Shown here: piece by piece, positions 1 to 64,000 of the stretch
Layout of the letters: every line of letters begins with the position of its first letter
How positions within the stretch are numbered: the first letter of the stretch is position 1
NCBI GenBank assembly: GCA_947493265.1
Contig: CANLQL010000001.1
Coordinates: 186,001 to 250,000 of the forward strand
Length of the DNA: 64,000 bases
Source of the DNA: an uncultured Litoreibacter sp.
GTDB taxonomy: Bacteria > Pseudomonadota > Alphaproteobacteria > Rhodobacterales > Rhodobacteraceae
Direction: 5' to 3'
Program-made: the position numbers and the translations under genes
The notes under the pieces: generated by a model
Told to the model about the DNA's origin: nothing
The model's database searches: none
The model's input: the letters and a program-made list of their open reading frames with translations, nothing else

Positions 1-82
1 CAACTGATCGCGCGTTTTGCCGTGGGGTAAGCGATATCAGTGTCTTGCTTGCATCTTCTTGCGGACATGGTAGCTCAGCAAA

Positions 83-1003
83 ATGTTCGAGATATTCTTG
101 AAAACGATCCCCTTTTTCTGCCTCATCGGTTTGGGCTATGCGGCAGCGCGGGCGAAATTCTTCAGCCCGCAAGCAACGGCACATCTGACAAAGTTTGTCT
201 TCTACTTTGCGCTGTCGGCGATGCTGTTCAAATTCTCGGCAAACTTGGCACTCAGAGATATCTTGGATTGGACGTCAATCAGTGCCTATTTCACCGCAAC
301 TTTGGCTATTTACCTTATAGTGACCCTGGTTGCGATATTGCGACGCCGCGGCATCGAGGAGGGCGCAATCGAGGCTCAATGCGCGGTCATAGGCAATGTT
401 GGTTTCCTCGGTCTGCCGATGCTCGCATTGCTGATGGGGCCGGAATCCGTTGGCCCGATCATGATGGTTCTGTTCGTCGATCTGATCTTTTTCGGCAGCC
501 TGGTCGTCATACTGATCACTGGATCAAGGGATGGGCGGGTCTCGATTGGGATTTTGAAGACCGTCGGTCTTGGACTTCTGAAGAACCCAATGATCGTGTC
601 AATCACATTGGGCGTCTTCTGGGCCGCGTTTGAGCTGCCGATCCCTGACACAGCCAACGTTTTTCTGGATCAACTTGCAGGGGCCGCAACCCCGGGGGCC
701 TTGTTTGCGATTGGCGCATCGCTGGCCGCCAAATCTGCAGAACGCGTTCAAGTTGCGTTGTGGCTTTCGTCCTGCAAGCTGGTGTTGCACCCTTTGGCTG
801 TCGCATGTGCCGCGCTTTTCGTGTTCGATGTGAACCCCTATACGGCCAGCGTCATGATCGCCGCCGCAGCACTTCCGACCGCAGGCAACGTCTTCATGGT
901 GGCCCAGCACTACGGGACAGCGCCGCAGCGCGTCTCTTCCACAATCCTGATATCAACGGTCCTCAGCATCGTGACGGTGTCCGTGGCAATCGGGCTAGTT
1001 TGA
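83..1003 (+). CDS. AEC family (auxin efflux carrier-like) transporter
   Basis: A 306-residue inner-membrane protein made almost entirely of hydrophobic segments, about eight to ten, separated by short basic loops such as the RRRG stretch near residue 88. The motif GNVGFLGLPM at residues 104-113 and a related LPTAGNVFMVAQ stretch near residue 262 are the two pseudo-symmetric signature regions of the AEC/bile-acid-type fold. Family members export or import small organic anions; the substrate cannot be read from sequence. It is followed after 59 bases by fghA on the same strand, so the two may be co-transcribed. The first 82 bases of the window hold no recognisable gene. Family call is firm; function in the cell is open. 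Confidence 0.88.
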   Translation: MFEIFLKTIPFFCLIGLGYAAARAKFFSPQATAHLTKFVFYFALSAMLFKFSANLALRDILDWTSISAYFTATLAIYLIVTLVAILRRRGIEEGAIEAQCAVIGNVGFLGLPMLALLMGPESVGPIMMVLFVDLIFFGSLVVILITGSRDGRVSIGILKTVGLGLLKNPMIVSITLGVFWAAFELPIPDTANVFLDQLAGAATPGALFAIGASLAAKSAERVQVALWLSSCKLVLHPLAVACAALFVFDVNPYTASVMIAAAALPTAGNVFMVAQHYGTAPQRVSSTILISTVLSIVTVSVAIGLV

Positions 1004-1062
1004 TCGCATCCTTGTTCTCTCAGGCGGTCTGAGTTAGCCGTTAAGGACGAGGAGAAGACAGT

Positions 1063-1902
1063 ATGCAAACCATTTCTGAAAACAAAAGTTTCGGGGGTGT
1101 TCAGGGCGTCTATTCCCACGCCTCGAAGGCCTGCAATTGCGAGATGACATTTGGCCTGTTTTTGCCAGATGCTGCAAAGATCGCGCCGGTCCCGGTCATC
1201 TGGTTTCTTTCCGGTCTGACATGTACGCATGAAAATGCGATGGTAAAGGCTGGGATGCAGGCTTGGGCCGCAGAATACGGCGTTGCCGTCGTTTTCCCGG
1301 ACACGTCACCACGCGGCGATGGCGTGGCTGATGATGATGCGTACGATCTTGGAAAGGGCGCGGGATTTTATGTGAACGCGACCCAAGAACCCTGGGCCCC
1401 ACATTTCCAGATGTACGATTATATCGTCTCCGAACTGCCCGACCTGCTGGCTGCGGAATTTGCGATCGACCCGTCCCGGCAATCAATCACCGGACATTCC
1501 ATGGGTGGGCACGGCGCATTAACCATAGCGATGTCCAACCCGGGTCGTTTCAAAAGCGTTTCGGCCTTCGCACCGATCTGCAATCCAACAGAATCCGATT
1601 GGGGCAAGAAACAGCTGACAGCGTATCTCGGTGAGAATCCGGAGACATGGAAGGCGCATGATTCGACCCTAATCATGCGGCAAACAGGGTTTGATGGACC
1701 CGTTCTGATTGATACAGGGACGACGGACCAGTTCATTGACCTGTTGATGCCGGAAGCGCTGTCTCAGGCGATGGCTGCGCGGCGGCAGGAGGGATATTTT
1801 CGGATGCAAAAAGGCTACGACCACTCCTATTTCTTCATTTCAACCTTTATGGAAGACCATATTTCCTTCCATGCAAATGCTCTATTTGGAGATGATCAAT
1901 GA
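1063..1902 (+). CDS. fghA: S-formylglutathione hydrolase
   Basis: A 279-residue esterase of the alpha/beta-hydrolase fold that hydrolyses S-formylglutathione to formate and glutathione in glutathione-dependent formaldehyde oxidation. The nucleophile is Ser146 in GHSMGGHG. The conserved LSGLTCTHEN stretch lies at residues 49-58, the acid residue is probably in TGTTDQFID near residue 220, and the histidine is in KGYDHSYFF near residue 256. Length equals the family norm (about 278). A strong ribosome site, GGAG, lies about 8 bases upstream. The stop overlaps the next start (ATGA), so the HAD hydrolase is translationally coupled. The partner glutathione-dependent formaldehyde dehydrogenase is not in this window. 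Confidence 0.93.
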   Translation: MQTISENKSFGGVQGVYSHASKACNCEMTFGLFLPDAAKIAPVPVIWFLSGLTCTHENAMVKAGMQAWAAEYGVAVVFPDTSPRGDGVADDDAYDLGKGAGFYVNATQEPWAPHFQMYDYIVSELPDLLAAEFAIDPSRQSITGHSMGGHGALTIAMSNPGRFKSVSAFAPICNPTESDWGKKQLTAYLGENPETWKAHDSTLIMRQTGFDGPVLIDTGTTDQFIDLLMPEALSQAMAARRQEGYFRMQKGYDHSYFFISTFMEDHISFHANALFGDDQ

Positions 1903-2522
1903 CCATCAAAGCGGTTGTGTTCGACATTGGAAACGTCCTTGTCACATGGGATCCCGAAAAGCTTTATGACGCCGTAATTGGGGAAGATCGACGCAAGCGT
2001 ATGTTCGATCAAGTGGACCTCCACGGGATGAACGAACTGGTGGATCTGGGCGCTCCGTTCAAAGAAACGATCTACAGCACGGCCGAAAAGTACCCGGACT
2101 GGGGCGACGAGGTTCGCATGTGGTATGATCGCTGGATTGAAATGGCTTCGCCGGTTCTGGATCAATCCGTTCAATGCCTGCGTGCCCTTCGCGCGAAAGA
2201 TATCCCGGTATTCGCACTCAGCAATTTCGGGATCGAAAGCTTCGATTATGCGGTCACAAAATATCCGTTCCTGGATGAGTTTGACAAACGATACATCTCT
2301 GGACATTTGCGGTGTATCAAACCGGATGCGTCGATTTACGAGATCGTCGAAAAAGACTGCGGTGTCGCGCCGGAAAACCTGCTTTTTGCCGATGATAGAC
2401 TCGATAATTGTGAAGCTGCAATCGAACGCGGATGGCACGCGCATCTATTCAAAACCCCAAAGGGTTGGGCGCAAGAACTTGTCGATCGCGGCCTCCTGAC
2501 CAAAGCTGAAGCTGGCCTATGA
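1899..2522 (+). CDS. HAD-superfamily phosphatase, YihX-like
   Basis: A 207-residue soluble hydrolase of the haloacid dehalogenase superfamily. Motif I is VFDIGNVLV with the nucleophile Asp9; the usual second aspartate is Gly, as in the YihX/FDxGNV subgroup. Motif II is ALSNFG near residue 110, the conserved lysine is in CIKPDAS, and motif IV is FADDRLDN near residue 167. Substrate is probably a small phosphorylated metabolite. It sits between fghA and an ornithine cyclodeaminase-like gene with 4-base ATGA overlaps on both sides, so the three genes form a tight operon, though no shared pathway is evident. Confidence 0.85.
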   Translation: MTIKAVVFDIGNVLVTWDPEKLYDAVIGEDRRKRMFDQVDLHGMNELVDLGAPFKETIYSTAEKYPDWGDEVRMWYDRWIEMASPVLDQSVQCLRALRAKDIPVFALSNFGIESFDYAVTKYPFLDEFDKRYISGHLRCIKPDASIYEIVEKDCGVAPENLLFADDRLDNCEAAIERGWHAHLFKTPKGWAQELVDRGLLTKAEAGL

Positions 2523-3430
2523 GTTTCGCGACGATCAGTTTCGAAGACGGTGACAAACTGTTGGACTGGTCGGACCTGACGGACGCGCTTGCTGCTGGAC
2601 ACGAATTGCCGAAGGCGCAAATCAAGGACACGTTCCTTTACAGGGCGGATGACACATTGCTGTCGCGTGCGGCTTGGATCGATGGATTGGGGCAAGCCGT
2701 CAAAACCGCAACTGTCTTTCCGGGCAATGTGCGGATAAACAAACCAACAATCCATGGTGCTGTTTCCCTTTTTTCAGACGATACCGGGGCCCTTGAAGCG
2801 ATCATCGATTTCAAGCTGGTAACGAAATGGAAAACAGCTGCGGATTCTTTGCTGGCTGCCAAACGGCTTGCCCGACCAGATAGCAATTCGATCTTGATCG
2901 TCGGTGGTGGGCAGGTTGCGGCATCGATGATCGACGCCTATCGCAGTCATTTTCCGCAAGCCAAGATTTCAATCTGGAGCCGTACTTTGGATACGGCACA
3001 AAAGCTTGCCAGATCGAAAAGTTGCATAGCGGTGAGTGATCTTCAATCCGCAGTTCAGACAGCAGATATTATTTGCACCTGCACGATGACCACAGAACCA
3101 GTGATCGCTGGCGAATGGCTGCAACCGGGGCAGCATCTGGACCTCATCGGGGCGTATCGCCCTGATATGCGAGAGGTCGATGATCTGGCTCTCCAAAAAT
3201 CGGATCTGTTTGTCGATTGCTTTGAAACCACATGTGACCATATCGGGGAGCTCAAAATCCCGCTTGAGTCAGGCGCAATCGCCAAGGGTGACATAGTCGC
3301 GGATTTCTACATGCCGCGTAAATTCCAGCGATCCTCCGACGATGTGATCACAATCTGCAAAAATGGCGGCGGGGCGCATCTTGATCTGATCACAAGCCGC
3401 TATATTCTTGACGCGTTTGCAGCCAGGTGA
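2519..3430 (+). CDS. Ornithine cyclodeaminase / mu-crystallin family protein
   Basis: A 303-residue protein with a Rossmann NAD(P)-binding core (ILIVGGGQVAASM, glycines at about 129-131) and the flanking dimerisation domain typical of ornithine cyclodeaminase, alanine dehydrogenase and ketimine reductases. The motif VRINKPTIHGA near residue 71 and the basic KWKTAAD stretch near 103-109 match the substrate-binding part of the family, and GAYRPDMREVDD is the usual dinucleotide-domain motif. The reaction (cyclodeamination, or imine/ketimine reduction) cannot be assigned from sequence. It is the last gene of the fghA-HAD-OCD operon, and zapE follows after 9 bases. Confidence 0.85.
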   Translation: MSFATISFEDGDKLLDWSDLTDALAAGHELPKAQIKDTFLYRADDTLLSRAAWIDGLGQAVKTATVFPGNVRINKPTIHGAVSLFSDDTGALEAIIDFKLVTKWKTAADSLLAAKRLARPDSNSILIVGGGQVAASMIDAYRSHFPQAKISIWSRTLDTAQKLARSKSCIAVSDLQSAVQTADIICTCTMTTEPVIAGEWLQPGQHLDLIGAYRPDMREVDDLALQKSDLFVDCFETTCDHIGELKIPLESGAIAKGDIVADFYMPRKFQRSSDDVITICKNGGGAHLDLITSRYILDAFAAR

Positions 3431-3439
3431 GGGCGCGTA

Positions 3440-4510
3440 TTGACGCTTCTGGAAACATATCAAAGCAAAATCAAATCCGGTGAACTGACCGCAGATCCAG
3501 CCCAAGCGGAACTTGTCCCGGTTCTTGATGACCTTCTGGCGCAGCTGGAAGAACCTGCTAAAAAAGGTTTCTTAGGACGGTTTTCCGGCAAAACAGAGTC
3601 TCTCAAAGGCCAATACATCTGGGGGGGCGTTGGTCGCGGAAAGTCCATGCTAATGGATTTGTTCTATGAGCATGTATCAGAACCGCGGAAGCGGCGCGTG
3701 CATTTTCATGCCTTCATGCAGGAAATACATTCAGCCTTGCATGAAGCCAGAAAAACCGACGTCACCGACCCCATCGAACCTGTTGCGCAAGACGTCATCC
3801 GCGATGCGCGCGTGCTATGCTTCGATGAAATGCAAATCACGGACATTACCGACGCGATGATCGTCGGCAGGTTGTTCGAAAAGCTTTTTGCGGCTGGCGT
3901 CGTTGTGATCACAACCTCCAATCGCCCTCCGGATGATCTGTACAAGGATGGGCTGAACCGGGATCTGTTTTTGCCCTTTATCGCGCTGATCAAGGAAAAG
4001 CTCTCTATCTATGAGCTAACCAGCCCAACAGATCACCGTCAAAACCGCCTCTCAAACGAACAGGTCTATTTCTCACCAGCCGACGCCGCTGCGAAGGAGG
4101 CGATTTCGAATATCTGGAACGACCTGACCAACGGACAGGCCCATGAACACGAACTTTTGGTGAAAACCCGCAAAGTAAGGCTTCCATTATTTCACAATGG
4201 CATGGCACGCGCGAATTTCTTTGATCTGTGCGGCAATCCTTTGGGGCCTGCAGATTATCTTGCCATCGGAGACGCCGTCCGGGTCCTGGTATTGGAAGAC
4301 ATCCCCCGCCTGTCACGCGGCAACTACAACGCCGCAAAGCGGTTCGTGACACTGATTGATGCGCTCTATGAGGCCCGCGTGCGCTTGATCTGTTCAGCGG
4401 CAGATATTCCCGAACGGCTTTATGTGGAGGGGGACGGCTCTTTTGAGTTTGCCAGAACCGCGTCCCGGCTACGAGAAATGCAAAGCGACAGTTGGACGAA
4501 GATCAGCTAG
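3440..4510 (+). CDS. zapE: Cell division protein ZapE (AFG1-like ATPase)
   Basis: A 356-residue AFG1/ZapE family ATPase. Walker A is GGVGRGKS at residues 62-69, Walker B is VLCFDEMQ ending near residue 132, and ITTSNRPPDDLY is the sensor-like region that follows. In other proteobacteria ZapE acts at the constricting Z-ring; the mitochondrial homologue is a quality-control ATPase. The frame opens with TTG nine bases after the previous stop, with no upstream ATG in frame and a GAGGG-like ribosome site at the ornithine cyclodeaminase stop. It is convergent with folC: the last four bases of the two genes overlap. Confidence 0.92.
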   Translation: MTLLETYQSKIKSGELTADPAQAELVPVLDDLLAQLEEPAKKGFLGRFSGKTESLKGQYIWGGVGRGKSMLMDLFYEHVSEPRKRRVHFHAFMQEIHSALHEARKTDVTDPIEPVAQDVIRDARVLCFDEMQITDITDAMIVGRLFEKLFAAGVVVITTSNRPPDDLYKDGLNRDLFLPFIALIKEKLSIYELTSPTDHRQNRLSNEQVYFSPADAAAKEAISNIWNDLTNGQAHEHELLVKTRKVRLPLFHNGMARANFFDLCGNPLGPADYLAIGDAVRVLVLEDIPRLSRGNYNAAKRFVTLIDALYEARVRLICSAADIPERLYVEGDGSFEFARTASRLREMQSDSWTKIS

Positions 4511-5781
4511 CCGTTTTCCCGCAACACAGACCCTGCCAAATAAAGCGATCCACAGATCATGATCCGCGCATCGGGCGTGTGCGAGACGATTTCGCGGATC
4601 GCAGATAGGACACTTTCGGACGGGCTGGCTTTCAGGCCGGCGTCGCTGGCCGCTTTTGCCGTTTCGTCAGCAGAAAGCGTGGCCGTTTCAGCTGGAATAG
4701 AGACTGAATACAGCGCATCCGCGACCCCGCGTAGCGGTGACATAAAGCCCGCAACATCTTTCGTATTGAGCATCCCGCAAATCAGGTATGTCGGCCGTTT
4801 TGGCAACGATTGCAGGGTCTGGGCCATCGCGACAGCCGCCGCAGGATTGTGGCCGCCATCAAGCCATAGTTCCGCGGGTCCTGCCGCGTCGACTAACGGT
4901 CCTGATTTCAGCCGTTGCATCCTCGCAGGCCAGCTTGCATCAGTCATTGCACCTTTAAGCGCGTGTTCTGCCACGTCCAAGTGGCGCAGAACTGCAAGTG
5001 CTGCCCCCGCGTTCTGAATTTGATGCGCACCTAAAAGCGCAGGCAAAGGCAGATCGACTAAGCCTCGTTCATCCTGAAAAACTAGTCTGCCGCGTTCCTC
5101 AAACACATGCCAATGTTGGGCGTAGGCTTGCAATGGTGCGCCAATCTTGCCTGCGACGTTTTCGATGACATCAAGCGCATCGTCCATCTGTGGTCCGACA
5201 ACACATGGCACTTGCCGCTTGATAATCCCGGCTTTCTCACCTGCAATTTCAGGGAGAGTTTCCCCCAGGAATTGTTGGTGATCAATCGAAACGGGCGTAA
5301 TCACTGTAACTGCTGGTTTATCGATCACATTGGTTGCGTCCAATCGACCGCCCAATCCAACCTCTAGAAGGCTATAATCGGCTCTAACACGGCTGAAAGC
5401 GAGTATCGCCGCAACGGTTGTGATCTCAAAATAGGTGATCGGCTCACCTTTGTTGGCCACATAACATTCATCAAGAATATCGCTCAGCATGTCCTCGGAA
5501 ATGACCTGCCCCGCCAGCGTAATGCGTTCGTGAAACCGGGCCAGATGCGGGGACGTATAGGCGTGGACCAAATTTCCATCAGCCTCAAGCCCAGCGCGGA
5601 TCATAGCTTGGGTCGAGCCCTTCCCGTTCGTTCCAGCGATATGGATCACCGGCGGCAAACTATGTTGCGGATTGCCCAACGCCTCCAGCAAGCGCCAGAC
5701 GCGGTCTAGGGTCAGGTCGATGATCTTCGGATGAAGCGCCATCATCCGGTCTAGGATGACATCGCTGCCTTGGGCGCTCAC
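4507..5781 (-). CDS. folC: Bifunctional folylpolyglutamate / dihydrofolate synthase
   Basis: A 424-residue Mur-ligase-family enzyme that adds glutamate to dihydropteroate and to reduced folates, using ATP. The nucleotide-binding loop GTNGKGS lies near residues 50-56, the metal-binding [13 protein letters not shown] stretch near residue 76, and the C-terminal Mur domain contains the [10 protein letters not shown] motif near residue 305. The start overlaps the stop of accD by 4 bases (ATGA), an accD-folC pair that is widespread in proteobacteria and links fatty-acid and folate synthesis genes. Length is normal. Confidence 0.95.
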
Positions 5782-6728
5782 GCTTTTTGGTCCGCCTCGT
5801 TGGCCGCGTCTTCGTCAGAAAGATCAGGCAGCACAATCTGCTCATCTGTTGGCGCTGGCAAATCCCCTTTAACCGCAGGGGATAGTCCCATCAGCATCCG
5901 AACAATCGTGACCAGTTCCGTTTTCATATCCTTGCGGTGTGTCACACGGTCAAGCATCCCGTGATCCAGAAGATATTCCGCCCGCTGGAACCCATCAGGA
6001 AGTTTTTCGCGGATCGTCTGTTCAATCACACGGGGACCTGCAAAACAGATCAACGCATTTGGTTCAGCGATTTGAACGTCGCCCAGCATGGCATAAGACG
6101 CCGTAACACCCCCGGTCGTCGGGTGGGTCAAGACGACGATATAAGGAAGGCCCGCTTCTTTCAGCATTTCGACCGCAACTGTTGTCCGCGGCATTTGCAT
6201 AAGGCTTAGAATGCCTTCCTGCATCCGGGCCCCACCTGCAGCAGAGAAAAGGATCAGTGGGCGTTTCAACTCAATCGCACGCTCAGCGGCGGCAATTATT
6301 GCGTTGCCGACATACATCCCCATTGAGCCGGCCATGAACGAAAAATCCTGTGCCGCGGCGACAACCGGTGTCCGGCCAATCTCGCCTTCTGCCACCAGCA
6401 TCGCTTCTTTTTCACCCGTGGTTTTGACGGCGGTTTTCATCCGGTCGGTGTATTTTTTCTGATCGCGGAAATGCAGCGGATCGGCGACGGGATCAGGAAC
6501 CGAAACATCCGTGAAAATTCCACCATCAAACAGCGCATTGAACCGATCGCGCGGTGTAAGCACCATATGATGGTCGCAATTCGTGCAGACATTGAGATTT
6601 TCTGACAATTCGCGGTGAAACAGCATCGTTCCACATTCATCGCATTTGGACCAAAGATTATCTGGAACTTCGCGTCGCGAGAACAACGAGTTGATCGTTG
6701 GTCGAACGTAGTTAGAAATCCAGTTCAT
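5778..6728 (-). CDS. accD: Acetyl-CoA carboxylase carboxyltransferase subunit beta
   Basis: Beta subunit of the carboxyltransferase that makes malonyl-CoA, the first committed step of fatty-acid synthesis; its partner AccA is not in this window. An N-terminal zinc ribbon (CDECG followed by CTNCDHH) precedes the crotonase-like domain with [11 protein letters not shown]. The start is placed at MNWISNY (316 residues) because a purine-rich AAAAGGGG ribosome site lies just upstream and homologues begin there; the frame stays open to 6836, but those extra 36 residues are basic and unlike the family. The C-terminal tail is acidic and poorly conserved. It is followed by folC in an overlapping operon. 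Confidence 0.95.
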
Positions 6729-6795
6729 ATCAGCCCCTTTTCGCTGCCCTTTTCGCGGACCCTTCTGAGATAATCTGCGTGGGTGTGAATTGCAA

Positions 6796-7683
6796 TCAGC
6801 TACGGAAACCGCGACGCAGCACGTACCACACTGCACATATGATCACCATGTCAGCGATCAGAAGCGGTTGAACGATTTCTGTGTCTTTCATCGAGAAATC
6901 CGTGTGGTACAACGCCAGCCCCGACAAACTGTCATCGATGCCGATCAACATCAGAGCGAGGAAGTTGTTCACGAAGTGGAAGCCCATCGCCGCCCCCAGA
7001 TTGCCGGTCACCCGCGTGATGTCCGCGGCAACCAACCCGAAGAGCCCGGTTGCGCAGACGATCAGAAGCGCCGTGGATTGATCAAGTTCGGCGTTGTAAT
7101 GCGCCAGTCCAAACAGAATGGACGGCAAGATCATCCAGACGATTGAATGGCGAAAACGCGCGGCAAGCTGTTGTTGCAAATAGCCACGGAAGATCAGCTC
7201 TTCCCCGGCGGTTTGGATAAACAAAAGCGGTACGGCCCAGACCAGATTTAGCGCCCAGACAGACAGAACCTGAACTTGCAGCAATTCGGTGGGCATCAGT
7301 AGTGATACGATCAGACCGCCTGTGACCAAGCCGACGCCTGCGATGGCAACGGCCTTGAACCAGCTTTTTTTTACGGCCCCGATAGGACCGATCAAGCTAC
7401 GAAGCCCGCGCCAATGCCAAAGTGCGGCAACCCAAGCACCGGCCCACATCCCGACAAACGTGAGCATGAGAATCGCCATTTTCGCAGGGCTATCTGGGAC
7501 CGAGATCGTCTCAAAGATCAAAAGTGGGCTGGACAGACCCAGCACGGCATTGCCAGCAAGGACCAGAAGAAGCGCCAGAACGATATAGACGATCAGCCCT
7601 GTCAGAATCCCAAGGAGAATGCGCCAAATCGCCGGATAGCGCCGCGCAGGCGCGATAAATTGCTCAAATGCGAGTGTAATCAT
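6796..7683 (-). CDS. CPBP family intramembrane glutamic endopeptidase
   Basis: A 295-residue polytopic membrane protein with the CAAX-protease/bacteriocin-processing (Abi) signature: [12 protein letters not shown] carries the EExxxR motif and FGLAHYNAE the FxxxH motif, followed by a third conserved segment with FHFVNN. These residues form the intramembrane active site in the Rce1-like family. The start is placed at MITLAFEQF (7683) because longer readings extend 94 residues into the ilvD promoter and coding region with unlike composition. The gene is divergent from ilvD with about 116 bases between. Its substrate is unknown; no bacteriocin or peptide gene is adjacent. Confidence 0.87.
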
Positions 7684-7799
7684 GTGTTTTTGCCTGTTGG
7701 ACCTGCCACAAGTTATCCAACGGCGATACTTGCTGCAATCACGCTTGTATACAGACGCCTGCGGCATTATTCCGGTGCCAACTCTTAGGGGAGGCTGAC

Positions 7800-9563
7800 A
7801 TGCTGAAGAAACCAACAGACAAAACGAACTTGCCAAGCCGCTATGTGACGGAAGGGCCTGCACGGGCGCCGCACCGGTCCTATTTCTACGCAATGGGTCT
7901 TGGCGATGAAGAAATTCACCAGCCGTTTGTCGGTGTCGCAACATGTTGGAACGAGGCCGCGCCATGTAATATTGCGCTGAACCGTCAAGCTCAGGCTGTG
8001 AAGTTGGGCGTCAAGCAAGGCAACGGAACACCCCGGGAATTTACCACAATCACCGTAACAGACGGGATTGCCATGGGTCATGAGGGCATGCGCTCCTCGC
8101 TTGCGTCACGCGAAGCAATTGCCGACACGGTTGAACTGACGATGCGCGGCCATTGCTACGATGCGCTGGTCGGTCTTGCAGGATGTGACAAATCCCTGCC
8201 GGGAATGATGATGGCGATGATCCGCCTGAATACGCCGTCGGTCTTTATCTATGGCGGCTCGATCCTTCCCGGCCGTGCGCCAACTGGCGCGGATATCCCC
8301 GCAGAATATGCCAACCGCGATCTGACCGTTCAGGATATGTTTGAGGCTGTCGGCCGTCACCAAGCAGGCGATCTCTCTGATTCTGCGCTTGATGTGTTGG
8401 AACGTGTGGCTTGCCCATCTGCAGGGGCTTGCGGTGGCCAGTTCACAGCCAACACGATGGCCTGCGTGTCCGAGGCGATCGGTCTGGCGCTGCCAAACTC
8501 TGCCGGTGCGCCAGCCCCTTATGAAAGCCGGGATCAGTATTCCATCGCATCAGGTCAGGCGGTCATGCATCTGATCGAAAAGAACATCCGCGCGCGGGAC
8601 ATCGTGACCCGCAAATCGCTGGAAAACGCGGCGCGCGTTGTTGCTTGCACAGGTGGCTCAACCAATGCCGGGCTTCACCTGCCTGCCATGGCCCATGAGG
8701 CCGGAATCGATTTTGATCTGGAAGATGTCTGCGATATCTTCCGCGACACGCCTTACTTCGTCGACCTGAAACCCGGTGGCCAATATGTTGCCAAAGACCT
8801 GTATGAAGCCGGCGGCGTTCCCGTTGTGATGAAAGAGCTGCGTAAAGCGGGTCTGATCCATGAAGACTGTATCACTGCAACGGGCCGCACCATTGGGGAA
8901 GAAATCGATGCGGTTTCTTTGGAAGCCGATGGCAAGGTGATCTATCCGATCGACGCGCCATTGACCAAAACCGGTGGTGTTGTCGGCTTGAAAGGCAATC
9001 TCGCCCCTGAAGGCGCGATTGTGAAAGTTGCTGGCATGGCCACGCAGGAGCAAAACTTCACCGGCCCAGCGCGTGTCTTTGAATGCGAAGAAGACGCGTT
9101 TGAGGCTGTCCAGAAGCGTGAATACAAAGAAGGCGAAGTTCTCGTTATCCGCAATGAAGGTCCATCCGGTGGACCAGGCATGCGTGAAATGCTGGCCACA
9201 ACAGCTGCCCTTTCGGGCCAGGGTATGGGCAAAAAAGTGGCTTTGATCACAGATGGCCGGTTCTCCGGTGCGACCCGTGGGTTCTGTGTGGGCCATGTCG
9301 GTCCAGAGGCCGCACATGGCGGTCCAATCGGGATGCTGAAAGATGGTGACGTCATCACACTGGACGCTGTTGCCGGAACAATCTCTGTTGACCTGACAGA
9401 TGAAGAACTTGCGGCACGCAAAGCCGATTGGAAGGGCCCACGCGAAACCATTTACGCGTCCGGTTCGCTTTGGAAATACGCACAGCTTGTCGGCTCAACG
9501 CGTTTGGGGGCTGTGACCCATCCTGGCGCGAAAATGGAACGCCACATCTATATGGACATCTGA
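7800..9563 (+). CDS. ilvD: Dihydroxy-acid dehydratase
   Basis: A 587-residue IlvD/Edd family dehydratase that converts 2,3-dihydroxy-isovalerate and 2,3-dihydroxy-3-methylvalerate to the 2-oxo acids of valine and isoleucine synthesis. The three iron-sulphur ligand regions are visible: [11 protein letters not shown] near residue 48, [12 protein letters not shown] near 123, and [14 protein letters not shown] near 193. The C-terminal [11 protein letters not shown] motif is also present. The start follows a strong AGGGGAGG ribosome site. The family also contains sugar-acid dehydratases, but the [11 protein letters not shown]-terminus and overall pattern fit IlvD. The other ilv genes are not nearby. 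Confidence 0.93.
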
Positions 9564-9567
9564 GCCT

Positions 9568-10179
9568 ATGCGCCTCGCAATCCTGATACTTCCGCTGATG
9601 CTGGCATTGCCAAGCTGCACAGAAAGTCTGGGCGGGGCGCAAAACTCTGAGGTCGTTGTGACCCAGAACCAAATCCGACTTGCTGGTCCGCGTGGGTATT
9701 GCGTCGATCCGAACTCTGTTCAGAACGGTGAAACTCAGGCCTTTGCGGTGTTTGGAAATTGTGCCGCAATCAGCGGATCCTTTCGGACAGTCCAACCGAA
9801 AGATCAGGCCATTGCGCTAACCTCTGTGACAAGTTTGGGCTTGGACACACCGCTGGTTTCTGATGCGCCCAATGCGTTTCTTGGGCTTTTTGACACTGAT
9901 GCAGGGAAAGCGGCGTTGTCGCGCAGCAATGATGCGGCCCAAATCACCGTGCAGGAAAGCTTCGTGCAGGGGGACATCGTCTATCTTCGCGTTGATGACC
10001 AAAGCCCCAACCGTCTGCCCGGCGCAGAGCCTGTCTTTTGGCGCGCCTATTTTGATGTCGGCGATAGCCTTGTGACAATCTCGCTGCACAGTTTCGAAGA
10101 TGCGCCCCTGTCTCGGGACAGCTCGTTGGGTGCGCTGCAGGAATTCGTGACAAAAACACGCAGCCAGCCTGCGGCCTGA
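9568..10179 (+). CDS. Putative lipoprotein, unknown function
   Basis: A 203-residue protein with a lipoprotein signal peptide: MRLAILILPLMLALPSC ends in a lipobox with Cys17 as the acylation site. The mature part is neutral to acidic and contains two further cysteines (GYCVDP and GNCAAI) that could form a disulphide. No known catalytic motif is visible. It starts four bases after the ilvD stop and is probably co-transcribed. I do not recognise a named family; it looks like a Rhodobacteraceae-restricted envelope protein. Confidence 0.75.
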   Translation: MRLAILILPLMLALPSCTESLGGAQNSEVVVTQNQIRLAGPRGYCVDPNSVQNGETQAFAVFGNCAAISGSFRTVQPKDQAIALTSVTSLGLDTPLVSDAPNAFLGLFDTDAGKAALSRSNDAAQITVQESFVQGDIVYLRVDDQSPNRLPGAEPVFWRAYFDVGDSLVTISLHSFEDAPLSRDSSLGALQEFVTKTRSQPAA

Positions 10180-10252
10180 TCGGAACCGGACAGGTCTTGC
10201 TTCTGTTGCAGCTATGGCCCGTCACGTTCAATTCTTTCAATAGACCCATTGT

Positions 10253-11083
10253 TTGGAACATCTTAACGATGGTAGCTCTAAAGAACTGCTCGAAACGACA
10301 CCGGACCACATGATCAACCGAAGCCGCGATATCCTCAAGCTTGGACGCGACGGACCGCAATTGCGCAAATGGGAACGCGCAGCACGCGGTGCGGGCGATC
10401 TTGATTTGGCTCAGCTGCGAAAGCTTCGGACCGAAGCGCGCAAATTGCGCCGTCATATCGATGAAGTGGTGCACGTGGCCGATGGCAGGTTGGCGCTTCC
10501 GCGCATTGGCAGCAACGCAATTTCGCGGCCTGCGCAATCCGATTGGGCCTTCCGGCCAGAGATCTGGCGCGGGCCGATCAGACCCAATGGCGTTGCTGCG
10601 GCAAAGAATGGCGACCGGATCGGGCAGGCTGCAACGCTGCATCATGATTGCAAAATCTCTGAGCTGACATTGCGCCAGATCAGGAACACGCGCGAAGACG
10701 ATCTGGCCCCGTTTGGCCTACGCCTGGACGTGTTCAAGTTTGATGGAAGCTTTCTGTCATTGGTGATTGATCTTTCCGATGACGCCGTCGAAGGCTTGCG
10801 CCGCATCCATATCCTGCGTCTTGAAGCGAATGTTGAAACCGAAAAACCGCTGGAAATTTTCGCCCGTTTGAATATCAAATACGGGCCAAATGTCGAACAA
10901 GTCGTGCGGGAGCTTTCGGGCCGATCCACACCCCTTGTTGCGGAGTTTGATCTGGCCCACACCAAGGTCAATGAAAACCGAATTGAACGTGTTTGGGTCG
11001 ATCTGATCTTTGAAGAGCCCGAGATGAATGAAATAAGCCTGCGTGATCTGACGTTCAGCCGTCGCCCGCGCGCAGACTTCTAA
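10253..11083 (+). CDS. Conserved hypothetical protein (DUF6478-like)
   Basis: A 276-residue protein with no signal peptide and no membrane segment. The N-terminal third is very rich in arginine and lysine (LRKLRTEARKLRRHIDEV), followed by a beta-rich domain with LTLRQIRNTREDDLAPFGLR and FDGSFLSLVIDL and ending in LRDLTFSRRPRADF. From memory this resembles the uncharacterised DUF6478 family of Rhodobacterales; that assignment is recall, not a search. The longest frame opens with TTG at 10253 without a clear ribosome site; an in-frame ATG at 10310 is an equally plausible start. No function can be inferred. Confidence 0.72.
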   Translation: MEHLNDGSSKELLETTPDHMINRSRDILKLGRDGPQLRKWERAARGAGDLDLAQLRKLRTEARKLRRHIDEVVHVADGRLALPRIGSNAISRPAQSDWAFRPEIWRGPIRPNGVAAAKNGDRIGQAATLHHDCKISELTLRQIRNTREDDLAPFGLRLDVFKFDGSFLSLVIDLSDDAVEGLRRIHILRLEANVETEKPLEIFARLNIKYGPNVEQVVRELSGRSTPLVAEFDLAHTKVNENRIERVWVDLIFEEPEMNEISLRDLTFSRRPRADF

Positions 11084-11103
11084 GACAGCAAAGGGAGCCG
11101 TGC

Positions 11104-11484
11104 ATGACTGATCTGACTATGACCAAGACCCGCATTCAAGCCGGCATCTATGAAGCTGTCGTGTCCCTGAAGCCAGGTCGCGACACGATCCCGAAAATCA
11201 GTGCGTATCTGTTTGGCAAAGAACAACCCGGCGTTTCGATCAGTGACGTTCCGCAAGACCCGGCCAATTGGCTGGTTCGGTTTTCGATCCCCTCGGAAGC
11301 GCTTACCGACGGAATCCAGACATTCGTCTTTGTCGACACCGAAACCGGTGAAAAGCTTGATAGTTTTTCAATCGTCACCGGGGAACCGCTCAGCGATGAT
11401 CTGAACGCGGAAGTTGATTTGCTCCGCTCAGAACTGGACATGCTGAAGAAGGCGTTTCGCAGGCATTGCCTCGACACCATGTAA
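11104..11484 (+). CDS. Conserved hypothetical protein
   Basis: A 126-residue protein that follows the previous hypothetical gene after 20 bases with an AAAGGGAG ribosome site. It is predicted to be mostly beta strands, ending in a helix (LNAEVDLLRSELDMLKKAFRRHC) that looks like a short coiled coil and could drive oligomerisation. No catalytic motif, signal peptide or membrane segment is visible. Together with the preceding gene it probably forms a two-gene unit of unknown role. I do not recognise the family. Confidence 0.7.
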   Translation: MTDLTMTKTRIQAGIYEAVVSLKPGRDTIPKISAYLFGKEQPGVSISDVPQDPANWLVRFSIPSEALTDGIQTFVFVDTETGEKLDSFSIVTGEPLSDDLNAEVDLLRSELDMLKKAFRRHCLDTM

Positions 11485-11497
11485 CCCGCTCGTATGA

Positions 11498-13588
<2,091 letters not shown>

Positions 13589-13768
13589 CCACACGAAGCC
13601 TTGTTTTCAACTGATTTAGCCCTGTTTTTACTGGTTAAGGACGTGATCCCAGCTGTTTCGTCTTATTCAACGATTCCATAAATATTCCACGAATGGTCGC
13701 GTTGCGTTCGCATTCCTGCCTCATTTCGACGCCATACAGATTGCCAATCAATACCTGAGGGGACGTCA

Positions 13769-14674
13769 ATGGATCGTCTAACTGAAATGGAGGCCTTCGC
13801 CACGGTAGTGGATCAAGGTGGCTTCACCGACGCCGCGAGAAAGATGGGCATTTCGAAATCTGCCGTTTCGAAACATGTTTCCTCGCTTGAAACGCGTCTT
13901 GGTGCTCGCCTTTTGAACCGCACGACGCGTCGCGTAAGTCCTACCGAAATAGGCCTGGCCTATTACGACCGCGCCCGGCGCGTGCTCAATGATGCAGGCG
14001 AAGCTGATGCTTTGGTCTCTTCCATGCAGAGCGCGCCGTCCGGTCTACTAAGAATTTCCGTCGCAACTGATTTTGGTGTGAACCATATGTCGCCTATCTT
14101 GGGTGACTTCCTGGTCGATTACCCCGATATCACTGTGAACATGGTGCTCAACAACCGCTATGTGGAACTGATCAGCGAAGGGTTCGACCTTGCGATCCGC
14201 ATCGGTGAGATGGAAGACAGCTCGCTGCGCGCTCGGAAACTGACCGAGACCACGAAGCGTTTGATCGCCAGCCCCAAATATTTCGAGCAGTTCGGCCATC
14301 CCGAAAAGATCGATGACCTGAACGAGCATAAATTGCTGCATTATTCCAACCAATCTGCAGGCAACGTCTGGAAACTGACCGCCCCATCAGGGGAAAAGCG
14401 TCAGGTTCGCACGCAAGGATGGTTGACGGTTAATGACGGGCAATCTCTGCTGAACGCCTGTGTATCTGGTCTCGGCATCGCTTATCTGCCCAGCTTCCTC
14501 TATGCAGAAGCATTGGCCGACGGGCTTGTGGCGGAAGCCATGCCTGATCTGCCTGCCGAAAAACAAGGGATCTACGCAGTTTACCCGCCCGGCCGCTACA
14601 CGCAGCCAAAGGTACGGACGTTCATTGATTTCCTCGTGGAAGCTTTCCGCGAAAAAGGCCCAGACGCCTGGTAA
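13769..14674 (+). CDS. LysR family transcriptional regulator
   Basis: A 301-residue LysR-type regulator. The N-terminal winged helix-turn-helix (residues about 1-60; FTDAARKMGISKSAVSKHVSSLE) is followed by the periplasmic-binding-protein-like effector domain with ISVATDFGVNHMSPIL and the FDLAIRIGEMEDSSL stretch common to LysR members acting on aromatic or aldehyde metabolism. The start follows a GAGGGGAC ribosome site. It is not divergent from any gene, so the usual LysR target guess is unavailable; the 180-base gap upstream is its own promoter region. It is convergent with the OmpA-like gene, eight bases apart. Confidence 0.9.
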   Translation: MDRLTEMEAFATVVDQGGFTDAARKMGISKSAVSKHVSSLETRLGARLLNRTTRRVSPTEIGLAYYDRARRVLNDAGEADALVSSMQSAPSGLLRISVATDFGVNHMSPILGDFLVDYPDITVNMVLNNRYVELISEGFDLAIRIGEMEDSSLRARKLTETTKRLIASPKYFEQFGHPEKIDDLNEHKLLHYSNQSAGNVWKLTAPSGEKRQVRTQGWLTVNDGQSLLNACVSGLGIAYLPSFLYAEALADGLVAEAMPDLPAEKQGIYAVYPPGRYTQPKVRTFIDFLVEAFREKGPDAW

Positions 14675-14681
14675 TCTGATC

Positions 14682-15614
14682 CTAAGGATCCTCTACACTG
14701 ATAAGAACCGCCTCAACACGGCGGTTCTTTGCACGTCCGGCTTCCGTGGAATTGCTTGAGATCGGGGATAGATACCCGACTCCATCAGCAATCACCTGAT
14801 TTTGCGAAACACCCAACTCGACCAACCGACGCGACACCGATTGCGCGCGTTTACGGGATAGGGAAATATTGTTGGCCAGTGACCCAACCGCATCGGTATG
14901 GCCAACCAATGCAATCTGCCTGGATCGATCTTCCCCCAGGAACTGCGCCAGCATCGCGAGGGACGCGTAATCCTTGGCGTCCAGATTCGAAGATCCGGTG
15001 ACAAATTCAAGGTCTTCGAGAATGATGTGCCCCGCTGTCAATAACTGCGAGATTTCTGGCGTCTGCGGCGTGGTCGGGACAGTTGGGTTTTCCGGGATCG
15101 GGACCGCGCTTGCATCCCCACCCCCGACAGAGATCATCTGAACATGGGCCTGGTTTGGGCTGCGGCTGACGAACAAGCTCAGATATTCCGGGATCGCCCC
15201 ACCCAGCCTTTGCGCGGCAAGATAGCGAAAATCACCAAGGTCGATATGCATGGCCGGTTCCGGCAAAACATCGGTCTCAAACCGGAAGTCAAACCCGCCG
15301 CATTCGCGTGTTTCGCATTCATAAAGAAGCTCAAAGCCGCGCCGCTCAACTTGCTGGCGCAGATTGTCCATCACCGCAAGCGACGTGGGATCGGTTTGTT
15401 GTATGCGCCAGGCTTGCGTGGTTTGCGGACCCTCAGCCACCAAGGTCTGAATGAAGCCTTCGCTATAGGGCCCGATCGGCATCTTGTAGCTTGCAAAATC
15501 CACGGCGCTGCTATGCATTTCCGTTACATTCCCTTGAAATTCCAAGACTATTTCTGCCGACAGAGGCATCGACCACAGACAAAGGCCAATCAGGGAAAAC
15601 GACGCTGCTTTCAC
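14682..15614 (-). CDS. OmpA family protein
   Basis: A 310-residue exported protein with an N-terminal signal peptide (about 20 residues, ending near LSAEI). The N-terminal 180 residues form an uncharacterised domain with two cysteines in YECETRECGGFDF. A proline- and threonine-rich linker near residue 185 follows, then a C-terminal OmpA-like peptidoglycan-binding domain with the LVGHTDAVG and NRRVEAVL motifs. It probably sits in the periplasm or outer membrane bound to the cell wall. Its start overlaps the stop of the AhpD-like gene (ATGA), making it the last gene of a four-gene operon. Confidence 0.86.
   Translation of the reverse strand: MKAASFSLIGLCLWSMPLSAEIVLEFQGNVTEMHSSAVDFASYKMPIGPYSEGFIQTLVAEGPQTTQAWRIQQTDPTSLAVMDNLRQQVERRGFELLYECETRECGGFDFRFETDVLPEPAMHIDLGDFRYLAAQRLGGAIPEYLSLFVSRSPNQAHVQMISVGGGDASAVPIPENPTVPTTPQTPEISQLLTAGHIILEDLEFVTGSSNLDAKDYASLAMLAQFLGEDRSRQIALVGHTDAVGSLANNISLSRKRAQSVSRRLVELGVSQNQVIADGVGYLSPISSNSTEAGRAKNRRVEAVLISVEDP
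14703..14729 (+). terminator. Terminator-like hairpin inside the ompA-like 3' coding end
   Basis: A perfect 10-bp stem (14703-14712 with 14720-14729, seven-base loop) lies 29 bases past the LysR stop codon. Its + strand product ends in CTTT, so it could terminate the LysR transcript, although the T run is short. The hairpin lies within the last codons of the OmpA-like gene on the opposite strand. Function is inferred from structure and position only. Confidence 0.45.
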
Positions 15615-16183
15615 CGATTTGCCGCGTGATAATCGTCATTTGGGCGCATATCGACGGCAGACGCCATGCGGTTCGTCATGTTGAAGAAGCTCGCCACGGC
15701 GGCAATATCCCAAATGTCACGGTCATTAAATCCGACCTGACGCAGCTTTTCGCGGTCTGGCTCTTCTATCTTGTAGCTTGCTTCGGTCATCTTCACCGCG
15801 AAATCCAACATTGCGCGGGTGCGGGCATCTAGATCTGCGACCCGGTAGTTGATCACCAAGGCCTCCCCCAACTTCGGATCGCCGGACAATTCACGCACTG
15901 CCGCCCCATGCGCGACCAGACAATAAAAGCAACGGTTCACAGCGGATACGACGACCGCAATCATTTCGCGTTCCAGTTTACTAAGACCGCTATCGGCAAG
16001 CATCAGGTCATTGTAGAGCCCCGAAAACGCGTTCAGTTTCGCCTCATCAAACGCATAGGCTGTCAGCACATTCGGGACCATTCCCAGCTTCTCGACACAG
16101 ATATCAAAGTATTTCTGCATCTGCGGCGGCATCGGGTCGAGCGGCGGCAAATCGAGGGCAGTGACTTTCGGTGTGTCTTTCAC
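15611..16183 (-). CDS. Peroxidase-related AhpD-like protein
   Basis: A 190-residue protein of the carboxymuconolactone decarboxylase/AhpD fold. The motif NRCFYCLVAHGAAV near residue 83 holds the CxxC pair and the nearby histidine that form the redox centre of alkylhydroperoxidase D. The length and the N-terminal PPLDPMPP stretch fit the 'peroxidase-related' subfamily. It probably reduces peroxides or takes part in thiol chemistry; the electron donor is unknown. It lies in an operon downstream of a GNAT gene (15-base gap) and upstream of an OmpA-like gene (ATGA overlap). Confidence 0.84.
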   Translation of the reverse strand: MKDTPKVTALDLPPLDPMPPQMQKYFDICVEKLGMVPNVLTAYAFDEAKLNAFSGLYNDLMLADSGLSKLEREMIAVVVSAVNRCFYCLVAHGAAVRELSGDPKLGEALVINYRVADLDARTRAMLDFAVKMTEASYKIEEPDREKLRQVGFNDRDIWDIAAVASFFNMTNRMASAVDMRPNDDYHAANR

Positions 16184-16198
16184 AGGTCCAGTTCTTTC

Positions 16199-16906
16199 TT
16201 AGGTCTTGATGCGGTAGTGATAGCCTGCAATTTCGCGCATCCCCAATCGACTGTAAAGCGCAAGGGCCGCGCTGTTGGCGCGCGTCACGGCCAGCATCAT
16301 ATCAGTGGCACCATGCGCTGCACCCCAATGGGCGGCTGCCCGCATCATATGACCGGCCATTCCGCTGCGCCGTTGATGCGGAAGCACCTCCAAAGCATGG
16401 ATCATCACTGAGGTTTCGTGGATCGCAGCGAATGCCGTCCCTCCCGGCTTTTCATTGATCCGGCCTAAGATGCCTGTCTTTGGTAGGGCGACCCGATCCA
16501 TGATCTTCAATCTGGCCGGGCCAATACCGCCCTTTGCCCAAATGTCCGTCATGATCTGCAATGGCTCCCAAATCGGGAAGCAGGTTACAGGCGGAACGGG
16601 TTGAGCGGTCAGAACGTTGATATCACAATGCAACAGAACTGTTGGATCAACGATCTCGTAGCCGTTTTCTGCGAGAACAGTGTCTATTTCTGTCTGATCA
16701 TGACGAACCGAAAACAAGTTGGGTTGGCCAAGCCCAACCATTTGCGCTTCAGCTTCCGCAAGCTCCGCCGTTGAAAACACCTGCTCACTGGACGATGCCG
16801 AAACCCGCTTGCCGCCACCGTGACCTTCGCGAAACGTAAACTTCCCAGTCTGGAACGACCGAACCGGTGCCCAAGTGGCTTCGAGGGTCTCAAACGGATC
16901 AGTCAT
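16199..16906 (-). CDS. GNAT family N-acetyltransferase
   Basis: A 235-residue acetyltransferase. The C-terminal 100 residues hold the GNAT core: the acetyl-CoA loop HQRRSGMAGHMMRAA, with the R/QxxGxG/A-like pattern, then NSAALALYSRLGM typical of motif B. The N-terminal 110 residues appear to be a degenerate second GNAT-like lobe. The acceptor is unknown. It overlaps the end of the CinA-like gene by 4 bases (ATGA), so its translation is coupled to that gene. Confidence 0.85.
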   Translation of the reverse strand: MTDPFETLEATWAPVRSFQTGKFTFREGHGGGKRVSASSSEQVFSTAELAEAEAQMVGLGQPNLFSVRHDQTEIDTVLAENGYEIVDPTVLLHCDINVLTAQPVPPVTCFPIWEPLQIMTDIWAKGGIGPARLKIMDRVALPKTGILGRINEKPGGTAFAAIHETSVMIHALEVLPHQRRSGMAGHMMRAAAHWGAAHGATDMMLAVTRANSAALALYSRLGMREIAGYHYRIKT

Positions 16907-17634
16907 GAAGCCTCTAGACCCAGAAGGGAGGCAAGCTGATCGGTAACCTGATCAAGCTCCGTCTGATCCGTGCCGCGGATAACAATGTTCGAGCCATAGA
17001 TCCCATCTTTTTGAAACGGGTAGGACCCAAAGGACAAATGGTCGTTTTCAGCCGCCAATGACCCTAGCGGACCAGCAAGATCACCTTCGCCACGCTCCAC
17101 CCGCAGCGTGTTCGATAAAAGCGGCGCACCGCCGGTCAATGTCGGCAAAACAGACGCGACCATCGCATTGAAGACGGATGGGACACCCGCCATGACATAC
17201 ACATTTTCAAGCTTGAACCCTGGGGCCACGGAAACCGGGTTGTCGATTAGGTCCGCACCGTCGGGGATGCGTGCCATCCGCAAGCGCGCCGCGTTCAGTT
17301 CAGACCCTGTTTTTGCGTAATGCGCCGCCAACAATGCGCGCGCGTCTTCGCGGATGTCGACATTCGTTCCAAAAGCCAAGCCGATCGCATCAGCAGTTAT
17401 GTCATCGTGGGTCGGCCCGATGCCGCCTGATGTGAAGACATGATCAAAGCGATTACTGAGCGCTTGGACAGCCGCGACAATATCTTCCTGTTCATCCGAG
17501 ACAACGCGAACCTCTTTCAGATCGATACCAGCTTGGGTCAGCTGACCTGCCAGATGGTACATATTCGCGTCACGGGTTCTGCCGGACAGGATTTCGTCCC
17601 CGATGACGAGCATGGCGGCGGTTGGGTTCGGCAT
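16903..17634 (-). CDS. CinA-type competence/damage-inducible domain protein (molybdopterin-binding fold)
   Basis: A 243-residue protein consisting only of the MoaB/MogA-like domain found at the N-terminus of CinA: AAMLVIGDEILSGRTRDAN at the start, TSGGIGPTHDDITADAIG near residue 72, and VMAGVPSVFNAM near residue 158. The C-terminal nicotinamide-nucleotide amidase domain of full CinA is absent. The start is placed at MPNPTAAM because an AAGGAG ribosome site lies eight bases upstream; a longer frame reaches 17682 and would collide with sfsA. It is divergent from sfsA with only 46 bases between and heads a four-gene operon. Confidence 0.86.
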   Translation of the reverse strand: MPNPTAAMLVIGDEILSGRTRDANMYHLAGQLTQAGIDLKEVRVVSDEQEDIVAAVQALSNRFDHVFTSGGIGPTHDDITADAIGLAFGTNVDIREDARALLAAHYAKTGSELNAARLRMARIPDGADLIDNPVSVAPGFKLENVYVMAGVPSVFNAMVASVLPTLTGGAPLLSNTLRVERGEGDLAGPLGSLAAENDHLSFGSYPFQKDGIYGSNIVIRGTDQTELDQVTDQLASLLGLEAS

Positions 17635-17680
17635 CTTCGCGCTCCTTGTCTGTCGCTGACCAGAGGTATAGGGCTCCTGC

Positions 17681-18400
17681 ATGCGCTTTCAAACCCCACT
17701 TGTGCCCGCCACTTTGATCCGACGCTACAAGAGATTTCTTGCCGATATTCGCTTAGATACCGGTCAGGAGGTCACTGCACATTGCCCCAATCCTGGCGCG
17801 ATGCTTGGGCTGCAAGATGACGGAATGCGAATTTGGGTTGAGCCAAATGACGATCCCAGGAAAAAGCTGAAATACGGGTGGCGTCTGGCGGAACTTGGTG
17901 ATGGCCATTTCGCGGGGATCGACACCGGCGTGCCAAACAAAGTCATCAAAGATGCACTGCTAGGCCGGAAGATCCCGGAACTGGCCAACTATGAAACCGT
18001 CCGTCCGGAGGTGAAATACGGCCAAAACAGCCGGATAGATTTTCTGCTGATTCAGGCCGGATTGCCCGACGCCTATGTTGAAGTTAAGAACGTCCATCTC
18101 CGCCGCGAAAAGGATTGGGCCGAGTTTCCTGATTGCGTTACCGAACGGGGTCGCAAGCATCTTGAGGAGCTGTCCAGAATAGTTGACACTGGCCATCGGG
18201 CTGTCATGTTATATCTCGTTCAGCGCACCGATTGCAGCCGTTTCCGGCTCGCGGCCGATTTAGACCCGAAATATGCTGACGCCTTTGATAAAGCGCGGGA
18301 AAAGGGAATTGAAATTTTGTGCTACGGGACCAATATCACTCCTGAGCACGTGGAGCTGGGTCACCAGCTCTTTGTAGACCCGGATCGGCAGGCACGGTAA
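17681..18400 (+). CDS. sfsA: DNA/RNA nuclease SfsA
   Basis: A 239-residue SfsA family protein. Conserved features are the N-terminal RRYKRFLADI, the AHCPNPGAMLGL motif near residue 33, and the nuclease-like core with RIDFLL, DAYVEVKNVHL and FPDCVTERGRKHLEEL, in which Asp, Glu and Lys match the PD-(D/E)XK arrangement. SfsA was named as a sugar-fermentation stimulation protein in E. coli and later described as a nuclease. It lies upstream of map with a 55-base gap. Length is normal. Confidence 0.92.
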   Translation: MRFQTPLVPATLIRRYKRFLADIRLDTGQEVTAHCPNPGAMLGLQDDGMRIWVEPNDDPRKKLKYGWRLAELGDGHFAGIDTGVPNKVIKDALLGRKIPELANYETVRPEVKYGQNSRIDFLLIQAGLPDAYVEVKNVHLRREKDWAEFPDCVTERGRKHLEELSRIVDTGHRAVMLYLVQRTDCSRFRLAADLDPKYADAFDKAREKGIEILCYGTNITPEHVELGHQLFVDPDRQAR

Positions 18401-18455
18401 GCCGCTGATGATTGAAACGGGTCAGCAGACAGACGGAAAAAGCAAGGGGCGCTAA

Positions 18456-19268
18456 GTGGAGCATCCGCATAAAGGAAGAATGACACGCGACGGAATTCGC
18501 ATCCATGAGGATGGGGATTTTGTAGGTATGCATGCCGCCGGAGAACTGGCCGCGACGATTTTGGACAAGGTCGCGCCCCATGTGGTGCCGGGAACAACCA
18601 CCGAAAAACTGGACCAGCTGATCACAGATATGGTGGAGGCCGCTGGGGCCAAGTCCGCAACGATTGGATATAAAGGCTACAAGCACGCGTCCTGCATCAG
18701 CGTGAACCATGTCGTGTGCCACGGCATTCCCGGACCAAAAACGCTCAAAGACGGCGATATTCTGAATGTCGATGTCACGGTGATCGTCGATGGCTGGTTT
18801 GGCGACACAAGTCGGATGTATGTCGCTGGCAAGCCCAACCGAAAAGCGGAACGTTTGATCCAGGTCACTCATGACGCGCTGTTCAAAGGGATTGAGCAAG
18901 TCAAACCCGGCAATACGTTTGGCGATATCGGCTATGCGATCCAGAAATACGTTGAATCGAACCGTATGTCCGTTGTGCGGGATTTCTGTGGTCACGGACT
19001 GGGTCGGGTTTTCCACGCGCCGCCAAATGTCTTGCATTACGGACGGCCGGGCACGAACGCAATCCTTGAGGAAGGCATGTTTTTCACGATTGAACCGATG
19101 GTCAATCTTGGACGTCCAGAAACGAAAGTTCTGGCCGACGATTGGACAGCTGTGACCCGCGACAAATCCCTGTCAGCGCAGTTTGAGCATTCTGTCGGTG
19201 TGACCTCCGATGGTGTTGAGATTTTCACGCTGTCACCCTCCGACATGTACCATCCGACATATCTCTGA
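18456..19268 (+). CDS. map: Type I methionine aminopeptidase
   Basis: A 270-residue metallopeptidase that removes the initiator methionine from nascent proteins. The metal ligands are visible in the usual order: VDVTVIVDGWFGDTS (two Asp), GHGLGRVFHAPP (His), FFTIEPMV (Glu) and QFEHSVGVT (Glu). The conserved HGIPGP motif is near residue 88. The frame opens with GTG at 18456 after an AAGGGG ribosome site; an ATG at 18480 is too close to its own AAGGA to be likely. The following 55-base gap holds a CtrA-like site for radC. Confidence 0.93.
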   Translation: MEHPHKGRMTRDGIRIHEDGDFVGMHAAGELAATILDKVAPHVVPGTTTEKLDQLITDMVEAAGAKSATIGYKGYKHASCISVNHVVCHGIPGPKTLKDGDILNVDVTVIVDGWFGDTSRMYVAGKPNRKAERLIQVTHDALFKGIEQVKPGNTFGDIGYAIQKYVESNRMSVVRDFCGHGLGRVFHAPPNVLHYGRPGTNAILEEGMFFTIEPMVNLGRPETKVLADDWTAVTRDKSLSAQFEHSVGVTSDGVEIFTLSPSDMYHPTYL

Positions 19269-19284
19269 AATCGTCCCATAAATT

Positions 19285-19299
19285 TTAAGACAGATTTAA
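19285..19299 (+). promoter_or_regulatory. CtrA-like operator (TTAA-N7-TTAA) upstream of radC
   Basis: The full two-half-site pattern TTAA-N7-TTAA is present, inside a larger inverted repeat TTTTAA-N7-TTTTAA-complement at 19283-19301. It lies 25 bases before the radC start. This matches the binding consensus of the alphaproteobacterial response regulator CtrA, which in Rhodobacterales controls gene-transfer-agent, motility and competence or recombination genes. Binding is inferred. Confidence 0.5.
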
Positions 19300-19323
19300 A
19301 AAGAATCATGCCTGTCTACGGGC

Positions 19324-20091
19324 ATGACTCGTTCTGTTTCTCAATTTTCTGAAAGCCCGATCGCGGGGTTTGGTCAGCGGTTTGCGGTCGACGCCAGCGC
19401 GACATATGCAGCACCGACAGGTACACGGCTAAATGCAAGGTTCATGCGTGCCGGCGCAGATGCATTGCCCGATGATGAGCTTTTAGAACTGTGCCTTCAG
19501 CGGTCCGTGCCGCACCGAAAACTGCGGCCTCTCGTCGATCAGCTTCTCGGCAAGTTTGGTGACTTTAACCACGTGATGGCAGCATCACCGGCGCAACTCA
19601 CCAATATCGCAGGCCTGGGCGCTGAGGTTATTCAAGACCTGAAGATCGTTGAGGCGTCAGCGCACCGTATGGCACAGGCAAGGATTTTGCAGACTGACGT
19701 TATTTCAAGTTGGGACAGCTTGATACGCTACTGCAAAACCCGCATGGCCCATTTGCAGACAGAACAATTCCGGGTGCTCTTTCTGAACCGGAAAAACGTC
19801 CTAATCGCGGATGAAGCGCAAGGTGGCGGAACTGTCGATCATGTCCCAGTTTATCCTCGCGAAATTCTGAAGCGTGCGTTGGAATTGAACGCATCGGCCC
19901 TAATCCTGATCCACAATCATCCATCCGGTGATCCCACCCCGTCTGATGCGGATATCGCAATGACAAAGAAGATCGCCGAAGGGGCGAACGCCTTAAGTCT
20001 GATTTTGCATGACCACATCATCGTTGGAAAATCGGACGTGTATTCGTTCCGATCAGTCGGGCATATCCGCGACGAAACAGGGTCTATTTAA
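19324..20091 (+). CDS. radC: RadC family JAB/MPN domain protein
   Basis: A 255-residue RadC protein. The N-terminal helix-hairpin-helix-like region (about residues 40-110, with NIAGLGAEVIQDLK) is followed by the JAB domain whose zinc motif is ILIHNHPSGDPTPSDAD. RadC is annotated as a DNA-repair protein, but its biochemical role is unsettled; it is linked to competence and recombination. No clear ribosome site precedes the ATG at 19324, and the start codon lies in the right arm of a 7-bp hairpin (19306-19312 with 19321-19327). Its 3' end overlaps the convergent OmpA-like gene by 8 bases. Confidence 0.9.
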   Translation: MTRSVSQFSESPIAGFGQRFAVDASATYAAPTGTRLNARFMRAGADALPDDELLELCLQRSVPHRKLRPLVDQLLGKFGDFNHVMAASPAQLTNIAGLGAEVIQDLKIVEASAHRMAQARILQTDVISSWDSLIRYCKTRMAHLQTEQFRVLFLNRKNVLIADEAQGGGTVDHVPVYPREILKRALELNASALILIHNHPSGDPTPSDADIAMTKKIAEGANALSLILHDHIIVGKSDVYSFRSVGHIRDETGSI

Positions 20092-21649
20092 GCCAAACTT
20101 CGACGCGCCGGTTTGCAGCACGACCCCAGGCGGTATCATCGCACGCCATCGGAAGGGCTTCGCCAAAAGCTTCAACCGTCATGTTGATCCGGGACAGGGT
20201 TGCATCCGCGGCAGCATCTTTGACCAACGCCAGCACTTCTTCTGCGCGACGATTGGCTAGCCGCAGGTTTGCGCCGGATGCACCTTCGCTATCACTGAAG
20301 CCGACAAACAAAAGCTCCCGGTCATCGAAGACCCCTAGCTCCATCGCTCTGGCAAGTCGCAGGACGTTTTCGCGTGATTTGGCGTCAAGCTCGCTTGATC
20401 CGTCCCGGAACCGAAAGGTCGTCGACAAGCGATCCAATTGACCCAAGACAGATACCATCCGCTGCAATTCCTTCAGCGACACGTCTTCACCGGCCATTTG
20501 AATGGCAAGCGCCAGGCGGTCGCCTTGGTTTTGGAAATTGGTACTGCGAACGGACTGATCCACGAAGCCTACCCGCCGGATCACCGTATCGGACGCAGTG
20601 GAGGCGACAAAATCGATGAATTCGCGTCCAACCAAGGGCAACCGTCGCGCAGGCGTAAAGAACATAAGGGGCAGGATCAGCGGATAGTCTTCATTGCGCA
20701 GCGACTCGAGGCTTGGCCGCTGTTCGAACCCACAATTGCCTTTGATCGACAGAATGTCGGCATTGCCCACCTGACTGAGGGTCGACAAAGCGACCGACGA
20801 AATATCCGCAGCGACAGTGTCTGACAGGTCTTCCAAAGACGCAAACGAGGCCGCAGGTGTATCAAGCGTTTTGCCATATTGCGCTGAAATAGAGTCTTTC
20901 AAAGCGACCACAAGGCCGTTCAACTCTCCCGGAAGCACAATCTTTATCGGAACGTCCGGCCCGCCGAATTCGGACCAGTTTTCAACCTCGCCCGCAAAAA
21001 CAGAGGCCAATTCATCCAGGCTCAACGCACGAACGGGCAAAGACGGTGACTTCAACGCCGCGATCCCATCAAGCGCGACAACTCGGCCGCGGCGGTTTTC
21101 AAGCAGATTTCCGACACCTGCTGATTGCGCCATCTCCAATTCGCGCGGGTCAGGTTCCCGCAACACCATTGCGATATCGGCGGCCTCCGCGATCAGGTCG
21201 GCGAAACCTTCCGAAGTCGTGGTGGACCGCAGGCCGAACCGCGCAATCTCTCGGTCTTGGTCGCTCATCACGAAGGTGGAATGGGTGTCATCAGCGACTT
21301 CCCGCAGGACGGAATAGCCGTTTCGATCCGCAAAAGCCTGTAGCAGGGCTGGGACCAGAAGGTCGCCCATTAGTCTTGATCCGGAAAGATTTACTTCTGC
21401 GACATAGGCCTCAAGGTTCGGACAACCGATGCCTTCACAGACAACGCCTTGCGCATCGACCGTCAAAAGTCCGTATTTTGTTTCAACGCGGAAAAACTCT
21501 CCATCGAAACTCAGCAGGCTGCCTTCCAATTGGATTGATCCATCGCGGGAGGTAAGCTTCACATCTTCAGATTGCGCCCAAACCTGGCCCGGCAACGCGG
21601 ACCACAGCGCAATAGCGGCCGTGCTCAGAAATCTCTTGAGTGTGTGCAA
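20084..21649 (-). CDS. Phosphate-binding-like periplasmic protein fused to an OmpA domain
   Basis: A 521-residue exported protein with a signal peptide (MHTLKRFLSTAAIALWSALP, cleaved after about residue 25). The middle part (about residues 70-370) looks like a PstS-type periplasmic binding fold, with IVLPGELNGLVVALKDSIS and LILPLMFFTPA. The C-terminal 130 residues form an OmpA-like peptidoglycan-binding domain with LFVGFSDSEGASGANLRLANRR and ANRRVEVWLK. The combination suggests a cell-wall-anchored ligand-binding or sensor protein. It follows the 275-residue gene after 13 bases, and both lie downstream of secA on the same strand. Confidence 0.82.
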   Translation of the reverse strand: MHTLKRFLSTAAIALWSALPGQVWAQSEDVKLTSRDGSIQLEGSLLSFDGEFFRVETKYGLLTVDAQGVVCEGIGCPNLEAYVAEVNLSGSRLMGDLLVPALLQAFADRNGYSVLREVADDTHSTFVMSDQDREIARFGLRSTTTSEGFADLIAEAADIAMVLREPDPRELEMAQSAGVGNLLENRRGRVVALDGIAALKSPSLPVRALSLDELASVFAGEVENWSEFGGPDVPIKIVLPGELNGLVVALKDSISAQYGKTLDTPAASFASLEDLSDTVAADISSVALSTLSQVGNADILSIKGNCGFEQRPSLESLRNEDYPLILPLMFFTPARRLPLVGREFIDFVASTASDTVIRRVGFVDQSVRSTNFQNQGDRLALAIQMAGEDVSLKELQRMVSVLGQLDRLSTTFRFRDGSSELDAKSRENVLRLARAMELGVFDDRELLFVGFSDSEGASGANLRLANRRAEEVLALVKDAAADATLSRINMTVEAFGEALPMACDDTAWGRAANRRVEVWLK

Positions 21650-21662
21650 TCGTCTGCCCGCG

Positions 21663-22490
21663 CTAGTCCTCAGCGAGAATTAGGTCCTGTAGAACATTCT
21701 TCAACACCATACTCGTTCCGATCCGCGAGCAACCCGGTGCCGCAATGGACAAAGCATACTCAACAGCAGGTTGGTTGTGAAGCACGCGCCGCACTTTGCC
21801 GTAGCGATTTTCCAAACAGTTACCTTCGGTAATCTGTGATGCGATGACCAGGCGATCAACAGCCGTGAAGCGACGCGCTGATTGCGGCTTCGTCACGACG
21901 TCGATCACATGCCCCGTCCCGTCACCCAAGCGGATGATGTTGCGGTCTTTCGCGGATCCGTCTGAGAAGCTGACACGCGCCATTTCTCCATCGAACCACT
22001 CCACCGCGACACGATTTATGCCCCCAGCATCGTCGCTAGGTATAGATCGTGAAATCGCGCTTCCATCACGAAATTTAGACTCTATTGCACCTGAAAAATC
22101 AAGAATTGGCATCTCGAACACTGCCGATCCAGTATCGTCAGTGCGCAGATCAAAGGCCAACCCAGCGTGGGAAATCTTGATTTGCTCCGACCGTCTGCAA
22201 GGAAGATCAAGGGACACCAAAACGGTTTGATCCGGTCGCGGTGTCAATGTCAGGTTTTCGCTGCAAGCGATGCCGAAAGCGTTCCGGGCATTCTGGTTTT
22301 GGAGGATCGTTCCGACCTGATCGCTAGCCTCAAGATCAAAGGACCTTGCATCAGGAATTGCCTGAAATGCGTTCTGATTTGGCGGGATAGAGGGAAAGAT
22401 TGGCGTTTCGTTGGGTTCCGACGCCAAAAGCGGCGCACTGGCACATATCCCAATGCACACCGCGAAAACGGTTTTTATGTAACTGCTCAT
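21663..22490 (-). CDS. Exported protein, unknown function
   Basis: A 275-residue protein with a signal peptide cleaved near ALLASEP (residue 24). It contains four cysteines in the mature part (GIACSEN, LPCRRSE, GNCLENRYG, APGCSRIG), spaced so that two disulphides are likely in the periplasm. The middle part is beta-rich. I do not recognise a functional domain; close relatives in Rhodobacteraceae are often labelled 'translocase', probably only because secA is next door. It forms a pair with the downstream PstS-OmpA fusion gene. Confidence 0.75.
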   Translation of the reverse strand: MSSYIKTVFAVCIGICASAPLLASEPNETPIFPSIPPNQNAFQAIPDARSFDLEASDQVGTILQNQNARNAFGIACSENLTLTPRPDQTVLVSLDLPCRRSEQIKISHAGLAFDLRTDDTGSAVFEMPILDFSGAIESKFRDGSAISRSIPSDDAGGINRVAVEWFDGEMARVSFSDGSAKDRNIIRLGDGTGHVIDVVTKPQSARRFTAVDRLVIASQITEGNCLENRYGKVRRVLHNQPAVEYALSIAAPGCSRIGTSMVLKNVLQDLILAED

Positions 22491-22568
22491 TTGCCTGCCT
22501 AGCCGAGTATTCTCGTTGCTGAGGGCAGGGTGAGGCCGCTACGACCTCAAGTCAATGGGGCTCAGAAA

Positions 22569-25259
22569 TCAGCCGAGCTGACCGTGACAATGTTTGAACT
22601 TCTTGCCTGACCCACAGGGACATTCGGCATTTCGGCCCGGATTGCCCCATGTTGATGGGTCATCTTCAACGAAACCTTCTGCCGGTTCGGAAACTTTTGG
22701 CGTTTCAGGTTGTGCGATCCCTGCAGCAGCTTGTTGCTGTGCCAAGAACTGTTCCATCATTTGCTTTTGTTCTGCCTCGCTCAGCGGACGAACTTGCGAA
22801 AGTTTCTGCGACACGTCTTCGCGAAGGGAATCAAGCAAACCTTCGAACAATTGGAAGCTTTCGGTCTTATACTCGTTCAGCGGATCACGTTGCGCATAGC
22901 CGCGGAACCCAACAACAGAGCGCAAATGCTCCAGCTTCAGCAGGTGTTCGCGCCATTTGCCATCGATTGTCTGCAAAAGTAGCTGCTTTTCGATGTTGCG
23001 CATCGTTTCCGGACCAAAGTCGATGGCCTTTTTCGCCATGAACTTATCAACCGATTTATAAAGGCGTTCGGTGATTTCGTCGTCGTCGACACCCTCTTCA
23101 TCTGCCCAGTCAACAACAGGCACATCGATGCCCAGTTTTTCCAGAACCGCACCGCGCAGACCTTCCGTATCCCATTGATCTGCATAGGTTTTTGGTGGCA
23201 TATATTCGTCAACCAGATCATCGATGACCTGATGGCGCATATCGCGGGTGATTTCGTTTACCTCTTCGGATTTCATGATCTCGAGACGCTGACCAAAGAT
23301 GGCTTTACGCTGGTCGTTCATCACATCATCGAATTTCAGCAACTGCTTCCGAATGTCGAAGTTGCGTCCTTCAACTTTGGCCTGCGCGCGTTCAAGCGAC
23401 TTGTTGACCCAAGGGTGCACGATGGCTTCGCCCTCTTTCATCCCCAAGGTAGACAGCATTTTATCAAGCCGGTCGGACCCGAAAATCCGCATCAGATCAT
23501 CTTCCAGCGACAGGAAGAATGACGATCTACCAGGGTCGCCCTGACGACCGGAACGGCCGCGCAGCTGGTTGTCGATCCGACGGCTTTCGTGACGTTCCGT
23601 GGCAAGAACGAACAGACCGCCTGCGGCTTTAACAGCCTCTTCGGCTTTCTCCTGCTCTGCTTCCATTTGCTGGCGAATATCTTCGGGATCGGCGTCCGGA
23701 TGGGCGGCAATCTCTTCCATAATTGCAAACTCGACATTGCCACCAAGCTTAATGTCGGTGCCGCGACCCGCCATGTTGGTGGCGATCGTAACAGACCCTA
23801 ACTTACCAGCATTTGCGACGATCTGCGCTTCTTTCTCATGCTGACGGGCGTTGAGAACATTATGCTCAACCCCAGCTTCGGTCAGCAATTGCGACAAATA
23901 TTCGGATTTCTCGATTGAGGTTGTGCCGACAAGAACCGGTTGGCCTTTTCCGTGCGCTTCCTTGATCTGTTCGACAATCGCGGCAAATTTTTCTGCTGCT
24001 GTGCGGTAAATCGCGTCATGCTCATCAACCCGCGCGATCGGCCGGTTCGTCGGAACTTCGACAACGCCCAATCCGTAGATTTCGGAGAACTCCTCAGCTT
24101 CCGTCAAAGCGGTCCCGGTCATACCGGCAAGCTTGTCATATAGGCGGAAATAGTTCTGGAAGGTCACAGAGGCCAAGGTGACGTTTTCAGGCTGAATCGC
24201 GCAGTTTTCCTTCGCCTCGATGGCTTGATGTAGGCCCCCGGACAAACGCCGTCCCGCCATCATGCGGCCTGTAAATTCATCAACCAGGACAACTTCGTTG
24301 TTGCGGACCATATAGTCCTTGTCCTTCTTGAACGCCTTGTGGGCTTTCAACGCTTCGGTGACGTGGTGCACCAGCGTGGTGCTTTCCGGGTCGTAAAGCG
24401 ATTGACCTTCGGGCAGAAGCTCCATCTCTTGCAGGCGCTGTTCGATGAAATCATTGCCTTCATCCGTGATCGTCACAACGCGCGTTTTTTCATCCAGCGA
24501 GAAGTGTTCTTCGGTAATTTCAGGGATCAGTTTGTCGATAGTCACATATAGTTCTGACCGGTCCTCGGACGGGCCAGAAATAATCAAAGGCGTCCGTGCT
24601 TCATCGATCAGAATAGAGTCTACTTCGTCGACAATCGCGAAATAGTGGTCCCGCTGGTGCATTTGGTTCAGCTCGGACTTCATATTGTCGCGCAGATAAT
24701 CAAACCCAAGTTCATTGTTGGTCGCGTAGGTGATGTCAGCCGCATAGGCTTGCGCTTTTTCATCATCAGGCTGCTGGGGGTAGATGACGCCGGTGGTCAT
24801 ACCCAAAGCGCCATAGACTTTGCCCATCCATTCGCTGTCGCGTTTCGCAAGGTAGTCGTTGACCGTCACGATATGGACGCCGCGTCCGGTCAGCGCGTTC
24901 AAATACGCCGGGAAGGTCGCCACGAGGGTTTTGCCTTCACCTGTCTTCATCTCGGCGATGTTACCTTGATGCAGGAAAATCCCGCCCATCAACTGCGTAT
25001 CAAATGCGCGCAGGCCCAGCGCCCGGCGGGCCGCTTCGCGCACATTGGCGAAAGCTTCCGGTAGAAGATCGTCCAGTGCTTCGCCGTTCTGCGCGCGTTC
25101 GGACAGAGCTTTGGTCTTTGCGATGATGTCATTGTCAGACAGCGCTTCGAACTCCGGCTCAAGCGCGTTGATCTTGGCGATCACAGGACGGATTGCTTTC
25201 ACTTTTCGGTCGTTCGGTGTCCCGAAGACTTTCTTCGAAATCGTTCCAAATCCAAGCAT
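22569..25259 (-). CDS. secA: Preprotein translocase ATPase SecA
   Basis: An 896-residue motor ATPase that drives post-translational secretion through SecYEG. Visible features are Walker A (MKTGEGKTL near residue 105), Walker B-like [12 protein letters not shown], the second nucleotide-binding domain with GTDIKLGGN, the [11 protein letters not shown] arginine-finger region, and the C-terminal zinc motif [13 protein letters not shown] that binds SecB. The start is placed at [10 protein letters not shown] with a GGAG ribosome site; the open frame to 25574 adds 105 unrelated residues. It is divergent from a parvulin gene and shares a 181-base promoter region with it. SecB is encoded at 53565. Confidence 0.97.
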
Positions 25260-25401
25260 AATTTCTCCGCCCAATCTATGGCTGACATAATCTTGTTCCG
25301 GCTTCGCCTTGCCCCTTGGGCCATCGCACCATATGTCGATGGTCAAGACTTGGGCGTCCCAGACCTTTGGCGATGTAAGGGGCGGCTGGATTAGTGTCAA
25401 C

Positions 25402-25420
25402 GGCGCGAGGATGTCGCGCC
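25402..25420 (+). promoter_or_regulatory. GC-rich hairpin in the secA-parvulin intergenic region
   Basis: A perfect 7-bp inverted repeat (25402-25408 with 25414-25420, five-base loop) lies 20 bases before the parvulin start in the shared 181-base divergent region. It has no T run, so it is not a terminator; a 5' leader hairpin or protein site is possible. Evidence is the inverted repeat alone. Confidence 0.3.
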
Positions 25421-25440
25421 CCTTTGGAGCAATCATTATT

Positions 25441-26280
25441 ATGGGAAAATTCTCTACACTTCTGCGTGCATCTGGGCTTGCAGTCACCGTCGCAATGCCA
25501 GCCGCTGCGCAAGACGCCGATACGGTTATTGCAACGGTCGGTGGCACGGAAATTACACTTGGCCACGTGATCACGCTGAAAAACAGGCTGCCCGAGCAGT
25601 ATCAGCAAGTTCCTGCAGAACAGCTTTATTCCGGCATCGTTGAGCAATTGATCAGCCAGGTTGCCCTGAGCCAACTGCCCGATGTCACAGAGACCAAGCA
25701 AATGACGCTGCTTTTGGAAAATGAGAAATTCGCCTATCTGGCAAGCTCCGCGATCCAGGACGTTCAGGGCAAAGATATCCCGGAAGAAGATATTGAAGCC
25801 GCCTATGCGACGCAGTTCGCCGGATTTGTCGGCAACGAGGAATTCAACGCCTCCCACATTCTGGTCGAAACCGAAGAAGAAGCGCTGGAAATCATCGAAA
25901 TGGTCGAAGGTGGTGAAGATTTTGCCGAATTGGCAAAAGCCAAGTCGACAGGCCCAAGCGGGCCAAATGGTGGCCAACTGGGCTGGTTCGGACTGGGCGC
26001 GATGGTGCCTGAATTTGAAACTGCGGTTGTCGCGATGGAAAATGAATCTGTGTCCGCCCCGGTGCAAACCCAGTTTGGCTGGCACGTCATTCGCCGCAAT
26101 GACAGCCGGACAACAAGTGCGCCAACCTTGGATCAAGTACGCCCCGACATCGAAGCTGAACTGCGTGCCGATATGGTGCGTGCGTTTATCGATGACGCGG
26201 TTGCTGCAACGACCATCGAACGCACCGAGATGGAGATTGACCCCGCCTTGATCAATCGGGCAGATTTGCTCGACGAATAA
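25441..26280 (+). CDS. Periplasmic peptidyl-prolyl isomerase, parvulin type
   Basis: A 279-residue exported foldase. The start is placed at [12 protein letters not shown], giving a signal peptide cleaved after PAAAQ near residue 24; the frame is open upstream to 25309, but those residues hold no signal peptide. A SurA/PrsA-like N-terminal helical region precedes the rotamase domain with [40 protein letters not shown] and [12 protein letters not shown]. It probably catalyses proline isomerisation of exported proteins, which suits its place beside secA. argJ and mutT follow on the same strand. Confidence 0.9.
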
Positions 26281-26303
26281 ACTGTCGGCTGTCTGGGTCT
26301 ATC

Positions 26304-27539
26304 ATGGCAAAAATCACGAAAACCTCTCCCCTTGCGCCAAGCGGGGGGTTTGCGGCGCTTCCGGTTATTGACGGTGTGTCCTTTTCTGCCGTTGCCGCCG
26401 GCGTCAAATATCAGGGCCGCAAGGATGTGATGTTGGCACGGATCGCCCCGCATAGTGCGATTGCCGGTGTCTTCACACGATCTTCAACCCGGTCTGCCCC
26501 GGTTCTTGATTGTCAGGAAAAACTTGGGGTTGTCACTGACCTCGACAAGGGGTTCGCGTTTCTGGTGAACTCCGGAAATTCCAACGCGTTCACTGGCCGC
26601 AATGGCACTGCCGCCGTTGAAAAAATCACCAGCACAACGGCAGAAACCCTCTCCATACCCGTTGCGCATGTCTACACCGCGTCCACGGGCGTCATCGGGG
26701 AGCCGCTCGCCCATGAAAAGATCACGCAAGCCATGCAGGATCTGAACGCGGGTCTTGCGCCGGAAAAGATTGAAGACGCCGCCGCGGCGATCATGACCAC
26801 GGACACGTTCGCGAAAGGCGCCGGCCGCCAGCTGAAATTTGGTGGCAAGACCGTTTCGATTGCGGGGATTGCAAAAGGTTCCGGGATGATCGCGCCGGAT
26901 ATGGCCACGATGCTGGTTTATATCTTCACTGACGCCAAGATCGCCCAGCCCGAATTGCAGAAGCTGGTCTCTGACCTAAACGCGCGGAGTTTTAATTGCA
27001 TCACAGTCGATAGCGACACGTCCACCTCGGACACGTTGCTGATGGCAGCGACCGGCAAGTCCGGGGTCGATGTCACCGGGAACGATGAATTTGCATCTGC
27101 CCTTGGTGACGTGATGCTGGAACTGGCGCATCTGGTCGTCAAAGACGGCGAGGGGGCCACCAAATTCGTCGAGGTCCGCGTAACAGGGGCCGCTGATGAC
27201 ACCGACGCCAGAATAGTCGCGGGGGCGATCGCAAACTCCCCCTTGGTGAAGACCGCGATTGCAGGCGAGGATCCAAATTGGGGACGCGTCGTTATGGCTG
27301 TCGGAAAATCCGGTGCGCAAGCCGACCGCGATCTTCTGAGCATTCGGTTTGGCGATATACTTGTCGCCGAAAACGGATGGGTGTCGCCAAACTATTCCGA
27401 AGAAGACGCAGCCGCTTACATGCGCGGAACAGATATTGTCATTCAAGCCGATCTGGGGCTCGGAAGCGGGTCCAGCACAATGTGGACCTGTGATCTGACC
27501 CATGGCTATATCTCGATCAATGCGGACTACCGGTCTTGA
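26304..27539 (+). CDS. argJ: Bifunctional glutamate N-acetyltransferase / amino-acid N-acetyltransferase
   Basis: A 411-residue ornithine acetyltransferase that recycles the acetyl group in arginine synthesis and can also make N-acetylglutamate from acetyl-CoA. The autocleavage site is the KGSGMIAPDMATML motif, with Thr202 as the nucleophile at the new N-terminus of the beta chain. NSGNSNAFTG and EDPNWGRVVMAVGKSG are further family signatures. It lies between a parvulin gene and mutT, an arrangement I associate with alphaproteobacteria next to secA. The stop overlaps the TTG start of mutT. Confidence 0.96.
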   Translation: MAKITKTSPLAPSGGFAALPVIDGVSFSAVAAGVKYQGRKDVMLARIAPHSAIAGVFTRSSTRSAPVLDCQEKLGVVTDLDKGFAFLVNSGNSNAFTGRNGTAAVEKITSTTAETLSIPVAHVYTASTGVIGEPLAHEKITQAMQDLNAGLAPEKIEDAAAAIMTTDTFAKGAGRQLKFGGKTVSIAGIAKGSGMIAPDMATMLVYIFTDAKIAQPELQKLVSDLNARSFNCITVDSDTSTSDTLLMAATGKSGVDVTGNDEFASALGDVMLELAHLVVKDGEGATKFVEVRVTGAADDTDARIVAGAIANSPLVKTAIAGEDPNWGRVVMAVGKSGAQADRDLLSIRFGDILVAENGWVSPNYSEEDAAAYMRGTDIVIQADLGLGSGSSTMWTCDLTHGYISINADYRS

Positions 27540-27934
27540 AAACCGTTCTGGTCTCTGCGGTTGCGTTGATTGACCGGGACGGGCGTGTCCTTCTTGCCCA
27601 GCGCCCTGAAGGCAAATCAATGGCCGGTCTCTGGGAATTTCCTGGCGGTAAGGTTGAACCCGGTGAGACGCCTGAAGCTGCCTTGATCCGTGAGCTTGAG
27701 GAAGAGCTTGGGATCAACACCTGGGCCAGCTGTCTTGCCCCCCTGACGTTTGCCAGCCACAGCTATGACGATTTCCACCTTCTGATGCCACTTTTCGCGT
27801 GCCGAAAATGGGAAGGAATCGCCAAACCCCGGGAAGGGCAGACACTTGCTTGGGCAAAGGCGAATGAGCTTAAAAACTATGCAATGCCCGCCGCAGACAT
27901 CCCCTTGATCCCGATTCTTCGCGATTGGTTATGA
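27536..27934 (+). CDS. mutT: 8-oxo-dGTP diphosphatase (MutT, Nudix)
   Basis: A 132-residue Nudix hydrolase that cleans oxidised guanine nucleotides from the pool. The complete Nudix box runs from Gly38 to Ile60 (GKVEPGETPEAAL followed by RELEEELGI). The start is TTG at 27536, overlapping the argJ stop (TTGA), so translation is coupled to argJ. No ATG lies upstream in frame, and the N-terminus KTVLVSAVALIDRDGRVLLAQR fits the family. Length is the same as E. coli MutT (129). Confidence 0.92.
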   Translation: MKTVLVSAVALIDRDGRVLLAQRPEGKSMAGLWEFPGGKVEPGETPEAALIRELEEELGINTWASCLAPLTFASHSYDDFHLLMPLFACRKWEGIAKPREGQTLAWAKANELKNYAMPAADIPLIPILRDWL

Positions 27935-27947
27935 AAAATCCTAAAAT

Positions 27948-27962
27948 TTAATCAAATTTTAA
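27948..27962 (+). promoter_or_regulatory. CtrA-like operator (TTAA-N7-TTAAC)
   Basis: A perfect match to TTAA-N7-TTAAC, the CtrA consensus, within an 8-bp-arm palindrome (27942-27961). It is in the 125-base gap between mutT and the 40-residue gene, about 97 bases before that gene's ATG. Its distance from the candidate promoter at 28003 is larger than usual for CtrA activation, so its target is uncertain. Confidence 0.5.
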
Positions 27963-28002
27963 CCCTGTATGAGTGAAAATTCGCCTACGGGGGAAAGACT
28001 TG

Positions 28003-28031
28003 TTGAAAATATAGGGAACGCAAGTTCTAAT
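28003..28031 (+). promoter_or_regulatory. Candidate sigma-70-type promoter for the 40-residue gene
   Basis: TTGAAA at 28003-28008 and TCTAAT at 28026-28031 are separated by 17 bases, giving a likely start of transcription some 20 bases before the small gene's ATG at 28060. It is a match by eye only, in an AT-rich gap. Confidence 0.4.
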
Positions 28032-28059
28032 AAACAACAGCATAGAAGTGGGGACCGGT

Positions 28060-28182
28060 ATGCTTAAAACAATCACAATTGGCAGCTGCGTGTCGATTCA
28101 GGGGATATTTGTAAAAGCTCTCGAAAATGGGCGCATTCGCGTTCAAATCGGGAAATCTTTTTTTGACGGCTACCCCGTCTAG
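28060..28182 (+). CDS. 40-residue conserved-looking small protein
   Basis: A 40-residue open frame (MLKTITIGSCVSIQG... ending in GKSFFDGYPV) with a GGGGA ribosome-like site and its own promoter-like sequence. Its composition is that of a real small beta-rich protein: alternating hydrophobic residues, one cysteine at position 10 and no membrane segment. It has a single in-frame stop that overlaps the hemH stop exactly at CTAG, so the two convergent genes share termination bases. I recall similar short proteins next to hemH in other Rhodobacteraceae, but cannot verify that here. No function can be assigned. A CtrA-like site lies upstream. Confidence 0.65.
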   Translation: MLKTITIGSCVSIQGIFVKALENGRIRVQIGKSFFDGYPV

Positions 28183-29246
28183 ATCCAGCCCTTAAGATTC
28201 TCATCGATAACTGACGTCAGTGCTCCAATATGGGCATCGTCGTCATTGAGGCATGGAATATAGGTGAACTGCTCACCACCAGCCTCTTCAAAGCTTTCCT
28301 TGATCTCTTCGTTAATCTCTTCCAGCGTCTCGATGCAGTCGGATGAAAATGCCGGCGCGCAAACCGCAATCTTCTTTTTCCCAGCCTCAGCAAGGCGGGC
28401 GACCTCCTCAACAGTGTAAGGTTTCAACCATTCCTCCGGCCCAAAGCGGGATTGGAACGTGGTCACGATATCGCTGTCTTCCCAGCCCAAACGCTCTTTC
28501 AATAGCCGCGTCGTTTTCTGGCATTGGCAATGGTAAGGATCGCCTTCCATCAAATAGCGTTTTGGCACGCCGTGATAGGAACAGACCAATACATCGGGGC
28601 GATCTTCAATGTTGGCATAGGCCGTCTCGATAGAGGTCGCCAAAGCGTCGATATACCCGGGATCATCAAAATAGGCCGGGATCGTCCGCACGGAAGGTTG
28701 CCATTTTTCTTCCATCAAGGCGCGGAACAGCTGGTCATTTGCCGTCGCAGATGTTGCGCCAGCGTAGTGCGGGTATAGCGGGAAGAACACGATCTTGTCG
28801 CATCCACGCTCAATCATCTGCCGCACTTTGGACTTCGTTGACGGGTTGCCGTAGCGCATGCAGAAATCGACCTCAATCTGATCTCCGTATTTCGCTTTCA
28901 TCACAGCGGTAATTTTCGCCGTCTGGGCCTTGGTGATCGTCAACAGCGGGCTTTCGCCCTGATCATGGTTCCAGATACTCTTATACGCAGCGCCTGAAGA
29001 AAACGGCCGCTTTGTCAAAATGATAAGTTGCAACAGCGGTTGCCAGACCCAAGGGCTGTAATCGACGACGCGCTTGTCGGACAGGAACTCACCCAAATAA
29101 CGGCGCATCGGCCAATAGGTGTAGTCATCTGGCGTACCAAGGTTGGCCAGCAAGACGCCAACTTTGCCAAATTTCACTTTTGGATGGTCGTCCGGCGCGT
29201 TCGGCAATTCAGTGGCGACTACAGGTTTCGAGGACATCTGGTTCAT
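28179..29246 (-). CDS. hemH: Ferrochelatase
   Basis: A 355-residue enzyme that inserts ferrous iron into protoporphyrin IX, the last step of protoheme synthesis, at the cytoplasmic face of the membrane. Signature stretches are VLLANLGTPDDYTYWPMRRYL near residue 32, SYHGVPKRYLMEGDPYHCQC (catalytic His) near residue 223, and CAPAFSSDCIETLEEI near residue 298. Several cysteines near QCQKT and CAP could bind a cluster, as in some alphaproteobacterial ferrochelatases. Its start overlaps the stop of a methyltransferase gene (ATGA). hemJ, the preceding pathway step, is at 57150. Confidence 0.95.
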   Translation of the reverse strand: MNQMSSKPVVATELPNAPDDHPKVKFGKVGVLLANLGTPDDYTYWPMRRYLGEFLSDKRVVDYSPWVWQPLLQLIILTKRPFSSGAAYKSIWNHDQGESPLLTITKAQTAKITAVMKAKYGDQIEVDFCMRYGNPSTKSKVRQMIERGCDKIVFFPLYPHYAGATSATANDQLFRALMEEKWQPSVRTIPAYFDDPGYIDALATSIETAYANIEDRPDVLVCSYHGVPKRYLMEGDPYHCQCQKTTRLLKERLGWEDSDIVTTFQSRFGPEEWLKPYTVEEVARLAEAGKKKIAVCAPAFSSDCIETLEEINEEIKESFEEAGGEQFTYIPCLNDDDAHIGALTSVIDENLKGWI

Positions 29247-30115
29247 TTCTTTCTAGTTTCCTCTTCCTTAACCGGTTTTGCATCTTCGCCCAACTCGGTG
29301 GTATTCAAAAAATCGGCAAGTCGCGTTTTTGCCGATCCGGGGCGCAAAGGCTTCTGTTGCGTCTCATCCGGGGCCCATCCGGTTAAGAAAACCAGATCAA
29401 ATGTTGCGGTGATCCGACCATCCGGCGCGGGAAAGACGTCTTGGTATATACGGCCCGCGTGCTCAAACAGATTTTTCGGCACGAAATTTTTTGCCCGGTC
29501 GCTGATCGCATTCGTTTCGGCCATCGCGCGAAGGTCTTTCATAAGCGCAAAGATGTCTTTGTAAGACACGGCCCGCTGGGTACTGTCTGCGACAGGCAAG
29601 TTAAGCCCAGCGCGCTGCAGCAAAGCCCCCAAGTCGCGAATTTCTGCCATTGGGGCCACGCGCGGGGATAGCCCGCCACGAATTGCCGCTTCTGCTTCTG
29701 ACAATGCCGTACGCAGTTCGGCTAAAGTTTGCCCGCCAAGCAGCGCCACAATCAGGACACCGTCGGGGCGCAACGCACGTCTGCATTGAATAAGCTGCCC
29801 TACCGGGTCATTGGACCAGTGAAGACACATCGCATGAATGATCAGGTCATGAGCTGCCGGTTCAAGATCCAGCGTGTCATCGTCGGCCAGAATCTTGGCA
29901 TCTGCGAACGCCGCGCCCCAAAAATTCGGAAAACCAGTCACAATCGCCGGGGCTGTAAACGTTCTGTTAATATCGCTGAGCTTTTCCTTTACCTCGTCCA
30001 GCGCTTCCTGATGCAGGAAATATTCGGGCCCGCGCACTTCGGCGCGTGCTCGGTTCCGCAATAAGGTGATGCGATCGAAAAGAGGTTTGGTTTGCGACAT
30101 TACAGAACGATCCAT
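29243..30115 (-). CDS. SAM-dependent methyltransferase, BioC/NDUFAF5-like
   Basis: A 290-residue class I methyltransferase. The N-terminus LFDRITLLRNRARAEVRGPEYFLHQEA and the FPNFWGAAFADAKILADDD region match the family that includes BioC and the complex I assembly factor NDUFAF5. The glycine-rich SAM loop is replaced by a degenerate stretch (AIVTGFPNFWG), as in that subgroup. MHLHW-type motif MCLHWSNDPVGQL is conserved. The start is placed at MDRSVMSQTK, with GGACGAG upstream; an ATG at 30100 is an alternative, and the longer frame to 30160 overlaps comF. It is divergent from comF and coupled to hemH. Confidence 0.83.
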   Translation of the reverse strand: MDRSVMSQTKPLFDRITLLRNRARAEVRGPEYFLHQEALDEVKEKLSDINRTFTAPAIVTGFPNFWGAAFADAKILADDDTLDLEPAAHDLIIHAMCLHWSNDPVGQLIQCRRALRPDGVLIVALLGGQTLAELRTALSEAEAAIRGGLSPRVAPMAEIRDLGALLQRAGLNLPVADSTQRAVSYKDIFALMKDLRAMAETNAISDRAKNFVPKNLFEHAGRIYQDVFPAPDGRITATFDLVFLTGWAPDETQQKPLRPGSAKTRLADFLNTTELGEDAKPVKEEETRKK

Positions 30116-30144
30116 GGCTCGTCCGCGCTGGTAAGAGGTCTTGG

Positions 30145-30885
30145 ATGAGAATGCAAACAATGCTGCGATTGGTCTATCCGCCGCAATGCATCAGCTGTTC
30201 GGCGTTGGTCGAACAAGACGGATCCCTCTGCGCGTCATGTTGGCGGGACATGCCGTTTCTGACAGGTGCGAAATGCGCCGGATGCGCGGTGCCGTTGCCC
30301 GGTGGCCTGGACGCCGAAACCCTGACGGGCGCAGAGATTTGTGATGACTGCATGTCGGCCCCACGACCCTGGACCGCGGGCCATGCAGCTTTGCTTTATG
30401 AAGGAACTGCCCGGCGGCTGATCTTGTCCCTCAAACATGGGGACCGAACTGAATTGGCCCGACCAGCCGCAAAATGGATGGCAAAGGCACTGCCTCAGCT
30501 TGACCCGGACACGCTTGTTGTTCCCGTGCCGCTTCATTGGTTTCGGTTCTTGCGCAGGCGCTACAATCAGGCGGCATTGCTGGCCAAACACCTGTCGGGT
30601 GACCTGAATTTGGAATTTCTTCCTGATGCGCTGCTGCGTAACAAGGCAACACCTGCCATGGGCAAGAAGACGGTCGAAGACAGGTCCAGCGTGATCAGCA
30701 CCGCGCTGGACGTGAACCCCAAGCATCGGCAAAAGCTGCAAGGCAAGCGCATCCTGTTGGTTGACGACGTGCTGACCTCGGGGGCCACGATGGCGGCCTG
30801 TGCGACGGCGTTGCAATCTGTCCAACCGCAACAAATTGATGTGATTGCGCTGGCGCGCGTTGCTAAGGGCTGGCGAAACCCCTAA
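30145..30885 (+). CDS. comF: ComF family protein (zinc ribbon plus phosphoribosyltransferase)
   Basis: A 246-residue protein. The N-terminal double zinc ribbon is formed by CISC, CASC, CAGC and CDDC pairs within residues 12-73. The C-terminal part has the phosphoribosyltransferase signature VDDVLTSGATMAA near residue 210. ComF proteins take part in uptake of transforming DNA in competent bacteria, and in Rhodobacter capsulatus a ComF homologue is needed for gene-transfer-agent recipients. The start lies about 30 bases from the divergent methyltransferase start. I see no CtrA-type site directly upstream. Confidence 0.9.
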   Translation: MRMQTMLRLVYPPQCISCSALVEQDGSLCASCWRDMPFLTGAKCAGCAVPLPGGLDAETLTGAEICDDCMSAPRPWTAGHAALLYEGTARRLILSLKHGDRTELARPAAKWMAKALPQLDPDTLVVPVPLHWFRFLRRRYNQAALLAKHLSGDLNLEFLPDALLRNKATPAMGKKTVEDRSSVISTALDVNPKHRQKLQGKRILLVDDVLTSGATMAACATALQSVQPQQIDVIALARVAKGWRNP

Positions 30886-30915
30886 ATCCTTTGTTCAACA
30901 ACAAAGGGCACCATT

Positions 30916-31173
30916 ATGGCTAAGGTCGAAATCTACACGTCTCCGCTTTGTGGCTTTTGCCATGCCGCGAAACGCCTTCTCAGCGGCAAGGGCATTAGCT
31001 TCGCCGAAACAGACGTGACCCGGCAGCCGGATCAGCGCGCAGTTATGGTCCAGCGGGCAAATGGCGGCCGAACCGTCCCACAGATCTTTATCGATGATGT
31101 CCATGTCGGCGGGTGCGATGATCTGTTTGAGTTGGAACGCGCAGGCAAGCTTGATCCGATGCTGGCAAACTGA
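30916..31173 (+). CDS. grxC: Glutaredoxin 3
   Basis: An 85-residue dithiol glutaredoxin. The active site is C12-G-F-C15, unlike the usual CPYC of GrxC; the cis-proline motif RTVPQIFIDD and the C-terminal GGCDDLFELE glutathione-binding stretch are intact. It reduces disulphides and glutathione adducts in the cytoplasm. The stop overlaps the start of the amidohydrolase gene by one base (TGATG), which suggests an operon of glutaredoxin, nitrilase-family hydrolase and MarR regulator. Confidence 0.93.
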   Translation: MAKVEIYTSPLCGFCHAAKRLLSGKGISFAETDVTRQPDQRAVMVQRANGGRTVPQIFIDDVHVGGCDDLFELERAGKLDPMLAN

Positions 31174-32000
31174 TGGTAAAGGCGGCTCTGATACAGATTT
31201 GCGCATCTGACCAGCCTCAGGAAAATCTGATTGAGGCCGCGAAACTGATCAAGCAAGCCGCAAAGGGCGGGGCTGAGTTTGTCCTGACCCCAGAAGTCAC
31301 CAATTGCGTCTCCGACAGCAAATCCCATCAAAACAGCGTTCTTCATCACCAGAAAGATGATCCTACACTGGCCGCCCTACAGGCCGAGGCAAAGGCCGCA
31401 GACATTTGGCTGCTAATCGGATCTTTGGCGCTGAAGACAGATGACGCGGACGGGCGCTTTGCGAACCGGTCCTTCCTGATCAACCCTGAGGGCGAGATCG
31501 TTGCGCAATACGACAAGATACACATGTTCGATGTGAATTTGTCGGATACCGAAAGCTACCGTGAATCACATGGCTATCGTCCCGGCCAGAATGCCGTTGT
31601 CGCTGAAGCACCCTTTGGCAAGATCGGGATGACCGTCTGCTATGACATCCGCTTCCCGCACCTGCACCGCCAACTCGCCCAGAGCGGGGCCGAGATCCTG
31701 ACCGTTCCCGCGGCCTTTGCCAGACCAACCGGGCAGGCTCACTGGGAAGTTCTGCTGCGCGCCCGGGCAATAGAAACCGGGTGTTTTGTTCTGGCCCCTG
31801 CGCAGACAGGTGAACATGACGGAAGCGCGCGAAAAACTCATGGGCATTCGCTCGCTGTTTCGCCCTGGGGCGACGTCCTGGTGGATGCAGGCACTGAACC
31901 TGGGATCACCTATGTTGATCTGGATATGTCGCAAGTGGCCAAGGCGCGACAGCGTGTCCCTTCCTTGTCGCATGATCGTGACTTTAAGATACGGCAATGA
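31173..32000 (+). CDS. Carbon-nitrogen hydrolase family protein (Nit-like)
   Basis: A 275-residue nitrilase-superfamily amidase. The catalytic triad is Glu41 (LTPEVTN), Lys115 (QYDKIHMFDV) and Cys156 (GMTVCYDIRFP). The pattern KIHMFDV...CYDIRFPHLHR is that of the Nit1/Nit2 branch, which deaminates glutathione or hydrolyses 2-oxoglutaramate/2-oxosuccinamate; a deaminated-glutathione amidase role would suit its coupling to a glutaredoxin gene. That is inference. The stop overlaps the MarR-family start (ATGA). Confidence 0.9.
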   Translation: MVKAALIQICASDQPQENLIEAAKLIKQAAKGGAEFVLTPEVTNCVSDSKSHQNSVLHHQKDDPTLAALQAEAKAADIWLLIGSLALKTDDADGRFANRSFLINPEGEIVAQYDKIHMFDVNLSDTESYRESHGYRPGQNAVVAEAPFGKIGMTVCYDIRFPHLHRQLAQSGAEILTVPAAFARPTGQAHWEVLLRARAIETGCFVLAPAQTGEHDGSARKTHGHSLAVSPWGDVLVDAGTEPGITYVDLDMSQVAKARQRVPSLSHDRDFKIRQ

Positions 32001-32440
32001 CCACGCTGACAGATCCACTCGCCGTTGCGTTTTTCAGTGAAATCCTCACTGTTGATCAACTGGCCCGAAACAAGATTTCCCGCGCCTTGCCGAAAGGGAT
32101 GGAGCTGTCGCATTTTCTTGTGCTGAACTACCTTGCCAGATCAACGGAAACACGCACACCAGCCCAGCTGGCACATACGTTCAATCTGACGCGCGGCGCG
32201 ATGACCAACACACTTCAAAAGCTGGAATGGGCTGGGCACATTCACATCAACCCTGACTGGGATGACGCCCGCCGCAAGCAGGTCGTGATCTCACCTGCCG
32301 GGCGGAAGGCGCGGGATACTGCGTTGGGGGCGATCACGCCGATCATGTCGCAGATCGTTGATGCAACCGGATCGGAAAAAGTTCGCACAATGCTGCCGGT
32401 TTTGCGGGAAATTCGGCTAAGGCTTGGCGAAGCCGAATAG
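31997..32440 (+). CDS. MarR family transcriptional regulator
   Basis: A 147-residue winged-helix regulator. The recognition region is TPAQLAHTFNLTRGAMTNTLQKLEWAGHI near residues 52-80, followed by the wing with DWDDARRKQVVISPAG, both typical of MarR proteins. The target and ligand are unknown. It is translationally coupled to the upstream amidohydrolase, so it may respond to metabolites of the same short operon. It is convergent with ubiG, five bases apart. Confidence 0.9.
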   Translation: MTTLTDPLAVAFFSEILTVDQLARNKISRALPKGMELSHFLVLNYLARSTETRTPAQLAHTFNLTRGAMTNTLQKLEWAGHIHINPDWDDARRKQVVISPAGRKARDTALGAITPIMSQIVDATGSEKVRTMLPVLREIRLRLGEAE

Positions 32441-32445
32441 CGCGT

Positions 32446-33183
32446 TCAGGTCGGCTTAACGCTGGCCGTCACGTAGTTCACCGACAAATCCTTGTCCGAC
32501 AAGGACCAACTCCATGAGATCGGGTTGAACACGAAACCTTGCCTGTCGACCGGATCGAGGCCTGCACGCTTGATCAAATCAAACAGCTCATCGGGTGTGA
32601 TAAATTTCGACCATTCATGCGTGCCTTTCGGCAGCCACCGCATGATATGTTCCGCGCCAATGATTGCCATCAGATAGCTTTTCGGGTTCCGGTTCAGCGT
32701 CGAACAGACCATCAGACCGCCCGGTTTCAGCAATTGCTGGCAAGCTGTCAGATAGGCCAGCGGATCGGCGACATGTTCGACCACTTCCATATTCAGAACC
32801 GCATCAAATTGCTCTCCGGCAGCGGCCATCGCTTCGGCAGTGGTGTGGCGGTAATCAATGTCGAGCCCGGATTGCTGCGCATGTATCTGCGCCACGGGGA
32901 TGTTCCGCTCTGCAGCATCCGCACCAACGACATCCGCCCCCAAACGTGCCATCGGCTCGGCCAGCAATCCGCCACCGCAGCCGATATCCAGAATCCGAAG
33001 TCCTTCAAACGGGTTTCGCTGGGTCAGGTCACGGTCAAACTCTGCTGCGATCTGCGACGTAATATAGTCCAGCCTGCAAGGGTTGAGCATATGAAGCGGT
33101 TTGAACTTTCCGTTCACATCCCACCATTCTGCGGCCATCGCCTCAAATTTCGCAATTTCACCGGGGTCAACGGTCGTGGTCAT
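32446..33183 (-). CDS. ubiG: Bifunctional 2-polyprenyl-6-hydroxyphenol methylase / 3-demethylubiquinol 3-O-methyltransferase
   Basis: A 245-residue methyltransferase that performs both O-methylations of ubiquinone synthesis. The SAM-binding motif I is [20 protein letters not shown] near residue 66, preceded by the diagnostic N-terminus [23 protein letters not shown], and followed by [11 protein letters not shown] and [11 protein letters not shown]. The start is placed at MTTTVDPGE with an AGAGGAAA ribosome site; the longer frame reaches 33258 and would overlap the divergent pip gene. Length fits the family. Confidence 0.95.
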
Positions 33184-33250
33184 CAGTTTATTTCCTCTAT
33201 CTCGCGGTTCTGGCATGGCAGTCCCGACCTGCAACGTTATATAGGGCGTT

Positions 33251-34240
33251 ATGGACAAAACGGCAGGACAAAACCGCGCAACCGCGCTGCTCTATCCACC
33301 GATCGACCCATTTGACCAGCGCATGCTGGATGTGGGCGATGGGCACAGAGTTTACGTGGAGCAATGCGGCAACCCCGACGGCATCCCCGTTTTGGTCTTG
33401 CATGGCGGTCCCGGTGGCGGCTGCAGCCCTGCGATGCGGCGCTATTTTGATCCAAGCGTGTACCGGATCATTTTGTTTGACCAACGAGGATGCGGTCGCT
33501 CGCGACCACATGCCAGTGTAGACGACAACACCACCTGGCATCTTGTCCGTGATATCGAATTGATCCGCGAAAAATGTGAGATCAATCGCTGGATCGTCTT
33601 TGGCGGTAGCTGGGGTGCGACACTGGCGCTGATCTACGCGCAAAGTCATCCCGACCGCGCTGCGTATCTGATCTTGCGCGGTGTGTTCCTGATGACCCAG
33701 CGAGAGCTGGACTGGTTCTACGGCGGCGGCGCTGGCGCGTTCTTTCCGGACCGCTGGCAGACATTCGCAAAACTTGTGCCAGAGGATGAGCAAGGCGATA
33801 TGATCGCGGCCTATCACCGACGTCTGTTTTCTGGCGACACACCGCTGGAGACCCGCTACGCCCGCGCCTGGGCCGGTTGGGAAAATGCGCTGGCCGCAAT
33901 GAACAGTGACGGTCCGGTCGGGGAAAGCCCTGCGGATTACGCACGTGCCTTCGCGCGACTGGAAAACCACTACTTCACCAATAAGGGTTTTCTGGAAACC
34001 GACGGTCAAATTCTTGCCAACCGGGATATGATCGAACACATCCCGGCAACGATTGTTCAAGGGCGCTACGACATGATCTGTCCGCCTGTCTCTGCGTACA
34101 CTTTGGCAGAAGGCTGGCAGGAGGCGACGTTGAGAATGATCAAAGCCTCAGGCCATGCATTATCGGAACCGGGCATCACCGCAGAGCTTGTTCGTACGAC
34201 CGATATGCTTCGAGATCGCGAAAAACTCCTTAAAATTTAG
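33251..34240 (+). CDS. pip: Prolyl iminopeptidase
   Basis: A 329-residue alpha/beta-hydrolase of peptidase family S33 that removes N-terminal proline. The oxyanion motif [10 protein letters not shown] starts at residue 51, the [11 protein letters not shown] motif follows at about 77, and the nucleophile is Ser120 in GGSWGA. The catalytic His is in SGHALSEPG near the C-terminus and the Asp in GRYDMICP. Its neighbour downstream is a peptide-type ABC importer, so the two may both serve use of external peptides; no operon is evident because 106 bases separate them. Confidence 0.93.
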
Positions 34241-34346
34241 CCTTTAGAACCAAAAATGGTTCCGTATTGGCCTTCTCCCTTTACAGTTGGCACTCATTTG
34301 CTACGCTCCGGCCGGGATATGAAGTTGCAGGGAAGTTTCGGGGAAC

Positions 34347-35345
34347 GTGTCAGGACTACTGAAGATTATCATCCAGCGGCTCTTTCTTGGGCTTATCACT
34401 CTCCTCGTCGTTTCCGTCATTATCTTTACAGCCGTTAACCTGCTGCCGGGCGACTTTGCGCAGGCCATCTTGGGCCAGGGTGCAACCGAAGAGGCCGTCG
34501 CCGCGATCCGCGAACAGCTGGGATTGGACCAACATCCCGTTCAACGATATTTCCAATGGCTGGCCGGGGCCCTTCAAGGCGATCTTGGCACCCCGATGAG
34601 CCAAGCCTTGTTCAAAAGCTTCGCCGGGACCAACACCGGGGAAAGCGACGTAACGGTTCTGTCCCAGATCGGGCCAAGATTTGCCAACACCATGTTCCTT
34701 GCCGCCGTTACAGCGGCAATCGCGGTTCCGCTGTCGATCTTTCTGGGCATCCTGACGGCGCTTTACAGAAACTCCGCGTTTGATCGGGCGATGAACGTGT
34801 TCACGCTCAGCTCTATCTCCAGCCCGGAATTCTTTCTGGCCTATATCCTGATCCTGTTCCTTGCGGTGCTAAACCCGATCTTTCCATCGCTTTCGAATAT
34901 TTTCGAAGGAATGGCATTCGGTGACAGGCTGGAAAAGACAATGCTGCCCGCGCTGACACTGACATTGGTTGTGACAGCGCACATGATGCGGATGACGCGC
35001 GCAGCGATCATCAACCTGCTGGCATCGCCCTATATCGAAATGGCGCGCCTGAAAGGTCTCAGCCCGATGCGGGTGATCGTCAAGCACGCACTGCCAAACG
35101 CGCTTGCGCCGATCATCAACGTTGTTGCCCTGAACCTTGCCTATCTGATCACCGGTGTTGTGATCGTTGAGGTGGTCTTCGTCTATCCCGGTATCGGACA
35201 GTTGTTTGTGGACAGCGTGAAGATCAGGGATATCCCCGTGGTGCAGGCGTGCTGCCTGATCTTTGCGGCGGCTTACATTCTTCTCAACCTGACGGCAGAT
35301 ATCTTGTCGATCATCTCTAACCCACGCCTGAGGCACCCGAAATGA
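34347..35345 (+). CDS. Peptide-type ABC transporter permease (DppB-like)
   Basis: A 332-residue inner-membrane permease of the dipeptide/oligopeptide/nickel family. It has an N-terminal membrane segment (ITLLVVSVIIFTAVNLLPGD), then a domain with five further segments. The EAA-like loop that contacts the ATPase is EMARLKGLSPMRVIVKHALPNAL, near residues 231-253. The frame opens with GTG at 34347; the next in-frame codon with a better ribosome site is not obvious. The stop overlaps the second permease start (ATGA). The substrate is unknown; family members take peptides, opines, glycosides or nickel. Confidence 0.9.
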   Translation: MSGLLKIIIQRLFLGLITLLVVSVIIFTAVNLLPGDFAQAILGQGATEEAVAAIREQLGLDQHPVQRYFQWLAGALQGDLGTPMSQALFKSFAGTNTGESDVTVLSQIGPRFANTMFLAAVTAAIAVPLSIFLGILTALYRNSAFDRAMNVFTLSSISSPEFFLAYILILFLAVLNPIFPSLSNIFEGMAFGDRLEKTMLPALTLTLVVTAHMMRMTRAAIINLLASPYIEMARLKGLSPMRVIVKHALPNALAPIINVVALNLAYLITGVVIVEVVFVYPGIGQLFVDSVKIRDIPVVQACCLIFAAAYILLNLTADILSIISNPRLRHPK

Positions 35346-36541
35346 ATGCAATTTTTACGATTATTGCGCTTCTGGTCGCAATCGCCGCGTGCGGTTGGGT
35401 CTTTCGGATTGCCGGTCAGAAATTTACACAAAACAGACCCTATTTCCGCGATATGACCTTCGGTGTTGCGTTCGGCTACGCGTTTGCAGCCTTTGCGCTG
35501 GTCGCGTTGATTTGGGCATATCTGCAAGCGCAAAGCAGCGATCCGCTCGTGGCAAACAAATACTTCTTCTTCGGCAAAGCTGTTGAAGGGTTCCTGATCT
35601 TCGCAGTCGCGGCTTGGCTGTTCAGACTACTGGGACGTGCTGTGGGAACCGCAGGGACGCGCAAGCTGTTCCGATCGATGCCGCTGACCGCCTCCTTCGG
35701 CGTTCTGATCATTATTCTATACGCAATCGTGGCGATTTTCGCCGGGGTGATTGCGCCGTACGGTCAGGAAGAAATCCTTGGGGCTGCGAATGTCGTGCCG
35801 GGCGGCGATCCGGCATTGGGGGGCAATCCCGAATTCCCCCTTGGCACAGATCAGATCGGCCGGGATATCCTGTCGCGTCTGATTTATGGTGCGCAAAACA
35901 CCGTGGGCATCGCCTTTGCTACCACGTTGCTTGCTTTTTTCATCGGTGGGTCGCTTGGTTTTCTGGCCGCGACACTGGGTGGATGGCTCGACCAGCTTCT
36001 GTCCCGTGTGGTTGACGCTTTGATGGCGATCCCGTCCCTGATCTTTGCGCTGCTGCTGATGACAATCGCGTCCGTCTGGTCCAACCAGGTTGGTATTCCA
36101 CTGACTTACTTTATGATCTTGATTATCGCTGTGATCGATGCCACGCGGGTGTTCCGGCTGGCGCGCGCCGTCGGCTCCAGCATTGTGGTCATGGACTATA
36201 TCGAAGCCGCGAAACTGCGTGGTGAGGGTCTAACCTACCTCATCTTCCGCGAAATTCTGCCAAATGCGACCGCGCCGCTGCTTGCTGAGTTTGGTCTGCG
36301 CTTCTGTTTTGTGTTCCTGACCATTGCATCGCTGAGCTTCCTGGGTGTCGGTATCCAGCCACCTTTGGCCGACTGGGGTACGATGGTGCGGGATCTTGGC
36401 CAGTTCATCAACTTCGCCGCTTTTGCGCCGCAGGTTGCAGTCACGCCGCTTCTTGCTGCCGGGGCGATTGCGCTTCTTACGGTCGCTGTAAACTTCGTGG
36501 TCGACTGGATGCTGCATAAATCTTCGGGGCTGAAAGAATGA
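35342..36541 (+). CDS. Peptide-type ABC transporter permease (DppC-like) with N-terminal extension
   Basis: A 399-residue permease. The DppC-like core begins near residue 117 (RSMPLTASFGVLIIILYAIVAIF) and carries the EAA loop DYIEAAKLRGEGLTYLIFRE near residue 286. Upstream of the core are about 115 residues with three additional hydrophobic segments (residues about 3-22, 41-62 and 80-97), not present in ordinary DppC proteins of about 290-300 residues. The stretch EILGAANVVPGGDPALGGNPEFPLGTDQIGRD is the usual periplasmic region, split here only for quotation. Both ends overlap neighbours by 4 bases. Confidence 0.88.
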   Translation: MNAIFTIIALLVAIAACGWVFRIAGQKFTQNRPYFRDMTFGVAFGYAFAAFALVALIWAYLQAQSSDPLVANKYFFFGKAVEGFLIFAVAAWLFRLLGRAVGTAGTRKLFRSMPLTASFGVLIIILYAIVAIFAGVIAPYGQEEILGAANVVPGGDPALGGNPEFPLGTDQIGRDILSRLIYGAQNTVGIAFATTLLAFFIGGSLGFLAATLGGWLDQLLSRVVDALMAIPSLIFALLLMTIASVWSNQVGIPLTYFMILIIAVIDATRVFRLARAVGSSIVVMDYIEAAKLRGEGLTYLIFREILPNATAPLLAEFGLRFCFVFLTIASLSFLGVGIQPPLADWGTMVRDLGQFINFAAFAPQVAVTPLLAAGAIALLTVAVNFVVDWMLHKSSGLKE

Positions 36542-38181
36542 GCCAACTTCTCAAAATTCGCGGCCTCAAGATTGAGGGACGTTCCGACGAAACCTGGAAC
36601 CCGATCATCAACGGTGTCGACCTTGACCTGAACAAGGGGGAAGTTCTGGGTCTGATCGGCGAATCTGGTGCTGGGAAATCCACAATCGGGCTGGCCGCAA
36701 TGGGCTATACCCGTGACGGCGTCCGCATTTCCGATGGGTCTGTCGAATTTGAAGGTGTTGATCTGGTCACCGCCTCTGCTGCGGTGAAACGCGGCCTTCT
36801 TGGTAGTCGTATTGCCTATGTTGCCCAATCAGCCGCTGCCAGCTTCAACCCTGCGCACCGGATTATCGATCAACATACCGAAGCGCCGACCCAGCATAAC
36901 GTATCCAGCAAAGCTGATTCCGAGGCTGACGGCATGGAGCTTTATCGCCGCCTGCGCCTTCCAAATCCGAACGAGATCGGGTTTCGGTATCCGCATCAGG
37001 TCTCCGGCGGGCAGCTGCAGCGTGCGATGACTGCGATGGCGATGTCCTGTCGCCCGGACCTGATTATTTTTGACGAACCAACGACCGCGCTGGACGTCAC
37101 CACCCAGATTGAGGTTTTGGCAGCGATCCGCGACATCGTGGAGCAATTCGATACTGCTGCAATTTACATTACGCATGATTTGGCTGTCGTGGCTCAGATG
37201 GCGGACAAGATCAAAGTACTGTTGCGCGGCGACGAGGTTGAAGAAGCCGACACCCGCACAATGCTGTCCGCACCCACGGAAGATTACACCAAATCGCTCT
37301 GGGCTGTACGCAGTTTTGAACGTCCCGCGAAGCCTGCAATCAATGTAAAAGCGACGCCGATTGTGTCCGTGCAAGGCGTGACCGCGGCATATGGCAAAGT
37401 TGATGTTCTGCATGATGTCAGCTTCGACATTCATGAAGGGCGCACCGTCGCCGTTGTCGGCGAATCCGGGTCCGGCAAATCGACGACCGCGCGCTGTATT
37501 ACGGGTCTATTGCCGCCCAGAATTGGTCATATCGAGTTCGAAGGCGTTCAGATGCCGCTTGATTACCGCAAGCGCGACAAGATGCAGCTGCGCCAGGCGC
37601 AAATGATCTACCAAATGGCGGATACCGCGCTCAACCCACGCAAAACCATCGGCGAAACCATAGGTCGCCCGGTCGAGTTTTACATGGGTCTGACCGGCAA
37701 GGAAAAACGCAAGCGCGTTGAAGCCCTGCTTGACGAGATTGAGCTGGAGCCTTCGCAATATATCGACAGGCTCCCATCAGAGCTTTCGGGCGGTCAAAAG
37801 CAGCGGATCGGGATCGCACGCGCCTTGGCCGCAGAACCGAAATTCATCATCTGCGACGAGGTTACATCAGCGCTGGATCAACTTGTCGCTGAAGGAATTT
37901 TGAAGCTGCTGGCAAAACTTCAGGACGAATTGGGCCTGAGTTACATGTTTATCACCCATGATCTCGCGACCGTTCGCGCGATCTCGGACGAGGTTGTGGT
38001 GATGAAGGACGGTGTTGTCGTGGAACAGGGCCCAAAACTGGACATGTTCCAGCCGCCACACCACCCCTATACGGATCTATTGCTGAGCTCAGTGCCTGAA
38101 ATGGACCCTGACTGGCTATCAAATCTTCTCGAAAGCCGCGGAGTTGATAACATCGGCGACGCAGCTGTTGATAAGATGTAA
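36538..38181 (+). CDS. Dual-domain peptide-type ABC transporter ATPase
   Basis: A 547-residue protein with two complete nucleotide-binding domains fused head to tail, replacing the separate DppD and DppF. Domain one has GESGAGKST near residue 41, VSGGQLQR and LIIFDEPTTALD. Domain two has GESGSGKST near residue 311, LSGGQKQR and FIICDEVTSALD. The second Walker B ends DEV rather than DEP. It energises import through the two permeases encoded just upstream, to which it is coupled by an ATGA overlap. The substrate-binding protein follows 75 bases later. Confidence 0.92.
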   Translation: MSQLLKIRGLKIEGRSDETWNPIINGVDLDLNKGEVLGLIGESGAGKSTIGLAAMGYTRDGVRISDGSVEFEGVDLVTASAAVKRGLLGSRIAYVAQSAAASFNPAHRIIDQHTEAPTQHNVSSKADSEADGMELYRRLRLPNPNEIGFRYPHQVSGGQLQRAMTAMAMSCRPDLIIFDEPTTALDVTTQIEVLAAIRDIVEQFDTAAIYITHDLAVVAQMADKIKVLLRGDEVEEADTRTMLSAPTEDYTKSLWAVRSFERPAKPAINVKATPIVSVQGVTAAYGKVDVLHDVSFDIHEGRTVAVVGESGSGKSTTARCITGLLPPRIGHIEFEGVQMPLDYRKRDKMQLRQAQMIYQMADTALNPRKTIGETIGRPVEFYMGLTGKEKRKRVEALLDEIELEPSQYIDRLPSELSGGQKQRIGIARALAAEPKFIICDEVTSALDQLVAEGILKLLAKLQDELGLSYMFITHDLATVRAISDEVVVMKDGVVVEQGPKLDMFQPPHHPYTDLLLSSVPEMDPDWLSNLLESRGVDNIGDAAVDKM

Positions 38182-38256
38182 CGCGAATCGCCTTTAACGA
38201 GGCCGATGAAAATTGCGGAAAAACCGTGAACACTCAAAACCAACTGGGAGAAACTA

Positions 38257-39801
38257 ATGACACAAATTTCAAGACGTAGCTTGCTCAAGACCGGCGCTGC
38301 TGCCGGTGTATTGGCAGCAACAGGGATGCCACTGCGCGCCCAAGCCAAAAAAGGCGGTCGCCTGCGTTTGGGCCTTGCGGGCGCAAACACTTCCGACAGC
38401 TGGGACGGCCGGACACATTCTGACAGCTTCATGATCATGGCCGCCCACGGGTGTGTCTTTGACTGCCTGACAGAAGTTGGCGCAGACGGTCAGCTGAAAG
38501 GTGAATTGGCGGAAAGCTGGGAAGCCAGCGCTGACGCGAAAACCTGGACATTCAAACTGCGCCAGGGCGTGACCTTCCACAACGGCAAGGCATTTGGTGC
38601 AGATGACGTTATCGCGTCCCTGGGGATGCACACGGAAGAAGGCGCGAAATCCGCCGCCAAGCCGATCGTGTCTTCCATCTCCGAGATGAAGAAGATCAAC
38701 GACCACGAGATAGAATTGACGCTGGCAGCCGGCAACGCCGACTTCCCGTTCCTTCTGTCCGACTATCACATCCTTATGTTCCCTGCTGGCCAGATCGAAG
38801 AAGCCATCGCCAAGGGCATCGGGACGGGCATGTACGAAGTCGTCTCCTTCGATCCAGGCGTTCGTTTTGTCGGCAAGCGCGTTGCAAGCCACTACAAAGA
38901 CGGCTCTGCAGGTTGGTTCGACGAAGTTGAAGCCATCGCCATCAACGACTCATCTGCACGGATGAACGCTTTGATGACGGGTCAGGTAGATGCGGTGAAC
39001 CGTGTTGACGTGAAGACCGAAGCGTTGCTGAAGGCAAACCCTGCGGTGAACATCTTCGAAGTGACGGGCAACCAGCACTACACATTCCCAATGCTGACCG
39101 GCACTGATCCGTATTCCAACATCAGCGTTCGTAAGGCGCTGAAGCACGCGATCAACCGTGAAGAGCTGGTTGAAAAGATCCTGCAAGGCCACGGCAAGGT
39201 CGCCAATGACCACCCGATCGGCCCGGCGAACCAGTACTACGCTGCAGATCTGGAGCAGAACTCCTACGATCCGGACAAGGCGAAGTTCTACCTGAAAGAA
39301 GCTGGCATGGATTCCTTGTCGGTTGATCTGTCAGCTGCCAACGCTGCATTCTCAGGTGCGATTGACGCAGCGCAGCTGTATCAAGCCTCCGCGAAAGCTG
39401 CGGGCATCAACATCAATGTGGTTCAAGAGCCTGATGACGGCTACTGGTCCAACGTCTGGCTGAAGAAGCCATGGTGTGCCTGCTACTGGTCCGGTCGTGC
39501 GACAGAAGACTGGATGTTCTCAACAGCCTACGAATCCGGTGTGCCTTGGAACGACACGAACTGGGAAAATGCACGCTTCCAGGAGCTGCTTTTGACCGCT
39601 CGTGCGGAACTGGATTCCAGCAAGCGTCGTGACATGTACACGGAAATGCAGATGCTGATGTCCTCCGAGGGCGGCACCGTGATCCCAATGTACGCCAACT
39701 ATGTTGACGCGCATTCCACGAAGCTGACCAACTCCGGCACAATCGGGAACGTGTTCCAAATGGACAGCTCCCGCATGATGGAGCGCTGGTGGTTCGCATA
39801 A
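38257..39801 (+). CDS. Peptide-type ABC transporter substrate-binding protein, Tat-exported
   Basis: A 514-residue family 5 solute-binding protein. The signal peptide has a twin-arginine motif, SRRSLLKTG at residues 5-13, followed by a hydrophobic stretch and LRAQA cleavage site near residue 31, so export of a folded protein by Tat is likely. The WTFKLRQGVTFHNGKAFGADDV motif region near residue 91 is the family signature. It is the last gene of the transporter operon and is followed by a strong terminator. Its codon choice (for example ctg, ggc, aag, gac) looks more biased than in neighbouring genes, as expected for an abundant binding protein. Confidence 0.92.
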   Translation: MTQISRRSLLKTGAAAGVLAATGMPLRAQAKKGGRLRLGLAGANTSDSWDGRTHSDSFMIMAAHGCVFDCLTEVGADGQLKGELAESWEASADAKTWTFKLRQGVTFHNGKAFGADDVIASLGMHTEEGAKSAAKPIVSSISEMKKINDHEIELTLAAGNADFPFLLSDYHILMFPAGQIEEAIAKGIGTGMYEVVSFDPGVRFVGKRVASHYKDGSAGWFDEVEAIAINDSSARMNALMTGQVDAVNRVDVKTEALLKANPAVNIFEVTGNQHYTFPMLTGTDPYSNISVRKALKHAINREELVEKILQGHGKVANDHPIGPANQYYAADLEQNSYDPDKAKFYLKEAGMDSLSVDLSAANAAFSGAIDAAQLYQASAKAAGININVVQEPDDGYWSNVWLKKPWCACYWSGRATEDWMFSTAYESGVPWNDTNWENARFQELLLTARAELDSSKRRDMYTEMQMLMSSEGGTVIPMYANYVDAHSTKLTNSGTIGNVFQMDSSRMMERWWFA

Positions 39802-39823
39802 GCTAACCCAACGCGAGAATAAC

Positions 39824-39860
39824 AAAACGCCCCGTCAATTTGGCGGGGCGTTTTCTGTTT
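39824..39860. terminator. Strong bidirectional intrinsic terminator
   Basis: An 11-bp perfect stem (39824-39834 with 39844-39854, nine-base loop) with A-rich left and T-rich right ends (CGTTTTCTGTTT). It lies 22 bases after the binding-protein stop and next to the stop of the small gene on the other strand, so it can end transcripts from both sides. Confidence 0.88.
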
Positions 39861-39991
39861 TAGGCTGATTGGGACGCTTCAGCTTCGCGTTTTTTAACAG
39901 TCCGGTTCATCACCAGATACATCAGCGCGACACCGCTTAGGAACGCGCCCCCGCCTACTGAAACCAGCAGGCCCAACATATTTCCGTCCAT
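39860..39991 (-). CDS. 43-residue single-pass membrane protein
   Basis: A 43-residue open frame starting with MDGNMLGLLVSVGG, preceded by an excellent GAGGAG ribosome site. One membrane segment spans about residues 5-28 (GLLVSVGGGAFLSGVALMYLV), with a short N-terminus and a basic tail NRTVKKREAEASQSA, suggesting a cytoplasmic C-terminus. The gene ends exactly at the bidirectional terminator, which supports it as a genuine gene. I do not recognise the family; it could be a small subunit or regulator of a membrane complex. No partner is evident nearby. Confidence 0.68.
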   Translation of the reverse strand: MDGNMLGLLVSVGGGAFLSGVALMYLVMNRTVKKREAEASQSA

Positions 39992-40092
39992 TTGAAGACT
40001 CCTCTTGTCGATCCTAAACGTGGTTAATTTCCGAATAGGGCAATTTTCTGACGAAGATGAGGTTATGCTAAGTTAGCCAAAACAGGGGTTTT

Positions 40093-40551
40093 TTACCGGA
40101 TGGGCAGAGCGGTCGTTTCCTTGATCTCTTCCATCACGAAGCTGGCTGACACGTCCTTCAGGTCAACTTTTTCGATCAGACGCTGATAAAGCCGATCATA
40201 GGCTTTCACGTCGGCGACGCGGGCGTGGATCAGGTAGTCCATCGTGCCAGAGGTGCGGTAGACGCCCAGAACTTCTTCAAAACTGCGCGCCGCAGCAGAA
40301 AACTTTGCAGACCAGTTCGCATCATGCTGATCGGTTGTAACTGAGATGAAAACTGTCAGCCCAAGGCCAACGGCCTCCGGATCGACAAGTGCAACCTTCC
40401 GCTTCAGAAGACCTGCGTCTTCCAGTCGTTTGGTCCTGCGCCACACGGCGTTCCGCGACAGACCAACTTTTTCGCCCAGCTCTTCGATGGAGCCGCTGGC
40501 ATCACGTTGCAGTTCCACCAGTATGCGGCGATCTATATCATCATATTGCAT
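40093..40551 (-). CDS. Lrp/AsnC family transcriptional regulator
   Basis: A 152-residue Lrp/AsnC regulator. The helix-turn-helix covers about residues 20-45 (IEELGEKVGLSRNAVWRRTKRL), followed by the ligand-binding RAM domain with VYRTSGTMDYLIHARVADV. The start is placed at MQYDDIDRRIL; the open frame extends to 40671 but the additional 40 residues are unlike the family and cross palindromic operator-like DNA. It is divergent from a small membrane protein gene. Three inverted repeats in the shared region probably serve its autoregulation. Confidence 0.91.
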   Translation of the reverse strand: MQYDDIDRRILVELQRDASGSIEELGEKVGLSRNAVWRRTKRLEDAGLLKRKVALVDPEAVGLGLTVFISVTTDQHDANWSAKFSAAARSFEEVLGVYRTSGTMDYLIHARVADVKAYDRLYQRLIEKVDLKDVSASFVMEEIKETTALPIR

Positions 40552-40568
40552 GATTTTTCCCGATTCCT

Positions 40569-40646
40569 TGGGACATTGTCCCATAGTAATAGAATATCTT
40601 CTAACATTTGGGAAATTTTCTTTGTGTAATCGGTGCATTCTGCACC
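40569..40646. promoter_or_regulatory. Three-palindrome operator region between lrp-like and DUF6356 genes
   Basis: Three perfect inverted repeats: 40569-40583 (TGGGACA-T-TGTCCCA), 40590-40603 (TAGAA-N4-TTCTA) and 40632-40646 (GGTGCA-N3-TGCACC). Their centres are about 20.5 and 42.5 bases apart, near two and four helical turns, the phasing expected for an Lrp-type octamer binding one face of DNA. The second resembles an Irr iron-control element but has four, not three, central bases. Binding is inferred. Confidence 0.55.
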
Positions 40647-40669
40647 TAACGCCGCTCAAGGAGACTGAC

Positions 40670-40876
40670 ATGCCGAATATTCAAGCCCTTTTCACCGCTC
40701 ACCCTGCCTCTGTGGATGAGACCTATTTCGAACATATGGCTTTTGCCTTGAAGTTCTTTGGACTTCTGGCGCTTGCAGCCGCAGCCGCGCTGGTTCACGC
40801 AATCTTGCCGTTCTGCTGTGAAAAAACAGCCAGCCGGATCGTGGCCAAGCTGTATGAGCGAACATCGAACCGTTAA
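40670..40876 (+). CDS. Small membrane protein, DUF6356-like
   Basis: A 68-residue protein with a good AAGGAGA ribosome site. The motif HPASVDETYFEHMAFALKF, a hydrophobic segment (about residues 29-49) and the tail CCEKTASRIVAKLYERT match my memory of the DUF6356 family, a small alphaproteobacterial membrane protein of unknown function. A larger open frame reads through from 40346, but that start lies inside the Lrp-like gene and the family begins at this ATG. Divergent from the Lrp-type regulator, so it is probably a regulated target. Confidence 0.8.
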   Translation: MPNIQALFTAHPASVDETYFEHMAFALKFFGLLALAAAAALVHAILPFCCEKTASRIVAKLYERTSNR

Positions 40877-40960
40877 CGCTTGCGTAACCTGGCCCCTGGC
40901 ACCGCGCGCAGGGGTCCGACAAAAGTCCGACGCAAAGCCGACGCGTATCCGACAGTGAAT

Positions 40961-41332
40961 TTACGCCGGCGGGGCGGGCTCCCAAAGTTCGATCTTGTTA
41001 CCTTCCGGATCAAAGAGATGTGCAAAAAGTCCAATGCCGGGCATCTCTTCCCGGTGGGTAATTTCGACGCCTTTGCCCTGAAGTTCCGTGACCATACCTT
41101 CGATGTCATCGACCCTGAAATTCACCATGAACTGATTGGATACTGGTCCAAAATAGTCCGTATCTTTGGGAAAAGGTGCGAAAACCGTCGCACCGCCATC
41201 CTGCATCCAGACCTGTTCTTCAACAGTCGTTGGGGTAGGATTGATCCCGAGATGTTCATGATACCAAGCCGCAAGGGATGCCGGGTCGCTTGATCTGAAG
41301 AATACGCCGCCAATTCCGGTAACTTTCGCCAT
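40961..41332 (-). CDS. VOC family (glyoxalase-like) protein
   Basis: A 123-residue single-repeat vicinal-oxygen-chelate protein. It begins MAKVTGIGGVFFRSSDPASL and ends DPEGNKIELWEP, both family-typical; likely metal ligands are the histidines and glutamate in AWYHEHLGI and IELWEP. Members include glyoxalases, dioxygenases and resistance proteins; activity cannot be assigned. The start is placed at MAKV with a GAGGTG ribosome site, 12 bases inside the longest frame. It is divergent from rimP across a 180-base region that contains the rimP leader. Confidence 0.86.
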   Translation of the reverse strand: MAKVTGIGGVFFRSSDPASLAAWYHEHLGINPTPTTVEEQVWMQDGGATVFAPFPKDTDYFGPVSNQFMVNFRVDDIEGMVTELQGKGVEITHREEMPGIGLFAHLFDPEGNKIELWEPAPPA

Positions 41333-41419
41333 CTTGCACCTCATTTTCTGAACCCTGTTATCATAACACAGGTCATGGCCCTTGCAGACTCATGAATTCA
41401 GACGTATATCGCTTGCAAC

Positions 41420-41489
41420 AGCGGCGCGCTGGGGTCCAAACCTGACGCTCCACCGGGAAACACCAACGGGCCGCGCGCCCGTTTTTTTG
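41420..41489 (+). promoter_or_regulatory. rimP leader: candidate transcription attenuator
   Basis: A perfect terminator hairpin (41465-41471 with 41477-41483, five-base GC loop) followed by seven Ts lies 24 bases before rimP. An upstream GGCGCGC at 41423-41429 can pair with GCGCGCC at 41473-41479, which would disrupt the terminator, so two exclusive folds exist. A 'rimP leader' attenuator has been described from alphaproteobacteria at this position in Rfam; membership here is inferred from position and structure. Confidence 0.6.
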
Positions 41490-41512
41490 TGCGCTGACAC
41501 GATACGAGACTT

Positions 41513-42088
41513 ATGACTGATCTGATTGCCAAAGCTGCTATCGACCGCCGTCTGGCCGAGCTTGCCCAACCCATCATCGAGGGTCTGGGTTATGAGCTTG
41601 TGCGCATGCGCTTGATGGGCGGCAAGGTCGACACGGTGCAAGTCATGGCCGAAAAACCCGAGGGCGGGATTGAGGTTGATGACTGCGCAAAGATTTCAAC
41701 CGCGTTGTCGGCTGTGTTCGATGTGGAAGACCCGATCAGCGAGGAATACACGCTGGAAGTTTCCAGCCCCGGCATCGACAGACCTTTGACCCGGCTCAAA
41801 GATTTCGACATGTGGGAAGGCTATGAGGCGAAGATCGAAACCGACGAAATGATCGACGGACGCCGCCGCTTCAAAGGTCAGTTGGCTGGCACGGAAGGCG
41901 ACGAAGTGCTGATCACGATCGAAGAAGGCACGATCGGTTTGAAATTTGACTGGCTGTCGGACGCCAAACTTGTGCTGACCGACGAGCTGATCCGCGACGT
42001 TCTAAAGTCCCGCAAAGACGCGGGCGAAATTGACGAAACCCAATTCGACGAAGTTGAAACCATCATTGATGGTCAGGAGGACACGTAA
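41513..42088 (+). CDS. rimP: Ribosome maturation factor RimP
   Basis: A 191-residue factor for maturation of the 30S subunit. The N-terminal domain contains [19 protein letters not shown], then [20 protein letters not shown] and [20 protein letters not shown], the family signature, and a C-terminal SH3-like domain. It starts the rimP-nusA-ylxR-infB operon, which is conserved in most bacteria. The stop is immediately followed by the nusA start (TAAATG). A terminator-like attenuator lies just upstream. Confidence 0.95.
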
Positions 42089-43711
42089 ATGGCTATTACT
42101 TCCGCAAACCAGCTGGAGCTGCTGCAAACTGCCGAGGCTGTTGCCCGCGAGAAGATGATCGATCCCGAACTGGTGATCGAAGCGATGGAAGAAAGCTTGG
42201 CACGCGCGGCGAAGTCGCGTTACGGGGCCGAACTGGATATCCGCGTGTCTATCGACCGCAAGACCGGGAAGGCCACGTTCACCCGCGTCCGGACGGTTGT
42301 CGAAGAGGAAGAGCTTGAGAACCACTCTGCCGAGCTGACCGTTGAGCAAGCGAAGCAATACAAAGAAGACGCAGCCATTGGGGACGAATTGATCGACGAA
42401 GTGCCGCCCGTGGAAATGGGCCGGATCGCTGCGCAATCCGCAAAGCAGGTGATCTTGCAGAAGGTTCGCGAAGCAGAGCGTGATCGTCAGTACGAAGAGT
42501 TCAAGGACCGCGCCGGCACCATCATCAATGGTCTGGTCAAGCGCGAGGAATATGGCAACGTCATCGTCGATATCGGCCGTGGCGAAGCGATCCTGCGTCG
42601 CAACGAGAAGATTGGCCGTGAAGCCTATCGCCCGAATGATCGTATCCGCGTCTATATCAAGGATGTGCGTCGCGAACCTCGGGGTCCTCAGATCTTCCTG
42701 AGCCGGACAGATCCGCAATTCATGGCGGAATTGTTCAAAATGGAAGTTCCAGAGATTTATGATGGCATCATCGACATCAAGGCCGTTGCCCGTGACCCCG
42801 GATCGCGCGCGAAGATTGCCGTGATTTCCTATGACAACTCCATCGATCCTGTCGGGGCCTGCGTTGGTATGCGCGGCTCCCGTGTGCAGGCTGTCGTAAA
42901 TGAACTTCAGGGCGAAAAGATCGACATCATTCCGTGGAACGAAGATCAGCCGACCTTCCTTGTGAACGCGCTGCAGCCTGCGGAAGTCTCCAAAGTTGTT
43001 CTGGATGAAGAAGCAGAGCGTATCGAAGTTGTTGTTCCCGAGGAGCAGCTTTCTTTGGCGATTGGTCGTCGCGGTCAGAACGTCCGTTTGGCATCTCAGC
43101 TGACCGGTCTTGATATCGACATCATGACGGAAGAAGAAGAAAGCGCACGTCGCCAGGCCGAGTTCGAAGAACGCACCAAGCTGTTCATGGACACGCTGGA
43201 TCTGGACGAGTTCTTTGCCCAGCTTCTGGTATCCGAAGGCTTCACGTCGCTTGAAGAAGTTGCTTACGTTGAAGTGGACGAGCTTCTGGTCATCGATGGT
43301 GTCGACGAAGACACCGCATCCGAGCTGCAGGCCCGTGCCCGTGACTTCCTGGAAGCACAGAACAAGAAAGCGCTGGAGCATGCCCGCGAATTGGGTGCTG
43401 TCGACAGTCTTATTGATTTCGAAGGTCTGACACCCCAAATGGTGGAAGCGTTGGCTGAAGATGACGTCAAAACGCTGGAAGATTTCGCAACATGCGCTGA
43501 CTGGGAGCTGGCCGGTGGCTGGACGACCGTCGACGGGGAGCGGGTCAAGGACGATGGTGTTCTTGAGAAATTTGACGTTTCCCTCGAAGAGGCGCAAAAT
43601 CTGGTCATGACAGCACGTATTCAACTTGGCTGGGTAGACCCGGCAGATCTGGTCTCGGAAGAGGAAGAGACAGGCGAAGACGGTGAAGCCAACATGGAGG
43701 TCGAGGCCTGA
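42089..43711 (+). CDS. nusA: Transcription termination/antitermination factor NusA
   Basis: A 540-residue RNA polymerase-binding elongation factor. The order is an N-terminal polymerase-binding domain (residues about 1-125), an S1 domain (GTIINGLVKREEYGNVIVDI), two KH domains with IDPVGACVGMRGSRVQAVV and LAIGRRGQNVRLA, and C-terminal helix-hairpin-helix repeats (VDELLVIDGVDEDTA), ending in an acidic tail. The start abuts the rimP stop, so the two are coupled. A 540-codon frame also runs antisense to this gene, a by-product of codon bias. Confidence 0.96.
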   Translation: MAITSANQLELLQTAEAVAREKMIDPELVIEAMEESLARAAKSRYGAELDIRVSIDRKTGKATFTRVRTVVEEEELENHSAELTVEQAKQYKEDAAIGDELIDEVPPVEMGRIAAQSAKQVILQKVREAERDRQYEEFKDRAGTIINGLVKREEYGNVIVDIGRGEAILRRNEKIGREAYRPNDRIRVYIKDVRREPRGPQIFLSRTDPQFMAELFKMEVPEIYDGIIDIKAVARDPGSRAKIAVISYDNSIDPVGACVGMRGSRVQAVVNELQGEKIDIIPWNEDQPTFLVNALQPAEVSKVVLDEEAERIEVVVPEEQLSLAIGRRGQNVRLASQLTGLDIDIMTEEEESARRQAEFEERTKLFMDTLDLDEFFAQLLVSEGFTSLEEVAYVEVDELLVIDGVDEDTASELQARARDFLEAQNKKALEHARELGAVDSLIDFEGLTPQMVEALAEDDVKTLEDFATCADWELAGGWTTVDGERVKDDGVLEKFDVSLEEAQNLVMTARIQLGWVDPADLVSEEEETGEDGEANMEVEA

Positions 43712-43735
43712 TCTCAGGCCTCGAGGATCCGGGCT

Positions 43736-44374
43736 ATGAGCCGCGGCGGTCGAGATAAAGAAACGGACGGGGTTGAGCGGCGCTGCATCGCAACGGCGGA
43801 GCTTCGCGACCCATCAGAGATGATCCGGTTCGTGGTCGGGCCAGATGGGCAGGCGGTCGCCGATGTGTTCGGGAAATTGCCCGGGCGCGGCATGTGGGTA
43901 AGCGCAACAAAAGACGCGCTGGAATTAGCGATCAAGAAGAACGCTTTTTCCCGGTCGGCAAAAACGCAAGTGATCGTCCCCGATGGTTTGTTTGAGCAGA
44001 CAGAAGCTGCGCTGGCAAAACGACTGGTGGACATGATTTCGCTGGCCCGCAAAGCTGGTCAGGCTGTCACCGGATTTGAGAAGGTAAAAGGCTTGCTGGA
44101 AACCGAACGCGCCCGCGTTTTGCTTCAGGCAAGTGACGGGTCAGAGCGCGGGAAATCGAAGTTCCGCTCACCGCCCGGCAAGGACGTTTTTATTGGCTGT
44201 TTGACCGCTCAGGAATTGGGTTTGGCATTCGGTCGGGAAAGTGTGATACATGGCGCCTTAACGGCGGGTGGACTCAGCAAGCAAGTTATTGTTGAAGCCA
44301 AACGCCTTAGAGGTGTCCGAGTGACAAGTGGTGGATCCTCCACCCGAAAGGAAAAGACGACGCATGAGCGATAG
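43736..44374 (+). CDS. YlxR-like RNA-binding protein with L7Ae-like C-terminal domain
   Basis: A 212-residue two-domain protein. The N-terminal YlxR domain (DUF448) has [20 protein letters not shown] and [15 protein letters not shown]. The C-terminal part (about residues 95-190) has the ribosomal L7Ae-like pattern [21 protein letters not shown]. It lies between nusA and infB, as in many bacteria, and is thought to bind RNA or affect RNase P. Its last 11 bases overlap the start of infB, so translation is coupled. Confidence 0.9.
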
Positions 44375-46853
44375 TGACGGCAAAAAGACTTTGGGTGTAC
44401 GTGGGCCAGGCGCAGGTCGCCCGGGAAATGTGAAGCAGAGCTTCAGCCACGGACGGACCAAAAACGTCGTGGTAGAAACGAAACGCAAGCGCGTTGTCGT
44501 GCCGAAACCTGGTGGCGCGAAGCCAAGTGTTACGGGCAGCCCACAGGTCGGTGATCCGACGAAGCGTCCTGCTGGTATTTCTGATGCTGAACTTGATCGC
44601 CGGATGAAAGCGCTCAAGGCTGCGAAAGCTCAGGAAGAAGCTGATGCTGTTCGCCGTGCCGACGAAGAAAAGAAACGTGCGGAAGACCGGGAACGGCGCC
44701 GTGCCGAATCTGAGGCGAAAGAACGCGAAGAAAAAGAGCGTGAAGAAAGTCTGCGCCAGAAGGCAGAGGACGAAGCCCGCAAGAAACGTGAAGAAGAAGA
44801 GGTGAAGGCCCGTGCATCAGCAGCCGCTGCCGCACCTGGTGAGCCTGCTGTAAGCGCGCCTTCCAGCCCGCGTTCTGCGCCCAAGCCTTCCGCCGCACCG
44901 CGCAAAGATCGCGATGACAATGATCGCAACAAAAAGAACCAGCGCGAAGACAGCCGCCGGTCCGGAAAGCTCACTGTTAACCAAGCGTTGACGGGTGGCG
45001 AAGGTGGCCGCCAACGGTCTATGGCCGCAATGAAGCGGAAACAGGAACGCGCGCGTCAAAAAGCCATGGGTGGCAATGTCGAGCGCGAAAAGGTTGTGCG
45101 CGACGTGAAACTGCCAGAGGCAATCATGGTCAGTGAACTTGCGAACCGGATGTCCGAACGCGTGGCCGATGTTGTGAAATCACTGATGCAGAACGGCCTG
45201 ATGGTGACACAGACACAAACCATTGATGCTGACACTGCCGAGCTAATTATCGAAGAATTTGGCCACAACGTTGTTCGCGTTTCTGACTCCGATGTTGAAG
45301 ACGTGATTACGCCACAAGAAGATGATGAAGGTGATCTGAAAGATCGTCCTCCGGTCATCACTGTTATGGGCCACGTCGACCACGGTAAAACATCTGTTCT
45401 GGACGCAATCCGGAATGCACGCGTTGTCGCTGGTGAGGCCGGTGGCATCACGCAGCATATCGGGGCGTATCAGGTCGAACAGGGCGGCAATAAGCTGACC
45501 TTCCTCGATACACCTGGCCACGCTGCGTTTACGTCGATGCGGGCCCGTGGGGCGCATGTCACAGACATCGTTGTTCTCGTGGTCGCTGCTGATGATGCGG
45601 TTATGCCGCAAACCATCGAGGCGATTAACCACGCAAAAGCGGCCGACGTTCCGATGATCGTGGCGATCAACAAGATCGACAAGCCTGCGGCTGACCCGGA
45701 CAAAGTTCGGACCGATCTGCTGCAGCATGAAGTGATCGTCGAGAAGATGTCTGGTGAAGTCCAAGACGTCGAGGTCTCGGCCACCGAAGGTACAGGTCTT
45801 GATCAATTGCTGGAATCGATCTCGCTTCAGGCAGAAATTCTGGAACTGAAAGCCAATCCAGACCGCGCCGCTGTTGGCGCTGTGATCGAAGCGCAGCTTG
45901 ATGTCGGTCGTGGTCCGGTTGCGACCGTGCTGGTCCAAAACGGCACGCTGCGCCAAGGCGATATCTTCGTTGTGGGTGAGCAGTACGGTAAGGTTCGTGC
46001 GCTGATCAACGATCAGGGCGACCGCGTTAAGGAAGCTGGCCCGTCTGTTCCAGTGGAGGTTCTTGGCCTCAACGGAACACCGGAAGCGGGTGACGTTCTG
46101 AACGTTGTGGAAACCGAAGCGCAAGCCCGTGAAATCGCGGAATATCGTGAGAAAGCCGCAAAAGACAAACGTGCTGCGGCTGGTGCGGCAACCACGCTTG
46201 AGCAGTTGATGGCGAAGGCCAAAGACGATGAAAACGTGACCGAGATGCCAATCCTCGTGAAAGCTGACGTGCAGGGTTCTGCCGAAGCGATCAACCAAGC
46301 CATGGAGAAGATCGGCAATGACGAGGTTCGGGTTCGGGTTCTGCACTCCGGTGTTGGCGCGATCACGGAAAGCGACATTGGTCTGGCGGAAGCCTCAGGG
46401 GCACCGGTGTTTGGCTTTAACGTTCGGGCCAATGCGTCCGCGCGGAACACAGCCAACCAGAAAGGCATCGAAATTCGCTATTACTCCGTCATCTACGATC
46501 TTGTGGACGACGTGAAAGCGGCTGCGTCCGGCCTGTTGTCCAACGCGATCAAAGAGAACTTCATTGGCTACGCGACGATCAAGGAAGTCTTCAAGGTCAC
46601 AGGCGTCGGCAAAGTTGCCGGGTGTCTGGTTACCGAAGGTGTTGCGCGTCGGTCTGCGGGGGTTCGCCTGCTTCGCGACAATACCGTGATCCACGAAGGC
46701 ACACTGAAAACCCTGAAGCGCTTCAAAGATGAAGTGGCCGAGGTTCAGTCCGGTCAGGAATGCGGCATGGCGTTTGAAGCCTATGACGATATCAGGCCTG
46801 ATGACGTGATCGAGATCTTCGAGCGTGAAGAGGTCGAACGTAACCTCGACTAA
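44364..46853 (+). CDS. infB: Translation initiation factor IF-2
   Basis: An 829-residue GTPase that places initiator tRNA on the 30S subunit. The N-terminal 210 residues are low-complexity, rich in Lys, Arg, Glu and Ala with a long charged helix (about residues 75-150), then the IF2 N-terminal domain, the GTPase domain with GHVDHGKTS near 336, DTPGHAAF and NKID, and the four beta-barrel domains to [11 protein letters not shown]. The start is placed at [11 protein letters not shown] with an AAAGGAAA ribosome site; a GTG 36 bases upstream is unlikely. It ends the operon before a strong terminator. Confidence 0.96.
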
Positions 46854-46860
46854 GAATTCA

Positions 46861-46893
46861 AAAGCCCCGGTCATCGCACCGGGGTTTTTTTTC
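46861..46893 (+). terminator. Intrinsic terminator after infB
   Basis: A 7-bp GC stem (46866-46872 with 46879-46885) with a six-base loop is preceded by four As and followed by eight Ts. It lies eight bases after the infB stop and ends the rimP-nusA-ylxR-infB transcript. Confidence 0.92.
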
Positions 46894-46935
46894 ACCGTTC
46901 CTGCTTATATAGCTTGGTAAACAAGGAGTGCAGGT

Positions 46936-47490
46936 ATGAGTGAGACAGATTTCCCCGGATGGCACGGCACAACGATCATTGGCGTCAGAAAAGACGGTAA
47001 GGTCGTCGTGGCTGGCGATGGTCAGGTCAGCCTTGGGCAGACCGTAATCAAAGGCACGGCCAAGAAGGTTCGGCGGCTTAAACCTGGTGGGATGGATGTT
47101 GTTGCCGGGTTTGCAGGCTCAACCGCCGACGCATTTACATTGCTGGAACGCCTTGAGGGCAAACTGGAAGCCACACCCGGGCAACTTGCGCGGGCAGCTG
47201 TTGAGTTAGCGAAAGACTGGCGCATGGACAAATACCTCAAGAACCTTGAGGCGATGCTGATCGTGACGGATGGGAAAGATCTGTTCGTGATCACCGGGGC
47301 CGGTGATGTGCTTGAACCTGAACATGATGTGACCGCGATTGGGTCTGGCGGGAACTATGCCTTGGCGGCTGCGCGCGCTTTGATGGATACGAAATTAAGC
47401 GCCGAAGAAGTCGCCCGCAAAGCCATGGCCATTGCGAGCGATATTTGCGTCTACACCAACGGCAATCTCACCGTTGAGGAAATCGGTTAA
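46936..47490 (+). CDS. hslV: ATP-dependent protease proteolytic subunit HslV
   Basis: A 184-residue threonine peptidase of the proteasome beta family, which forms the core of the HslUV protease. The catalytic threonine is in [12 protein letters not shown] at about residue 11; an 11-residue leader ([11 protein letters not shown]) precedes it and must be removed, whereas E. coli HslV removes only the methionine. The [19 protein letters not shown] stretch is the family signature. A good AAGGAG ribosome site lies upstream. Unusually, the partner gene hslU does not follow directly: a DM13 gene lies between on the other strand. Confidence 0.95.
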
Positions 47491-47879
47491 CCGAGCGGGG
47501 CAACGCCAAGCGGTACGTTAAACTTTTCGCACCAGATATAAACTTCGTTATAGTCATCCGGGTCGATGCCGGCTGGTAGCTTGTAGGAGGACGCGCCGGT
47601 GTTGGATGTCAGCTTCCCGCTTAGGGTTGCCGGATCGTAGGTTCCATCCTTGCCCAGCGCCACTTTTGGATCAGGGGCACCATCAAAGGTGAAATCGCTC
47701 AAAAGCTCGACCGTGCCGCCTTTTCCAGACTTAACAAGTTCTGCGCGGCCCGTTGTGACGTGATTGCTCAAGCCCTTAAATTCGCCAATACGGCCATGAC
47801 CATCCGCGAATGCCGGGACAGAAAAAGCAAGCAATGGTGTGACAGCAACGGCTGTTTTCAAAAGTGTGCGACGGTTCAT
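47487..47879 (-). CDS. DM13 domain protein, Tat-exported
   Basis: A 130-residue exported protein with a twin-arginine signal ([11 protein letters not shown] at residues 3-13) cleaved near AFADG. The mature part of about 105 residues is a single DM13 domain: [19 protein letters not shown], the [14 protein letters not shown] stretch, SSYKLPAG and the conserved [18 protein letters not shown] with one cysteine. DM13 is thought to bind a redox cofactor or heme-like group in the periplasm. It overlaps the hslV stop by 4 bases on the opposite strand and is divergent from hslU. Confidence 0.86.
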
Positions 47880-48035
47880 GTGAGTCTCCGTTAATGTTAT
47901 TCGCAGAGTATTGTCTGGAAAATTCTGCCCGAATAGCCCGTATCACGCGATTGTAATGGCCCGTGACAGATTGCCTTGCGTTTCGCGCCGCAACGCATAA
48001 GTCTCTTTGAACATGAATGTTGAGGATATTGACCC

Positions 48036-49343
48036 GTGACCGACCTTACCCCCCGCGAGATTGTCTCTGAACTTGATCGATTCATCATCGGTCAAAACGA
48101 TGCCAAGCGGGCCGTGGCCGTGGCTTTGCGAAACAGATGGCGGCGCAAGCAGCTTTCTGACGATCTGCGTGACGAGGTCTATCCTAAAAATATCCTGATG
48201 ATCGGACCAACCGGTGTTGGCAAGACCGAGATTTCCCGCAGGCTGGCAAAGCTTGCCAAGGCACCGTTTCTGAAGATCGAAGCAACGAAATTCACAGAAG
48301 TAGGGTATGTTGGGCGTGACGTGGAACAGATCATCCGCGATCTTGTGGACGCCGCTATTTTGATGGTGCGCGAACAGATGCGCGAAGATGTCAAAGCCGC
48401 CGCCCATGAAGCCGCAGAAACCCGCGTTATTGAAGCTTTGTCCGGACCCGATGCGCGCGACCAAACCCGTGAAATGTTCCGAAAGAAGCTGCGGGACGGT
48501 TTGCTGGATGACAAGGAAATCGAACTGGACATCGCCGACACATCGAACCCGTTTCAGATGTTCGAGATGCCCGGCCAACAACCCGGTCAGGGCGGGATGA
48601 TGAATTTGGGCGACATGTTTGGCAAAGCCATGGGCGGTCGGACCACGCGTCGCAAAATGAAGGTTTCCGAAAGCTATGAAGTGCTGATCGCCGACGAGGC
48701 GGACAAGCTTTTGGATCAGGAAACGATCACGGAAGCTGCCATCGAAGCCGTGGAGCAAAACGGGATTGTGTTTCTGGACGAGATCGACAAGGTCTGCGCG
48801 CGTGCTGATGCCCGCGGTGCCGATGTCAGCCGCGAAGGTGTACAACGCGACCTTCTGCCTTTGATCGAAGGGACCACCGTGTCCACCAAGCATGGGCCGG
48901 TGAAAACCGATCATGTGCTATTCATCGCATCAGGCGCGTTTCATATCGCCAAGCCGTCTGATCTTCTGCCGGAACTTCAGGGTCGCCTGCCGATCCGAGT
49001 AGAGCTTCGCGCGCTGACCGAAGAGGACTTCGTTCGTATTCTGACGGAAACCGATAACGCGTTGACGCTTCAATATACGGCTTTGATGAAAACCGAAGAG
49101 GTCGTCGTGAACTTTACCAAGGATGGTATCGGCGCGCTTGCAAAGATTGCTGCGGACGTAAACCAAAGCGTCGAAAATATCGGAGCCCGCAGGCTCTATA
49201 CCGTTCTTGAGCGCGTGTTTGAGGAACTTAGCTTTGATGCACCTGACAAGTCTGGCGATGAAATCACCGTTGATGCCGAATTTGTTGAGAAAAACCTTGG
49301 TGAGTTGAGCCGTTCTGCCGATCTCAGCCGGTATGTTTTGTAA
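48036..49343 (+). CDS. hslU: ATP-dependent protease ATPase subunit HslU
   Basis: A 435-residue AAA+ unfoldase that feeds substrates to HslV. Walker A is [11 protein letters not shown] near residue 51, the pore motif GYVGRD lies near 90, Walker B is IVFLDEIDK near 246, and the C-terminal tail LSRYVL, which docks into HslV, is intact. The start is GTG at 48036; an eight-codon frame (48013-48039) ends with a TGA overlapping it. A sigma-32-like CTTG near 47981 is a weak candidate promoter. The gene is separated from hslV by the DM13 gene. Confidence 0.96.
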
Positions 49344-49385
49344 ATTCCAGTATCGCGACTGACAGTAAGCCGCTAGCACGAGCGT

Positions 49386-50609
49386 ATGGATACGCTCAGC
49401 TTCATCCGCAACAATTTCCGATGGCTCCTTGCGGGGATGCTTCTGACGTTTTCGTCCTCGTTTGGGCAAACGTTCTTTATCTCGGTGTTTGCTGGTGAAA
49501 TCCAAGCTGCATTCGGGCTGAGCCATGGTGCATGGGGTGGGATCTATATGGTCGGGACGCTTGCGTCAGCGGCCGTGATGATCTGGGCAGGCAGCTTAAC
49601 GGACTACTTTCGGGTCCGACAAATTGGCGCGTTGACCCTGGCCCTGTTGGCTGTGGCCTGCTTGGCAGTCGCCGTGGCGCCCAGCGTTTGGATGCTGCCC
49701 TTTGTTGTTTTTCTATTGCGCATATCCGGGCAAGGCATGGCCAGCCACACCGCGTCCGTTTCGATGGCCCGGTGGTTTGTGGCGGCCCGTGGTCGGGCTT
49801 TGGCAATCGCAGCCTTCGGGTATTCGATAGGTGAGGCGACTTTGCCGATCGTCTTCGTTGTGCTCATGGGTTTTATCGGGTGGCGCGGGTCATGGGGGAT
49901 CGCTGCAGTCATTGTTCTGGCCATCATCCCGATACTGATCATGCTGCTAAAATCAGAACGGACACCGCAATCAACGGCATCGGAAAACCACGCATCCGGC
50001 ATGGCAGACAGGCATTGGACCCGGTCAGAGGTTTTGCGCCATAAACTGTTTTGGTTTTTGTTGCCGACGTTGCTTGGACCGTCTGCATTCGGAACGGCGT
50101 TCTTCTTTCACCAAGTCCATCTGGCGGACATCAAGGGCTGGGAACATCTGGACCTGGTCAGCCTGTTTCCGGTTTACACCGGGGCTGCGGTTATCTCCAT
50201 GGCGCTGTCCGGGTTTGCGATTGACCGGTTCGGGTCTGCCCGCCTGATGCCGCTTTTCATGATCCCCGTGGCGTGTGGCTTTGCGCTGTTTGCGATCGCG
50301 GATTCTATCCTGCTGGCAGCAATTGCAGTTGCTGGCTACGGCATCACCACTGGCATCAATGCAACCCTGTCATCTGCTTTTTGGGCAGAATTCTATGGAA
50401 CGCGCTTTATCGGTTCCATCAAGGCAATGGCGACGGCTGTGATGGTTCTTGGATCTGCCATCGGGCCGGGTCTGACTGGGTATTTGATTGATTTCGGGAT
50501 CGATTTTGATCAGCAGCTTTTGTGGATTTCGCTCTACTATCTGACCGCCGCGGTTTTGGCCGGGATCGGGATCAGATCGACCCGACGCATGGCTATCGCT
50601 GACGCCTAA
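49386..50609 (+). CDS. MFS transporter
   Basis: A 407-residue major facilitator with twelve predicted membrane segments. It has the pattern GSLTDYFRVRQIGALTLALLA after segment two, a form of the family motif A, and a longer central loop near residue 185-215 with SERTPQSTASENHA. Family members export or import sugars, organic acids or drugs; the substrate is unknown. It stands alone downstream of hslU; its 3' end overlaps the convergent smr-domain gene by 17 bases. Confidence 0.9.
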   Translation: MDTLSFIRNNFRWLLAGMLLTFSSSFGQTFFISVFAGEIQAAFGLSHGAWGGIYMVGTLASAAVMIWAGSLTDYFRVRQIGALTLALLAVACLAVAVAPSVWMLPFVVFLLRISGQGMASHTASVSMARWFVAARGRALAIAAFGYSIGEATLPIVFVVLMGFIGWRGSWGIAAVIVLAIIPILIMLLKSERTPQSTASENHASGMADRHWTRSEVLRHKLFWFLLPTLLGPSAFGTAFFFHQVHLADIKGWEHLDLVSLFPVYTGAAVISMALSGFAIDRFGSARLMPLFMIPVACGFALFAIADSILLAAIAVAGYGITTGINATLSSAFWAEFYGTRFIGSIKAMATAVMVLGSAIGPGLTGYLIDFGIDFDQQLLWISLYYLTAAVLAGIGIRSTRRMAIADA

Positions 50610-51189
50610 GGTAAATGTAATACGCACCACTTCCGCCATGCTTCGCGCTTGCCTGAGCGACCTGAAGAACCAGTGGTTTAACCGGCTGCTGTTGAAGCCA
50701 TTGCGGCACCTGATGTTTCAAAACACCGATGCGGGCCGGGATCGGGCCGTCCCCCGGCTTCACTTTCCCTTTGCCCGTAATCACCAATACCAATCTTTTG
50801 CCCGCAGAGTGCGACCCCAGGATAAAGTTCACAAGCGCCGGATGCGCCTGATCCAGCGTCATGCCGTGCAGGTCAATGCGCCCCTCTGGCACAAGCATTC
50901 CGCGCTTCATCTTTCCAAAGGATTTCGCATCCATTTGGACAGGGCTGGTCTGCAAACTGTCCGTGATTGAGGGCGCAAGGCTGTTTGGACGTGGTTTGGG
51001 TTTGGCAAGCTGTCCAATGACAAAATCTGTTTGCAAAGGTGTCGGTTTTTTGCGCGGTTTTGAATTCAGCACTTTCGCTGGATCGACCGGTTTTGCAGCT
51101 TTTGGGTGCAAGGCTGTGGTTGTGTCTGCAACCTTCGTCCAAAGCTCTTTTTCTTCGGAACTTAGGTGCCTTGGCTTACGGCGCGACAT
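50593..51189 (-). CDS. Smr/MutS2 C-terminal domain protein
   Basis: A 198-residue protein. The N-terminal part is basic and low-complexity (MSRRKPRHLSSEEKELW). The C-terminal 95 residues form an Smr domain with the GRIDLHGMTLDQAHPALVNF motif near residue 102 and LVLVITGKGK near 135. Smr domains nick DNA or cleave RNA. It follows mltA after four bases, the last gene of the Tim44-like-mltA-smr operon, an order I associate with alphaproteobacteria. Confidence 0.9.
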   Translation of the reverse strand: MSRRKPRHLSSEEKELWTKVADTTTALHPKAAKPVDPAKVLNSKPRKKPTPLQTDFVIGQLAKPKPRPNSLAPSITDSLQTSPVQMDAKSFGKMKRGMLVPEGRIDLHGMTLDQAHPALVNFILGSHSAGKRLVLVITGKGKVKPGDGPIPARIGVLKHQVPQWLQQQPVKPLVLQVAQASAKHGGSGAYYIYLRRQR

Positions 51190-51193
51190 CGGT

Positions 51194-52225
51194 TCAGCCC
51201 CCAGGGGCGAGCGCGAAAGCGACTTGGATTGGCATCAGCACAACCATTCGGCCTGGGTCTTTTATGCGTCCAGCAATTCGGCCTGCCTGATCACCCGTCC
51301 CGTAAAATACATCTGCACGTTGCGCGCCCTTGATGGCCGAGCCTGTGTCTTGCGCGATCATCAAGCGGTTCAGTGGTTCCGCGCCGCCTTTTTCAATCCA
51401 GACGGGCGCGCCAAGCGTGGTGTATGCCGGATCAACCGCGATGGATCGCATCTTGGTGATGGACCTGTTCATTGCGCCCAATGGACCGCGCGAGGCTGGC
51501 ACCTCGGAAACTTCGCGGAAAAACACGAACGACGGGTTGTGCTGAAGAAGATCACGGCCGGCTTCCGGGTTTCGTTTGACCCAACGCTGAATGACCTGCG
51601 CGGACACCTGATGAGGTTGATAGACGCCGCGGCGGACAAGCTCTTGTCCAATGGATCGATATTCATGACCATTCTTGCCAGCGTAGCCGACGCGCAGCGC
51701 GCCGCCTTCAGACAGCTTCACCCGGCCTGACCCTTGGATTTGTAGGAAGAAAACATCGACAGGGTCATCGACCCAGGCAATTTCCAGGCCCCGGCCGCTC
51801 AGCAGATTCTGATCTTCGATCTGTTCGCGAGAATACCATAGCGATCCATTGCGAACCTCTGGCGGTTTTGCATAGATCGGGTAGCGGTATGGCCCTTGGC
51901 GCGACCTCGATCCTTTCAATTCAGGCTCAAAATACCCTGTAAAAAGCGCGGGTTCTTCCCCACCGATCAAGACTGGGCGGAAGAATAGCTCAAAAAACGC
52001 TTTTGCAGTAGGTTGACTAGTGGCCAGCGCGCAGAGCGACTTCCACTCCGGGTTTTCGATATCGATACAGGTATCTTGAAAGACAGACAGCGCGGCTTCG
52101 TGGTCGTCTTCTTCCCATCCGCGCAAGTCTTCAAATTTGAGGACTTCAACAGTCGGGCCAGCGGCGGCCTCGGCACTCAAGAGAGCACCCAGAATATATG
52201 CCGCTGCCCCAAGGCCGAACCTCAT
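51194..52225 (-). CDS. mltA: Membrane-bound lytic murein transglycosylase A
   Basis: A 343-residue exported transglycosylase with a signal peptide of about 22 residues (cleavage near SAEAAAG) but no lipobox cysteine, unlike E. coli MltA. The MltA domain has ALFTGYFEPELKGSRS near residue 94, and the C-terminal 3D domain contains the SIAVDPAYTTLGAPVWIE and IAQDTGSAIKGAQRADVFYG motifs with the catalytic aspartates. It cleaves peptidoglycan glycan strands to 1,6-anhydro products. It overlaps the end of the Tim44-like gene (ATGA). Confidence 0.93.
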   Translation of the reverse strand: MRFGLGAAAYILGALLSAEAAAGPTVEVLKFEDLRGWEEDDHEAALSVFQDTCIDIENPEWKSLCALATSQPTAKAFFELFFRPVLIGGEEPALFTGYFEPELKGSRSRQGPYRYPIYAKPPEVRNGSLWYSREQIEDQNLLSGRGLEIAWVDDPVDVFFLQIQGSGRVKLSEGGALRVGYAGKNGHEYRSIGQELVRRGVYQPHQVSAQVIQRWVKRNPEAGRDLLQHNPSFVFFREVSEVPASRGPLGAMNRSITKMRSIAVDPAYTTLGAPVWIEKGGAEPLNRLMIAQDTGSAIKGAQRADVFYGTGDQAGRIAGRIKDPGRMVVLMPIQVAFALAPGG

Positions 52226-52890
52226 TCGCCAGTTGCGACCAGCTGCCAGTTTGGATCATCCGCACCCATCGTCCGAGCGAACGTCCAGACATCACGCTGA
52301 CGCTTGATCTCGTTCGGGTTGCCCTCAACGATGTCACCGGCGCTGTCGCGAACAACAGATGTCAGCTCTCCAACGAACTTGACCTTCAACTCGGCCTCAT
52401 TGCTGGTTTTGTCGATCTCAGCATCAAGCAGCGTCACTTCACGCACGCCCACGAACTCAGCCTCAACCAAAAGGCCTTCTTTCTTGCGCAGCTCGATCAC
52501 CTCGCCGAAGGTTTCAAACACTTCATCAGAAAGGAACGGCTTGATATCTTCAATGTCGCCGTTTTCGAAAGCCATCAGGATCATTTCATAAGCGCCGCGG
52601 GCACCGCCCAAAAAGTCGGAGACGCCAAAGCTTGGCTCCAGACCTTTCATGGTCGCCAATGCGGCCGCCGCATCACTGTCTTCGTCGACGTGATCGGTGA
52701 TGTCACGGTCGGGACCACCTTCGATCACTTCGAAATTATCCCGCGCACGGGAGGCGGCATCATTTGCCCCAGGAACTGGAAGCGGAGGCTTTTCAAACCC
52801 CTCGCGGGTGCCCAATACGTTTTTCAAGCGCAGGATCAGGAATACGGCAATGCCGGCAAGGACTAGTAGCTGGATCATCTCGCTGCTCAT
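52222..52890 (-). CDS. Tim44/TimA family inner-membrane protein
   Basis: A 222-residue protein with one N-terminal membrane segment (residues about 5-22: MIQLLVLAGIAVFLILRLK) and a C-terminal Tim44-like domain (about 90-222) with FLGGARGAYEMILMAFENGD and RDVWTFARTMGADDPNWQLV. Tim44 in mitochondria anchors the import motor; in Caulobacter and relatives, TimA is implicated in protein-export or cell-division quality control, role unclear. It is the first gene of the Tim44-like-mltA-smr unit, divergent from fxsA across 106 bases. Confidence 0.9.
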   Translation of the reverse strand: MSSEMIQLLVLAGIAVFLILRLKNVLGTREGFEKPPLPVPGANDAASRARDNFEVIEGGPDRDITDHVDEDSDAAAALATMKGLEPSFGVSDFLGGARGAYEMILMAFENGDIEDIKPFLSDEVFETFGEVIELRKKEGLLVEAEFVGVREVTLLDAEIDKTSNEAELKVKFVGELTSVVRDSAGDIVEGNPNEIKRQRDVWTFARTMGADDPNWQLVATGE

Positions 52891-52996
52891 TCAAACCTCA
52901 ATTTGGGTGCAGATTGGCAATTTTAAACTCAGACCCTTATGTAGGTGCTCGGGGGGCACAAGTCCACCTGAGGAACACCTCACGAAAGAGGCATCT

Positions 52997-53506
52997 ATGT
53001 GGCTATTCGTCCTATTTGTTACGATTCCGATCATTGAGATCGCATTATTTATCCAAGTTGGTGGCTGGCTTGGCCTGTGGCCGACGCTGGGAATCGTTAT
53101 TCTGACCGCTATTTTGGGCACGTATTTGGTACGTGCTCAGGGTTTGGCGGCGATGTCCGATATCCGGTCAAACCTTAATGATCTTCGTGATCCGACGGAA
53201 TCATTGGCGCACGGCGCAATGATACTGGCCGCTGGATTGCTATTGCTGACCCCTGGGTTTTTCACCGATGCGGTTGGGTTTGCGTTTCTTGCCCCGCCTG
53301 TCCGTATGGGAGTATTCCACTACATCCGGTCGCGCATCAAAGTGCAAAGCTTCGTGCATACCGGGTCCGGGACCTATCAAAACACCCGTGAAAACAGATC
53401 GCAGGGCGATGTCATTGATGGTGAATTTGATGAGCTTGTCGATGATCCGGCCGAAATCGAAGCAAAAGACCCGAATGGCCGGCCTTCTGGCTGGACACGC
53501 CATTGA
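52997..53506 (+). CDS. fxsA: FxsA family membrane protein
   Basis: A 169-residue cytoplasmic membrane protein. The first 110 residues hold four hydrophobic segments and the family pattern MWLFVLFVTIPIIEIALFIQ at the start and GTYLVRAQG near residue 45, followed by a hydrophilic tail. The tail is acidic and rich in Asp (DGEFDELVDDPAEIEAKD). FxsA is named for suppression of phage F exclusion in E. coli. The start is placed at MWLF after a GAAAGAGG site, since the longer frame would overlap the divergent Tim44-like gene. secB follows at 53565. Confidence 0.9.
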   Translation: MWLFVLFVTIPIIEIALFIQVGGWLGLWPTLGIVILTAILGTYLVRAQGLAAMSDIRSNLNDLRDPTESLAHGAMILAAGLLLLTPGFFTDAVGFAFLAPPVRMGVFHYIRSRIKVQSFVHTGSGTYQNTRENRSQGDVIDGEFDELVDDPAEIEAKDPNGRPSGWTRH

Positions 53507-53564
53507 GACCCCCTTGCTGACCTGCTAAGAGGCCGCAACTAGTTTCGTCGAAGGAGACACCAAT

Positions 53565-54056
53565 ATGGCCGAAGAAAACGGCGCAGCCCCAGCTCAACCA
53601 CGTATGCAGGTGCTGGCACAATTCATCAAAGATATGTCGTTCGAAAACGTCGCGGCGCAAAAAGGCCTCACCGACCCTGAAGGTGGACCGGACATTCAGG
53701 TTCAGGTCAACCTGGACGCGAAAAAGCGCACCGCTGAAAACCAGTACGACGTCACGGTTAAGCTGGAAGTTTCTGCGAAGACGAAAGAGGGCGGTGCCCC
53801 GATCTTCTTGATGGAACTTGAATATACTGGCGTCTTCCTTGTCGAAAACGTTCCAGACGAACAACTGCATCCGTTCTTAATGATCGAATGCCCACGCATG
53901 TTGTTCCCGTTCCTGCGCCGGATTGTCAGCGATGTGACACGCGACGGTGGGTTCCCGCCACTGAACTTGGAAAACATCGATTTCCTCGCCTTGTATCGCA
54001 ACGAATTGGCACGACGCGCCCAGGCGGAAGCAGCTGGCAAAAAAGCCGACGCTTAA
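53565..54056 (+). CDS. secB: Protein-export chaperone SecB
   Basis: A 163-residue cytosolic chaperone that holds preproteins unfolded and delivers them to SecA. Features are the acidic N-terminus, QFIKDMSFENVAAQKGL near residue 22, and the family signature CPRMLFPFLRRIVSDVTRDGGFPPLNLENIDF (quoted here as the segment CPRMLFPFLRR to FPPLNLENID). A GAAGGAGA ribosome site lies upstream. The C-terminus is basic and flexible. SecA (22569-25259) carries the matching C-terminal zinc motif. Confidence 0.95.
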   Translation: MAEENGAAPAQPRMQVLAQFIKDMSFENVAAQKGLTDPEGGPDIQVQVNLDAKKRTAENQYDVTVKLEVSAKTKEGGAPIFLMELEYTGVFLVENVPDEQLHPFLMIECPRMLFPFLRRIVSDVTRDGGFPPLNLENIDFLALYRNELARRAQAEAAGKKADA

Positions 54057-54739
54057 CCCAGCTTCGTCCAAAGAACATCGCCGCCCATTTTGCCGATAAA
54101 TTCGGCATGGGCGGCTTTTTCGTCTTCAGTCAAACGACTTGCAAGCGGTGACGGTCGTGGCTCCGGTCGCCAAGCCTCTTCTGTCGTGTCTTTCGAAGAT
54201 CCTGAGCTTGCAAGAACAAGATCCGGTTGGCGGCCGCCAATGAGTTCCAGATAAACTTCGGCAAGGATTTCACTGTCGAGCAACGCGCCGTGTTTTTCAC
54301 GGGCAGAGTTATCAATTCCAAAGCGACGGCACAGGGCGTCCAAAGACGCAGGCGAGCCGGGAAATTTCTTCCGCGCAATCGCGAGCGTGTCTAAGGCCTG
54401 AGAATTTGGAAGTGTCGGCAAGTTTGCCCAGCCAAGTTCGGCATTGAGAAATTTCATGTCGAACGCAGCGTTGTGAATGACAAGTTTGCCATCTTGGACA
54501 AAGTCCAGAAATTCCTGACCGATGGCTTTGAATTTCGGTTTGTCTCGTAGGAAATCGTCGCCAAGCCCATGAACTTCAAAAGCGGCTGTCGGCATAGATC
54601 GCTCGGGATTTATATACTGATGATACACGCGCCCGGTGGGCATATGGTTGTGCAATTCAACCGCACCAATTTCGACGATGCGGTCACCTTCCTCAGGCTC
54701 AAACCCTGTGGTTTCTGTGTCGAGGACGATTTCTCTCAT
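54053..54739 (-). CDS. dnaQ: DNA polymerase III epsilon subunit (proofreading exonuclease)
   Basis: A 228-residue DEDDh exonuclease. Exo I is LDTETTG at residues 6-12, exo II is LVIHNAAFDMKFL near 89-101, and exo III contains HGALLDSEILAEVY near 160 with the catalytic His and Asp. It proofreads for the replicative polymerase. Its start shares bases with the coaE stop (TGATG). This is the last gene of the leftward maf-aroE-coaE-dnaQ operon, an origin-proximal cluster. It converges with secB, with a 4-base overlap. Confidence 0.95.
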   Translation of the reverse strand: MREIVLDTETTGFEPEEGDRIVEIGAVELHNHMPTGRVYHQYINPERSMPTAAFEVHGLGDDFLRDKPKFKAIGQEFLDFVQDGKLVIHNAAFDMKFLNAELGWANLPTLPNSQALDTLAIARKKFPGSPASLDALCRRFGIDNSAREKHGALLDSEILAEVYLELIGGRQPDLVLASSGSSKDTTEEAWRPEPRPSPLASRLTEDEKAAHAEFIGKMGGDVLWTKLG

Positions 54740-55332
54740 CAGGGTCTCGCAAGCTCTTCTACCAAGGCTTCAACTTTTTCCTTTGTCTCTGCGATCGTCA
54801 AGGTTTCGATCACGAAATCCGCGCGGCGACGCTTTTCCACGTCTGGGGTCTGACGGCTGAGGATCATTTGAAAAGTCGCTTCGTCCATCGTTCCACGATC
54901 TAGCACCCGTTGGCGCTGAACATCCGCCGGCGCTGTCACCACAAGCACGCCGTCCATATTGTCAGCGCCGCCAGTTTCAAAAAGCAGCGGTATATCAAGC
55001 ACAATCAAGGGGGCCTGATCGTTATGTCCAATGAAATCCGCGCGGTTCTTGGCAACTAACGGATGAACGACACTTTCAATCTTTCTAAGAAGGTCTGGGT
55101 CAGCAGTGATCGCGTCTTTCAGAACAGCTTTATCAACACCGTTTTCACCAACGGCAGATGGCACCAGGTTCTTGATCGCATCGACAGCCGCGCCGCCTGG
55201 TTCGTATAGCGTCGCAACCGTTTGGTCTGCATCCCAAACAGGCACACCAAGATCGCGAAACATATTTGCAGTGGTTGTTTTCCCCATCCCTATGGAGCCC
55301 GTCAAACCCAGCAAATAGGGCGCTTTGGTCAT
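54739..55332 (-). CDS. coaE: Dephospho-CoA kinase
   Basis: A 197-residue kinase for the last step of coenzyme A synthesis, phosphorylating the 3'-hydroxyl of dephospho-CoA. The P-loop is GLTGSIGMGKTT at residues 9-20, followed by the DADQTVATLY motif near 35 and VLDIPLLFETG near 105. The start overlaps the aroE stop (ATGA). Length is normal for the family (about 200). Confidence 0.95.
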   Translation of the reverse strand: MTKAPYLLGLTGSIGMGKTTTANMFRDLGVPVWDADQTVATLYEPGGAAVDAIKNLVPSAVGENGVDKAVLKDAITADPDLLRKIESVVHPLVAKNRADFIGHNDQAPLIVLDIPLLFETGGADNMDGVLVVTAPADVQRQRVLDRGTMDEATFQMILSRQTPDVEKRRRADFVIETLTIAETKEKVEALVEELARP

Positions 55333-56162
55333 GACAAAACAGCCTGACGAAGTGCCTGATCAACTTCTGGGCGTTTTCCAAACCAACGCTCAAAGCCCGG
55401 TGCTGCTTGATGCAACAGCATTCCAAGCCCATCGACCGTTTTGCAGCCGCGCTGTTCGGCGTCTTTCAGCAAATTTGTCTGCAAGGGAGTGTAGACGATA
55501 TCGGTGACCAGTGTCTTGGCGCTCAGACTATCGAGCTTAATCTTCAGCTCTTCCTTACCAACCATACCCAGGGAGGTTGTGTTGACCAGTGTCGCGACGT
55601 CACTCAAATGGTTAGGGGCCTGGGTCCAGTCTACGATTGTGACCTTCGCGCCGAAATGGGCCTTTAATGCGTCCGCGCGGGCACGGGTTCGATTGGCGAT
55701 TAGAACGTGAGGCACGCCTTGTTGGATCAGACCCGCAACAATAGCGCGCGCCGCACCACCCGCGCCAAGAACAAGTGCGTCGCCGTCTTTACCCGTCCAA
55801 TCAGGCGCCTCTTGTTTCAGATTGGCAATAAACCCAGCGCCGTCCGTATTGTCTGCGTGCAGTTTTCCGTCTGTCTGAAACGTCAACGTGTTTGCCGCAC
55901 CAATAAGCGCCGCACGATCTGAAACGACATCAGCAATGTTCAAAACCGCTTCTTTGTGGGGAATAGTAACGTTGACTCCGCGAAAGCCCATCTTCGGCAG
56001 ATTGTCTAGCACATGGGCTAAATCGCTGCTTTCAACGTTCATCGGGATGTAGTGCCCATTGATGCCGTATCGAGACAACCAATGTCCGTGGAGAGTTGGG
56101 CTTTTGGAGTGTGCAATAGGGTGCCCAATCACGCCCGCCAGTGGAATGGCTGAATTTGTCAT
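55329..56162 (-). CDS. aroE: Shikimate dehydrogenase (NADP+)
   Basis: A 277-residue enzyme that reduces 3-dehydroshikimate in aromatic amino-acid synthesis. Substrate-binding motifs are GVIGHPIAHSKSPTLHG near residue 10, VTIPHKEAV near 60 with the catalytic lysine, and NTDGAGF near 100. The NADP-binding site is VLGAGGAARAIV near 127. Overlaps by 4 bases with maf upstream and coaE downstream (ATGA in both cases). Confidence 0.95.
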   Translation of the reverse strand: MTNSAIPLAGVIGHPIAHSKSPTLHGHWLSRYGINGHYIPMNVESSDLAHVLDNLPKMGFRGVNVTIPHKEAVLNIADVVSDRAALIGAANTLTFQTDGKLHADNTDGAGFIANLKQEAPDWTGKDGDALVLGAGGAARAIVAGLIQQGVPHVLIANRTRARADALKAHFGAKVTIVDWTQAPNHLSDVATLVNTTSLGMVGKEELKIKLDSLSAKTLVTDIVYTPLQTNLLKDAEQRGCKTVDGLGMLLHQAAPGFERWFGKRPEVDQALRQAVLS

Positions 56163-56758
56163 CCGTCGATCATGCCTCTTAGGGTCAAGTAGTTGAGAAC
56201 TTCCAATAACGGCATTCCCAAGACAGTGAAATAGTCACCTTCGATACGGGTAAACAATCGCGCGCCTTCTGCTTCCAATTGATACCCACCGACACAGTGG
56301 CGGACCTGGTCCCAGTTTCGGGCAATATAATCTTCGATATATGTATCAGTCAGGTCACGCATATGCAGCTTTGCATGGGCCACTCTGCGCCAAACAGGTT
56401 TCGCATTTTCATAGATCACAGCAGCGCTGAAAAGATCATGCGATTTGCCGCGCAACTGGTGAAGCTGGTCTACAAGCGCGCTTGGGTTGTTTGGTTTTGA
56501 TAGCAACATCCCATCAAAGGACAGGACCTGATCACTGCCAAGAACAGCGGCGTCTGGGTTTTTCAAAGAAATCTTGCGGGCTTTATATTCAGCCAGTGCA
56601 TCAGCGATATCACGCGGCTCTACGCCTTCGCGGATCATGCTGGTCCTGATCGTCTCTTCGTCTATATTGGGTTTAGCAACATCGACATCTACGCCAGCGT
56701 TCTTGATCATCTCCAGGCGTATCGAAGATCCGGACGCGAGAATTAGTCTGGTCGTCAT
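56159..56758 (-). CDS. maf: Maf family nucleotide pyrophosphatase
   Basis: A 199-residue Maf protein. The signature LILASGSSIRLEMIKNAG lies at residues 5-22, where the Ser and Arg bind substrate; YKARKIS and VLGSDQVL near residue 70 follow. Maf proteins hydrolyse non-canonical nucleoside triphosphates; a subfamily acts on dTTP and UTP. It is the first gene of the leftward maf-aroE-coaE-dnaQ operon, and its start borders the AT-rich oriC candidate. Confidence 0.93.
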   Translation of the reverse strand: MTTRLILASGSSIRLEMIKNAGVDVDVAKPNIDEETIRTSMIREGVEPRDIADALAEYKARKISLKNPDAAVLGSDQVLSFDGMLLSKPNNPSALVDQLHQLRGKSHDLFSAAVIYENAKPVWRRVAHAKLHMRDLTDTYIEDYIARNWDQVRHCVGGYQLEAEGARLFTRIEGDYFTVLGMPLLEVLNYLTLRGMIDG

Positions 56759-57149
56759 GTTGATAACCTTCTGGATAACCTTGAGGAGGAATCGTGCATG
56801 AGTATTGAGTTATCCACGCTGATTTTCTGCAACGGCCAAGTTACGCACATTCGCAAGATTCTGTCCGATCCCTTGTTCATTCTGGATAACATTTTTTCGG
56901 GGTCTGGATAACATGAGGTTGTTAAGGTTTCTTTCACAAGTTTTAAACAAGAATTAGCAATTGGAAATATGTTAAGTGCTTGATATATATCTATTAACTT
57001 TAGTATTTCCACAGCTGTTGATTTCTTGTTCATCATTTCTTGAAGAAGGTGGATAAAGGGTTAATCCACATAATCCACACCCCCTACATACAACATCATC
57101 TTTTCTTTCTTTCTTTATTATATTTAAGAAGAACCAAACGGGAGCGTTC
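56759..57149. other. Candidate chromosomal replication origin (oriC)
   Basis: This 391-base gap holds no gene. It is visibly AT-rich from about 56935 to 57020 and has at least seven 8-of-9 matches to the DnaA box: 56758-56766, 56770-56778, 56810-56818, 56881-56889, 56903-56911, 57048-57056 and 57071-57079, with a further one at 57062-57070. Three are identical TCTGGATAA copies, the last two 22 bases apart. A 10-bp palindrome GATATATATC (56982-56991) sits within a GTTAA/TTAAC pair, a possible unwinding element. A degenerate CtrA-like TTAA-N7-TTAG is at 56943-56957. Genes diverge on both sides, and parAB and parS are close. A CTTT repeat is at 57100-57116. Confidence 0.75.
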
Positions 57150-57602
57150 ATGGGCGATATTTTGGCTACTTTTTATCCGTGGACAAAAAGTCTGCATGTG
57201 ATCTCTGTAATCGCCTGGATGGCAGGATTGTTTTATCTGCCTCGATTGTTTGTCCATCACACCGAGAAAGTCAAAGAGGGGTCTGAAACGGATGATCTGT
57301 TTCAGATGATGGAATATAAACTCCTTAAAGTGATCATGAACCCTGCGATGATCGCTACCTGGATATTTGGTCTAGCTTTGGTATTTACCCCCGGGATCGT
57401 TGATTGGTCGGAATGGTGGCCTTGGACGAAAGCGGTGAGTGTTCTGGCAATGAGCTGGTTTCATCATTGGCTTGCAAGACAGAGGAAAACATTTGTTGCC
57501 GGTGATTTTTCCCAAACGGGTAAATCCTATCGGATCATGAATGAAGTTCCGACGCTTTTAATGTTTGTGATCGTCATCTCGGTTATCGCCAGACCTTTCT
57601 GA
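57150..57602 (+). CDS. hemJ: Protoporphyrinogen oxidase HemJ
   Basis: A 150-residue membrane protein with four predicted segments. The conserved histidine (His16) is in SLHVISVIAWMAGLFYLPRL and a conserved lysine-rich YKLLKVIMNPAM region follows near residue 77. HemJ oxidises protoporphyrinogen IX to protoporphyrin IX, the substrate of ferrochelatase, using respiratory electron acceptors. It is the first rightward gene after the oriC candidate and precedes rho. hemE, which often lies here in alphaproteobacteria, is absent from this position. Ribosome site GGGAG. Confidence 0.93.
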   Translation: MGDILATFYPWTKSLHVISVIAWMAGLFYLPRLFVHHTEKVKEGSETDDLFQMMEYKLLKVIMNPAMIATWIFGLALVFTPGIVDWSEWWPWTKAVSVLAMSWFHHWLARQRKTFVAGDFSQTGKSYRIMNEVPTLLMFVIVISVIARPF

Positions 57603-57645
57603 AATTGACTCTTTGCCACGCTGGCTTTAGATAGCAGCCACCGGC

Positions 57646-57710
57646 TGTCCTGTCGGCTTATTCCTTTTGAATTAAAATCGCTCGCTGAGCTTCAACTATG
57701 GTGTCCTGTC
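57646..57710 (+). repeat. Direct repeat TGTCCTGTC in the rho leader
   Basis: The nonamer TGTCCTGTC occurs at 57646-57654 and again at 57702-57710, ending three bases before the rho ATG. The second copy takes the place of the Shine-Dalgarno sequence, so rho has no purine-rich ribosome site. Rho is autoregulated in other bacteria; a role of these pyrimidine-rich repeats in such control is inference only. Confidence 0.45.
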
Positions 57711-57713
57711 CTC

Positions 57714-58985
<1,272 letters not shown>

Positions 58986-59014
58986 TTTCCATTTAATAAC
59001 AATGGATTACAGAA

Positions 59015-60298
59015 ATGGACACGATTTTTGCCCTGGCCTCCGCGCGTGGGAAAGCCGGCGTTTCCGTCATACGCGTCTCTGGCCCGAATGCCTTTGAAAT
59101 CGCGCACAAGCTAAGTGGGGCTGTACCACAGCATCGCCAAAGCTCGTTGCGAAAAATCAAGGATCTGCGGGGCGCTGTTATTGATGAAGCCCTGATCCTC
59201 GGATTTGAGGCGGAAAAGAGCTTCACAGGAGAGCAAGTCGTTGAATTCCACGTCCATGGTAGCCAAGCCATCACAGCCCGCCTTCTGAAGCTTCTGGGAG
59301 AGTTTGGTGACACTCGCTTGGCCGAACCTGGGGAGTTTACGCGGAGGGCTTTGCAAAATGATCGTCTGGACCTGGCGCAGGTCGAAGGCCTTTCCGATCT
59401 TATCGATGCAGAAACCGAAGCGCAGCGCCAACAGGCGATGCGGGTTTTCAGCGGAAGCCTTGGGTCTTTGGTTGAGGGGTGGCGGCGTGATCTGATCCGT
59501 GCGCGGGCTTTGCTGGAAGCAACAATTGATTTTGCTGACGAAGAGGTCCCGGTTGATGTGCGCCCGGAAGTGGGCGCGCTGATTGCTGATGTTTCGGCCG
59601 ATCTTGAGCGTGAGGCCGCGGGCGCAGTTTTCGCCGAACGTGTCCGGGAGGGGTTTGAGGTTGCACTTGTCGGCCCGCCAAATGTCGGAAAGTCAACGTT
59701 ACTGAACGCGTTGGCGGGTCGGGATGCAGCAATCACATCTGAGATTGAAGGAACAACACGCGATATCATTGAGGTTCGGATGGATCTTGGTGGGTTGCCA
59801 GTTACGATTCTCGACACAGCCGGGCTGCGTGAAACAACTGATGTTGTCGAATCCATGGGCATTCAACGGACCCGGGACCGTGCCTCTGATGCAGACTTGC
59901 GGGTATTCTTGAAACCAAGTGTAGATCATCAGCCGGATTTAAAGATGAAAGATGGTGATATCGAACTTGTTACGAAGGCGGATGTGAATGAAGGCGGTGA
60001 TATTTCCGCGCTTTCTGGCCAGGGTATTGATCGGCTCACCAAACAAATATCCGATGTGCTTGCGTCAAGATCGGCACAATCCTCCGTTGCGACAAGAGAA
60101 CGGCATCGTGTTGCAATTATTCAAGCACTTGAGGCTTTGAAATTTGCGCAGGAAGAGTTAGATCAGGGACTCGAAAGATCAGAAATTGCAGCAGAAGAAT
60201 TGAGATCAGCGACAAGATCGCTTGAGTCTCTTGTTGGGCGCGTTGATGTAGAAGCGTTGCTCGATGAAATCTTTTCGAGCTTCTGCATAGGAAAATAG
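59015..60298 (+). CDS. mnmE: tRNA modification GTPase MnmE
   Basis: A 427-residue GTPase that, with MnmG, puts the carboxymethylaminomethyl group on wobble uridine 34 of certain tRNAs. The N-terminal folate-binding domain begins [20 protein letters not shown]; the G domain has GPPNVGKST near residue 220, EGTTRDIIE, and [10 protein letters not shown]; the C-terminus FSSFCIGK contains the catalytic cysteine. The G4 motif reads TKAD, a variant of NKxD. The protein is about 25 residues shorter than in E. coli. mnmG starts two bases after its stop. Confidence 0.95.
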
Positions 60299-60300
60299 GA

Positions 60301-62175
60301 GTGTTTCACGTGAAACATTCAGAGTTTGATGTCATTGTCGTTGGAGGCGGTCATGCGGGTGTTGAAGCTGCTGCTGCCGCCGCGCGTTTCGGTGCGCGTA
60401 CCGCTTTGATCACCCAAAAAGCGGCTGCAATCGGTGTTATGTCCTGCAATCCGGCCATCGGAGGCCTTGGAAAAGGACACTTGGTCCGGGAGATCGATGC
60501 GCTTGACGGTATTATGGCCCGAGCTGCAGATGCTTCCGGCATCCAGTTTCGATTGCTGAACCGTCGCAAGGGGCCTGCTGTACAAGGGCCACGCGCGCAA
60601 GCGGATCGCGCGCTATATCGCAAAGCCGTCCAGAAGCTTGTTGGTAGAATTGGTCGCCTGACGGTCGTTGAGGCGGAGGTCTCCGATCTGGCAGTCTCAG
60701 GTGATTGGATAGACGGTGTTGTTCTTGCTGACGGAACCGAAATTTCAGCGAAGTCGGTTGTGTTAACGACGGGCACCTTCTTACGTGGAGTTATCCATAT
60801 TGGGGATGTGTCTCATGAAGGTGGACGAATGGGCGATGCCGCGTCCAATCGTCTTGCGGACCGCATCCGAGGAATGGGACTACCACTGGGTCGTCTGAAA
60901 ACGGGTACACCCCCCAGGCTTGATGGTCGTACGATCAATTGGACTGGGTTGGAAATGCAACCCGGTGATGAAGACCCCGTCATGTTTTCATTTCTGTCAG
61001 ACAAGCCAGCAGCAGACCAGATTTCATGTGGGATCACCCATACGAATGAACGAACCCATGAAATCATTGAGAAAAACCTCTCAAAATCAGCGATGTATGG
61101 CGGTCACATAGATGGGGTCGGCCCAAGATACTGCCCGTCGATTGAGGATAAGGTTGTAAGGTTTGCGGATAAGTCCTCACATCAGGTTTTCCTTGAGCCT
61201 GAGGGGCTAAATGACCCGACAATCTATCCCAACGGTATTTCTACCTCGCTGCCAATCGATGTTCAGGAGGATTATGTTCATTCGATCGCCGGGTTGGAGA
61301 ATGCCGTCATTACACAGCCCGGATACGCCATTGAATACGACTACGTTGACCCGCGCTCGCTTTCCCCAAGCCTTGAGCTACGGGAGCAAGCGGGTTTGTA
61401 CTTGGCGGGCCAAATCAATGGAACGACTGGATATGAGGAAGCGGGTGCTCAGGGATTAATGGCCGGTTTGAATGCTGCACGGTCTGCGTTGGGCCAGGAA
61501 CCTTTCATTATTTCTCGTTCGAGTGGGTATATTGGGGTGATGATCGATGATCTGATCACCCGTGGCGTAGCAGAACCATATCGCATGTTCACATCCCGGG
61601 CTGAGTTTCGTCTTTCGCTTCGTGCTGACAATGCGGACCAACGACTTACTGAGCTGGGGCACGAATTTGGATGTGTTTCCAAAGAACGCGCAGAAACTTT
61701 CCGAAGAAAGCAGGATGCGCTGACATCTGCAAAGTCGAGACTGATCGGAATAGAGGTTTCCCCAACTGAAGCGGATGCCAAAGGCTTCAAAGTGCGAGCT
61801 GATGGAAAGAAGCGCAATCTGATGGAGCTTCTAAGCTTTCCAAATATTGGGTTCGATGACCTAAAAATGGCTTGGCCTGATTTGGAAGGAGTCCCGACGG
61901 ACATTGGCGAGCAGCTTTCCAAAGAGGCGCTTTATGCGAATTACTTAGATCGGCAAGACAGAGACGCTGCCGCCTTGAAAAAGGACGAAGCAATCGAAAT
62001 CCCGAACGGGATGCGCTATGATGATATAAAGGGACTTTCAATTGAGATGATTGAAAAGCTCAATAAAATAGGGCCGAACTCGATTGGTCAGGCGTCGCGA
62101 ATTGAGGGTATGACGCCGACAGCCATCACGTTGATCCTTGGTCGTCTTCGTGTTGACCAAAAGAAATCTGCCTAG
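60301..62175 (+). CDS. mnmG: tRNA uridine-5-carboxymethylaminomethyl modification enzyme MnmG (GidA)
   Basis: A 624-residue FAD protein, partner of MnmE. The FAD loop is [17 protein letters not shown] near residues 11-27; [19 protein letters not shown] and the [13 protein letters not shown] stretch are family signatures, and [16 protein letters not shown] lies near residue 377. The start is GTG at 60301, the first base before a parS site whose codons read F-H-V-K-H in this frame. mnmE, mnmG, rsmG, parA and parB run in one direction with minimal gaps. Confidence 0.96.
60302..60317. other. parS centromere site 1 (perfect)
   Basis: A perfect 16-bp palindrome TGTTTCACGTGAAACA, the universal ParB-binding parS sequence. 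It overlaps the first six codons of mnmG, 3.2 kb right of the oriC candidate and 3.3 kb left of parB. ParB loads at such sites in a CTP-dependent way to segregate the origin. Confidence 0.95.
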
Positions 62176-62179
62176 TCAC

Positions 62180-62797
62180 TTGTCTGGGATCTCATCGACC
62201 GATTTAGATGTTTCACGTGAAACAATGGCGGCCTTGGAGGAGTATGTTCGACTTCTTGAAAAGTGGAACAAGTCCATAAACCTTGTTGCCAAATCCACAC
62301 TTGAAGCGGTTTGGGAACGTCATATTGCGGATTCTGCGCAGCTTTTTTCAGAGCTACCAAGCACAACTAAATCACTAGCTGATTTGGGGACAGGCGGTGG
62401 TTTGCCGGGCATGGTCTTGGCAATCATTGCAAATGAGGCAATGCCGGATATGAGCGTAACTTTGGTTGAATCGGATGCGCGGAAATGTGCATTTCTGACT
62501 ACGGCCGCGACAAAGTTGGGCTTAGGTGTAAGCGTCAAAAACGAACGCATTGAGCAACTTGACCCGCTAGGCGCTGATGTCATCACCGCACGGGCACTCA
62601 CGTCGCTCGACCGGCTGCTTGAATTTGCACAACGCCACAGCAAGGAAGCTGGCCAGTGCCTTTTTTTAAAAGGTCAGGACCATCGAAAAGAGATTGAGGA
62701 CGCGCGAAAAATGTGGTGTTTCGATATGGATATCATTCCAAGCATCACGAATCCGGACGCTGCAGTGCTTCGGGTCGAAAATATTAGGCCGAGATAA
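62180..62797 (+). CDS. rsmG: 16S rRNA (guanine-527-N7)-methyltransferase RsmG
   Basis: A 205-residue methyltransferase that modifies G527 of 16S rRNA. The SAM site is SLADLGTGGGLPGMVLAI near residue 60; the N-terminal VSRETMAALEEY and the INLVAKSTLEAVWERHIADS stretch are family patterns. The start is uncertain: TTG at 62180 gives the family length and includes DVSRET, but TTG at 62138 and GTG at 62150 overlap mnmG, and an ATG at 62225 would drop the conserved VSRET. parS site 2 falls in the first 15 codons. Confidence 0.88.
   Translation: MSGISSTDLDVSRETMAALEEYVRLLEKWNKSINLVAKSTLEAVWERHIADSAQLFSELPSTTKSLADLGTGGGLPGMVLAIIANEAMPDMSVTLVESDARKCAFLTTAATKLGLGVSVKNERIEQLDPLGADVITARALTSLDRLLEFAQRHSKEAGQCLFLKGQDHRKEIEDARKMWCFDMDIIPSITNPDAAVLRVENIRPR
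62209..62224. other. parS centromere site 2 (perfect)
   Basis: A second perfect TGTTTCACGTGAAACA, in the 5' coding end of rsmG, 1.9 kb from site 1. It is read in a different frame (V-S-R-E-T) from site 1 (F-H-V-K-H), so the DNA sequence rather than the protein is what the two share. Confidence 0.95.
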
Positions 62798-62800
62798 GAA

Positions 62801-63589
62801 ATGACCAGCCAAAAGCCACGTATTATCTCGATCGCAAACCAAAAAGGTGGAGTTGGGAAAACGACGACGACAATTAACCTTGGCGCATCCCTGGCTGCAA
62901 AAGGTAAGCGGGTTCTGATTATCGATTTGGATCCGCAGGGAAACGCATCCACAGGGCTTGGTATTGATCCAAAGGCGCGTCGCAAAACAACTTACGATCT
63001 TCTTTTGAATGAGACGCTTCTCACAGAAACCTCTATTGAAACCGCTGTTCCAAATCTGCTTATCACACCAGCAACGACGGATTTGAGCTCTGCGGATCTC
63101 GAGATGGTGACGGCAACCAGACGGGTATTTCTGCTCGGGGATGTTATAAAAAGCGCAAACACAGACGATCTGGAATTGGATTTCATTCTTATCGACTGCC
63201 CGCCGTCGCTGAATTTGTTGACGCTGAACGCGATGGTTGCTTCAGATTCCGTGCTTGTGCCGCTTCAGGCTGAGTTCTTTGCTTTGGAAGGTCTATCACA
63301 ACTTCTTCTGTCCATCCGGGAAATACGGGAAACTGCGAACCCAAAGCTAAGAATGGAAGGTATTGTGTTAACGATGTACGATAAGCGCAATAACTTGTGT
63401 CACCAAGTTGAAACCGATGCACGGGAGAACCTCAAAGGGCTCGTCTTTAAGACGATGATTCCTCGGAATGTTCGTTTGAGTGAAGCACCGTCTTTCGGGC
63501 TTCCGGTGACAAATTACGATCCAACATCACGGGGTGCCATGGCATATAAGGCCTTGGCTCAGGAAATGTTGGAACGATTAACCGCATAG
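62801..63589 (+). CDS. parA: Chromosome partitioning ATPase ParA
   Basis: A 262-residue Walker-type ATPase. The deviant Walker A is ANQKGGVGKTTTTIN near residues 12-26, with the signature lysine in KGG; the Walker A' stretch is LIIDLDPQGNAST near 39, and Walker B FILIDCPPSLNLL near residue 127. It moves ParB-bound origins toward the cell poles. It starts three bases after rsmG, with parB nine bases downstream. Confidence 0.96.
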   Translation: MTSQKPRIISIANQKGGVGKTTTTINLGASLAAKGKRVLIIDLDPQGNASTGLGIDPKARRKTTYDLLLNETLLTETSIETAVPNLLITPATTDLSSADLEMVTATRRVFLLGDVIKSANTDDLELDFILIDCPPSLNLLTLNAMVASDSVLVPLQAEFFALEGLSQLLLSIREIRETANPKLRMEGIVLTMYDKRNNLCHQVETDARENLKGLVFKTMIPRNVRLSEAPSFGLPVTNYDPTSRGAMAYKALAQEMLERLTA

Positions 63590-63598
63590 GGCAAGCAA

Positions 63599-64000
63599 AT
63601 GGCTGAAAGAAAAGAGAAAAGAGGTTTGGGTCGCGGGCTGTCCGCATTGATGGCCGATGTTGATCTAGGCTCAGAGCCGCAGGGTGCTGATGCGGGTGGG
63701 CCGCGCCAGGGTCAACTGACTGTGCCGGTTGAGAACATCCACCCAAACCCCGATCAGCCACGTCGCGATTTTGACCGAGGGGCCTTAGAAGATCTTGCTA
63801 AGTCGATCGCTGAAAAGGGCGTGATTCAACCATTGATCGTCCGAGAGGAACTTGGAAAACCTGAACATTATCAAATAGTTGCAGGTGAACGACGCTGGAG
63901 AGCGGCGCAAATCGCGCAACTTCACGAACTGCCAGTTGTTATTCGTGAGTTCAGCGATACTGAAGTTCTTGAGGTCGCAATTATTGAGAATATTCAACGC
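63599..64000 (+). CDS. parB: Chromosome partitioning protein ParB (partial at right edge)
   Basis: The first 134 codons of parB; the frame is open to the window edge, so the C-terminal part (helix-turn-helix and dimer domain) lies outside. Visible are RGLGRGLSALMADV at residues 8-21, which is the ParA-interaction motif, PDQPRRDFD near 51, and the CTP-binding ParB box II VAGERRWRAAQ near 95, followed by IIENIQR. It binds the parS sites at 60302 and 62209. Ribosome site is weak (AGGGCAAGC). Confidence 0.94.
   Translation, partial: MAERKEKRGLGRGLSALMADVDLGSEPQGADAGGPRQGQLTVPVENIHPNPDQPRRDFDRGALEDLAKSIAEKGVIQPLIVREELGKPEHYQIVAGERRWRAAQIAQLHELPVVIREFSDTEVLEVAIIENIQR

Follow-up and report, generated by a model that had tools for sequence, protein, structure and literature searches.

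A probable chromosomal replication origin between maf and hemJ in an uncultured Litoreibacter sp., with a conserved block on the hemJ side

The 391-bp gap between maf and hemJ (positions 56759–57149) in the DNA of an uncultured Litoreibacter sp. is almost certainly the chromosomal origin of replication, oriC. The stretch analysed, referred to as the window, comprises 64,000 nucleotides and corresponds to C1:186001–250000 of a 3.52-Mb genome in five contigs (C1–C5). An earlier note on the window had placed the origin here, and the placement is upheld by a cluster of DnaA boxes, the GC skew, the parS sites, the synteny and length of the gap in relatives, a block that occurs once per genome, and the hemE-side gaps of other alphaproteobacteria. 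The sequence anatomy, its conservation, the single copy per genome, the skew switch and the parS position were established directly. The origin is an ordinary one in a usual place, and its likely strand-opening element is also present in related families and has the look of a modified Bacillus element. The features are listed below with window positions, strand and the basis of the assignment; the PF03653 (UPF0093) gene is one that we take to be hemJ.

56159–56758 (minus strand): maf (Pfam PF02545).
56758–56766 (minus strand): DnaA-box-like TTATCAACA, overlapping the maf start codon (one-mismatch scan).
56759–57149 (no strand): putative oriC, intergenic between the divergent maf and hemJ (conserved gap length; skew switch).
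56770–56778 (minus strand): DnaA-box-like TTATCCAGA; a box near here is kept in the family alignment.
56810–56818 (plus strand): DnaA-box-like TTATCCACG (one-mismatch scan).
56881–56889 (minus strand): DnaA-box-like TTATCCAGA, central pair (scan and family alignment).
56903–56911 (minus strand): DnaA-box-like TTATCCAGA, central pair (scan and family alignment).
56967–57006 (no strand): central AT-rich block with GATATATATC at 56982–56991 (nearest-neighbour duplex energy).
56973–56985 (minus strand): putative IHF-type site TAAGTGCTTGATA, an exact match to YAANNNNTTGATW (direct consensus test).
57048–57118 (plus strand): right element, a putative basal unwinding element of boxes, trinucleotide tract and pyrimidine/AT tract (leave-own-out profile).
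57048–57056 (minus strand): DnaA-box-like TTATCCACC (one-mismatch scan).
57062–57070 (plus strand): DnaA-box-like TAATCCACA, first of the tandem pair (one-mismatch scan).
57071–57079 (plus strand): DnaA-box-like TAATCCACA, second of the tandem pair (one-mismatch scan).
57084–57100 (plus strand): trinucleotide tract CTACATACAACATCATC, whose complementary strand would carry the trios.
57101–57126 (plus strand): pyrimidine-rich, then AT-rich tract, the second low-stability region of the gap.
57150–57602 (plus strand): hemJ (UPF0093; Pfam PF03653).
57714–58985 (plus strand): rho (Pfam PF07497/PF07498).
60303–60316 (no strand; C1:246303–246316): parS GTTTCACGTGAAAC, gidA start (genome search).
62210–62223 (no strand; C1:248210–248223): parS GTTTCACGTGAAAC, near the gidB start (genome search).
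62801–63589 (plus strand): parA (Pfam PF13614).

The flanking genes diverge from the gap, maf being read on the minus strand and hemJ on the plus strand, and the gap has a G+C content of 0.368 (37%) vs 0.542 for the 64-kb window. Seven nonamers lie fully within it, on both strands, each with one mismatch to TTATCCACA (56770−, 56810+, 56881−, 56903−, 57048−, 57062+ and 57071+); exact copies of TTATCCACA are absent from the gap, and an eighth one-mismatch nonamer (56758−) overlaps the maf start. Order-2 Markov randomisation of the gap gave a mean of 0.34 and a maximum of 3 in 2000 sequences, vs 7 observed. Three of the boxes are copies of TTATCCAGA on the minus strand (equivalent to TCTGGATAA). 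One-mismatch nonamers number 19 across the whole window, and the gap holds the densest cluster in 864 kb of the genome's own sequence (41 stretches, window included), in which 400-nt spans elsewhere never held more than three. TTATCCAGA itself occurs 20 times in the genome, three of them in the gap, and no second cluster was seen among these 20 copies. The description given in the earlier note was thereby borne out: a 391-base gap with at least seven 8-of-9 nonamers on both strands, three identical copies in one orientation, boxes one base off the consensus, an AT-rich block with a palindrome (GATATATATC, 56982–56991) and divergent flanking genes. The statement of the note that no other gap in the window exceeds 300 bases was not confirmed: a greedy ORF scan for such gaps, an unreliable procedure, left the maf–hemJ gap unlisted, presumably owing to a chance ORF there, and the 708-base gap that it gave at rimP/nusA is false.

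Loci of relatives were collected from two sources. Of 61 family genomes, 60 gave a HemJ match at E 0.001, weak in about 16, and the best 30 supplied loci; a second collection contributed 80 named loci, part of them from other families. The close relatives named in the latter, Nioella and Celeribacter among them, point to Rhodobacteraceae as the family of this genome. From these 110 loci, 20 were dropped because maf or hemJ was missing from the expected order. The gap measures 320–470 bp in 83 of the 90 remaining loci, this one included, and the other seven were left out of the family statistics. The two collections may share species; only identical gaps were to be merged, and none occurred. 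The family consensus includes maf-side box pairs, TTTTCCACTGTGGATAAGGATAA in the centre, TTATCCACAG and the IHF-like TAAATTATTGATAT; its most conserved part is a block on the hemJ side.

This 71-bp block (57048–57118), which to judge from the alignment is the most conserved part of the gap, had been missed in the earlier note. Its consensus runs in the order TGTGGATAA, TAATCCACA, ATCCACAG, CCCTACAAAATCATCATCTTTTCTTTT. A profile of the block matches 76 of the 83 gaps at E <0.01, these being the same gaps from which it was built; with the own locus left out, the profile finds 57048–57118 at E 2.3e-16, and the next best match in 800 kb of own stretches has an E value of 3.6. A sequence-only model of the block (74 loci, own locus included; threshold E 0.001) gives one hit in the own genome; of 199 family genomes, some of them donors to the model, 143 are hit exactly once each and the other 56 have no match. 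When 20 of the family hits were chosen for inspection, all lay beside maf, the gene on the other side being hemJ (10), rho (9) or hemE (1).

Across the class, 23 of 192 genomes match the same model (three of them from the own family) and 169 do not. Among 17 non-family loci read, 12 have ppsR or maf on one side of the block and hemE or rho on the other, so that the signature reaches the hemE-side gaps of other alphaproteobacterial families without recourse to skew or gene order. The five hits without the expected flanks are those of L197, L200, L202, L208 and L209. By eye, L200 (1501–1548) and L202 (1502–1547) have an origin-like arrangement of boxes and trios, in genomes of about 0.8–1.0 Mb and with no maf, ppsR, hemE or rho nearby; the hits in L197, L208 and L209 look like chance.

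GC skew was determined for 40 of the genome's own 20-kb stretches and the window, distributed over contigs C1–C4 of the five (C5 measures 54 kb by subtraction), at a resolution of about 15–40 kb. On C1 the skew shifts at the gap from about −0.03 to 0 on the left to about +0.02 to +0.10 on the right. To the right, 13 of 14 C1 stretches are positive, the exception being −0.024 at C1:700 kb; the stretch directly to the left has a skew of +0.034, contrary to the minus left arm. All eight stretches of C2 are positive, C3 passes from plus to minus, and all seven stretches of C4 are negative. Because reverse-complementing a contig leaves the type of switch unchanged, the sample contains one sustained switch of the origin type (C1) and one of the terminus type (C3). 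In the relative G003, a single-contig genome, the switch falls between the stretches at 3457–3477 and 3478–3498 kb, within 20 kb of that genome's own gap; one left-arm stretch (+0.017) and the first 20 kb (−0.006) run contrary to it. In a second single-contig relative, G050, the switch lies between 20 and 60 kb and the gap at 123 kb, and the stretch at 300 kb has a skew of −0.011.

The gap marks the sole sustained minus-to-plus switch among the sampled stretches. The cumulative G−C minimum of the window itself is at 41578, the start of rimP–nusA (41513–43711), and so misses the gap by 15 kb to the left. This local minimum is perhaps an effect of the transcribed strand. Two perfect parS sites exist in the genome, one 3.2 kb and the other 5.1 kb from the gap, and parA follows farther out; two additional sites with one mismatch are on C2 and C3. 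Both perfect sites lie within coding sequence.

Two readings would deny the gap the role of origin, and both appear highly improbable. According to one, the true origin is at another site, such as the vicinity of dnaA or the skew minimum of the window at about 41.6 kb. The position of that minimum speaks for it, as does the location of dnaA on another contig (C4:707 kb). The 3.5-kb dnaA locus, however, has three spread-out one-mismatch boxes, one of them within dnaA, and C4 shows no skew switch in its seven stretches; position 41.6 kb lies inside rimP and is without a box cluster, and both perfect parS sites are found near the maf–hemJ gap. According to the other, the gap is a mere divergent promoter or leader region of maf and hemJ, and the block is the 5′ leader of hemJ. 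In favour of this, about 30 nt separate the end of the block from the start of hemJ, and its pyrimidine/AT tract is followed by a purine run. On the other hand, the block stands about 1 kb from hemJ and directly before hemE in L136, L146 and L028 (weak profile matches with E 0.0087, 0.5 and 0.019, respectively), directly before rho in L212–L220, and before hemE in L224 (E 6e-4 or better in these); a block found where hemJ is elsewhere is not a hemJ leader. A simple scan of the gap gave no promoter-like site (shuffled sequences give 1.5), and neither an Rfam match nor a hairpin beyond chance was obtained. In the nine family members L212–L220, no HemJ match is present between the block and rho. 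A covarying hairpin of the pyrimidine tract with hemJ was considered as a candidate and rejected, the summed arms being 140 vs 132 ± 4.9 after shuffling in 28 gaps (not significant).

For the gap as oriC, we infer binding of DnaA, binding of IHF, the melting site and initiation itself from the arrangement of these elements. DnaA would occupy the boxes on the left, in the centre and on the right, each of which differs from the consensus at one base, and an IHF-type bend in the middle of the gap would bring the box arrays together. From the tandem TAATCCACA pair (57062–57079), DnaA would then extend onto one strand of the C-phased trinucleotide tract (57084–57100), and the pyrimidine/AT tract beside hemJ would open for helicase loading.

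The IHF-type site was derived from the consensus alignment and a direct test with the IHF consensus, YAANNNNTTGATW. An exact site is present in 12 of the 83 gaps vs 1.7 expected, and is absent from the other 71; eight of the nine minus-oriented sites lie 177–213 nt before hemJ. An EM search for motifs in the central region came back with the DnaA box. In the window, the GATATATATC block overlaps the putative IHF-type site.

Melting on the hemJ side is the somewhat favoured reading of where the strands part. Opening at the central AT-rich block with its palindrome (56967–57006), within an origin at the same place, is judged unlikely. By nearest-neighbour duplex energy, no 40-mer in the 64-kb window is less stable than this central block. 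Over the family, duplex stability dips twice, at the central block and at the hemJ-side tract; the least stable segment is central in 33 of 83 gaps, this genome included, whereas it falls within the last 110 nt in 50. The central block is, moreover, little conserved save for its IHF-like core, and the hemJ-side block presents itself as the more conserved candidate for unwinding.

The hemJ-side block resembles the basal unwinding system (BUS) of Bacillus subtilis, as described in excerpted text of PMC8287927, in its tandem boxes, short spacer, trinucleotides and AT tract. The BUS rule stated there asks for three or more NAN trios no farther than 16 nt from one or more DnaA boxes; the window has a spacer of 15 and exactly three trios (top strand ATC ATC TTT, read by hand), in accord with this rule, which is a loose one. 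In the family, a first trio with central adenine can be read in 56 of 83 gaps and a second in 18 of 83, the anchor used (C, T/A, A/T, C) itself restricting the first centre to T or A. As anchoring on the best C run, employed for earlier trio sets, favours that very pattern, reliance was placed on an unanchored test of period 3 against dinucleotide shuffles.

This test was applied to a sample chosen independently of the block, namely 27 hemE-side gaps of other alphaproteobacteria (the best 30 loci of 120 HemE-matching genomes, minus three from the own family). Strong periodicity was seen for the base that pairs with the trio guanine (z 11.6), with runs of at least five in 18 of the 27 gaps vs 3.8 expected; in these gaps the partner of the central adenine lacks such periodicity (z 0.7), and the other two bases gave z 1.9 and 0.3. 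In the gaps of the own family all four bases are periodic (z 5.2 to 12.2, the partner of the guanine giving 12.2 and that of the central adenine 8.3), and the family tract consists largely of CAT repeats, so that the guanine and central-adenine codes are inseparable there. On the maf side, which served as a control, z ranged from −2.1 to −0.3.

The excerpt of PMC10721633 describes a B. subtilis structure in which the trio guanine sits in a pocket of Arg202 and Glu228, and Asn187 reads the central adenine; replacement of that adenine by thymine or guanine impairs function, and replacement by cytosine does not. The DnaA of this genome has Lys, Glu and Tyr at positions 202, 228 and 187, respectively, and thus differs from B. 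subtilis in having Tyr rather than Asn at 187, just as the repeat of the other alphaproteobacteria differs in being periodic in the trio guanine and not in the central adenine. In 29 DnaA loci of the class, a sample biased to close DnaA proteins, Lys was found in 29, Glu in 29, Tyr in 28 and Phe in one. Residue 187 in 18 non-alphaproteobacterial loci is Thr (13), Gln (3), Ala (1) or Asn (1); Asn is therefore not the rule outside the class either, and a different residue may yet serve to read adenine. No clear box-plus-trio module was placed in these 18 loci or in 11 dnaA neighbourhoods (one alphaproteobacterial), so that the covariation refers to alphaproteobacteria vs the published B. subtilis system.

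Taken at face value, these sequences suggest that trio motif and DnaA reader changed together, the guanine being retained with its pocket and the central adenine given up along with its reader. A class-wide variant of the trio code is proposed tentatively and with considerable doubt: the guanine would be fixed (3′-GNW-5′) and the centre freed because DnaA has Tyr in place of the adenine-reading Asn187, with Lys at 202 and Glu228 kept, so that initiator and origin would have diverged together. With both the adenine-reading residue and the repeat different in the sampled alphaproteobacteria, the universality of the DnaA-trio code becomes testable. Parts of this finding may already be in print. 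The tree in PMC8287927 (in excerpt) marks proteobacterial classes. The excerpts of PMC10797057 and PMC6669920 contain no description of an alphaproteobacterial trio.

The suggestion that boxes mostly one base off the consensus reflect a lineage-specific preference of DnaA found no support. Domain IV of DnaA closely matches the solved domain 1j1v, presumably that of E. coli, across the recognition segment; exact TTATCCACA occurs in 28 of the 83 family gaps, and a relative of the same genus uses other variants. The count of seven boxes is the highest of the 83 gaps (average 2.49 per gap at one mismatch), the same-genus relative having just one, and TAATCCACA is the joint second commonest box variant over the 83 gaps (21 copies). 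In the same-genus locus L211 (G151; 1164–1537), three copies of TTATCCCGT are seen where this genome has three of TTATCCAGA. Concerted box variants within one gap were considered and rejected: identical pairs numbered 10 of 147 vs 8.3 expected in 84 gaps, 611 of 2000 permutations being as high, and 4 of 131 after removal of the two genomes concerned (that with TTATCCAGA and G151).

Origins in Rhodobacteraceae are known as predictions, that of Rhodobacter sphaeroides (oriC1) having been placed by cumulative skew and Ori-Finder (PMC6315104, in excerpt). An Ori-Finder set of 101 Rhodobacteraceae strains was based on DnaA boxes, a local GC minimum, a GC disparity minimum and nearness to parAB (PMC6699656, in excerpt); all four fit this gap. 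A conserved unwinding block such as that found here is not described in the excerpt of that work.

A mapped origin is available from Caulobacter, where it lies between hemE and COG1806 and has DnaA, IHF and CtrA sites (PMC1914354, in excerpt). The earlier note had pointed to this neighbourhood as that of oriC in Caulobacter and rhizobia, and the correspondence is found once hemE is allowed for: as in Cori of Caulobacter crescentus (excerpts of PMC1914354 and PMC4285127), COG1806/ppsR and maf are on one side and hemE, hemJ or rho on the other, and several DnaA boxes, an IHF-type site and an AT-rich stretch are present. Unlike in Caulobacter, a scan of the gap for the CtrA site TTAA-N7-TTAA gave none, and the tandem boxes are TAATCCACA, in contrast to the G-box TGATCCACA (PMC4285127, in excerpt). 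At the hemE loci of the class, a divergent ppsR or maf stands beside hemE in 27 of 30, the other three being own-family genomes. In the present genome hemE is located at C1:612455–613474, about 369 kb from the origin, and the gap is flanked by maf and hemJ; hemE adjoins the origin block in the relatives L136, L146, L028 and L224. The usual alphaproteobacterial boundary gene is thus elsewhere here, and the origin retains its remaining neighbours.
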